Below, piece by piece: positions 1 through 38,604 of a DNA stretch of 38,604 nt. The notes beneath the pieces are model-generated. The model worked only from the letters and a program-made list of their open reading frames with translations, was not told the origin of the DNA and did no database searches. The stretch comes from Nitrososphaeraceae archaeon (GTDB taxonomy: Archaea > Thermoproteota > Nitrososphaeria > Nitrososphaerales > Nitrososphaeraceae). Made by a program: the position numbers and the translations under genes. The stretch spans positions 1-38,604 of the forward strand of contig JAKEIK010000072.1 of assembly GCA_022545895.1 (NCBI GenBank), read 5' to 3'. How positions within the stretch are numbered: position 1 is the first letter of the stretch; each line of letters opens with the position of its first letter.

Positions 1-39
1 TAGTCAAAAATTAGTATCATTTATTCAATCTGAAAAATC

Positions 40-675
40 TTATTTGCTTGTGTAAAACGTATTCAACATTTTCTCTATCGTTGGTAAATATTGGGGAAAC
101 TTTTCAACATCTGCCTTGTATGTTATCAGATACGCCTTCGTATCATCTTTAAACCAAATTTGCATCGCTTTTCGCAAATGTGATGTGTTATCAGTAGCAG
201 TAAAGATTATTTTATGTGCTGGATGTCCTGCAAATGTAATGTCATAAGATTCTAATATGTTAATATCGGGATAAAGATTCTTCAAAGTGTTTAATTGTGT
301 TTGAGAAATAAAAGACAAGGACATATTTGATGCCACTTCTTTAAAAATTATTCCTAAGCCCGCCGGGAAAGTATCAGAATTGCTTTCTTTAGGGGCAATA
401 AATGTGATGGATTTGTCAATGTGCTGGGCCCTATCCCAATCAGGAGGATATTTTATACTAAAACCTGTAATAAGATCATCATACGTGAGAAATTCTGATT
501 CAGAAACAGACGTATAGATAAGCAACTTGTCATACTGTGATCCGAAAGCAAATTCAGATTCAGAGTTGCGTATCGATACACAAAGAATGATAGAAATAAC
601 TATTGATATTACAAGTGGCCGATAAAAATCTCGATTCAACTCATGTAATCTAGTAGCGTTACATTTAACTGTCAC
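40..675 (-). CDS. Secreted/anchored PsbP-like domain protein
   Basis: The 211-residue protein has a hydrophobic segment near residues 20-37 that reads as a signal anchor or signal peptide, followed by an extracytoplasmic domain. The motif GFSIKYPPDWDR near residue 70 and the GHPAHKIIFT block, then a YLITYKAD strand, match the PsbP-like / photosystem II reaction-centre P-related fold that Nitrososphaeria carry in many secreted copies. The specific role of these archaeal copies is unknown. The start lies 13 bases from a divergent decayed paralogue, so the promoter must lie inside that remnant; an AT-rich gaatatttcaat stretch around 698-709 is the best TATA candidate. Family assignment is from motif recognition only. 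Confidence 0.6.
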   Translation of the reverse strand: MTVKCNATRLHELNRDFYRPLVISIVISIILCVSIRNSESEFAFGSQYDKLLIYTSVSESEFLTYDDLITGFSIKYPPDWDRAQHIDKSITFIAPKESNSDTFPAGLGIIFKEVASNMSLSFISQTQLNTLKNLYPDINILESYDITFAGHPAHKIIFTATDNTSHLRKAMQIWFKDDTKAYLITYKADVEKFPQYLPTIEKMLNTFYTSK

Positions 676-688
676 TCCACATTTTCAC

Positions 689-1065
689 ATGCGATTGAAA
701 TATTCAGTGAATCCACCGCCGACAATATCTGTACGTTCAAATATTTGGATTATAGTGCCAATAGGAGCGCTTATTGTAGCGATTCTGACTGCTAATTTCC
801 TCCTTCTCAACTAGAACACTTAGATGCCAACGCATCATTATCTGGATATCCCGCGTACAAAATAGACTATAGTTATGTGATTAATACTCAAGAAGGACCA
901 ATCAAGATTAAAAATTTACAAGTCTGGACCACTAGTGGGGATAACGCCTACATACTTACTTTTGGAATGAAATCATCAAAATATTCTGATTATGCCCCAC
1001 CCACAGACGATAAAATCAATTCTTTCATATTAGTTCAGTTGAAAACAGCCGCTTTGAATACTTAG
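689..1065 (+). pseudogene. Decayed PsbP-like secreted protein gene
   Basis: An ATG at 689 opens a 41-codon frame with a basic N-terminus and a membrane-spanning segment (IIVPIGALIVAILTANFLL) and stops at 812-814. A second frame, open from 796 to the stop at 1063-1065, encodes a GYPAYKIDYSY block followed by AYILTFG and a C-terminal helix. This is the same order (GHPAHKIIF, then AYLITYK) as in the intact neighbour on the other strand. The middle of the domain, including the YPPDW block, is absent and the two pieces are in different frames. I read this as a paralogue broken by deletion and frameshift. The 62-residue frame starting at GTG 877 is only its tail. Confidence 0.6.
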
Positions 1066-1584
1066 ATGAGCTAGCACAGTATCAGTCAAATACGGGTCTG
1101 TAGCCAAGTTTACTGTAGATATTCCAACTTTAGTGTATGGATAAGGGAGTCAGCCAGCTCCGTGTTTGGCTTTCCCCTCTACCATCATGTTCGGTGAACG
1201 GAGCCGAAACCCGAACAACCTATAGACATTAAATAGACAACATCATTTAAAGCGATTATCGACAACAATTCAAACCATTTCATAAGTCTGACTAAACTAT
1301 ATTGAGAACTTGCAACCAAGCTTAGAAATATAGCTATCTCATCTTAGAGCGTACGATGGATGAAATTCTGGTCAAAGGAAAATTTCATCGTGAGAATATA
1401 ATTATCCATCACAACCAGCAAAGAATACAGCAAGCCTGGAACCAGAATGTCATTGATACTCATCAAATTGTTCGTCAATCGGATGCACTATGATAATAAC
1501 TTCGATAGTAGCCTTATTTCGAATGGAGCCGTATGAGAGTTATCAAAGAGCTAAAGTTAGTTAGTGTCTGTGGACGACTCGTAA
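1066..1584. other. Intergenic region before the MFS gene
   Basis: Apart from the GC-rich structured segment at 1145-1216, the only notable item is a 45-codon frame at 1356-1493 (+). Its product is hydrophilic, with many Gln, Asn and His residues, and I cannot link it to a family. I see no clear promoter for the gene at 1585. Confidence 0.4.
1145..1216. ncRNA. Candidate structured RNA with possible kissing loop
   Basis: This stretch is visibly richer in G and C than its surroundings. GGGA 1145-1148 pairs with TCCC 1173-1176, and AGCCA 1152-1156 with TGGCT 1167-1171, giving a hairpin with a ten-base loop. GTTCGG 1189-1194 pairs with CCGAAC 1211-1216, giving a second hairpin. The loop segment GCTCCGT 1157-1163 is perfectly complementary to ACGGAGC 1198-1204 in the second loop, which would form a seven-pair kissing interaction. 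An alternative TTCGG/CCGAA pairing (1190-1194 with 1204-1208) competes with it. The transcribed strand is not determined. It could be an RNA gene, a leader far upstream of the MFS gene, or the end of a lost insertion sequence. Confidence 0.35.
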
Positions 1585-2781
1585 ATGAATAGACGATCAG
1601 ATATTTCAAGTGGCACAATATCCCTATTGATCGCAAGGATAATCTATGCAATAAATTGGTTCAATATTGGCTCTCTGTTCACATTTATTTCAAAAGAGTT
1701 TAATCAAGATGTTTCCTATCTTGGCCAACTCAGTGGTTTTTTCTTACTTGGCATAGGACTCTTCCAAATTCCAGGTGGTCTTTTTGCTACCAAATTTGGC
1801 CCACGAAGAAGTGCGATATTGGGAATTCTCTTGTCTTCCATTGCTGTAATCATATCATCACTCACTACACAAATTGCTGTCTTTGTTATTCTAAGATTCA
1901 TAGTGGGACTAGGTATGGCTTTCTTCTTTAGTGCTGGTGTTACTCTTATTACTACCTATCTTGGAAAGCAGTCAGAAGGTACCGGTATAGGACTTCTAAA
2001 TTCATTTCAGGCAATTGGAGGAATAATAGGTATTTTTGGCTGGATTCTTGTCGCTGAAGTATTGGGTTGGAGACTCAGTCTAATTATGAGCGGGATATTG
2101 GGAGTTGCCATAGGCTTAACGATGATTTTTCTCTTACCTGTTGAAACACAAGTCCGGACAACTATTTCGATATCACTGCTCCGTAAGTTACTTTTTTCTC
2201 GCTACTTAGTCTCTCTAGGTGTAATATTGACTGCAACTCAATTAGCTTGGGGACTAACCGTTTCATTTTTTGTCTTTTATTTGATTGATAGGATGAAAAT
2301 AAGCCCCGAATTTGCAGGAATAATAAGCAGCATCCCTCTGATTGTATATGTATTTACTTCACCAATAACAGGAAAGATATATGATAAGAGCAATAATTCA
2401 AAATGGCTGCTACTAATATTTAGTATTATGCTGGGTATTAGCATAATGATGAATAGCATTGATAACTTGACTGCGGTAATACTCTCGGCGATATTCGTGG
2501 GATTCTTTGCTACTGGAGGTTTTACTATAATATATGCTATAACAAGAAAGATTGAGAGTACCACTCTAACTCAAGGACAGGAATACGCAACATTGAATGT
2601 CAGCTGGATAAATGGGATATCGTTAATGGGAATATCATGGGTTCCAGTAGTGTTTTCTCTGATAATAAATCAAGCAGGATATTCAATCGCCTGGTTAATA
2701 GGAGGCGCAATAACTTTAATCCTAACTATCCCGATACTGGCATTAAGCTCGAGGGTCTTCGAAAAAACCCGGATTAATTAA
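1585..2781 (+). CDS. Major facilitator superfamily transporter
   Basis: The 398-residue protein has about twelve hydrophobic segments in two halves of six and is about the usual length for the superfamily. Between helices 2 and 3 it has a G-(x)3-F-G-P-R-R-S motif (residues 67-76), the typical MFS loop 2-3 signature, and a charged mid-protein loop near residues 185-200 separates the halves. It should be a secondary transporter in the cytoplasmic membrane driven by an ion gradient. The substrate cannot be read from the sequence. The ATG follows an in-frame stop closely, and the gene stands alone. Confidence 0.85.
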   Translation: MNRRSDISSGTISLLIARIIYAINWFNIGSLFTFISKEFNQDVSYLGQLSGFFLLGIGLFQIPGGLFATKFGPRRSAILGILLSSIAVIISSLTTQIAVFVILRFIVGLGMAFFFSAGVTLITTYLGKQSEGTGIGLLNSFQAIGGIIGIFGWILVAEVLGWRLSLIMSGILGVAIGLTMIFLLPVETQVRTTISISLLRKLLFSRYLVSLGVILTATQLAWGLTVSFFVFYLIDRMKISPEFAGIISSIPLIVYVFTSPITGKIYDKSNNSKWLLLIFSIMLGISIMMNSIDNLTAVILSAIFVGFFATGGFTIIYAITRKIESTTLTQGQEYATLNVSWINGISLMGISWVPVVFSLIINQAGYSIAWLIGGAITLILTIPILALSSRVFEKTRIN

Positions 2782-3112
2782 TATGTGATACTACTTTTAG
2801 TAATAGCATATACAAAAAATCTAATCAGGTTTGTTTTCAAAGAACATTCAGGAACTTAATATGACAATATTCGAAGGTTTATTATGTTTATACAGCGTGT
2901 ACAATCAGTAGGCATTCCATAGTGTTTTATCTCAAACATGATCATTTACCATCTATAATTTCGTGTGAATACTCATCCAATGTTCAAAAGTTTGTCTCGT
3001 TCTTCGCCAATTTGAAATACGGAGTTAGAGAAAAGGATTGAGGTATGTTTAAGGTAAGTTATCTACCATCTAATATAAATATAGACAAAGCCGCATTAAT
3101 AACTGATTAGGA
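2782..3112. other. Intergenic region
   Basis: No open frame of note occurs here. An AT-rich stretch, aatataaatatag, at about 3071-3083 lies 30-42 bases before the GTG at 3113 and is the probable TATA box of the downstream gene. Confidence 0.4.
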
Positions 3113-3706
3113 GTGGATAAGATTCAAGGTACTTTCGTTACCGATATAACAAACAAGGATGAATTAAACGAAATTGAGAAAATTAAAAATATGCTTAATC
3201 CTAATGAAAAAGTATTACTGGTAGCACGACAGTCTAGATTTCTTCCTGGAGGGTCTGCTCTAACACCCAACGTTGTAATTGCAACGGACCGGCGTATCAT
3301 AATTAGGGACCCGTATGACTTAGGATTCAGATCTGAAATTGTTGATATTCCTTATGATGTCATAACTAGTGTCAAATTAATGAAGGGTGTTTTGACATCA
3401 ACTATTTTGTTTAAAGCTCCAGCACTGGTCAATAAAAGCAAATTAGGGTTGCTTGATGAAGATATTTCAGGAGAAGATGACCAAGACGGTGCTATCCAGG
3501 CGTTACCGAAAGGGGACGCTGAAGATTTGTTGGAGATAATTCGTCGTGGCATCCAGGGATATAACAAGACAAATGAACCTATGGTCCAGGTGGCATCGAT
3601 GTCAATAGCTGATGAGATAAACAAGCTTTCAAAATTAAAAGATCAAGGAATCATAACAGCCACAGAATTCGAAGAAATGAAAAATAGATTGATAAAAAAT
3701 TTATGA
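3113..3706 (+). CDS. PH-like (YokE-type) and SHOCT domain protein
   Basis: The 197-residue soluble protein has two parts. Residues about 28-105 (NEKVLLVARQSR..., IATDRRIIIRDPYDLGF..., IPYDVITSVKLMKG) form the strand pattern of the bacterial PH-like domain seen in YokE/YvbH-type proteins. The last 35 residues (IADEINKLSKLKDQGIIT...EFEEMKNRLI) match a SHOCT domain, a short C-terminal helical module common in archaea and bacteria. An acidic linker joins them. The cellular role is not known; such proteins are often thought to bind membranes or oligomerise. The start is GTG, the first possible start after an in-frame TGA. Confidence 0.7.
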   Translation: MDKIQGTFVTDITNKDELNEIEKIKNMLNPNEKVLLVARQSRFLPGGSALTPNVVIATDRRIIIRDPYDLGFRSEIVDIPYDVITSVKLMKGVLTSTILFKAPALVNKSKLGLLDEDISGEDDQDGAIQALPKGDAEDLLEIIRRGIQGYNKTNEPMVQVASMSIADEINKLSKLKDQGIITATEFEEMKNRLIKNL

Positions 3707-3868
3707 TGGGCATGATTTTTTCTGGCATACCCCAATAAGTTTAATCTTCATCCTTAAAAAATCGAATTTTGCGAGCAGAATATTTTTGGTTCTACAATTC
3801 ACATAGTGCTGATATCAGATACCAGATAGATATTTTTTAGTAAATTATAGGAGGGAAGAAACAGACAG

Positions 3869-4069
3869 TCATTGATAATGACTGAAAACTGAAGATGGCT
3901 TATTGTTTGATATATGTTCCTTCAGTTCCGCATCAAGAAGTTTGGTTCTACAACTGTCATTATCGCATAGATATACTCTAAGATCAAATCGTTCATCTTC
4001 CAATTCTTTGGCAGTTGGACGCATGTAGCCTCTTTTGCATTTAGGACACCTCTCAAATTCTCCTAACAT
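3869..4069 (-). CDS. Small zinc-ribbon protein
   Basis: The 66-residue hydrophilic protein has a CPKC knuckle at residues 8-11 and a second Cys pair (CDNDSC, residues 35-40), consistent with a single zinc-binding ribbon. A basic KRGYMRPTAKE stretch follows the first knuckle. Small proteins like this are common in Nitrososphaeria and are usually unassigned. They may act in nucleic-acid binding or as subunits of larger complexes. It is divergent from the AlkB-like gene at 4280, with about 210 bases between them. Confidence 0.6.
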   Translation of the reverse strand: MLGEFERCPKCKRGYMRPTAKELEDERFDLRVYLCDNDSCRTKLLDAELKEHISNNKPSSVFSHYQ

Positions 4070-4279
4070 TCATTGCTTACTATAGTAGATACTATTAATT
4101 AATCTTGACTTTTCATCTGCGAAAGCGTCGTTGTTCACTCTATCACGATATTCTTATCTATGGATTATATCCAACATTCACACCTTAATGAAGCTCGCCC
4201 GATAAAACATTGACTGTATTAAACCAAAAGCATTTGTAGAATATATACCTGAAAAATAAACTTGTATTGGGCATGAACA

Positions 4280-4912
4280 ATGAATGTAAAAAGTGGAAAC
4301 ACGGTTCTGTTTAGTGAGGAACGGATAATCAATCTTATTAATAATGATGGTGGTAAAGTAAATTATTATGGAAAGATAATGAAACCTATTGAAGCCAATC
4401 GGTGCTTTGATTTGTTATTTCAGAATATTTTATGGGAAAACGAGGAAGTTGTCATTTTTGGTAAGCATATCGTAACAAAAAGAAAAGTTGCGTGGTATGG
4501 TGACTCTAACTACTTGTATACCTATTCGAATACTACAAAACGAGCATTAGCATGGACAAAAGAACTTACACCCTTGAAGCAGAAAGTAGAGGAACTTGCT
4601 GGAACAAAATTCAATTCCTGTTTGTTAAATTTGTATCACAACGGACAGGAAGGAATGGGGTGGCATAGCGATGATGAAGATTCGTTGGGAAAGAACAATA
4701 TAATCGCATCATTGAGTTTTGGTGCAGAACGCAAATTTTCATTTAAGCATAAGCAAACAAAACAAATGGTTTCAATTCTACTTGAGCATGGCAGTTTGCT
4801 TGTAATGAAAGATGCTACACAAAGTAATTGGCTACATAACCTTCCCAAATCTAAAAAAATAGTCCACCCTAGAATAAACTTAACATTTCGAACTATCAAA
4901 GTTACAGAATGA
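4280..4912 (+). CDS. alkB: AlkB-type Fe(II)/2-oxoglutarate dioxygenase
   Basis: The 210-residue protein carries the full catalytic set of the AlkB family: the metal ligands H129-x-D131 in GWHSDDE, the distal ligand H186 in NWLHNLPKS, and R198 and R204 in RINLTFR for 2-oxoglutarate binding. The NLYHNGQEGMGWHSDDE block is the classic substrate/cofactor region. The family oxidatively removes alkyl groups from bases such as 1-methyladenine and 3-methylcytosine in DNA or RNA. By length and motif it resembles the ALKBH2/3-like branch. A TATA-like aatatatacc at about 4237-4246 precedes it. An out-of-frame ATG lies at 4274; the ATG at 4280 opens the gene. Whether it acts on DNA or RNA is not known. 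Confidence 0.85.
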   Translation: MNVKSGNTVLFSEERIINLINNDGGKVNYYGKIMKPIEANRCFDLLFQNILWENEEVVIFGKHIVTKRKVAWYGDSNYLYTYSNTTKRALAWTKELTPLKQKVEELAGTKFNSCLLNLYHNGQEGMGWHSDDEDSLGKNNIIASLSFGAERKFSFKHKQTKQMVSILLEHGSLLVMKDATQSNWLHNLPKSKKIVHPRINLTFRTIKVTE

Positions 4913-5016
4913 ATTGCACTTGCATTCCTGCTCGAAAGACGCTAGGTTTCGGTATTTCTTCTTCATTTCTCCTTTCCATATCTTTTGCAAGAATAAAAGT
5001 ATTGGATTTTATTTGA

Positions 5017-5229
5017 CTACGAGTGTTGAACTCCGAACGCTATCTTGACACCGACTCTGTATTCTGTTATCTTACCACTGCTAGGATCAACTTTTGCTGT
5101 AATATCGTTAACCTCTAATCCAGTTATTCCATTAATTGTCTTCTTTGCTTCGTCTAGTGCTTCTTGAGCCGCTTCACTCCAACCTCTTTCCGAGCTCCCA
5201 ACTATTTCTATTATTTTTGCAACAGTCAT
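5017..5229 (-). CDS. Dodecin family flavin-binding protein
   Basis: The 70-residue protein matches dodecin over its whole length: an N-terminal strand VAKIIEIVGSSE, a WSEAAQEALDEAKKTI helix, then two strands, IDAKVD-type and YRVGVKIAFGV. The tryptophan at the start of the helix matches the residue that stacks on the flavin in dodecins. The family forms hollow dodecamers that store riboflavin, lumichrome or FMN; the archaeal type was first described in Halobacterium. The gene is monocistronic and convergent with the AlkB-like gene. Confidence 0.85.
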   Translation of the reverse strand: MTVAKIIEIVGSSERGWSEAAQEALDEAKKTINGITGLEVNDITAKVDPSSGKITEYRVGVKIAFGVQHS

Positions 5230-5681
5230 ACCATATTGAACGAACTTATGGAATATAACACTTCACAGAATGCTGGCCATGATATCAACAATAGCTAATT
5301 TCATGCTCAAAATTATCCATGGAACTAGTATGGTATCAGCTTAATTTGAGTAAATTAGATCATGATAATAATTAATTCTACACCAGTTCTTATACGCCTC
5401 ATCTAGCGACTAATTCTCAGCCCTTTGTATACTATTTTAGGACCTTGAGAATCTCGTGCGCAATTTCTCGTGCAATCTCAAGACGTAATTATCGGCATTG
5501 ACAATATTGTTCCTGTCCCAAGAATTGAATAAGATAATTATAAAGCAACTAAAAGAAGTATCAAACTAGTTTGAAATTATGAACGTTCAATAAAATTCAA
5601 CAGCCAAGTGCATAATCCCAGTACCCGATTAGCCCCTAATCCATATCTTAAAAAGACGTCTTATCGTATCTTAAATAGGAA
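5230..5681. other. Intergenic region with small stem-loop
   Basis: No gene is seen. CTTGAGA 5444-5450 and TCTCAAG 5476-5482 form a seven-pair stem around two direct copies of TCTCGTGC (5452-5459 and 5466-5473). Just before the next gene, atatcttaaaaag at about 5643-5655 fits a TATA box placed 27-39 bases before the ATG at 5682. Confidence 0.4.
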
Positions 5682-6011
5682 ATGAGAAAAGAGTTTATCG
5701 TCACAAAAATTGAAGCAGCACAAGATGGGAGTCCTTATGTTTACATTGGGCTCATCGACCCTAATGATTACAAATCAGGAGAAGCAAAACAGCTAAATCC
5801 TTTTGGTCCTCGGATGATGGCATTTAGCTCTCCAGAGGATTTGATGAAAAATTTGCCTAAAGCCATGGGAAATGTGACAGGAATGATGGGCGGTAACATT
5901 AATGATTCTCCGACGTTCAAGTTTAGCATAAGGGAATATGAAGAGATGGGTCTAAAAGTTGGAGAAAAAGTTTCAATAGAAATTAGGAAATCAACAAACA
6001 GCGGAATTTAA
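5682..6011 (+). CDS. Conserved hypothetical protein
   Basis: The 109-residue soluble protein has no signal peptide. It starts with a beta strand (RKEFIVTKIEAA) and ends with another (GEKVSIEIRKS), framing a Gly/Met-rich middle (MGNVTGMMGGN). The overall pattern suggests a small beta-barrel or OB-like fold, but I do not recognise the family. A TATA-like element and the clean ATG support it as a real gene. It sits convergent to the helicase gene and 671 bases from the dodecin gene end. Confidence 0.55.
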   Translation: MRKEFIVTKIEAAQDGSPYVYIGLIDPNDYKSGEAKQLNPFGPRMMAFSSPEDLMKNLPKAMGNVTGMMGGNINDSPTFKFSIREYEEMGLKVGEKVSIEIRKSTNSGI

Positions 6012-6140
6012 TACGAAAATCCCGTTTTAATTAATTTATTGATTTCACAAGCTAATAAATGACGGATATCCAGACTAAAGCAATAAAATTTCTCTAGTCA
6101 CGCCTCGAGAGGATTTTAAAAAGCTAATTATTTCTCTTAG

Positions 6141-7463
6141 CTACATTCTATCGTAGCTAGATCTCTGATTATAGCTAGGTCGTCTCTCAGAACGTGCTCC
6201 ATATCCGTATCTTCTCCTGCTAGAATCAGCACTAGAAAATCTATTGGATCCTTGCCTGTTTCTGTATCCACCCCCGTTTCCATATCTACCGCCATAACCT
6301 GAATTTCTCCTCCAATTGGTCCTTGGATGACTCTGAATTCTTGGTACCTCGATACCCATTTCATCGTTCAATCTTTTGATTGGAAGCTCAGTATTTTTCA
6401 ATATCCTGGTAAAATCATCCACCCTATCTTGAGAAACTAAAGAAATTGCCTTGCCGGTTCCACCCGCTCTAGCTGTTCTACCTATTCTATGGAAGTATAT
6501 CATTGGATCATCAGGAATATCATAGTTGATTACATGTCCAATAGCGGGTACGTCAATTCCTCGTGCAGCTATATCGGTGGCGACAAGGATATCTTCACTG
6601 CCTGTCCTGAATCGGTGCATCGAATCATCTCTTTGCTTCTGTGACAAATCACCATGAATTGTGATTGCCCTAAGGCCCTGTTGTTTCAGTTCAATTGCCA
6701 ATCGCTGTGTTCTTTGTTTTGTGGCAGCAAAAACTATAGTTTGTTTTTCATCTCTACTTTTTATGAAATTGCAAAGATGTTTGAATTTTTGTCTTTCTTC
6801 TACAATCAGATAGGATTGATCTATAGTATCTAAACTAATCTCCTCTTCATTGAGCTTCACCTCGTGAGGATTTTTCATATAATCTTGTGCCAGTCTTGAT
6901 ATTTCTGGAGGAATTGTCGCAGAAAATAAACATGTCTGCCTGTCTTCGTCAACATAAAAAAGTATGAATTTAATGTCGTCAATGAAACCCATATCTAGCA
7001 TTCTATCTGCTTCGTCAAGAACAACAAATTTAGCTGCTTCCAGCTGAATTGTACCTCGCTTTACATGGTCAATTAATCTACCAGGTGTGGCAACTACAAT
7101 CTGCACTCCTTTTCTTAACTGAGTAATCTGCAATGACATGCTTTGTCCTCCATATACAGCTAAAGTCCTTATCCCTACATATTTGGAAAACTTCCTGATC
7201 TCGTTGGTTACCTGCATTGCTAATTCTCTCGTCGGAACCAATATCAACGCCTGTATCGGTCCATTCCTTTTGATGTTATTCAAAATGGGAAGTGAAAACG
7301 CAGCGGTCTTCCCTGTCCCTGTGTGAGCTTGACCAATTACATCCATACCCTTTAAAATCAGCGGGATGGATAATTCCTGAATAGGAAAGGGGTCTTTGAA
7401 TCCATTTTCATCTAGTGCCCTTAGCACTTCTGCACTTAAACCTAATTCTTTAAATGATGTCAT
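6141..7463 (-). CDS. DEAD-box ATP-dependent RNA helicase
   Basis: The 440-residue protein has every core motif in order: Q motif (PFPIQ, residues 25-29), Walker A AHTGTGKT 46-53, PTRELA 77-82, TPGRL 126-130, DEAD 150-153, SAT 181-183, and the C-terminal VATDIAARGIDVP and HRIGRTARAG motifs. The tail from about residue 375 is rich in Arg, Gly, Ser and Tyr (GGRYGNGGGYRNR), a typical RNA-binding extension as in cold-shock DeaD/CsdA- or RhlE-type helicases. It probably unwinds structured RNA in ribosome assembly or at low temperature. It is divergent from the gene at 7680 across a 216-base gap. Confidence 0.92.
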   Translation of the reverse strand: MTSFKELGLSAEVLRALDENGFKDPFPIQELSIPLILKGMDVIGQAHTGTGKTAAFSLPILNNIKRNGPIQALILVPTRELAMQVTNEIRKFSKYVGIRTLAVYGGQSMSLQITQLRKGVQIVVATPGRLIDHVKRGTIQLEAAKFVVLDEADRMLDMGFIDDIKFILFYVDEDRQTCLFSATIPPEISRLAQDYMKNPHEVKLNEEEISLDTIDQSYLIVEERQKFKHLCNFIKSRDEKQTIVFAATKQRTQRLAIELKQQGLRAITIHGDLSQKQRDDSMHRFRTGSEDILVATDIAARGIDVPAIGHVINYDIPDDPMIYFHRIGRTARAGGTGKAISLVSQDRVDDFTRILKNTELPIKRLNDEMGIEVPRIQSHPRTNWRRNSGYGGRYGNGGGYRNRQGSNRFSSADSSRRRYGYGARSERRPSYNQRSSYDRM

Positions 7464-7647
7464 TTTATCTTATTCCTTTTTTATTTCTTCAGATTTGTAA
7501 CAAAAGTTACGGATGACGTGAAAAGCAAATATCATTACTTTACAAATCCGCCGTGCTTCCTTTGTATACTTATAGTGTAATAATAGAGGGATATAAGGTA
7601 TGCGAATCTAAAAAGGATTAACGGACATTACTGGGTGAGAAGAATGT

Positions 7648-7655
7648 TTTAAATA
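7648..7655 (+). promoter_or_regulatory. TATA box of the 7680 gene
   Basis: TTTAAATA lies 25-32 bases before the ATG at 7680. That is the expected archaeal TATA spacing for a transcript with almost no leader. Confidence 0.5.
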
Positions 7656-7679
7656 ACTTCAGAAAATATCTATTAAAAC

Positions 7680-8498
7680 ATGATGAGTGAGGATGGGAAT
7701 TTACATGAGAAAAAATTGCGGGGCTCGGGTGGCTTTGTACTCGCTTACGTTAATGATGATGAGCAAAAAAAAGGTAACCTAGGCGGACCAGAGTTGTTCT
7801 TAGCTGGTATAGGTAGACTTTCATCAGAAAGATTTGTAAAATATCACTGTAACAGATGTGACAAGGATTTCGAAGGTTCTCCTGCCATCAGATACGATAA
7901 TCCCAATGAAGATCTCGGGGAAGATGTAATCTTAGTTGAGAAGGGCGAATATAAGTGTCATGCATGTAATACAATAATAGCTCAATACAGAAAATTTGAC
8001 TCGGCTTCTAATCCTTCACAGAACAACTCAAATCCTCAGGTTGAAGAAACACAACCCGAAGCATCTACGGAATCAGACGAGGCACCAACAAAAATTCTTG
8101 AAGTTGATAATAATTCCCAACCTGTCATGGTACCTGCTAATAGCAAAAGCGGATTTGTTTCAATAGAGTCACTTCTTGGAATGCCTGCATATGACTGTGA
8201 TGCAATGTTGGTAGGCAGCATCAAGGAAATAGGATTACGAAGATCAACTCGTGGTAAGATGGAAATAAATTTCAAAGTTTCTAAGGATCAAAAAACAAAC
8301 GATAACGAACCTGTTGAGGTTTCATGGAATAGCATTTCAAAAATAGGAGACATAATTCTTCTCGGCGAAACTACAGATGAGATACAATCTCAAGATAATA
8401 CTGGAGCTCAGAAGGTGCGCGGTAAATGTCCATCTTGTAGCTATGTTAATGAAACAGACGCTGTATACTGTGCTGATTGTGGAAAAAAGTTAGACTGA
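7680..8498 (+). CDS. Protein with two zinc ribbons
   Basis: The 272-residue soluble protein has an N-terminal ribbon (CNRCDKDFEG at about 58-67, paired with CHAC at about 95-98). An acidic Gln/Ser/Pro-rich linker follows at about 110-150. Next is a middle beta-rich segment (FVSIESLLGMPAYDCDAMLVGSIKEIGLR...), and then a C-terminal double-Cys ribbon (CPSCSYVNE...YCADCGKK). Such double-ribbon proteins in this group are conserved but unassigned. The middle part resembles the PRC-barrel strand pattern, though weakly. It ends 17 bases from the convergent acyl-CoA synthetase gene. A second in-frame ATG directly follows the first. Confidence 0.6.
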   Translation: MMSEDGNLHEKKLRGSGGFVLAYVNDDEQKKGNLGGPELFLAGIGRLSSERFVKYHCNRCDKDFEGSPAIRYDNPNEDLGEDVILVEKGEYKCHACNTIIAQYRKFDSASNPSQNNSNPQVEETQPEASTESDEAPTKILEVDNNSQPVMVPANSKSGFVSIESLLGMPAYDCDAMLVGSIKEIGLRRSTRGKMEINFKVSKDQKTNDNEPVEVSWNSISKIGDIILLGETTDEIQSQDNTGAQKVRGKCPSCSYVNETDAVYCADCGKKLD

Positions 8499-8515
8499 AA
8501 TTTGTGCACTTAACT

Positions 8516-10636
8516 TTATTTATTTCCAAGACCTATCCTAACATCCACTGCACAAGCCCCCTTTCCTTCTTCCAATACTAATAAAGGATTCATATCAAAT
8601 TCTTCAATTTCAGGAAAGTCAGTTACTAGTTGTGAGAGACGCAGCAAGCAGTCTACAAGTGCGTTGATGTCGGCTGGTTTTTGTCCTCTAACTCCCTTTA
8701 ATAATTTCGCAGTTTTTATTGATTCTATCATGTTAATAGCTTCCCGTTCATCTATGGGAGCTAATCGGAAAATAACATCCTTAAGTACTTCAACATAAAT
8801 TCCGCCCAGTCCGAACATTATTAATGGACCGAATAGCGGATCATGTTTTGCACCTAATATGGTTTCCCTCGCTGATTCTATCATCTGTTGAACAAGAACG
8901 CCTTTTATTTCTGCATCTTGTTTGTATTTTCTAGCGTTACTCATTATTTCTTCAAATGATTGTGATACTTCCTCATCATTTAGAAGTCTGACCTTAACTC
9001 CCCCTGCATCCGATTTGTGGATTATGTCTTTTGATACAATTTTCATAACTACGGGATAACCTACTTCTCGAGCCGCCTTTACACAATCTTCCGCACTTTT
9101 GGCCACAAAACTCTTTGGCCTTGGAAATCCATAAGCAGAAAGAATTTCATATCCTTCTTCTTCAAGAAGATTAGTCCTACCAGATTTTCTTACGTTAACG
9201 AACACTTGCCTTACTTTTTCCTTGTCAACATTGAATTGTTTTATCCTTATTTCGGGTCTTTCCAGCCAGTCTGAAAATTCGTACATTGCTTTTAATGTTC
9301 TGATAGCAGGCTCTGCGTAAGGAAAGTGAGGAATTCCTCCATCAGAGAGAATTTGTTTGTTTTCCGTACCTTCTGCAAGGCCCATTAATGAAGCTAGTGA
9401 GGTTTTACCTGAACCAGCAGTCGTCTTAACTATAGTCCTGGCTAGTTCATTATAATCAAGTGTTGCAGAAGGAGTACACATAGTAACAATTGAGCCAACG
9501 TTCGGATTTGAAACTACCTCTTCAAGTACTTTTTCGAACCGATTATAATCTGCATCACCTACGATATCAACAGGATTTCTTGCGGATCCATGTGGAGGAA
9601 TCACTTTCGCGATTGCCGCTTTAGATGAAGATATGTCAGCCATTTTCATGCCATATTTTGAACAAGCATCGGTCGATATGATGGCAGGACCACCTGCATT
9701 TGATACAATCACCACTCCATTCTTGTTTTTAGGAATAGGCTGTTTTGAAAAAGCCGTAGCAAGATCAAATAATTCTTGCATTGTATCCACTCGAATTACA
9801 CCAGATTGTGCAAAAAGTGCATCGTACACTTCATCGGCGCCCATTAATGCACCAGTGTGAGACATTGCCGCTCGTGCCCCTTCAGGAGTTCTTCCAGCCT
9901 TGAGAACGACAATAGGTTTTTTGTATTGTAGAGTTGCTTTTCTTGCTGTTTCCATAAAGCGCCTTCCATCATGAATATCCTCTAGATACATGATGATCAC
10001 ACGTGTTTCTGGATCTTGGCAGAGAAGATCCAAAATGTCATTCTCGTCGACATCTATTTTGTTACCCATACTTATTACTTTTGAGAATCCTATTCCTTGG
10101 GCCATGGCATCTTCGACTGTGGCAGCACATATAGCTCCACTTTGTGATACTAGTGCAATTCCTCCATATTTTGGCGTGATCTTTAGAAACGTGGCATTCA
10201 TCATATTATTTTTAGATAAACTCATAATTCCAAGACAATTTGGCCCGATCACTCTTGTTCCATATTTTTTGCATATGGCTGCCACCTCTTTTTCAAGCAT
10301 TGCTCCCTGTTCATCAACTTCTTTAAAACCAGCTGAAACTATAATGGCACCTTTGATTTTTTTCGTACCGACTTCCTCCATTACCTTTGGAACTATCTTA
10401 TTGGGAGTTGCGACTACTGCCAAGTCGATATCATCTGGCACATCAAGGACACTTTTGTACGCCTTGATGCCAAAAACAAATTCATTTGATGGAGTTACTG
10501 GATATATTTTTCCACCATAACCACTCTTTATGTTGGAGAAAATTGCTTTTCCTATACCAGATTTTTCTGATGCCCCTATGATGGCAATGGACTTTGGTGA
10601 AAGAAAGACACTGTTAGACGCATCATTCGATGCCAT
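8516..10636 (-). CDS. ADP-forming acyl-CoA synthetase (3HP/4HB-cycle type)
   Basis: The 706-residue fused protein has the layout of ADP-forming acyl-CoA synthetases: an N-terminal CoA-binding Rossmann domain (SIAIIGASEKSGIGKAIF, 16-33), a succinyl-CoA-synthetase-like domain with GPNCLG (131-136), the SHTGAL motif with the phosphorylated H260, and a C-terminal ATP-grasp domain (YPVVMKIVSKDIIHKSDAGG). The reaction is acid + CoA + ATP to acyl-CoA + ADP + phosphate. In ammonia-oxidising archaea this type activates 3-hydroxypropionate or 4-hydroxybutyrate in the energy-saving carbon fixation cycle. Which of the two, or acetate, cannot be told from this sequence. It is monocistronic, with an ATG start. 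Confidence 0.85.
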   Translation of the reverse strand: MASNDASNSVFLSPKSIAIIGASEKSGIGKAIFSNIKSGYGGKIYPVTPSNEFVFGIKAYKSVLDVPDDIDLAVVATPNKIVPKVMEEVGTKKIKGAIIVSAGFKEVDEQGAMLEKEVAAICKKYGTRVIGPNCLGIMSLSKNNMMNATFLKITPKYGGIALVSQSGAICAATVEDAMAQGIGFSKVISMGNKIDVDENDILDLLCQDPETRVIIMYLEDIHDGRRFMETARKATLQYKKPIVVLKAGRTPEGARAAMSHTGALMGADEVYDALFAQSGVIRVDTMQELFDLATAFSKQPIPKNKNGVVIVSNAGGPAIISTDACSKYGMKMADISSSKAAIAKVIPPHGSARNPVDIVGDADYNRFEKVLEEVVSNPNVGSIVTMCTPSATLDYNELARTIVKTTAGSGKTSLASLMGLAEGTENKQILSDGGIPHFPYAEPAIRTLKAMYEFSDWLERPEIRIKQFNVDKEKVRQVFVNVRKSGRTNLLEEEGYEILSAYGFPRPKSFVAKSAEDCVKAAREVGYPVVMKIVSKDIIHKSDAGGVKVRLLNDEEVSQSFEEIMSNARKYKQDAEIKGVLVQQMIESARETILGAKHDPLFGPLIMFGLGGIYVEVLKDVIFRLAPIDEREAINMIESIKTAKLLKGVRGQKPADINALVDCLLRLSQLVTDFPEIEEFDMNPLLVLEEGKGACAVDVRIGLGNK

Positions 10637-11212
10637 ATAAAAAATAACATCTCGGTAACATAGTTATAAATGCATATGATAGAAGGCCACAAAAAAGATG
10701 CAAGTTATTAGTAGATGGCGATGGATTGTTCCAAATATTAAGCGAACAATCCTAACCCTGATTGTGATGCGCTGTATTTTAATTTTACATAATTTTCCAA
10801 TGAAATCTCGAAGACGACGTTATCAATAATCTATATGCGTGGTAACATATCCATCCAAAAATATTGCATCTCAATTATGGCAAATAAATGGGACTCGCCA
10901 TACTCACGGCATCAAAAATCAAGATCGACAAGGATGGGAAAAATTTAACCAAATATTTCTATTATTATCCACAAATGTGAAATTATGTGTATCTAGTGTT
11001 ATCCCAATAATGCATGTTAAGTCGTAGCCAAAATTAATGTTGAATAAAGGCGGTATACAATATTTTATAGGATATAAATCGATCTGGACGTTTGAAGTTT
11101 AGGGCATATTCTTGATCTAAATAAATCATTCACTAGAGATCCATTTTGTAATACACTTAATGGCTCTCGTATACAAAACATTTATGAATTTGGAATATAA
11201 TACATCTTGTAA
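10637..11212. other. Intergenic region
   Basis: No convincing gene is seen. A 43-codon frame at 10698-10829 (+) would encode a very basic peptide with a hydrophobic middle and an RRRR end. A 62-codon frame at 10839-11027 has no recognisable features. Both may be chance. AT-rich tacaatattttatagg at about 11056-11071 could be a promoter, but it is far from the next start. Confidence 0.35.
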
Positions 11213-12298
11213 ATGAATAAAGGTGAAAGTGATAGCAAAAAGAAGGTTTTTGCATTGACAATACTTGGTATATCAATGTCGGTTGCTTTGATAAGTACTC
11301 TCATCAGTGTCATTTACTCTGGTAGTGTATATGGGCAAGGGGATGACAAGTGGTACGTTGGAAAAGGGGCGAAGCCAAACATGTATGTGACTTACAAAAT
11401 CCAAAGTCATGATACAAATCAAGGTCAGCCTTTTACCATGACAATATACTTTAAGGAATTTAATGATACAGGACATTATTGGGTAGCTCCTGTCTATGTT
11501 AATGACCAGGGAAAGATAATAAACGGAACTTTTAATTTGAGTGATCTAGATTTAACAGCGTTAGGCACTTCTCAGATACCACCTGCCATGTCACCGTATA
11601 GAAGCGCTTATACTAGCTCATTAGAATGGCTTTCTGCTTTTGTTCCAAAACCTGGTCAGTCATTGAGTTCGCCAAATTGGGGTAAAATAGCCTCAATAGG
11701 AGGTTCTCCCATAGGTCCTGGTGGACAAGAAAAAATTACAGTGCCTGCTGGAACTTTCGACACTAAAGTAATTTCATGGCATAAGGGAGTCGATAACAAG
11801 ATTTATTTAAACAGAGATATGCCATATCCAATTAAGGCACAGACCTTTGCTGATACAACTACAACAAATCCTCCACTTCAGTATGCTTTCGAACTCCAAG
11901 CGACGGGTCAAGGTCAACCTCCTGTTCCGAAGAGTGTACTAGAAATCCCAAAACCACCATTGACTATACAGACAGCACGTGGAACGTATTACATATCCTT
12001 GCTCTGGACACCAGACCCGATAAAAGTAGGAAATGAAACTGACTTTGGTCTCCTGTTTTTGGATAACTCTCAAAATGTCGTACCCAGAGTTAGCTACAGC
12101 TTTAATATGACTGACGTGAACGGTACTGTAATAAAGGATGTTCATAACCAACAAGCGCTAGATGGAACAGGAACTCAAAAAGTGAAATTTGAAAAGCCTG
12201 GACCGGTAGATGTTACAGTACGTGTAGAGGATGTACAGGGAGAGAATATGGGAGCGTTTGTAGAAAGCGCGGATTTCAATCTCTATGTAAGTAACTAG
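11213..12298 (+). CDS. Membrane-anchored extracytoplasmic protein, unknown function
   Basis: The 361-residue protein has a short basic N-terminus and a hydrophobic segment at residues 12-33 that looks like an uncleaved anchor or a signal peptide ending near VYGQ. The rest is a Pro/Gly/Asn-rich, strand-rich extracytoplasmic region. The segment KITVPAGTFDTKVISWHKG resembles the strand-turn motif of secreted DUF-type beta-sandwich proteins. The last 100 residues (SYSFNMTDVNG..., GPVDVTVRVEDVQGENMGAF) look like an Ig-like fold. Conserved secreted proteins of this style are typical of Nitrososphaeria. No catalytic motif is seen. Confidence 0.6.
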   Translation: MNKGESDSKKKVFALTILGISMSVALISTLISVIYSGSVYGQGDDKWYVGKGAKPNMYVTYKIQSHDTNQGQPFTMTIYFKEFNDTGHYWVAPVYVNDQGKIINGTFNLSDLDLTALGTSQIPPAMSPYRSAYTSSLEWLSAFVPKPGQSLSSPNWGKIASIGGSPIGPGGQEKITVPAGTFDTKVISWHKGVDNKIYLNRDMPYPIKAQTFADTTTTNPPLQYAFELQATGQGQPPVPKSVLEIPKPPLTIQTARGTYYISLLWTPDPIKVGNETDFGLLFLDNSQNVVPRVSYSFNMTDVNGTVIKDVHNQQALDGTGTQKVKFEKPGPVDVTVRVEDVQGENMGAFVESADFNLYVSN

Positions 12299-12722
12299 AA
12301 AATTAGTCTCAGGAAATAGATTTCAGGGATGCAATCGGTACATCACCATTCCTGACTAAGCTTCTAGAGACATAGCAACTGTTATTCACATTGAGAATAT
12401 GCTCAGTTGTAATCCTACCATTGCCAATGAATAACTAGTAGGTCTTCTTCCTTTTAGCTATTATGCAATGTACTTTGGCCCCCCACCATCATTCTGTCCT
12501 TCCTCGACACCTGTCCTTTTTTCTATCATCTAGTACGATCAAATCCAATTATTCCAACATTTGTCGGTCATAATCTAAATCATTTTCTTCCACACTTCAA
12601 GGTAATAGCTTCACGAAACTGATTTCTTGGACTTTTGTTCTGATATAGACCGAAGCCTATTTTATTTGCACTCAATTCCCATCGTAATACATATTAAATC
12701 TACCAGAGCCTTAGGATTGTCG
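12299..12722. other. Intergenic region upstream of GH5 gene
   Basis: No gene is seen apart from an in-frame TTG-started extension (12627-12722) of the GH5 frame. That extension lacks signal-peptide features, and I treat it as untranslated. Confidence 0.4.
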
Positions 12723-13937
12723 ATGAAGCATATCTTTAACATACCAGTAATTATATTTCTGATCGTAATTCTTTGTGGTAACGTTTCAGCTATCTCGAAT
12801 GCACAGTCGACTCCCATGAGCAATCAAGAGCCGTTGAATGGTCTAGTTATGAAAGGTATATACGTGAATCTAAAACAGAATAATATCAAAATACCTTCCG
12901 CACCACCCAATTACATTGAGAATAGTTTCAAGATGATCTCTGAAGCAGGATTCAATCACGTCAGATTTTTATTCTACTGGGAGGCATACGAGAGAGATCC
13001 TGATTCTTTCATGAAGGAAATAGAGTCAGTTGCTAGTGCTGCAGACAAATGGGGAATTAAAGTAATTTACGACAATCATCAGTGGCACACGTCATCCTGG
13101 CTTGAGAGACTGGGCACGGGATTCCCATGGTCGCTTTTTGAAAACAATTTGAAGTACATTAAAGATGGTGGAGGTAATACTCAACATCCCATCGCAAAAC
13201 TGTTCTGGAGTGATTGGTGGAATAGGTCCGTCAAGGATAACCAAGGAAGAGATGGATGGAACCTAATGGCAGATTTTCTTAAGAAGATTGTGAACGTGGT
13301 AGATACTCATCCTAGTACGACAGGTTACGAAATCCTCAGTGAACCTCATGTTAGCACTGTAGACGAGTGGTCTAAAATAGGCAAGTTCAATACATTCATG
13401 GTTGGAGAACTAAGGAATGCGACTCAAAAAACTATCGCCTATAGTATGAATGTACCTGTTGATCTTAATAGCCCAATAAATATTACACCAGAAAATTTAG
13501 CAAAGATGATTCCCTTAGATAAGCAGAATGTTGTATTCAAAATAAGTGTTTATGGAGTTCCCAGCAGAGATGCGTACCAGAAAGAAAGATTTGATACCTT
13601 TTTGAAAACAAGAAACTTAACTGGCATACCTCTGTACGTCGGAGAATGGAATAATGTAGTGAGAACACCCGGAGAAGGAGGAGTATTCACAATTAATCCT
13701 AATGCAAGTCAGCTGACCGAAGATGATGCAGCAAAGATTTTGGACGAATTTAAGAATGCTAGCGTATGGGGCACTGCTTTCTGGAAGTGGGATTATAAGA
13801 GTGTAGATATTTCTAGCTTCAATCTTATAACTGTCAGTAATGGAATGTTGTTACCGACAAAATACTTTGACATACTTAAGAATGCAGTATCAAGTATTTA
13901 TGGAAGTAATAAAAATTATACGTCCATAACTCGGTAA
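12723..13937 (+). CDS. Secreted GH5-like glycoside hydrolase
   Basis: Starting at ATG 12723 gives 404 residues with a clean signal peptide (MKHIFNIPVIIFLIVILC...). The open frame continues 32 codons upstream to a TTG, but that would bury the signal. The body is a TIM barrel of the cellulase (GH5) type. It has FNHVRFLFYWEAYE, then DNHQWH (H119, H122), then the acid/base region YEILSEPH with E207, then the nucleophile region PLYVGEWN with E308, and FWKWDYK near the end. In GH5 the residue before the acid/base Glu is normally Asn (NEP); here it is Ser. The substrate is unknown; exopolysaccharide or cell-surface glycan turnover is an inference. Confidence 0.7.
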   Translation: MKHIFNIPVIIFLIVILCGNVSAISNAQSTPMSNQEPLNGLVMKGIYVNLKQNNIKIPSAPPNYIENSFKMISEAGFNHVRFLFYWEAYERDPDSFMKEIESVASAADKWGIKVIYDNHQWHTSSWLERLGTGFPWSLFENNLKYIKDGGGNTQHPIAKLFWSDWWNRSVKDNQGRDGWNLMADFLKKIVNVVDTHPSTTGYEILSEPHVSTVDEWSKIGKFNTFMVGELRNATQKTIAYSMNVPVDLNSPINITPENLAKMIPLDKQNVVFKISVYGVPSRDAYQKERFDTFLKTRNLTGIPLYVGEWNNVVRTPGEGGVFTINPNASQLTEDDAAKILDEFKNASVWGTAFWKWDYKSVDISSFNLITVSNGMLLPTKYFDILKNAVSSIYGSNKNYTSITR

Positions 13938-14476
13938 AAAATTCGTACATACGTCTCATTCGTTAGTCCATGCCAGATCGAAATGATCTAAGCAATCGAG
14001 AGCAGTCTAAGGTCTGATATTGAAGGTATTTGTGCAGCTCGTTTTAAGCAACATGTAACAAGTCGATTTCTTATCATTTTAGGACGTCCGTATGTTGTAA
14101 ATTAATTAATTTGCTACGTTCATCCATGGGAATATTATTGGACAAGTGGTGAGGTAAAATCAAATCAAAGAAATATGGACCTTATTTCCTTTATGAAATT
14201 TTTTTGAACCTTGTAATTGCTGATTGGATTGCTGATTTGTGCTGAAGACTAGTTTCGTAAATGTTATTTCTTTTTCAGAGTTAGATCTATGCTCGTCGTT
14301 GCAAATCGCTATTTAAAACGATTGAAGTTACCATATAAAACCGCCAATAAGGTGAGAATTCTCTAGTTTAGTCGTGTTCTCGCCTCTAATAAATTGGGTT
14401 TCGGTCTTCTCTCATATTTAAGTCGTGATAAAACCTAATATATCTAAATGTTGTATGAGAACTAAGCAAAAAACAA
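13938..14476. other. Intergenic region with palindrome and stem-loop
   Basis: No gene is seen. AAATTAATTAATTT at 14099-14112 is a perfect AT palindrome. GGTGAGAA 14351-14358 can pair with TTCTCGCC 14377-14384 (one G-U pair) in an RNA hairpin. Confidence 0.35.
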
Positions 14477-14626
14477 TTGAGCGTCCCTTGGACATCCCTC
14501 AAGAAAAGGAAGCAGAGTGAAATATACGATGAACTAACCTTACAGAGTTTCATGAGATATTATGGTTTTCAAACTAGAGACGAATTGATAAAATTTTTGA
14601 AAAACACATGTTCGGACCTGGGATAA
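14477..14626 (+). CDS. Candidate 49-residue small protein
   Basis: A TTG-started frame encodes a basic N-terminus (SVPWTSLKKRKQSEIYDEL) followed by a helical segment with FMRYYGFQTRDELIKFLKN. The composition looks like a folded small helical protein rather than chance, and the frame ends in TAA. No family is recognised. The start is uncertain because the frame is open four codons further upstream without an ATG. Confidence 0.35.
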   Translation: MSVPWTSLKKRKQSEIYDELTLQSFMRYYGFQTRDELIKFLKNTCSDLG

Positions 14627-14763
14627 ATAAATTAAACTAATCTAATTTCATTTTGCTTTAACTTATTTCAAAAATTCCATATGAGCCTTAGCCCAATTTG
14701 GAAACAGAATTCTGTAGCCATAGTAGCCTACGAGCTGTTCTTTAGAACTTCAACCAAGGCTAA

Positions 14764-14991
14764 TCAATGCACACTGAAAGTTGGAATCATCAATTGATTT
14801 ATCAGGGTTACCTGTTTCGAACGCCCGCTTCGGGATTTCGTTCTCAACCTATATCCACAACAGGGGCACCAAATTCCATCCCATTTTATAAAAATATCAC
14901 ACATTTGACATCGCTTCTGACCATTAGCATACCGCATTTTGTTTGGTAATTTGGTTGCTCTGTGACGAATGCATATTCCCTTACAAGACAT
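14764..14991 (-). CDS. Small zinc-binding protein
   Basis: The 75-residue basic protein has the block RCQMCDIFIKWDGIWCPCCG (residues 27-46) with CxxC and CPCCG knuckles, plus two further Cys near the N-terminus (SCKGIC). This Cys pattern with the strongly conserved-looking aromatic core DIFIKWDGIWCPCCGYRLRTK is a recurrent small zinc-finger family in Nitrososphaeria, as I recall it. The last 15 residues are Ser/Leu-rich and may be a variable tail. DNA or RNA binding is likely from the charge, but it is not shown. Confidence 0.65.
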   Translation of the reverse strand: MSCKGICIRHRATKLPNKMRYANGQKRCQMCDIFIKWDGIWCPCCGYRLRTKSRSGRSKQVTLINQLMIPTFSVH

Positions 14992-15361
14992 ATAATATCA
15001 CGCAATAGTACTCGGCAACAAACCATAAAACGATAGTATGATTCGTGTACCTGTGGTACATCGCATTTCAAATCTGCAACGACTATTTCTGATGTATATG
15101 CTATGTTACCCTGACAAAAAACGAAGGACTATGGCGAAGACTTGAAAGAGATAATAGACATGTAAAAAGTACAAATTTCAGTAATGCTTATAATTACAAC
15201 TCAAATCTCACATTTCGAGGAATTCTAGTCCATGATTATAAAACGATATTTAGCTTCGAACTATGATAAGTTCCCATGGCTTTACAGTGCTGCTATGTCC
15301 GTCGAAACCATGAATAACCCTTTTTACTATGGATAAATACGATGTTGTATATTGTAAAGTA
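14992..15361. other. Intergenic region
   Basis: The overlapping minus-strand frame at 14886-15071 is a shadow of the zinc-binding gene. I see no other gene or clear signal here. Confidence 0.35.
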
Positions 15362-15556
15362 ATGACTGATGAATTCGAAGTAAAATCAAAAACTAAGTAT
15401 GAAGTAGATACTAAAGGCGATACTGAAAGGAATTTAGAGGATGCAGGAGACAAGATTAAAGCCGGGGCAAAAGCAGTAGCCAACAAAATAAAAGATCCAA
15501 ATAGAGACCTCGGAACAGAATACGATAAAGAAAAAATTAAGGAAAAAGTAGATTAG
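15362..15556 (+). CDS. Small hydrophilic stress-type protein
   Basis: From ATG 15362 the gene encodes 64 residues made almost entirely of charged and small residues (Lys, Glu, Asp, Ala, Gly), with DAGDKIKAGAKAVANKIKDP in the middle. It lacks aromatic residues apart from a few Tyr. The composition resembles CsbD- or LEA-like proteins that rise under stress, but the family is not proven. The frame extends eleven codons upstream to another ATG at 15329. I prefer 15362 because the upstream part (DKYDVVYCKV) differs in composition. A T8 run follows the stop. Confidence 0.5.
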   Translation: MTDEFEVKSKTKYEVDTKGDTERNLEDAGDKIKAGAKAVANKIKDPNRDLGTEYDKEKIKEKVD

Positions 15557-15562
15557 TATCTC

Positions 15563-15570
15563 TTTTTTTT
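15563..15570 (+). terminator. Poly-T terminator
   Basis: Eight consecutive T residues begin seven bases after the stop codon at 15554-15556. That fits the intrinsic U-tract termination used by archaeal RNA polymerase. Confidence 0.5.
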
Positions 15571-15702
15571 CTAGCTAACGAGTACAGTTATATTAGTTCC
15601 CAAATTTAGAAAAATGAATAAACATAATTGTAGGCAAATAAACTATTTTTGTATAAGTTGTTTGAGCATCTGTTATAAACTATATGGCACATTAGATAAT
15701 CG

Positions 15703-15912
15703 ATGATTCGTAATAAAGGAAGGTCCAAGGCTCAGGTCGAGAAATTATCATTTGATTCAAATTTCCGAAAGAGATCAGATCCAAACAAGATATACAGTAA
15801 CCCTGTCCAAACAGATCAGAATGATAAATTTCTTATTTGTAACGACTGCAATCATAATTGTCTCACATACGAGCCCTCAAGAGACGGATTCTGCAACTGT
15901 GGTTGTCATTAG
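15703..15912 (+). CDS. Small Cys/His-rich protein
   Basis: The 69-residue protein has a basic, polar N-terminal half and a C-terminal cluster of seven Cys and two His, with CNDCNHNC then GFCNCGCH as the final residues. The cluster is likely to bind zinc or another metal. No known family is recognised. The cluster sits at the very C-terminus, and such a spacing (C-x2-C-x3-C then C-x-C-x-C-H) is unlike a standard zinc ribbon. Confidence 0.55.
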   Translation: MIRNKGRSKAQVEKLSFDSNFRKRSDPNKIYSNPVQTDQNDKFLICNDCNHNCLTYEPSRDGFCNCGCH

Positions 15913-16380
15913 TTTTTATAATCTTACATGATTGTATGCTTCTAAAAAAGAGACAAAGCATTTTACGTTCGGAGAATATCCAATAATACTACTCGAACTT
16001 GGTTTATAGAGGGACTAATTAATTCCTGATGTACTCAGCACTACAAACGGCATCTTCCCCACAACGACTTTAATAACTAATCGAGTTTTTTTAACAGTAT
16101 TCTTTCGTTGCATATCTTTTTCCCTGATTAAGTGGATATTTTTCAAACCATCTTTGTAGTGGCCGGTTTACCATAAGTCGACGAGAATTTGTTTACGATC
16201 TTCTCAATGAAAGAGACACCATTATTACGGTAATTAAATTTTAACCGTCCGTCCAAATTCATTACTGTAAGGGGTAACCAACACTGAAATAACGAAATTT
16301 TCCCTTTAAACTTCTCATTTCTAGTAATTTAGAGTGTAGATTATTAATATTAATAAGAATGATGAGTAACTTAGGATATA
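15913..16380. other. Intergenic region
   Basis: No gene is seen. AT-rich ttattaatattaataag at about 16341-16357 lies 24-40 bases before the TTG at 16381 and is the likely promoter of the RibD-like gene. Confidence 0.4.
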
Positions 16381-17451
16381 TTGAATAAAATCATTGAATT
16401 GGAATATGAAAGTAAGCTATACTCACTTCTAGAAAAGAGGAAAATTTCAGAAGAACAATTTGACCATTTTCATAGAAGAGGTATCCAGATCATATCACCC
16501 TCTCATGACTTCGGACTAAGTTCATTAGGACGAATATTGCCGGAAATAGTTATCGGAGCATCTCCAACCTATATTAGTACAATGAAGGTTCCATATCAGG
16601 CAACAAGTTACCTGGCTGCGGACATAAGAAAGGAAAATAACGGCAATGATATCCGATCTTCTTACATTTACAAGCTGCCTGGAAAGCCTGCTGGAGGTGT
16701 GCCGCTTTTAACTGGAGGTATTAGAAAGATTGGCGATAATGTCTTTGCTTCCACTCACAGGATTTTGATAGGTTTCAAGGCAGTAATTGTTAGTGCACTT
16801 AACTTGATGGTAAACAAAGATAAAATATGGAATTGGCATTTTTTCGGTGATCACATCAAAGAATCAAATCCGGACATATATCAAGATCTGATTCAATTGG
16901 AAGAACAACTCGGCCAGAAAAATACAATCTGCCAGATCGTTGTAACAAGGTCTGCAGGGACCTTCAAAAAACTTCGGATAGCTGAATATTTTTACAAAAA
17001 TAAGATAGCGGTTCTTGATCCCAATAATAATATCAAAGTAATTTTCATTACCGACCAAAAAGGATACGATTATGCTTGCCGCAGAATTCCACCTTCGGAC
17101 CTCATTGACTATGTTGTTACAGGAGAAGAATTTGATATATACCAGGGAATGCTGACCTTACGACGTAAATACAATATTAGTATAATGTTAAATGATGGAG
17201 GACGGCAATTCTCAAATGGTGTAAGAGATGCGGGCCTTCTAGCAGAAGAAAGAGTGACTCTGGAACCTTATCCAGGCGAGAATGTAATTCCAGACGTTGA
17301 GAAAGTTGATCCTGCATCAATAATGGCCATGGATGGAATCGGCCTAGATGGAAGTGAAATTGAAGGAGCTATAATGGTTCATTCCACAGGTATTCAAGAA
17401 GAAAAAGCAAATGTGTATGCCTATCCACTGGACGAAACAAAGGTCATTTAG
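16381..17451 (+). CDS. RibD C-terminal-domain-like reductase
   Basis: The 356-residue soluble protein has a C-terminal half with the layout of the RibD C-terminal / dihydrofolate reductase-like fold: ICQIVVTRSAG, VIFITDQKG, a IDYVVTGEEFDI strand and the IMLNDGGRQFSNGVRDAGLLAEERVTL motif that corresponds to the GG-x-x-x-N/S...AGL-x-DE signature. The N-terminal half (about residues 1-160) is less clear. In riboflavin synthesis this fold reduces a pyrimidine ribosyl intermediate with NADPH, but stand-alone copies have diverse roles. The start is TTG, preceded by a strong TATA-like stretch. The exact reaction is unknown. Confidence 0.5.
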   Translation: MNKIIELEYESKLYSLLEKRKISEEQFDHFHRRGIQIISPSHDFGLSSLGRILPEIVIGASPTYISTMKVPYQATSYLAADIRKENNGNDIRSSYIYKLPGKPAGGVPLLTGGIRKIGDNVFASTHRILIGFKAVIVSALNLMVNKDKIWNWHFFGDHIKESNPDIYQDLIQLEEQLGQKNTICQIVVTRSAGTFKKLRIAEYFYKNKIAVLDPNNNIKVIFITDQKGYDYACRRIPPSDLIDYVVTGEEFDIYQGMLTLRRKYNISIMLNDGGRQFSNGVRDAGLLAEERVTLEPYPGENVIPDVEKVDPASIMAMDGIGLDGSEIEGAIMVHSTGIQEEKANVYAYPLDETKVI

Positions 17452-17601
17452 ATATTCTAGTTAAGAAAAAACCAAGGATTGATCATGAGAATTTTTAGGA
17501 CAATGAAGATGTATACGAAATATAAGAACAGTACTGCAAATCACAGATCAAAAAGAAATAAACTTCGAATACGCTGATAGCTCATTTCAGAAAATAATAG
17601 A

Positions 17602-17697
17602 ATGAGATTTGATATACATTCAACGTTGATTGGGAATAGCGTAGTACTTGTAGTCGTTGTTACATTTGCAGTTTTTCTTAACCTGGGGTACCAGTAA
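17602..17697 (+). CDS. Candidate 31-residue membrane peptide
   Basis: An ATG-started frame encodes MRFDIHS followed by one membrane-spanning segment (NSVVLVVVVTFAVFL) and ends in TAA. It overlaps the end of the convergent secreted-protein gene by 20 bases. It may be a real small membrane peptide, an N-terminal remnant of a secreted protein, or chance. Confidence 0.25.
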   Translation: MRFDIHSTLIGNSVVLVVVVTFAVFLNLGYQ

Positions 17698-18133
17698 CAT
17701 TTACACTAAACCATTTCGTTAGGTTGCTAGGACTATTGATACACGACAATTTAGCCGTTATCTTATTCTGTCCTTCCTTAATAGTCGTGTAGTTAGACAT
17801 CAGGTTGAAAATCCAACTAGAATAATCGCCATTGCCACCACTACCTGCTGCGTTTGCATTCTGATATGGCTTTACATTGTTTACTATAACTGCCACTTGA
17901 CAATTGGCAGTCGGGTTGTCAGTAGAACTGCCATTAATTGGAATTGCTTCGCCAATCTTTATTTTTTGTCCATCAGATGGTGACGTTATCTTTACTCCAA
18001 TTTCAGGCTGCTTTATTTGTGGTTGAGAAGGTGTAAAAGGAGAGCTCTGTGCAAAAACAACATTCCCAACAATGCTTACAACTACTAATCCAAAAACCAT
18101 AGGAAATAGGCTTGTATAATTCATGGCAAACAA
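17678..18133 (-). CDS. Secreted Ig-like domain protein
   Basis: The 151-residue precursor has a signal peptide ending near VVFAQ (residue about 29), a Pro/Gln-rich linker, then one domain: VKITSPSDGQKIKIGEAIPINGSS, NCQVAVIVNNVKPYQ, YSSWIFNL, IKEGQNKITAKLSC and WFSVNVTG. The strand pattern and the final WFSVNVTG strand are those of an Ig-like/bacterial surface domain, and two Cys (in NCQV and LSCI) are placed to form a disulphide. A paralogue with the same domain lies at the right edge of the window (37843-38604). The protein probably sits at or outside the cell surface; its ligand is unknown. Confidence 0.65.
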   Translation of the reverse strand: MFAMNYTSLFPMVFGLVVVSIVGNVVFAQSSPFTPSQPQIKQPEIGVKITSPSDGQKIKIGEAIPINGSSTDNPTANCQVAVIVNNVKPYQNANAAGSGGNGDYSSWIFNLMSNYTTIKEGQNKITAKLSCINSPSNLTKWFSVNVTGTPG

Positions 18134-18659
18134 CTAAATTTAGGACTTCATTGGCTATATAGATATCTATTGCCTTCTGCCTTCTAATACGTCGCTACAT
18201 ATTTGTAGAGAATGAAATTGGCTCAGATGGTTATTTCATCAATAAGAGGCATCTACTATAGTTTTATAGTACGAGTACCGCAAAAAAGAATCAATTAAAA
18301 CGGGATCATGCACTTAACGACGCTACTAGTGGACAGTTTAGAGAAGAACCTTCATCTCTCCCTCAACCTGACACGCTATACATTGAAAATGGAGCATGCA
18401 AGAAAAGCCGCACGAGAACTATCAAGAAATATCGATTAGTTATTATCAATTGTTCGGGCTCTAAAGCAGAAGCAAGGCATTTCAGATAGAATTCTGTCCG
18501 CCAAGTATCACCCGTAATTGTTACTAATGATTATACAAATCTGATCTTGAACTCTTAATCGACTCCTAAAGAATCATCATTACCGTTATTGTAAAAATTA
18601 CGAACTAAATTTTGGAAAAAATTGCAGAATCTAGAATATGTTGCTGGTTATCGGGAAGT
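18134..18659. other. Intergenic region
   Basis: A 43-codon ATG frame at 18308-18439 (+) encodes a helical, basic-ended peptide (KMEHARKAARELSRNID) and could be a small gene. It has no recognisable family. The rest holds nothing I can name. Confidence 0.3.
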
Positions 18660-20246
18660 TCAAAACGGTTCTGTATGAACAACGACTCTCGCAGCTCCAG
18701 TTTCTTTCATAATACTATCTTGAACAGATGTTGAGATTTTGTGAGCCTCCTCAACCGAAGTAACAGTTTTTTCTGTCGCGGCTTTAATGATTATGGTAAG
18801 CGTGACGTGTTGTTCTCCATTGACATCAACAATTCCGATATCTTGACAATCGATTACGCCCTCTGTCTTAAGACATAATTTACGAATATTTTCTGTGGTG
18901 TATGGGCTTGGTTCCTTTTCAACCCCCATCACCTCTGTGTCATCTGTACTTTCAGTTTCTATATGAGTCGTTATGTCTTTCACCTGCGGAATTTCGGTTT
19001 TAATTCTTTCTTCGAAGGATTCCACAATATTGTGTGCGGCTTTCAAGTCTAAACGTCTATCCACTTGCACATCAAGATAAAGATGAAGAGGTTGCCATAT
19101 TTCGCTCATATCCGAATCATGACTTCTTGAATCGGAAGAGACATCGTGATCATCTTTGGTTTTCGGTTTTTGAACTGTTCCCAAAAAAGGGGGGGAAGTC
19201 GACGACACAATTCTAGAGAGATATAGAGAGTGTATGTTCCTTATTCCATCTGTTTCTGCTGCAATAAGCCTAATTCTATCGGTAAGCGTCTCTGTGGACG
19301 ATTCTATCGCATCTACGTGTACCAACACATCACAATTCGGCATAATTTCCCTTATTCTATTTTCGACGGTAGTGGCAATTCTATGAGCTTTATCATGAGT
19401 ACATGTACGTGGAACCTCTATATGCAAATCAACAGACATCGAGGTTCCCATGTTCCTAATGCGGATATCATGCGCTTTAGTAACCCCATCTAATCCTGAT
19501 ATCGATTCTAACAGAAGATGATACATTCCTTTGGGTGCTTTGTCCAATAAAACATCTAGAGTTCTCCTTCCAAGCCCTAAAGATGTATAAATGATCATCC
19601 CTGCTATTACGAGGGCAGCGTAAGCATCAGCATTAGGAATATGAAATATTGAAACAGAGATTAATCCGATGATAACTATCGATGATGAAAGCATGTCTGC
19701 TCTAAAGTGAAGAGCATCTGCTTCCAATGCTTGGCTGCCGTACTTCCTCGCAGTCCTGTAGAGTGCCTTTGAACGCCCAAGGTCGACAACAACGGAAAGA
19801 ATCATAATAACAAATGAAAATATTGTAATTTCCGGATAAATATTCTTGAACAATATCCTATCTATACCTTCATAAAAAATCCATCCGGCAACTGCGAAAA
19901 GGAGAATTATCGCCACAAAACTTGAAAGGCTTTCAAATTTTGCATACCCAAACGTATATCTCGCGTCTGGGGGTCTTACTACAATTTGTATTGCATACAG
20001 GGTCATAAATGCCGCTATGACGTCAAGTCCAGAGTGCATTCCTTCAGATAATATTCCGAGACTGTTCGTAGAATATCCAATCAGAAGTTTAATTGAGGCT
20101 AGACCTACAGAAGCTATTACTGAGGTTATTGCAACTTTACGCTTATCCTTATACGCATTGATACCCTGTAAATTATTTAAAAATCCTTTCCTGTTATCTT
20201 CATCATTGTACTTTCTACGAACCTCTTTGTTATGATCTTTTACCAC
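18660..20246 (-). CDS. Cation diffusion facilitator with extended C-terminus
   Basis: The 528-residue protein has six membrane helices in its first 240 residues with the metal site of the CDF family: H71-x3-D75 in SEGMHSGLD (helix 2) and H180-x3-D184 in ALHFRAD (helix 5), the zinc-type arrangement. The cytoplasmic part is unusually long. It holds three ferredoxin-like dimerisation (ZT) units, near residues 245-320, 320-430 (split by a Ser/Asp/His-rich insert) and 440-528, where most family members have one. It should export Zn2+ or a similar divalent metal in exchange for protons. The start is GTG, with a TATA box 27 bases upstream. Confidence 0.88.
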   Translation of the reverse strand: MVKDHNKEVRRKYNDEDNRKGFLNNLQGINAYKDKRKVAITSVIASVGLASIKLLIGYSTNSLGILSEGMHSGLDVIAAFMTLYAIQIVVRPPDARYTFGYAKFESLSSFVAIILLFAVAGWIFYEGIDRILFKNIYPEITIFSFVIMILSVVVDLGRSKALYRTARKYGSQALEADALHFRADMLSSSIVIIGLISVSIFHIPNADAYAALVIAGMIIYTSLGLGRRTLDVLLDKAPKGMYHLLLESISGLDGVTKAHDIRIRNMGTSMSVDLHIEVPRTCTHDKAHRIATTVENRIREIMPNCDVLVHVDAIESSTETLTDRIRLIAAETDGIRNIHSLYLSRIVSSTSPPFLGTVQKPKTKDDHDVSSDSRSHDSDMSEIWQPLHLYLDVQVDRRLDLKAAHNIVESFEERIKTEIPQVKDITTHIETESTDDTEVMGVEKEPSPYTTENIRKLCLKTEGVIDCQDIGIVDVNGEQHVTLTIIIKAATEKTVTSVEEAHKISTSVQDSIMKETGAARVVVHTEPF

Positions 20247-20710
20247 AATTAAATAGGAAATGTATTGACTACGTTATATAGATTAATTATAAGAAAACTG
20301 ATAACTAATAACTTAGATTTTCATATAAGAACGCTTCCCAATCTGAAAATTGTAAAGTTGGCTGTTAAGATAGAGATTGTTGAAGAGCTACCAGAACTAG
20401 AACCAAACCAATGTAGTGCTAAGTATTTGTTGTGTTTCATCGATATCAGCTCTTAAGGGTGAAATTGTTTATTCTCAAGGGATTCCAAACAATAAGGACA
20501 AATCGAAGATATCGGAAGCATTCATTGTAGATTGTAAAAAGGAATATGTCCTACGGTATACAGCTACTGACAGCAGCCGCTATTCCAACACATAGATTCT
20601 GTTTAGCAAATTGTTCAGTTTTACAAACTAGAAAGGTGTTGATTAAGGTTTCACTATAACATTCACCTTATCTGTATGTAAGGATCGAACCCTAATCACA
20701 ACAGATTAGC
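20247..20710. other. Intergenic region
   Basis: Besides the CDF promoter, a 63-codon frame at 20265-20456 (+) overlaps that promoter and is probably spurious. A 37-codon ATG frame at 20546-20659 (+) has an AAAGGA-like stretch just upstream, but no recognisable product. Confidence 0.35.
20273..20280 (-). promoter_or_regulatory. TATA box of the CDF gene
   Basis: TATATAAC on the minus strand lies 27-34 bases before the GTG start at 20246. That is the standard archaeal TATA-to-start distance for a leaderless transcript, and it supports the GTG start. Confidence 0.6.
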
Positions 20711-21007
20711 TCAGTCCTCACAGTTGATATTCCTACCTCTATCAGTTAACCGTATCCTATTCTCGTCAATGCGACCAACAAACTCCAGCTGCGGTTCTTC
20801 TTCCATCGAATATCCCCTCACATGTGATATTACATCATCTAAGGTAAAATTATTTGTAGATTTTCTCCATATTTGTTCGATTGTAAAAGCATTAGGTCTA
20901 CCATCCTCGTTGACTTCTCTGTCTCTCTTACATAATTCTTTAAAGAAATTTCGTCTCATAATACGTCCATCATTATCAAGATCGTCTACTGCGGGTGCAT
21001 GACTCAT
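20711..21007 (-). CDS. Conserved hypothetical protein, winged-helix-like
   Basis: The 98-residue soluble protein is rich in charged residues, with a predicted helical first half (RNFFKELCKRDREVNEDGRPNAFTIEQIWRKS) and an end that alternates strand and turn (LEFVGRIDENRIRLTDRGRN). The final IRLTDRGR segment is typical of the wing in small winged-helix DNA-binding proteins. The assignment rests on this pattern alone. It stands alone between the CDF and Ku genes. Confidence 0.5.
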   Translation of the reverse strand: MSHAPAVDDLDNDGRIMRRNFFKELCKRDREVNEDGRPNAFTIEQIWRKSTNNFTLDDVISHVRGYSMEEEPQLEFVGRIDENRIRLTDRGRNINCED

Positions 21008-21328
21008 ACGATTTATTACTTCATATCAGATTAATAAAACAGTAAGTAACATTCATTTGGGAAAGCTAATTCGAGTGGGTAAGTATTATCAACGACCAAA
21101 AAATTTGACACTATGACGCCTGCGACCTGCAACACATTAGTCATTCCAGTTAGTTTAGTTACTCACCAGTGACTCAATGAATACTGATAACAGCCATACA
21201 AACCAATTTCATATGTTATTGCTCGAGAGGTGCGGTGTACCAGCTTTACTATTTCAGAGACTCCAAGGAGCTACAAGAGCGATAAAATTAGTTATTAAAT
21301 AGTCATTAAATGGAATAAAGATAGTATA
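21008..21328. other. Intergenic region
   Basis: No open frame of interest and no clear signals are seen between the convergently placed gene ends and starts here. Confidence 0.3.
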
Positions 21329-22117
21329 CTATTTTGTTCCCTTTATTTCGACGCTAGCCTTCAATGCTTCAAGAAGATCTTTGCTAACAGCTTTCTCCTT
21401 GGGAGCTGTTGAGACAAATGTCTTGCCCTTAATTTTTGCATCAATGAGTTTTTCGAGTTCTTTCACGTAGTTATCAGAATAATCACCTATGTCAAATTGT
21501 TTCTTACTATATTTCTGTACTAGAAGTTGACCCAAAGATATTTCTTGGGGATCAAGCTTTGATTGTTTTGATTGGGCAATTTCTGGGATTTCATCAACAG
21601 GTCTGATTTCGTCTAGGTATTTTAATATGTGCATAACTATGCCTCTTTGATATGGTCGTAATGCAACCAAATTTTCCCTATCTTTTAGAACTACTTTACC
21701 AATAGCTATTTTCTTACTGTCCTTTAGAATTTTTACTAGTAGGGAATAGGCCTTATCATTTGCACTTTTGGGATCGGGGGCAACATAATAGCTCTTGTCA
21801 ACAAAAATTGGATCCAATTCTTTGTTGTCAACAAATTCTTTAATGTCGATACTCTTCGTAGTCTTTATTTTTATCTTATCTAAATCTTCCTTCTCGATTA
21901 TAACATAATTATCCTTTTCTACCTCATAGCCTTTCTTTATTTCGGTATACGGAACTTCTCTATCTTCAACAGGACACCATTTTTTATATTTGATTCTGTG
22001 TCCGTTTGCACAAAGTTGGTTAAAGGAATATTCGTTTTCTTCAGTAGCAGGATAAAGACTCACAGGAATATTAACAAGCCCAAACGATATATTGCCTTTC
22101 CACATTGACCTCGCCAA
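21329..22117 (-). CDS. ku: Ku protein (bacterial-type, NHEJ)
   Basis: The 262-residue protein matches bacterial Ku across its length: MARSMWKGNISFGLVNIPVSLY at the N-terminus, HRIKYKKWCPVEDREVPYTEIKKGYE, then YVIIEKEDLDKI, and LRPYQRGIVMHIL in the central bridge region, with a Lys/Glu-rich C-terminal arm. It forms a ring that threads onto double-strand DNA ends and recruits ligase for end joining. Its usual partner LigD is not in this window. The start is TTG, chosen because the conserved MARS-WKG N-terminus begins there and a TATA box lies 27-34 bases upstream. Ku is patchy in archaea, and acquisition from bacteria is likely. Confidence 0.92.
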   Translation of the reverse strand: MARSMWKGNISFGLVNIPVSLYPATEENEYSFNQLCANGHRIKYKKWCPVEDREVPYTEIKKGYEVEKDNYVIIEKEDLDKIKIKTTKSIDIKEFVDNKELDPIFVDKSYYVAPDPKSANDKAYSLLVKILKDSKKIAIGKVVLKDRENLVALRPYQRGIVMHILKYLDEIRPVDEIPEIAQSKQSKLDPQEISLGQLLVQKYSKKQFDIGDYSDNYVKELEKLIDAKIKGKTFVSTAPKEKAVSKDLLEALKASVEIKGTK

Positions 22118-22143
22118 AGTTCTAAGTACTTATGTATTTCATC

Positions 22144-22151
22144 TCATATAA
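22144..22151 (-). promoter_or_regulatory. TATA box of the ku gene
   Basis: TTATATGA on the minus strand ends 27 bases before the TTG start at 22117. The placement fits a leaderless archaeal transcript and backs the TTG start. Confidence 0.5.
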
Positions 22152-22169
22152 TCTATAGAGTAAAGTGTT

Positions 22170-22271
22170 ATGTTACAACGTTCTGGCCAACAAGTTTCCG
22201 ATTTGGACGAAACGAGAAGCGTTGTAAACGTCGACCTAGTAGCCAAATATTTTTGGAAGAATCAAAAGTAA
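22170..22271 (+). CDS. Candidate 33-residue small protein
   Basis: An ATG-started frame, MLQRSGQQVSDL...LVAKYFWKNQK, opens just past the ku promoter on the opposite strand and ends in TAA. The composition is protein-like, but no family is recognised. It could be a micro-gene divergent from ku, or chance. Confidence 0.25.
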   Translation: MLQRSGQQVSDLDETRSVVNVDLVAKYFWKNQK

Positions 22272-22317
22272 GTTAAGATTACAATTAAGTTATATTGAGA
22301 TATGCATTATCTTTGTA

Positions 22318-22728
22318 ATGTTGGTGTGGCCAGATGATGTGATCTCACAGCTTTCCGGTGAAAAATACATCAATGTGGAAACATATAGAAAAAGTGGTCG
22401 TATCGTCAATACTACTGTTTGGTTTATAGATTTCAGAGGCAGGATTTGTTTTAGAACTGACCCTAATTCTGGAAAGGTCGGGCGCATAAAAAATAATCCC
22501 AATGTAAGAATCGCACCCTCTGATATTCGCGGTCATGTAAAGGGGAAGCCGATTGAGGGGGTAGCAAATCTCCAAAATGATACAGAATATGAAACAATCA
22601 ATTCGATGTTAAACAAAAAATATGGGTTTATGGGAGTTCTTGTTAGGCTAATGTATAAGCTTCGTAACATTAAGCCAATGATTGTGTCTGTTCAATTGCT
22701 TGATCCTACGAATAAAAGAGATCAATAG
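22318..22728 (+). CDS. PPOX-fold flavin/F420-type protein
   Basis: The 136-residue protein has the split-barrel pattern of the pyridoxamine-phosphate-oxidase-like family: KYINVETYRKSGRIVNTTVWF, GRICFRTDPNSGKVGRIKNNPNVRIAP, and GVANLQ. The sequence RKSGRIVNTTVWFI is the typical cofactor-binding strand-turn of F420- or FMN-dependent PPOX proteins. It probably reduces an organic substrate, or binds F420, FMN or haem; the substrate is unknown. It starts at ATG 22318 and converges on the cupin gene with only 7 bases between the stops. Confidence 0.7.
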   Translation: MLVWPDDVISQLSGEKYINVETYRKSGRIVNTTVWFIDFRGRICFRTDPNSGKVGRIKNNPNVRIAPSDIRGHVKGKPIEGVANLQNDTEYETINSMLNKKYGFMGVLVRLMYKLRNIKPMIVSVQLLDPTNKRDQ

Positions 22729-22735
22729 CGACGAG

Positions 22736-23251
22736 TTATGTCGGTCTGGTAAATTTCTCTATAATCCGTTTGTGCTGCGGATACATTTTTGCAAGTATAT
22801 CTCTGTCCCCTAGCTTCCAATCATGACAATTAAATCCTGGGGATACAGTGCAACCAACCAAAGCATAAGAATTGGGGTCCTTAACGGATGCCGCAAACCA
22901 AGACCCTGACTTTACGATTGCCTGAAATGTTTCTCCATTTTCAATATTTGTCCCTAATATGACTTCTTTTAACGTTCCATCTGCTTCTATTATGTGTAGT
23001 TTCATACTGCTTCCGGTATAGAAATGCCATATCTCATCTGATTTCATTTCGTGGAATGATGAAAACTGTTCTCCTACTAGTAAATAGTAAATAGCAGTAC
23101 AGACATGCCTGGGGCCATCGTATTCTGGTAAGTTTAAAATTGTATCAGACCTGTATGTTTCTACAAAATAACCGCCTTCTGGGTGTCTTTCAAGACTGAG
23201 TTTACTGATCCAATACCCTACAACATTCTTCAAGGCAGAGAATAAATACAA
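22736..23251 (-). CDS. Cupin, DUF985 family
   Basis: The 171-residue protein matches the DUF985 cupin family: LERHPEGGYFVETYRS near residue 20, TAIYYLLVGEQFSSFHEMKSDEIWHFYTG in the middle, and FVAASVKDPNSYALVGCTVSPGF toward the C-terminus. The Phe-His and Glu-Ile-Trp-His motifs (SFHEMKSDEIWH) are the usual cupin residues that hold a metal or a substrate. Members are thought to act on sugars or small molecules, but no reaction is established. The cassette is convergent with the PPOX-type gene. Confidence 0.85.
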   Translation of the reverse strand: MYLFSALKNVVGYWISKLSLERHPEGGYFVETYRSDTILNLPEYDGPRHVCTAIYYLLVGEQFSSFHEMKSDEIWHFYTGSSMKLHIIEADGTLKEVILGTNIENGETFQAIVKSGSWFAASVKDPNSYALVGCTVSPGFNCHDWKLGDRDILAKMYPQHKRIIEKFTRPT

Positions 23252-24228
23252 TGAAACTAATCTATTTAAAGAATGAACTCAAGAAAGGCACATGATTATT
23301 AAGACCTTTTCTGATGGTGAGAAAAGAATTAGCAGTACTTGTAAAAGTGGACACTTGGAAACGGCGAAGCAATCCCAATGCTGTTGGACATCCGAAATGA
23401 TTTGAATGCAAAAAGTTGAAGTCATGCAAATTGTAAGCCGGCAACTTACATTCGATCAAGAAGAGCAGCAGATAGATATAAGAATTATTGCCTCATGATT
23501 AAACACTAGATAAAATCAAAATCTCATGTTGAATCCAATTAAATGGGATTTTTTCGAACTGATATCCGGGGGAGAGCATTTTTGGTGCTTTATTTCTAAG
23601 ATGCCTTAAATATTATAGTGGATAGCTTCAATATTGTTGCGCTATACTGTAATACCAACCTACTTTCATCTGTTCGATAATATTCGGGAGACTACAATCT
23701 TTGTTACCATTTTTATGATAACAATATCCATGTTCTTCATGAGTCCAATAAAGGGACTCATTGTTAATTGATTTTTTCTGTCTCCCATACAAGAAGCTCC
23801 TACTGACGGAACTTTTATCCGTCTGCGTGTATTCAAATACTTTTCATGCGAAGTAATGTGAATAGACTCAATATACATTCTAATGCTAAATCAGCTTTTT
23901 AGAATTCCAGAATCGGGCACACAATAGCAATATTTTTGATGGGTTGGAGGGATTGGAATGTGATACGAAGCCTTTGGTTTAATTTGGGAGTGATATGTGG
24001 GCTTTACCTTTGAGGCGTCTGGAAGGTGGATCAATATTTGGGCTTAAACATCAATTTTAAGAAAAGTTGCCAATTATGGAAATCTCTCAATTTTCTATCC
24101 TATTATTATAGGATATCCGATACTAGGAGAATTTGCAGTCACTTCTCTAAGTATAGCAAAACTATTCAGTTTTTAACACTAAATCTATAGATAGAAATGA
24201 AATCAAATAGTCACTAGAGATAGGTAGT
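23252..24228. other. Large sparse region
   Basis: Nearly 1 kb has no convincing gene. A 28-codon frame at about 23313-23399 (+), MVRKELAVLVKVDTWKRRSN..., has a protein-like look but no family. The two minus-strand frames of 65 and 70 codons (23262-23459, 23666-23878) have odd composition and no start signals. I take them as chance. Confidence 0.35.
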
Positions 24229-24249
24229 TTGCCAACACTTGCACATATC

Positions 24250-24642
24250 ATGGACACTTTGTCCGACGATAAATCATTAGCATTATTCAATACTATTGCA
24301 CTAAATGGTGGAAATAGCACTTTATTGATCAGTGCATTGAGTCTCACACGTAAGCAGTATTACTCTAAAATATCTAGAATGATAAAGAATGGATTAGTTA
24401 AGAGATCTAATGGCAGATTGTCGCTTACTGCCTTTGGTAAAATAATCTATCAGGCTCATCTCACCATGGGTCAAGCGATTGAATTTTATTGGAAACTCAA
24501 AGCAGTGGATTCTCTTGAAATTACAGACATACCTGCGGAACGTTACGATGAGATAGTACAGCATATCATCGGTTATGGGGACATGGCTAAGTTCATTACC
24601 AAAAGCATAAAGCAAGAAGAATATGCAGCTGCTGTTATGTAA
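24250..24642 (+). CDS. Winged-helix transcriptional regulator, short form
   Basis: From ATG 24250 the protein has 130 residues, with a DNA-binding winged helix (LALFNTIALNGGNSTLLISALSLTRKQYYSKISRMIKNGLVKRSNGRLSLTAFG) followed by a helical segment, TMGQAIEFYWKLKAVDSLE. The recognition segment LTRKQYYSKISRMIKNGLV and the SYWKLKSVD-type block are shared with the 302-residue regulator at 32188. The frame extends upstream to TTG 24229. It lacks the C-terminal sensor of the longer paralogue. It is probably a transcription factor; its targets are unknown. Confidence 0.7.
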   Translation: MDTLSDDKSLALFNTIALNGGNSTLLISALSLTRKQYYSKISRMIKNGLVKRSNGRLSLTAFGKIIYQAHLTMGQAIEFYWKLKAVDSLEITDIPAERYDEIVQHIIGYGDMAKFITKSIKQEEYAAAVM

Positions 24643-24897
24643 TATCGATACCAATAATAATCTATCTCAATTCTTAAAGACACCATCTCTTTTACTTTCA
24701 GAAAATAATATCAGTTTGCCATTACTGAAAAATCGGGTAGTTATAGATCGTAAAAGTCCGTTTTGGGGGATTAATATTATATCGAATAGGACAAATTCTA
24801 CCAATATTAGACAAGTGAGATTGTATGGTACTAGGGATACATGACCAAATGTACCCTCACTGTCACACGCATAGACATTTACACTATTGCTCCGCCG

Positions 24898-25977
24898 TTA
24901 GCATTTGACCTTTTCGCGGAAGTGAACATTCCCACTGTCACTAACATAGATGTATCCTTTTGAGTCGATTGCAATATCGTGTGGAATCAGAAACTGGTTA
25001 TCCCCGCAACCCAGAGATCCCCATTTCATTACGAATTGACCATCAGGGGCAAATTTCTGAATCCTTACATTTCTAGTGTCAACTACATATACGTAACCTT
25101 TCGAGTCGACTACTATGCCATGATTTTCAATGAACTGGCCGTCTGCGGAGCCTTTTGATCCCCATTTCGTTATAAAGTTACCATCGCTGTCAAATTTTTC
25201 AATGCGTGAATTATTTCTTCCATCAGTAACATATACCATGTCTTTCGAATCAACAGTTACATCATGTAAGTGAACAAATTGACCATTCCCAGATCCGAAA
25301 GAGCCCCACATCGTAATAAATTTACCATCGTTATCGAATTTCTGAACCACAGGGTTCTGCTGATCGCTAACGTAAACGTCCCCTTTCGAATTGACCGCTA
25401 CTCCCCATGCCTTATTAAATTCACTTTTTCCCTTTCCCTTCGTTCCCCACATCGTAATGAATTTGCCTTTACTGTCAAATTTCTGTATATAATGATTTCC
25501 ATAATCTGCGACAAAGACGTTACCATTGTCGTCCACAGCTATACTCTCAGGCTCCAAAAATTTACCGGGTCCGGTTCCCAAGGAACCCCACTTTGTGATA
25601 AAAGTGCCATTGCTGTCGAATTTCTGAATATCACATCTTTCAGCATCACTTACATACACGTTACCCTTCGAATCAGTTCCAATACCATGCGCATGCAGGA
25701 ATTGACCATCTCCTGTTCCCTTTGTACCCCAAGCTCCAACTAGTGTTCCATTGCTGTCAAATTTCTTCACGGCATGAAATCCTGGAAGATTATTAGCCTC
25801 ACTTATCCCTCGGGAAGTAGAATTTACGGTCTTTGCGATGTATATAGGAGAGCATACGCTGTCTTGTTCTTCCGAGGTTTGCGATGTAGCGATATCAAAG
25901 TGGACCGATGAAGTGCAATACAACGACAAAGATAGACTTAGAAATAAAAGTACTTTATAGCTGGATTTCATGCACAT
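24898..25977 (-). CDS. Secreted NHL-repeat beta-propeller
   Basis: The 359-residue precursor has a signal peptide (about residues 1-25) and then at least six NHL-type units. Each unit has the pattern V-x-K-F-D-S-x-G-x-F-I-T-x-W-G, then G-x-G-x-F-x-x-P/H-x-G-I/V-x-V-D-x-x-G-x-V-Y-V-x-D. This is a six-bladed propeller for protein or ligand binding outside the membrane. The last blade ends abruptly in HFREKVKC rather than the usual IQKF strand, and a blade-like remnant lies in the same frame past the stop (24841-24885). A truncated or decaying C-terminus is possible. It is not a known enzyme. Confidence 0.75.
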   Translation of the reverse strand: MCMKSSYKVLLFLSLSLSLYCTSSVHFDIATSQTSEEQDSVCSPIYIAKTVNSTSRGISEANNLPGFHAVKKFDSNGTLVGAWGTKGTGDGQFLHAHGIGTDSKGNVYVSDAERCDIQKFDSNGTFITKWGSLGTGPGKFLEPESIAVDDNGNVFVADYGNHYIQKFDSKGKFITMWGTKGKGKSEFNKAWGVAVNSKGDVYVSDQQNPVVQKFDNDGKFITMWGSFGSGNGQFVHLHDVTVDSKDMVYVTDGRNNSRIEKFDSDGNFITKWGSKGSADGQFIENHGIVVDSKGYVYVVDTRNVRIQKFAPDGQFVMKWGSLGCGDNQFLIPHDIAIDSKGYIYVSDSGNVHFREKVKC

Positions 25978-26135
25978 TGCTTTTAACAGAAAGGTGATAT
26001 TAGTTTTCTCCTGGTTTTTAATTTAATATCGTAGAATAGAGAGCAGGGTATCATAGTCATAGCATGCTGATGTTTTTATTATTGTTTCAAGGTCTATCCA
26101 GATATCTGGAGAAACAAGATAAGTTATGAGATTTC

Positions 26136-27047
26136 TCATGGGTTTATCTCCCTAATGCTGAGATTCATAAAATCCCATGTCAAATTGTCTGATCTGAAAG
26201 TAGCTATAGGACCTGCGTTAGTGACCACATAGTCTTTATCTCTGCCGCATGGTGCACTGTTAAACTCATTGTCATCAGACTTGGAGTACCATCCACCATC
26301 GTCGACCAAGTCAGTCACTTTTATCCAATAATTTGTATTAGTGTTATCTATGTATGATTCCAACTTCACTGCTGTGTCATTATTGACATTGTACATTATG
26401 ACTTTCCACCCTATCCAGCGTCCAACCAGGGGACTAGTTACCTTTTCTGGTCCCTTTTCATCAGTGTATCCGCCAGTGAACCAAAGCTCTTTTTTCCACC
26501 CGACGGAGCCTCCTACATAAATCCCTCCGATATATGCGGTAGCTTCACAAGGTACCTGTGTATTGTGTCTTCCACCTCTGGCATACCAACTCAGGTCTTC
26601 ATCCTTGACGGTTGAGTTATGGTCAGGAAGTACATCAATAATTTTTGCATAACCTGTGATCTCTACATTCTTCCATTGAGGTAATCCAGGTGGAGTGTTT
26701 ACATTCATTCTAACGGCTGGACCTGATATCCTCCATCCCCCATCACTCTGTCGAGTAATATTCTGGTTAAAAGTGAGCGAAAAAGCGTTATCGTCGAGAG
26801 GCTTACTCATATTCATGTACCATTCTCTTCCTCCTTCTTTTGTGGGATAGATTTCCTTGATTCCAAACTTATCTAGTCCAGATAGTTTAGCAGCAGCTGC
26901 TTCTTGATCTATATAGATAGAATATGATTGTTCTATAGCAGAATTTGAAAAGATCAAGGCTAATATAGATAAGGAAATTATTAAAAGTAGTTTAGTATAC
27001 ACAGTAAGTATAATGGTATTAAATTGTCGATATTTATTTGATAACAT
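26136..27047 (-). CDS. Secreted protein with lectin-like jelly roll
   Basis: The 303-residue precursor has a long hydrophobic N-terminus ending near residue 38, then a strand-rich extracytoplasmic domain: WYMNMSKPLDDNAFSLTFNQNITRQSDGGWRISG, NVEITGYAKIIDVLP, LSWYARGGRHN, CEATAYIGGIYVGGSVGWKKEL, and VGRWIGWKVIMYNVN followed by VKLESYIDN. This order (LSWYARGGRH and WKVIMYNV with ESYID) is typical of concanavalin-type jelly-roll proteins related to the 3-keto-disaccharide or polysaccharide-lyase-7 group. Carbohydrate binding or cleavage is a reasonable inference, not shown. Two Cys may form a disulphide. It is monocistronic. Confidence 0.6.
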   Translation of the reverse strand: MLSNKYRQFNTIILTVYTKLLLIISLSILALIFSNSAIEQSYSIYIDQEAAAAKLSGLDKFGIKEIYPTKEGGREWYMNMSKPLDDNAFSLTFNQNITRQSDGGWRISGPAVRMNVNTPPGLPQWKNVEITGYAKIIDVLPDHNSTVKDEDLSWYARGGRHNTQVPCEATAYIGGIYVGGSVGWKKELWFTGGYTDEKGPEKVTSPLVGRWIGWKVIMYNVNNDTAVKLESYIDNTNTNYWIKVTDLVDDGGWYSKSDDNEFNSAPCGRDKDYVVTNAGPIATFRSDNLTWDFMNLSIREINP

Positions 27048-27168
27048 GTATTTTTAACAACCTGATTGATATTCAGAATTAACCATTTCGAATGGTAGAC
27101 ATCTCATTGATCCGGTCAATATATCCAGAAGGAAATAGAATGTTGGAACGTTGATTCGATAGTAAAAG

Positions 27169-27451
27169 TCAGGAAGGAACAATTTTGAATATTTTCCACT
27201 GCCCAATTGAGACTATGTATAGATATCCGTCAGTTTGGTCCAATTCCGAGTCGGTTATTCCACCAAATCCCTCCCCAAAGTTGTCAGAAAAATGGACCTC
27301 AATCTCCTCTTCCTGCACATCTACTTTCGTAAAATATTCTATCTGTAACAAATTGATAGATGAGTCCATAATGATTAGAGCTAGAATAAACTCGCCTTTT
27401 GTGATACTCACTAGTACCGTTCATTTTGTTAGAGATAATAAAGATTATTAA
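27169..27451 (-). pseudogene. C-terminal fragment of PQQ-type sugar dehydrogenase
   Basis: The 80-codon frame ends with FSDNFGEGFGGITDSELD...DGYLYIVSIGQWKIFKIVP. This closely matches the end of PQQ-dependent glucose/sorbosone dehydrogenase-like beta-propellers (typically FGGITD...DGYLYIVSIGQGKIFRI). Further upstream in another frame, NNLYYL then a stop then QNER (around 27425-27451) resembles the preceding NNGNLYYF-x-LNE-x-R strand. No signal peptide, no catalytic His and none of the rest of the propeller is present. It is a 5'-truncated, frameshifted remnant of a family common in Nitrososphaeria. Confidence 0.6.
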
Positions 27452-27511
27452 AAAAGACCAGACCGGTTATTTGATTTACTCGAGCTGAAGGGTGGGTACT
27501 ATGACTCATGA

Positions 27512-27676
27512 CTAATTCATACCTTTTTGTTTTTGGTTTTTTATTGACCGATACAAATTTCCTGACATTGCTAATTTAACAGAAACCGACCAGTTATCAT
27601 CCAGTTTTTTCTTCTTCGTCCTGATGGCCGAGGACTCGACTTCATGATCATTACCATAACTAAGTTCCAAATTCAT
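27512..27676 (-). CDS. Candidate 54-residue small protein
   Basis: An ATG-started frame encodes a hydrophilic peptide with SSAIRTKKKKLDDNWSVSVKLAMSGN in the middle and a Lys/Asn/Gln-rich end. The plausible composition and normal codon choices suggest a real small gene. No family is recognised. An AT-rich tgcttatag (about 27725-27733 on the minus strand) lies about 50 bases upstream as a possible promoter. Confidence 0.35.
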   Translation of the reverse strand: MNLELSYGNDHEVESSAIRTKKKKLDDNWSVSVKLAMSGNLYRSIKNQKQKGMN

Positions 27677-27883
27677 ATTTGGTTTTTTTCAGTCTTACGT
27701 TCGGAGTGTTTTCGAACTATAAGCAATTGAGGGATAACAAGAATGGATTGGTTCTTATTATAAAAATGAACGAAGCTTGGATGAAATATTCATGTATATA
27801 TGTGCTGCAAATTTAACAAATTATTCTCAATGCAGCAATAAATAGATCGAATGACAGTATTTAATCTTGGCTAACAAGAGCTT

Positions 27884-27890
27884 GGGAGGT
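27884..27890 (+). promoter_or_regulatory. Strong ribosome-binding site
   Basis: GGGAGGT, complementary to the 3' end of archaeal 16S rRNA, lies 10 bases before the ATG at 27901. Clear Shine-Dalgarno sites are rare in this window, which makes the micro-ORF that follows more credible. Confidence 0.45.
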
Positions 27891-27900
27891 TCTAGACGTA

Positions 27901-27966
27901 ATGGGTTGTCAATCCAGTTGCGTTTGCCGATGCCCGATTAGGACTGCCAAAGTAATCCTCAAGTAA
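27901..27966 (+). CDS. Candidate Cys-rich micropeptide
   Basis: A 21-codon frame encodes MGCQSSCVCRCPIR..., with four Cys in a C-x3-C-x-C-x-C pattern followed by a basic tail. It is preceded by a strong ribosome-binding site and a TATA-like tatttaat at about 27859-27866. It sits about 200 bases upstream of a nickel/cobalt transporter gene on the same strand. It could be a metal-binding peptide or a regulatory leader. Equally, it may be a chance frame. Confidence 0.3.
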   Translation: MGCQSSCVCRCPIRTAKVILK

Positions 27967-28164
27967 TTATAAGAAAATGCCGCCGTACAATTCTTGACAT
28001 GGATATGTATTCGCAGTGCTTCACCAAACGGTTGCAATTTCAATATATTGTCTATTCCTACCTCCTAACAGGTCGTTCCTGAGCTGTGTGAATAGTTTGC
28101 TGGCTTTATTTCGGTGAATAATTATTTCAAAGTTTAAGTAATACTAGTTTATCAAAAAGTATGA

Positions 28165-29022
28165 ATGGCTGATTTATGGGCTTTTGTTCTAGTCTCGATT
28201 CCAGCTATGATCATATTAGGACTAAGACATGCACTTGATGTTGATCATATTACTGCAATAGACAACCTTGTAAGACTTCATAACGCAGCAAAAAAGGCTA
28301 GATGGGTAGGTGCGGGATTTAGCATTGGTCATATGGTTTCAGTCCTAACTGAAATGATCTTGATCATTTATGTAATAGGAAGCGTCACAGGAGCTGATGT
28401 TCTTTCGTTTTGGGGTGGCATCATTGGTGCTATTGCTTTGGCAACAATAGGTGCTGTAAATATTTATTCAATGAAAAGATGGGGAAAAACTGGATCTGCC
28501 ATTCTTGCCAGTAAGATTTTGGCTAGAACGGGAATGTTAGGACCATTTGGATCTTCTCTTGTTACAGGACTAGTATTTGGATTAGGATTTGATACTGCAA
28601 CTCAAATTTCAGCAATTACCCTTTCGGCTGTTGCTTCTGCTACACTTGGCGTACAGGTGGCATTGATCCTGGCAGGCTTCTTTGCTATGGGTATGATTCC
28701 TGTAGATACACTTGATAGCATTATGCTTCGTTCAGCTTTCTCAAGAATATTTGATAAAAAGGGATTTAGATATATGTCATTTGCACTAAGTGGAGCTGCG
28801 ATGACCGTGGCTGCTGCTTCTTCTTATCAAATTCTAACTGGGTCAGATATCTTGCCAGAGCTAACCGGTCCCATTTTAGCGGGGGTAATAATTGGCTCAT
28901 CATTCGCGTATGCCTTCGGAATGTCAAGAAGAACGAGAGGCAGCCGAGAATTGCAAAAGGTGACTAAAGATGATTATTCAGATAACGATAAGGATCTTTA
29001 TTTTTCAGCTGCAAAAAAATAG
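28165..29022 (+). CDS. NiCoT family nickel/cobalt transporter
   Basis: The 285-residue membrane protein has the hallmark HX4DH motif in RHALDVDHITAIDN (H22, D27, H28) and the second family signature LGFDTATQI (140-148), with seven to eight hydrophobic helices. NiCoT proteins take up Ni2+ or Co2+ with high affinity. In this group nickel would serve urease and cobalt would serve cobalamin synthesis; neither is in the window, so the metal is undecided. The C-terminal tail is charged and cytoplasmic. It is monocistronic. Confidence 0.92.
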   Translation: MADLWAFVLVSIPAMIILGLRHALDVDHITAIDNLVRLHNAAKKARWVGAGFSIGHMVSVLTEMILIIYVIGSVTGADVLSFWGGIIGAIALATIGAVNIYSMKRWGKTGSAILASKILARTGMLGPFGSSLVTGLVFGLGFDTATQISAITLSAVASATLGVQVALILAGFFAMGMIPVDTLDSIMLRSAFSRIFDKKGFRYMSFALSGAAMTVAAASSYQILTGSDILPELTGPILAGVIIGSSFAYAFGMSRRTRGSRELQKVTKDDYSDNDKDLYFSAAKK

Positions 29023-29193
29023 TTTTTCCAATGAGTAAATGTTTCAGTACGTCACCTAAGTATCTTAATAGTTTCGTAACTACTGTATTCCATGTTCAGT
29101 ACACAGTTTCTTGCTACTTCTATTCAATTAAGCTTCTCATAAAAAAGAAAAGTCTCTCAAAATACTTATTTCGATGGGAAATTAATTGACTAC

Positions 29194-29961
29194 ATGAGAC
29201 ATTTCTGTGATAGAAACAAAGAAAAATTTGCTGTAACAGCTGCAATCTCTATTCTTTCTGTCGTAATCCTGATTGGTATAGAACATAACTTTGCCAATAT
29301 TAGTGCCCAAACAGATATGGCAAATAATACATTGTTCGTATCGGGTTCCGCGTCTAACCAGACAAAACCTGACAAGGTTACTGTCTCTTTAGGAGTAGAG
29401 ACAATTGAAGATACTGCACAAGCAGCCTTGACATCAAACTCTGACCTGATGACCAAGGTACTAGAAGCATTGAAAGCGGCAGGGGTTCAAGAAAATGAAA
29501 CAAGTACTTCCACTTTTAGCATCACTCCAAACTACAACTATTCCTCTGACAACACTCAAGGCAGGCTGATAGGATTTACTGTAAGCAATTCGATTCAAAT
29601 TGAAAGTAGTAATATAGAAAGAGTAGCAGCGTGGATTGATGGAGCGGTATCAGCAGGAGCCAATAATGTGAATAACATTTACTTCAGTTTGTCGAATAAA
29701 AGGTTGGATGACTTGAAGAACTCTTTGCTAAAAGACGCTATTGATAACGCAAAAACAAAGGCTGACATTGCTGCGAGAGCTACTGGTTTGAAAGTGATAG
29801 GAGTAAAATCAATAATCGTTGGAGAAGCAGGACTGCCTCCGCCTATCCCCATGTACAATACTGAATCTCTTAAACCTGGAGCGGGAGCAATATCAACACC
29901 AATAATATCAGGGCAACAGGAAATCTCCATGACTGTGAGCATTATCTATCTCATAGGATAG
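29194..29961 (+). CDS. Secreted SIMPL-domain protein
   Basis: The 255-residue precursor has an N-terminal hydrophobic segment (residues about 12-30) followed by the SIMPL (DUF541) domain: LFVSGSASNQTKPDKVTVSLGVET, then a helix with SNSDLMTKVLEALKAAGVQE, STSTFSITPNYNY, and the C-terminal AGATNVNNIYFSLSNKR-type and ISMTVSIIYLIG strands. The family is exported and forms ring-like or channel-like assemblies in bacteria; in archaea its role is not established. A TATA-like atacttat about 26 bases upstream (29163-29170) supports the ATG. A run of T residues follows the stop. Confidence 0.85.
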   Translation: MRHFCDRNKEKFAVTAAISILSVVILIGIEHNFANISAQTDMANNTLFVSGSASNQTKPDKVTVSLGVETIEDTAQAALTSNSDLMTKVLEALKAAGVQENETSTSTFSITPNYNYSSDNTQGRLIGFTVSNSIQIESSNIERVAAWIDGAVSAGANNVNNIYFSLSNKRLDDLKNSLLKDAIDNAKTKADIAARATGLKVIGVKSIIVGEAGLPPPIPMYNTESLKPGAGAISTPIISGQQEISMTVSIIYLIG

Positions 29962-29977
29962 ATGGATAATCACTCTC

Positions 29978-29984
29978 TTTTTTT
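29978..29984 (+). terminator. Poly-T terminator
   Basis: Seven consecutive T residues lie 17 bases after the stop of the SIMPL gene, a typical archaeal U-tract terminator. Confidence 0.45.
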
Positions 29985-30159
29985 GTACATACTTAAATAT
30001 CCCTTCAGAGGTAACATCCTCGCATTTTCTTTGTTATTCTAAAGATATCTTGGTCCCATAACACTTTACACTAAAATCAAAAGTTACGAATAAATTTCAT
30101 GACTAGTTTTAAAAATTGTATTTCACTAAACATATTCTAACGATTTAGACTGTGTGATA

Positions 30160-30167
30160 TTTATATT
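30160..30167 (+). promoter_or_regulatory. TATA box of the DM13 gene
   Basis: TTTATATT lies 29-36 bases before the GTG start at 30196, as expected for an archaeal promoter with a very short leader. Confidence 0.55.
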
Positions 30168-30195
30168 GATGTGAGACCACGATAGATAGATTAAC

Positions 30196-30813
30196 GTGAA
30201 TACAAGGACAAAAATAATCATAGGAATTATGACTGCAATTATTGTGATTACTTTTGCAATCTATACAATTTCTCCCCTTCTCATAAACACTGTAATAAAC
30301 GAACCCTTACCCTCATCGTCAGTGTCATCAGATTTCCAAAGGTTCATGAATATGACCGAAGACGAAAAAATTGAGGCAGCAAACAATATGACTCAAAAGC
30401 AAAAGGAAATAATAATGACCGTAGCTGCCAAGGATAACAATACTGTAAGCGAGAATTTGTCAGTCGCTACAATGTCGGCATCATCAAACGAAACCTTGAT
30501 TGGTAACTTTGTGGGTGCTGGAGATGAATTCCATAATGCTGAAGGTGTAGCTAAGATAATTCAACTTGCTGACGGAACTGATATCTTGAGATTGGAAAAT
30601 TTCAAGGCTACTAATGGACCTGATTTATATGTCTACCTATCGACAGATAAAACTAATGCGGATATAGTCAATCTGGGAAGATTGAAAGGCAATATAGGTA
30701 ACCAAAATTATCTTATACCTGCTGGTACTGATATAACAAAGTATAATACCGCTCTTATCTGGTGCCGTGCCTTTTCAGTAATTTTTGGTAGTGCTCAGCT
30801 TTTTACAAAATAG
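30196..30813 (+). CDS. Membrane-anchored DM13 domain protein
   Basis: The 205-residue protein has an N-terminal transmembrane anchor (residues about 8-28), a Ser/Met-rich linker, and a C-terminal DM13 domain (about 95-203): GNFVGAGDEFHNAEGVAKII, ILRLENFKATNGPDLYVYLST, IVNLGRLKGNIGNQNYLIPAGTDI and NTALIWCRAFSVIFGSAQL. DM13 domains contain an almost invariant Cys and have been suggested to be redox-active or haem-binding, as in DOMON-linked proteins. The WCRAFSVIFGSA end matches the family closely. The start is GTG. A zinc-ribbon microprotein gene lies downstream. Confidence 0.9.
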   Translation: MNTRTKIIIGIMTAIIVITFAIYTISPLLINTVINEPLPSSSVSSDFQRFMNMTEDEKIEAANNMTQKQKEIIMTVAAKDNNTVSENLSVATMSASSNETLIGNFVGAGDEFHNAEGVAKIIQLADGTDILRLENFKATNGPDLYVYLSTDKTNADIVNLGRLKGNIGNQNYLIPAGTDITKYNTALIWCRAFSVIFGSAQLFTK

Positions 30814-30985
30814 ATGCCAAAATGACGCATTTCTAAATCGGGAACGCCACTAACCCATGTAACACAGAAAGATGAATCAAGAACTTGTCTTGCAAAATAA
30901 CTAATTTGGGATAGAACTCATGAATACTGCAATTCAATTTATTTTTAAGGTCGAACAATGAATATGGTTATAGGATCAATTAATT

Positions 30986-31102
30986 ATGAAGTGTGCATGT
31001 TGTGGAGAAGAGATGAAACTAGATAAGGAGACTGGAAGAACTGTCTCGTACAGGTGTACAAATTGTGGATTGAGTAATACTGAACTTAAGAAGGGTGATT
31101 AA
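30986..31102 (+). CDS. 38-residue zinc-ribbon microprotein
   Basis: The frame begins MKCACCGEEMKLDKETGR and ends YRCTNCGLSN..., so it has two CxxC-type knuckles (C-A-C-C-G and C-T-N-C-G) about 20 residues apart: a minimal zinc ribbon. The ATG and TAA are clean. An AT-rich ttatttttaag at about 30940-30950 could be the promoter. Small single-ribbon proteins of this size are probable nucleic-acid- or protein-binding factors. No name applies. Confidence 0.6.
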   Translation: MKCACCGEEMKLDKETGRTVSYRCTNCGLSNTELKKGD

Positions 31103-31455
31103 GGCCTTTTATGCATGCTGGAAGGAATGGACAAGCTAGGTCAGTCTATGTCCTCCTAGCATACGACTATTTTCTTGTCATAGGTCTTATGAGACGAAAT
31201 AGTTAACATTTTGCAAATGACAATGCAATCAAAACTACCTAATTGAACGCACTACCCTCTCTCGACAGCAAGTTGCCATAATAATTTATGTAAATCCATC
31301 ATCAGCATGACCGATACGGGCTTTATACTCTTGTGGAAGTCACAGTTCTATTAGAACAATAATTCATTGTGCAAGAAAATGTAACTATCTATTAGAAATA
31401 CAATTGTCCTTCTGGTATGCGGAGTTCGAAGTTTCATAAAGGTTGACTTTGAAGG
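31103..31455. other. Intergenic region
   Basis: Apart from a chance-like 31-codon frame at about 31110-31205 I see nothing to annotate between the two zinc-ribbon microprotein genes. Confidence 0.3.
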
Positions 31456-31473
31456 ATGTTAGGATTATATGAC

Positions 31474-31584
31474 ATGAAAAGTGCATTCCTGTGTTTTGAA
31501 TGTGGATTATCCTTTAGTAGCGAGAACATGAAGGAAATTGTAGGTGACTGGTTTGGAGTTTGTAGGGAATGTAATAGAACATAA
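31474..31584 (+). CDS. 36-residue zinc-ribbon microprotein
   Basis: The product, MKSAFLCFECGLSFSSENMK..., has CFECG (residues 7-11) and CRECN (residues 30-34), a treble-clef or ribbon-like pair of knuckles 20 residues apart. It resembles a minimal zinc ribbon with an acidic, aromatic middle (VGDWFGVC). An in-frame ATG 18 bases upstream (31456) would add six residues. A longer frame at 31544-31762 in another phase overlaps its end and is taken as a shadow. Confidence 0.55.
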   Translation: MKSAFLCFECGLSFSSENMKEIVGDWFGVCRECNRT

Positions 31585-32187
31585 AGTAACTTCACTCCTC
31601 ATAATTTCGTCTACTCACTTAACTGCCCATAGTACTAACTGCTCAGTATACCGAGTACTAGTTTTTCTCCGTGATATGTATAGCTGCTATCGGCCATCGA
31701 TGCAGAGTGATGTCATGCTATATTATTGTGCAGTCGTTATGATTGAGTGGAACTATCAGTAGATGACATTTGCTGAGACTTTATTAGTCTAATAGTCTTA
31801 CTGACTCCATCTAACTTTTCCTTCATCTAATTATGGACGTACTTACTCAGAATTGAGATTCTATTATACCATTCAAATTTCAGATTATTATGTCCATCCA
31901 TGATTTTTTCGACATATTCCAAATTATTTGGGTCATAAAACTTAAAAGCCGAATTTATGTAAGATAGTTACCGTAATACCCATTATTTGGAAACTCAATT
32001 TATCGTGGTTTCAGACCATTCAAATATAGACATTATCTTAGGAGGGTCATAATCTGAAAAGCTTCCTGTGACGGAAATGGTGGCCCATGTCGGAAAAGTA
32101 TCATTATCATGTCCTATTTCAGCAAGATATTGCCAGATTCTGGGACAAACTTAATTAGATCTGTCGCTTATTGGATAATATTCTCAC
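31585..32187. other. Intergenic region before regulator gene
   Basis: About 600 bases with no convincing gene. A GGAGGGT sequence at 32041-32047 is not followed by a suitable start codon. The region may hold the control sequences of the regulator at 32188. Confidence 0.35.
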
Positions 32188-33096
32188 TTGAAGCGCGATA
32201 TTGTCAAAAATAGCTTGATTGCACAGGACGTCTTTAGCGTTCTAGCTGATAGGTATTCTTCCAATATTTTTAGGGCCGTATACTCAGGTCTTAAGGCTTC
32301 TTCAACCAATTATATAGGTGGCTTAAGTAAAAAGCAGTTTTACACTAGACTCAAGAATCTAGTTTTATTAGGACTAATTGAAAAAAGGGACTCGTTCTAC
32401 AGGACTACGACTTTTGGTTCGCTTATTTACAATTCACAGATTAAAACAATGGATGGTGTTGTTGATAGTTATTGGAAACTAAAGAGTGTTGATGTATTGG
32501 GTAGAAGAGAAGACTTTCCATCAGAACAAAAAGATACAATAGTGGCGGAAATACTAAAGTCAACGGGTAATTACAAGACCATTACTGGAAAACATCTGAC
32601 AGGAATTGAAATTGTAAAAAATTTTGATAACCTGGTAAATAAGGTCTTAAAACTGCTAGAGAACGCCAAAAAAGAAGTTTATTTTGCTACACGTTACCAT
32701 CAACCCGATGTATCAAATAAAACATTTGAAACATTTGGAAGAGGGGTAGGGATACACATACTAGATGGAAATCCAGAACAGATTAGTTTGGAAAACAGGC
32801 TTAACGCAATAATAAGAACTCCTCCTAACAGACAGACTTTGGATCTTATTAACCAAATAGTAAGATCCCCTCAATTTGACTTGATGAGATTGCCTAACCT
32901 GCCGATCAGCTTCATGGTTGTTGATGGTATTCATGTTATTTATGAAACTGCCAATTACTCAAATCCAGAACAGTTCACCACGGCATTAGCAATATATAAT
33001 GATGAAGTGGAAGCGCAGCGCTTTATAGACTACTTTTGGTCGCTAACTAAAAACGCTCATATTCCTAAACTTCTACAGTTGGCTAGACCAACTTAG
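32188..33096 (+). CDS. Winged-helix regulator with C-terminal sensor domain
   Basis: The 302-residue protein has an N-terminal winged helix (FSVLADRYSSNIFRAVYSG..., then LSKKQFYTRLKNLVLLGLIEKRDSFYRTTTFG), a linker with the SYWKLKSVDVLG block, and a C-terminal domain (about 140-300) starting NKVLKLLENAKKEVYFATRYH. That domain and its strand order (GVGIHILDGNPE, FMVVDGIHVIYETAN, FIDYFWSLT) resemble the PLD-like/TrmB-type effector fold, so it may sense a small ligand. It shares the N-terminal part and the YWKLK block with the short regulator at 24250. The start is TTG, by default. Confidence 0.7.
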   Translation: MKRDIVKNSLIAQDVFSVLADRYSSNIFRAVYSGLKASSTNYIGGLSKKQFYTRLKNLVLLGLIEKRDSFYRTTTFGSLIYNSQIKTMDGVVDSYWKLKSVDVLGRREDFPSEQKDTIVAEILKSTGNYKTITGKHLTGIEIVKNFDNLVNKVLKLLENAKKEVYFATRYHQPDVSNKTFETFGRGVGIHILDGNPEQISLENRLNAIIRTPPNRQTLDLINQIVRSPQFDLMRLPNLPISFMVVDGIHVIYETANYSNPEQFTTALAIYNDEVEAQRFIDYFWSLTKNAHIPKLLQLARPT

Positions 33097-33324
33097 ATCT
33101 TCCGGATATAATATATTCTTACAGTACATAACAAAAAAATCAAGAGACTTCGTTTTTTGATAAATTAATATTATTTTGTGATCAGGTATATGATACATAT
33201 CCAATCCTAGAACTTACATGAATAGTATAGTTACTCAGAAAAAGACAAAGTTTTGGGGATTGCGGGATAGTCGAGCTTAGATTTTCAGTGTATAGTCATG
33301 TCGCTTAATAGAAAGTTTGACTAT

Positions 33325-33894
33325 CTAGTACGGAGTACCCTTTACCCTCTGGTTCTTTAAGGCTTCGATATACCATTCAAATTCATTGAGAAATCTTATT
33401 ACTTTTTTATCATATGTTTCATCAGTTAGATCACCATTTTCAGAGAACACGTTAGTTACCCTTGGTATCGTAAAGGCTGATGGAATTGAAGGAGCTCCCA
33501 GTTCAGCAAATACCAATCTGAGCTGTTGTGCTGCATTCACCCCACCTAATACTCCAGGTGAATAAGATACTATGGCAGAAGGTTTGAAGAAATATTCTTC
33601 AAGAAAGTAATCAAGAGTATTCTTCATTGCCGCAGAAGTACTTCGATTATATTCTGGCGTAACAGCCACGTATCCTTCCGCAATTTTTATTTTGTTTCGA
33701 AGATCCTTCAATTTCTCGGAAGGGTCAGTCATCTCCTTATACATTCTATCTAATAAAGGAAGTTTCACCTCAAGCGGGTCGATAAAGAGCACAGTATGAT
33801 TTCGACTCAGAAGCTTCTTCTCGATCCATTTCGCTACCTTAATTCCTTGACGATCCCGTCTAACGGAACCTACAATTACAGCGATCTTTGCCAT
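33325..33894 (-). CDS. NADPH-dependent FMN reductase family protein
   Basis: The 189-residue flavodoxin-fold protein has the FMN phosphate loop GSVRRDRQG (9-17), then the TPEYNRSTSAAMKNTLDY motif (79-96, with PEYN 80-83), and GGVNAAQQLRLVFAELG near the centre, all standard for the FMN_red / NQO-type reductases. It should use NAD(P)H to reduce FMN-bound electron acceptors such as quinones, azo compounds or metals; the substrate is unknown. It is divergent from the Cys-containing micro-ORF at 33972, with 77 bases between them. Confidence 0.9.
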   Translation of the reverse strand: MAKIAVIVGSVRRDRQGIKVAKWIEKKLLSRNHTVLFIDPLEVKLPLLDRMYKEMTDPSEKLKDLRNKIKIAEGYVAVTPEYNRSTSAAMKNTLDYFLEEYFFKPSAIVSYSPGVLGGVNAAQQLRLVFAELGAPSIPSAFTIPRVTNVFSENGDLTDETYDKKVIRFLNEFEWYIEALKNQRVKGTPY

Positions 33895-33971
33895 GATCCC
33901 ACTCCACTAAGCAATAATATTTAATATTAGTTACTCCGGCTATCATAAAGAAAAATATTCTGGCTTTCGGC

Positions 33972-34094
33972 ATGAGGATGGATGCTTCTACCTTGGATAT
34001 CGATTCTGACAGCAATGATAGTGCCTCTACTAGAGCAGATGAGAATAAAGACTATTGCGAGGAATACTGCATGTGTGCTGTTTTGTCCAAGTAA
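33972..34094 (+). CDS. Candidate 40-residue acidic Cys-rich peptide
   Basis: An ATG-started frame encodes an acidic, Ser/Asp-rich N-terminal half and a final DYCEEYCMCAVLSK, with a C-x3-C-x-C motif. It lies divergent from the FMN reductase gene and 41 bases from the end of the Lrp-GAF gene. The C-x3-C-x-C spacing recurs in the micro-ORF at 27901. It may be a metal-binding peptide. No family is recognised. Confidence 0.35.
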   Translation: MRMDASTLDIDSDSNDSASTRADENKDYCEEYCMCAVLSK

Positions 34095-34135
34095 TTAGTT
34101 TGCAGTATTTGCGAGAACAGCTAGTAGAAGATATT

Positions 34136-35173
34136 TTACTTTGGAATCAAGAAATCTATTGCATCGAATACTTCTTCGAGTTCCTTGGATACCTGATCTG
34201 AGAACACTCCTAGAATTTCAAAGTCAGCCGCTTGGAGTCTCTTGGTGCTAAACATCGCAAGGACTCCTATGACATTGTGACTATGAGTCAGAGGATATCC
34301 TCCAAATGATTGCAATCTTTCTCTCTTAGCCCATTCAGGATATCTTATTCTCTTGTCATTAATAACATCATTTGTAATTGTTGGCTTTCCGGTAATTACT
34401 ATATTCCCTATCTTATTTGAATCGGCAGGAACCTTTGAAAACTCCCCATTAAGATTCTTGTACTTCCCCGCTGTAAATTTCAAAATAAGGTTTTTTCTTT
34501 CCTTATCTAACAGCCATATCCTAGCAAACTTAGCATCAAAATGTTTCACCAAACTTTCGACTATAAACTGGAGCTTGTCGTTTAGCTTTTCATATTTCTG
34601 TAAAGAATTAAGAATCTTGTAAACCCGCCATTTTTGTTCTCTTGCATAGTAGTCATCAATTAGTACATAAGGTGAGGCTTTTACCATACTTGATTCATAA
34701 GAATGGAAATCTTTTATTAATTCAACAAATCTATTCAAGAAATTGTTACTTTCAAATTCATATTGCTCAACGGAATCGAAAACAAAATGACATACCCAAT
34801 CAAAATCTCCTGTCAGTTTAGCGGAGTAAATGCAAAAAGATGATTCCTTACAATATTTTTCAAGGCGAGAGGTCATGACAGATGTGCTAGCTGTATATTT
34901 GAATTTAAGAAGAATTGTACGATTTATTTTTTCAGATACTAAAGTTGGATTTAGAAGGAGAGAGTATCCAAGTATAACGTTGGATTTCTCTAATTTCGCC
35001 AATCTATGGCGTACAGTTCTATCGGTAATTCTGTACCCTAAATTTTGGAGATACCTCGTTATCTCATATGAGGACGCACGTGAATTCTTCCCTAGATGGA
35101 CTAGCAGGATTCTATCAATTTCGTCTACCACTAAAAAAATATGGAGGACCTTGTTATTATTATGTATTGTCAA
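34136..35173 (-). CDS. Lrp/AsnC-type regulator fused to GAF domain
   Basis: The 345-residue protein has three parts. Residues about 16-75 form an AsnC-type helix-turn-helix (VDEIDRILLVHLGKNSRASSYEITRYLQNLG...DRTVRHRLAKLEKSNVI). Residues about 80-165 are an Lrp-type ligand-binding fold (LKFKYTASTS..., KLTGDFDWVCHFVFDSVEQY). Residues about 190-340 form a GAF domain (LQFIVESLVKHFDAKFARIWLLDKE..., IVITGKPTITNDVINDKRI, GGYPLTHSHNVIGVLAMFS). Lrp proteins usually end after the second part; the GAF addition suggests a second sensory input. It should be a DNA-binding regulator. It is divergent from the gene at 35311. Confidence 0.75.
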   Translation of the reverse strand: MTIHNNNKVLHIFLVVDEIDRILLVHLGKNSRASSYEITRYLQNLGYRITDRTVRHRLAKLEKSNVILGYSLLLNPTLVSEKINRTILLKFKYTASTSVMTSRLEKYCKESSFCIYSAKLTGDFDWVCHFVFDSVEQYEFESNNFLNRFVELIKDFHSYESSMVKASPYVLIDDYYAREQKWRVYKILNSLQKYEKLNDKLQFIVESLVKHFDAKFARIWLLDKERKNLILKFTAGKYKNLNGEFSKVPADSNKIGNIVITGKPTITNDVINDKRIRYPEWAKRERLQSFGGYPLTHSHNVIGVLAMFSTKRLQAADFEILGVFSDQVSKELEEVFDAIDFLIPK

Positions 35174-35310
35174 ATATTGCCAATTAGGTAATTCAACAAC
35201 GAAAAAATATATATTGTTGATATCAGTTTGTCGTAGGATTTCCTAATCGGCAACGAAGGGCCTCACTTGTTTCCGGAGAGAATATAATCTAATTTCATGC
35301 ATACTAAGAT

Positions 35311-35622
35311 ATGAAAATGGACTTTTTTGAAATAGATAGAGTGGTTGAGGATCTTGCAAAAAACTATGCGGCTCCGTGCACTACAACATGGTTCAAGGTA
35401 ACAAACAATAAGAAACCATCCGACGAGGAATACCGTGCAAAGGTAGTAGAATTCATGAAACAATTCGAAAATATTCTCTTGGCGCGATTCCCAGAGGGTG
35501 AACAAGCCACACTCTGTTTAGAGTATGTCAAAAAGCAATTACAAGCCCAAATTTCACTAATTCGAAGAGGAAATAACAAAGAAGTAGAAAGGCGATTCCA
35601 GTACTATGTCAATTATAATTAA
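35311..35622 (+). CDS. Conserved hypothetical small protein
   Basis: The 103-residue soluble, helical protein has a basic and hydrophobic balance, with AAPCTTTWFKVTNNKKPSDEEYRAKVVEFMKQFENILL and CLEYVKKQLQAQISLIRRGNNKEVERRFQYY. No motif is recognised. It is divergent from the Lrp-GAF gene, which could mean shared control. The frame has an ATG and a good coding look. Confidence 0.5.
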   Translation: MKMDFFEIDRVVEDLAKNYAAPCTTTWFKVTNNKKPSDEEYRAKVVEFMKQFENILLARFPEGEQATLCLEYVKKQLQAQISLIRRGNNKEVERRFQYYVNYN

Positions 35623-35724
35623 TGATTATACTTGGGATAAATGCTCCGCCTTGGTCACGTTCAATTGTGAATCGTTCCATCTTGGCCCAAACTTAGATAC
35701 AATAGCTAATAGCTTCCGTGACCC

Positions 35725-36324
35725 ATGTTAGACATAACCAGACTTGCGGTACCAGCCATAGCAATACTCGCTATCGGTGGAATAATCAGCTTTCTTCTTG
35801 CTTATAGTTTCTATCCTGAAAAGCATGAGAATGTTACTGTCGATGGCAAGTGTTACGAGTTACTCGGTGCAGCCCATGAGCAGTATGTGAATCTTGCTGC
35901 AAGAAGGGACATTGCGACCTTATGGCTACAATTGAGCAAGGTCGAACCAAGAGATGCAATAATACCCATCATCCTTAGTGGCAAGGACTCCGATATCGAG
36001 CATCTTAGACATAGCTACCAACTAAACACAACATCACAACAAAAAGTGAAATACTATCCCAATATTGATGCAAGTGTAGTAACGGCGAATATTGCCAAAA
36101 ATCAACTTCAAAATATAGCAGGAAATCTGACACTTAAGGATGTCTATCCATCGGCTAAGACTATATCTGGAAGTATTGGAATCGAACCAAATAATTACAT
36201 AACGTCAGCAGAGGGAATGGATATTTCAGTTAAATCAAAGGAATTCATGAGCAACGGAATTAAGGAAATAATTGCCAATTCAGATGGCGTAAAATCAGCT
36301 TATTGCCGTACTGGAGTGTACTAA
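35725..36324 (+). CDS. Membrane-anchored protein, unknown function
   Basis: The 199-residue protein has one N-terminal transmembrane segment (AVPAIAILAIGGIISFLLAYSF, residues 8-29) and a soluble extracytoplasmic or cytoplasmic domain with helices and a final short Cys-containing end (VKSAYCRTGVY). One Cys near residue 43 (GKCYELLG) and one at about 195 could pair. No catalytic motif is seen. It is monocistronic. Confidence 0.5.
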   Translation: MLDITRLAVPAIAILAIGGIISFLLAYSFYPEKHENVTVDGKCYELLGAAHEQYVNLAARRDIATLWLQLSKVEPRDAIIPIILSGKDSDIEHLRHSYQLNTTSQQKVKYYPNIDASVVTANIAKNQLQNIAGNLTLKDVYPSAKTISGSIGIEPNNYITSAEGMDISVKSKEFMSNGIKEIIANSDGVKSAYCRTGVY

Positions 36325-36540
36325 TTAGAAGTAAAAGTCGTGGACGATTACAACCTGAGGTTTAGCCCATCCCTCAAATTTTCGCTAGAGATGTAATAAC
36401 GCGGAAGTCGCACCAAAAGCGAGTTGGATTCAGTATCAAACTAATTCTTATTCTCGCCTATTGGACCGTGTGGTAGGCTTGACTATATAGATCAGTGCAT
36501 ATCATCCATTATGTTAGGATAAAATCAAAGGTCAACAAAG

Positions 36541-36873
36541 TCAAAAGGAATTCAAGGGAGTAAGTTCTACAATTAAACCCTGATGCCCTTTGTACTTTGA
36601 ATCCATAAGCTCGAAAATCCTATTGGTTAACTCAGGTTCGTTCTTCGGATCGACTATTCGTGCAGTACCTTCAAATGTTCTATCGTGCACGCTGAATGTA
36701 ATTCTTGAATTATTGCTGATATTCTGGACCCAATGTGCTTGCTCTCGACGCTCAGAGATTACATAATACCTCTTGTTGTGTTCTACAAACCAAATCTCTA
36801 TTCTGTGCTCCTTACCTGTAATCCACCCTGAGGTAATTAAATATAGAAATTGTGGTTGATTCAATCCTGTCAA
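36541..36873 (-). CDS. Deazaflavin (F420)-dependent nitroreductase family protein
   Basis: The 110-residue protein has the split-barrel pattern of the F420-dependent quinone reductase / DUF385 family: FLYLITSGWITGKEHRIEIWFVEHNKRYYVISE, then WVQNISNNSRITFSVHDRTFEGTARIVDP. The ITSGWITGKEHRIEIWF strand-turn corresponds to the deazaflavin-binding region, and VQNISNNSRITF to the typical helix-strand after it. Thaumarchaeota make F420, which fits. Its natural substrate is unknown. Tandem palindromes lie about 130 bases upstream. Confidence 0.8.
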   Translation of the reverse strand: MTGLNQPQFLYLITSGWITGKEHRIEIWFVEHNKRYYVISERREQAHWVQNISNNSRITFSVHDRTFEGTARIVDPKNEPELTNRIFELMDSKYKGHQGLIVELTPLNSF

Positions 36874-37263
36874 TTAAGTTCTGAATAGGACAATTCATAC
36901 TTTACCTTATAGTTATACCATCCATGAAGCTATGATACTTCAGCGAAGACCCGATTTTCTGTTTCTAGGTCCATATTATGGTTCCATCATAAGCTAGACC
37001 TCTAATCATATTAGAACTAATCATATTAGACAATCTTATTCATCAGGTGAACAATCTCGAGTCATATCAAATTTTATTCGCAAGCAGATGAGGCACGGGC
37101 AAGTTCGATAAGATATGTTTCACAACATTAAACTCACACCACACCGGCAGGATATGGCAAATGATTGTTCTATGAATCCTCCGTAAGGGATATCAGTAAA
37201 GGACAGTGGATCCATAGTTAGATAATTATCTTATATAATGTCTGATACCATATTAATTGAAAA
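36874..37263. other. Intergenic region with tandem palindromes
   Basis: Holds the tandem repeat described separately at 37002-37031. Further on, ttatataatg at about 37231-37240 lies 24-33 bases before the GTG at 37264 and is the likely TATA box of the membrane-protein gene. Confidence 0.45.
37002..37031. repeat. Tandem copies of a 15-base palindromic unit
   Basis: CTAATCATATTAGAA (37002-37016) is directly followed by CTAATCATATTAGAC (37017-37031), 14 of 15 bases alike. Each unit holds a perfect palindrome, CTAAT-CAT-ATTAG. Two adjacent dyads of this size look like a double operator for a dimeric regulator. It sits between divergent genes and may act on the gene at 36541-36873, the one at 37264, or both. 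Confidence 0.5.
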
Positions 37264-37779
37264 GTGAAAGGAAAACATATTAGAAGAATAACAAGTTTCT
37301 TTACAAAATTTTACAGAAGGTATAGCACCACAATATCTCTCAACAAGAACCTCCTACTTTCAGGTACTGTTGGTTTTATTGTTAGTCTTGTGGTTGCATA
37401 TGCATCTACGAAATATTCCACTGACAATTTTGCAAATTCTGCTTTCACAGTAATAGCCGGATTCGTATTCTCTAAAGTAATTTTTGCAATTCTCTTTCAT
37501 CTTGACAATAAAAAGAAGTATACAAAAAAATTTACTGGCAAATTAAACTTGCCTGTTTTAAAGCAAATAGTAACAAAGATGGTATTTGCAGATTCCATAT
37601 TTGATATTATCAATAATGTAACTAGATTCTTCATTCTACTGGAATTACTGAGAATAGAATATCCTCCTGTACAAGCTGCAATAATCGCATCACTGATAGC
37701 CTCCTCTTTTTCTTATTTAGCCATAAATTTGATTGTAAGACGTATTCATGTATTTGGCTCAAAGAAGAAAATATTCTGA
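37264..37779 (+). CDS. Small multi-pass membrane protein
   Basis: The 171-residue protein starts with a basic cytoplasmic stretch and has four hydrophobic segments: LLLSGTVGFIVSLVVAYA (about 30-47), AFTVIAGFVFSKVIFAILF (about 60-78), a middle segment around 115-130 and VQAAIIASLIASSFSYLAINLIV (about 137-160), with Lys/Arg-rich loops. It has no clear family; GtrA-like or other small four-helix proteins are possible. The start is GTG, with a TATA-like element upstream. Confidence 0.5.
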   Translation: MKGKHIRRITSFFTKFYRRYSTTISLNKNLLLSGTVGFIVSLVVAYASTKYSTDNFANSAFTVIAGFVFSKVIFAILFHLDNKKKYTKKFTGKLNLPVLKQIVTKMVFADSIFDIINNVTRFFILLELLRIEYPPVQAAIIASLIASSFSYLAINLIVRRIHVFGSKKKIF

Positions 37780-37842
37780 GGTCTAATTATTAGTTTGTAG
37801 CATTGACTTCTTAAGTGCGCAAGACTAAAGTTCCGTAGAATC

Positions 37843-38604
37843 TCAGGTAAATGGGTCTAGATTATCAGGACTCAAATTCTTGACAACCTCAAAAGCGGTC
37901 GTCATTTCCATTGGTTCGGACCCGGGTGCGAATATTCTAAATTTGATGTGTACGAGTCCTGTTTCCGAAATTCTGGCTATCTTCCACGAAAAAGAAGTTT
38001 CCCCTGCTGCTGATGTCATGTTTTCAAATACAATTGAATTTCCAGAGGGACCTGTAATAGTTGCCTCTACCGTAGCATTTGACAAAGGTTGACCTGTATT
38101 TAAATCCGAAACATTAAGACGAACTGTCTGCAAGCTTCCCCTCGGAATGGGATCCATGTCCGATTTGACTACCGCTGACAACTTTTTCATATTCACAGGC
38201 GGAATTGCGACGGAACTCTGTGAGCTAACGTTACTGGTTTCCTGGGTAGTTTTGTTTAACGAGTCCATTTGAGTGTTATTGACATTGACATCCATTTGAG
38301 TGGTATTAACATTGATATTTGTATCGTTAGATACTTCCTGTGATTGGTTGTCGCTCGTGGTAATATCTTTAAACACTCCAGTAAAGTTGACGCTATACCA
38401 TTTTGTGGCATTGGCAGGAATAGCAAGACAAGATATCTTAGAAGTCAGCTTGTTCTGTCCTTCCTTTATCGGGGTATATGATGAATTAAGAGTAAAACTC
38501 CAAGATGAATAATCATTTTCTTTGTTAGGTACTGTTCGTTGATAGGGCTTTACGTTATTTGCAATAATTGAAATTTCACAATTGCTTGTAGAATTATCAC
38601 TGGA
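37843..38604 (-). CDS. Secreted Ig-like domain protein, 5' end beyond window
   Basis: The frame is open from the right edge of the window (first codon at 38604-38602) to the stop near 37843, 253 residues here. The N-terminal part visible is the same domain as in the 17678-18133 protein: NCEISIIANNVKPYQ, YSSWSFTLNSSYTPIKEGQNKLTSKISC, then WYSVNFTG. A Ser/Asn/Thr-rich linker follows, and a second Ig-like domain with DPIPRGSLQTVRLNVSDLNTGQPLSNATVEATITGPSG and FEVVKNLSPD near the end. A shorter start at 38376 (GTG) is not the true start, because it lies after the first domain. The signal peptide is outside the window. Confidence 0.7.
   Translation of the reverse strand, partial: SSDNSTSNCEISIIANNVKPYQRTVPNKENDYSSWSFTLNSSYTPIKEGQNKLTSKISCLAIPANATKWYSVNFTGVFKDITTSDNQSQEVSNDTNINVNTTQMDVNVNNTQMDSLNKTTQETSNVSSQSSVAIPPVNMKKLSAVVKSDMDPIPRGSLQTVRLNVSDLNTGQPLSNATVEATITGPSGNSIVFENMTSAAGETSFSWKIARISETGLVHIKFRIFAPGSEPMEMTTAFEVVKNLSPDNLDPFT

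Follow-up and report, generated by a model that had tools for sequence, protein, structure and literature searches.

A Conserved Kissing-Hairpin RNA Element, Absent from Rfam 15, in Nitrososphaeraceae Archaea

We describe a structured RNA element of the archaeal family Nitrososphaeraceae whose fold, two hairpins joined by a 7-bp loop–loop helix, is shown to be maintained by compensatory change. The element was found in a 38,604-nucleotide stretch of a Nitrososphaeraceae archaeon (contig JAKEIK010000072.1; hereafter, the window), and we consider it fairly likely to be the gene for a structured RNA of ~100–115 nt that stands alone, acts in trans and is almost entirely confined to this family. 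At gathering thresholds, Rfam 15 recognizes no family in the window. A search of 14 of the first 32 loci returned only one tRNA, far from the element, and a search of the window element and copy L024 with E-values up to 10 gave nothing relevant, with no row for the purine riboswitch (RF00167). Searches of the literature available to us, including those aimed at regulatory or structural RNAs of Nitrososphaera, found no published description of such an RNA. The Rfam result agrees with a sequence-only reading that could assign no known family by eye and had left a new non-coding RNA as one possibility; that possibility is now supported by covariation, by a promoter-like box at a set position and by the failure of Rfam 15 to match. 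The architectural theme is a known one, but the RNA family itself is not in Rfam 15.

The Element in the Window

The element is intergenic, between an ORF on the minus strand (40–675) that matches PsbP-like proteins and an MFS transporter ORF on the plus strand (1585–2781), and overlaps neither; nearby genes encode PsbP-like, MFS, PH/SHOCT, 2OG oxygenase and DEAD helicase proteins. Its GC content is 0.46, versus 0.34–0.39 in the adjoining 100-base segments, which confirms the AT-rich intergenic setting given in the sequence-only reading. All sequence elements named there sit exactly where they were placed on the plus strand (GCTCCGT, 1157–1163; ACGGAGC, 1198–1204; GTTCGG, 1189–1194; CCGAAC, 1211–1216; and the alternative CCGAA, 1204–1208). 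The proposed two-hairpin layout is correct in that both hairpins are present, but the second extends to 1137, and the RNA strand is the minus strand. The features are as follows.

1133..1229, minus strand: RNA element (covariance models R1, 55.2 bits, and R2, 63.5 bits; this copy is among the 61 rows behind R2 and absent from the 27 behind R1)
1246..1251, minus strand: TTTAAA, putative TATA-like promoter box (sequence, and positional enrichment in the copies of relatives)
1188..1217, minus strand: hairpin 1 (P2), TGTTCGG (1217–1211) with CCGAACA (1194–1188), 7 bp, 16-nt loop (fold; compensatory changes in subtype-B copies)
1198..1204, minus strand: kissing arm 1, GCTCCGT on the RNA strand (loop–loop pairing and covariation)
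1157..1163, minus strand: kissing arm 2, ACGGAGC on the RNA strand (loop–loop pairing and covariation)
1137..1185, minus strand: hairpin 2 (P3), ATGG/CCAT, a 2x2 internal loop, GAGGGG/TCCCTT, an internal loop, AGCCA/TGGCT, and the loop with kissing arm 2 (fold; P3 covariation in relatives)

Folded as a single sequence, the core (1137–1217, minus strand) is moderately more stable than its shuffles (z of –2.27), while other cuts of the element give z values of –0.4 to –1.8. When the window is scanned for pairs of neighboring hairpins that have 4-bp stems and complementary 7-nt loops, 18 places are found, compared to a mean of 17.65 in 40 simulated sequences; requiring 5-bp stems leaves three places, the kissing-hairpin element among them. 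The arrangement alone is therefore not beyond chance, and it is conservation together with covariation of the kissing pairs that lifts it above chance.

Distribution among Genomes

A nucleotide search with 101 nt of the element matched 38 of 101 genomes, the window genome included, and an alignment of 32 copies displayed conserved structured stretches within unrelated flanks. Covariance model R1 was built, with the kissing pairs omitted, from 27 main-type copies (alignment A1), the other five of the 32 loci (L001, L002, L003, L029 and L032) being divergent or partial. R1 matched 44 of 400 genomes of the class and 7 of 398 genomes of the phylum, all seven of which belong to the window's family. 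A second model, R2, was derived from 61 copies (alignment A2, with 61 matches drawn from 61 sources; the partial L003, the later-found L260, L261, L264 and L266–L268, and a few others are not in it). The covariance search in relatives called for by the sequence-only reading thus recovered the element: R2 places it in 48 of 70 Nitrososphaeraceae genomes and 10 of 12 genera, and in 49 of 400 genomes of the order, where the sole carrier outside the family is G379. Named carriers among the matches listed include Candidatus Nitrosocosmicus sp. WS192, Nitrososphaera sp. nzgw16 and several Nitrososphaeraceae and Nitrososphaerales assemblies.

The element is common but not universal in Nitrososphaeraceae. 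Of the family's 37 genomes with completeness of 90% or more and contamination of 5% or less, 29 carry it. When 30 genomes, most of which had given no match before, were searched under looser settings, eight matched. Since it is missing from genomes rated 93%–99% complete (for instance G044, G288 and G050), it is not essential.

Exact-pattern scans of genome and viral collections returned mostly chance sites. Of 125 listed sites, which do not amount to a census, 16 have the complementary heptamer downstream; 15 of these are the family's own sequence, and one (L130, from Actinopolyspora) appears by eye to be chance. The two-hairpin pattern had no match in viral contigs, and the element had none in phage and plasmid records. 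A covariance model run on 48 of the loci from the pattern scans gave weak viral matches (E of 0.001–0.003), which were rejected, as they have no second kissing arm. In Desulfonema magnum, a GC-rich repeat that fits the loop-1 pattern but seems to be unrelated and has no kissing partner occurs several times (L124, L155, L159, L161, L173 and L186).

Compensatory Change in the Fold

Across the 61 copies, 29 of 39 pairs have changed on both sides, the compensatory change in an alignment of homologues by which the sequence-only reading had said its fold could be supported. Standard pairs are formed in 91.8% of cells. The figure for shuffles is 78.2%, with none of 500 equaling the alignment, and for controls with slid partners it is 33%–49%. 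In the claimed seven-pair kissing loop, 98.1% of cells are paired: all seven pairs form in 54 of the 61 copies, six in another six copies and five in one. Five fully Watson–Crick versions cover 43 of the 61 copies, namely GUUCCGU/ACGGAAC (16 copies), GUCCCGU/ACGGGAC (11), GCUCCGU/ACGGAGC (6), AUUCCGU/ACGGAAU (6) and ACUCCGU/ACGGAGU (4), and two compensated versions can occur within one genus (ACUCCGU and GUCCCGU in g9; GUUCCGU and GCUCCGU in g12). Because R1, the aligning model, lacks the kissing pairs, the alignment was not fitted to them. On either side of the kissing helix stand unpaired bases that are invariant or nearly so: loop 1 has UUU and UUC, and loop 2 has AAA.

Two further pairings were considered and rejected. 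A second long-range helix, CTATTAT in the junction with ATAATAG in the internal loop, has 85% of its cells paired, but no pair changes on both sides and shuffles equal the observed values; pair 15–59, near the base of P2, is unpaired in 35 of the 61 copies and is unsupported.

The sequence-only reading had also raised a conformational switch, in which a TTCGG/CCGAA pairing competes with the outer pairs GTTCGG/CCGAAC. The window sequence does hold both pairings, so the competing one exists as described. It is not kept in relatives, however: the 5-mer is exact in just 3 of 61 copies, while covariation maintains the main fold, and a switch is accordingly most improbable.

Covariation between the loops is blind to whether they pair within one molecule or between two. 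The loops, whose sequences are invariant, might then contact an mRNA, as in a base-pairing antisense small RNA, or another copy of the RNA, with the kissing complement used between molecules to form a dimer. Against this, both loops always lie next to each other in one transcript, and the P1 helix of the main type (below) and the similar lengths of the arms would favor contact within a single molecule. We give pairing of either intermolecular kind little credence.

Main Type and Subtype B

What we call the main type has an outer helix P1, the P2 hairpin, and a ten-pair P3 that contains an asymmetric internal loop. P1 is weaker than the other helices, with 79% of its cells paired in A2. By eye, P1 and the internal-loop motif are lacking in the window copy, a copy on contig C105 of the same genome, L029, L088 and a syntenic set in the window's genus. 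The window copy retains both hairpins and the kiss, with no clear P1, and is a divergent paralogue, here termed subtype B. Twelve hand-picked subtype-B-like copies (alignment A4) have 91.6% of cells paired and 14 double-change cells (0 of 500 shuffles as high), but 14 of 500 shuffles matched their seven pairs with a change on both sides, and a slid control had nine. The 12-copy set is thus weaker evidence than the main set. A compensated change is seen in P2, which reads TGTTCGG/CCGAACA in the window and CTTTCGG/CCGAAAG in the syntenic set.

Several individual copies merit description. Within the window's genome, L002 (G000:C105:5704-5854) and L003 (G000:C123:6165-6287) share a stretch of 123 nt that is 85% identical and runs from the upstream flank into hairpin 1; L003 ends after that hairpin, and the flank common to both holds an ATG-led open stretch. 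The sole copy outside the family, L088:4610-4710 from G379 of the same order, is of the small type, and its adjoining gene carries a C-terminal zinc ribbon.

Promoter and Gene Neighborhood

A TATA-like hexamer occurs in the 18-nt stretch that begins at –35 in 34 of 61 copies, versus 1–10 of 61 in stretches beginning from –290 to –50; about 27 of the 61 have no recognized hexamer in that best stretch. An own promoter-like box at a fixed distance is what a free-standing archaeal non-coding RNA gene would have. The usual archaeal spacing, which we take to be ~25 nt past the box, would put the window's transcription start near 1222, as expected from its TTTAAA. These positions support transcription of the window RNA from a putative promoter of its own on the minus strand. 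The copies show no T-run that would mark a 3' end common to them.

The nearest downstream gene of at least 100 aa lies on the RNA strand in 22 of 61 copies and on the opposite strand, facing the RNA, in 32, and is absent from the piece in seven; a same-strand gene of this size begins within 150 nt in only five of the 61. Taken with the TATA-like box at a fixed distance, the scarcity of same-strand downstream genes gives the element the look of a stand-alone RNA that acts in trans rather than that of a leader or of the end of an insertion sequence. The 201 neighbor proteins form 136 clusters, the largest with seven (transcription factor B, TFB) and six members, and most of these reflect descent shared within genera. 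Pfam comparison of 122 of the 136 representatives (short ones were omitted) found alpha/beta hydrolases most often (4), with DDE transposases in two, and no downstream gene family is common to the copies.

Two neighborhoods recur. In genus g2, a TFB paralogue accompanies one RNA paralogue, with RNA and gene converging (L037, L038, L041, L095, L099 and L114). A Rieske-flavodoxin gene, its domains named by eye from sequence, adjoins the RNA in several loci and in both orientations; at L034:6138-7096 of genome G022, the Rieske-flavodoxin-like gene that immediately follows the RNA is fragmented, with full-length homologues in L044, L040 and L045.

These neighborhoods bear on whether the element is instead a riboswitch-like cis-regulatory leader, whose three-way junction and kissing loops would form the 5' end of an mRNA, respond to a ligand or protein and regulate the gene that follows. 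In topology it resembles the purine riboswitch, with a three-way junction closed by P1, two parallel hairpins and a loop–loop contact, and in the main type P1, P2, P3 and the loop–loop helix all covary. A same-strand Rieske-flavodoxin gene starts 8–14 nt after the RNA in three related loci, and the gene at L088 starts 47 nt after it. The element differs, however, in its longer arms, its seven-pair kissing helix and the absence of an Rfam match. Nor is it placed as a 5' UTR element would be: the same-strand count is just the 5/61 given above, the next gene faces the RNA in about half of the copies, no downstream family is shared, and the Rieske-flavodoxin gene is oppositely oriented in L040 and L045. 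A leader thus seems unlikely.

A mobile or selfish element (an insertion-sequence end, a guide RNA for a TnpB-like nuclease, a site of integration, or a short non-autonomous repeat) would account for the patchy presence of the RNA, with 1–6 copies per genome in scattered places, and for the two copies in the window's genome that share a flank and hairpin 1, one of them truncated. An insertion-sequence end should have a transposase or TnpB gene alongside, which the window's neighbors do not supply; there is no partner gene in common, the two DDE matches are the only ones among the 122 neighbor proteins, and TnpB is not among the 25 commonest families. The matches to viral contigs (by the two-hairpin pattern), phages and plasmids that such an element might have were not found, and synteny at the genus level points to vertical descent. 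The lost insertion-sequence end offered by the sequence-only reading is therefore not supported, and mobility of any of these kinds appears quite improbable.

Relation to Known RNAs and Proposed Function

Two other known systems invite comparison. The Alu domain of SRP RNA likewise has two adjacent hairpins joined by loop–loop pairs. These number about three in the Alu domain, whereas the element has seven that covary, with no S domain and no match to an SRP model. TnpB-associated guide RNAs (IS200/IS605, IS607) are also short structured prokaryotic RNAs with tertiary contacts; the element differs from them in its own promoter-like box and in having no TnpB in the window's nearest genes or the common neighbor families.

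For the free-standing RNA that we favor, trans action is inferred, and its function is probably that of a rigid protein-binding scaffold. The kissing helix would clamp the two parallel arms into a rigid platform, and on this platform the invariant bases of the loops may be displayed to a partner, which is most likely a protein. The molecule could then be the RNA component of a ribonucleoprotein, or it could lure a regulator away as a decoy. Its absence from near-complete genomes and its diversified paralogues fit an accessory regulator or ribonucleoprotein better than a core housekeeping RNA. A more specific proposal, which we put forward tentatively as possible, is that the ammonia-oxidizing archaea of soil have a ribonucleoprotein RNA class of their own, new to science, in which a stand-alone RNA uses the kissing-hairpin clamp to show its invariant loop surface to a dedicated protein; of its two diverged subtypes, the smaller one, that of the window, would be the minimal functional core of two kissing hairpins.

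Implications

A natural, strongly covarying seven-pair kissing complex is useful for work on RNA structure. The RNA is small, its fold is well supported, and some copies lie in single-contig genomes of the family, such as the one at C1:2400608-2400717 (plus strand) of G034, so that its expression, partner and loss-of-function are directly testable. The regulatory and structural RNAs of ammonia-oxidizing archaea are little known, and these archaea matter to the soil nitrogen cycle.
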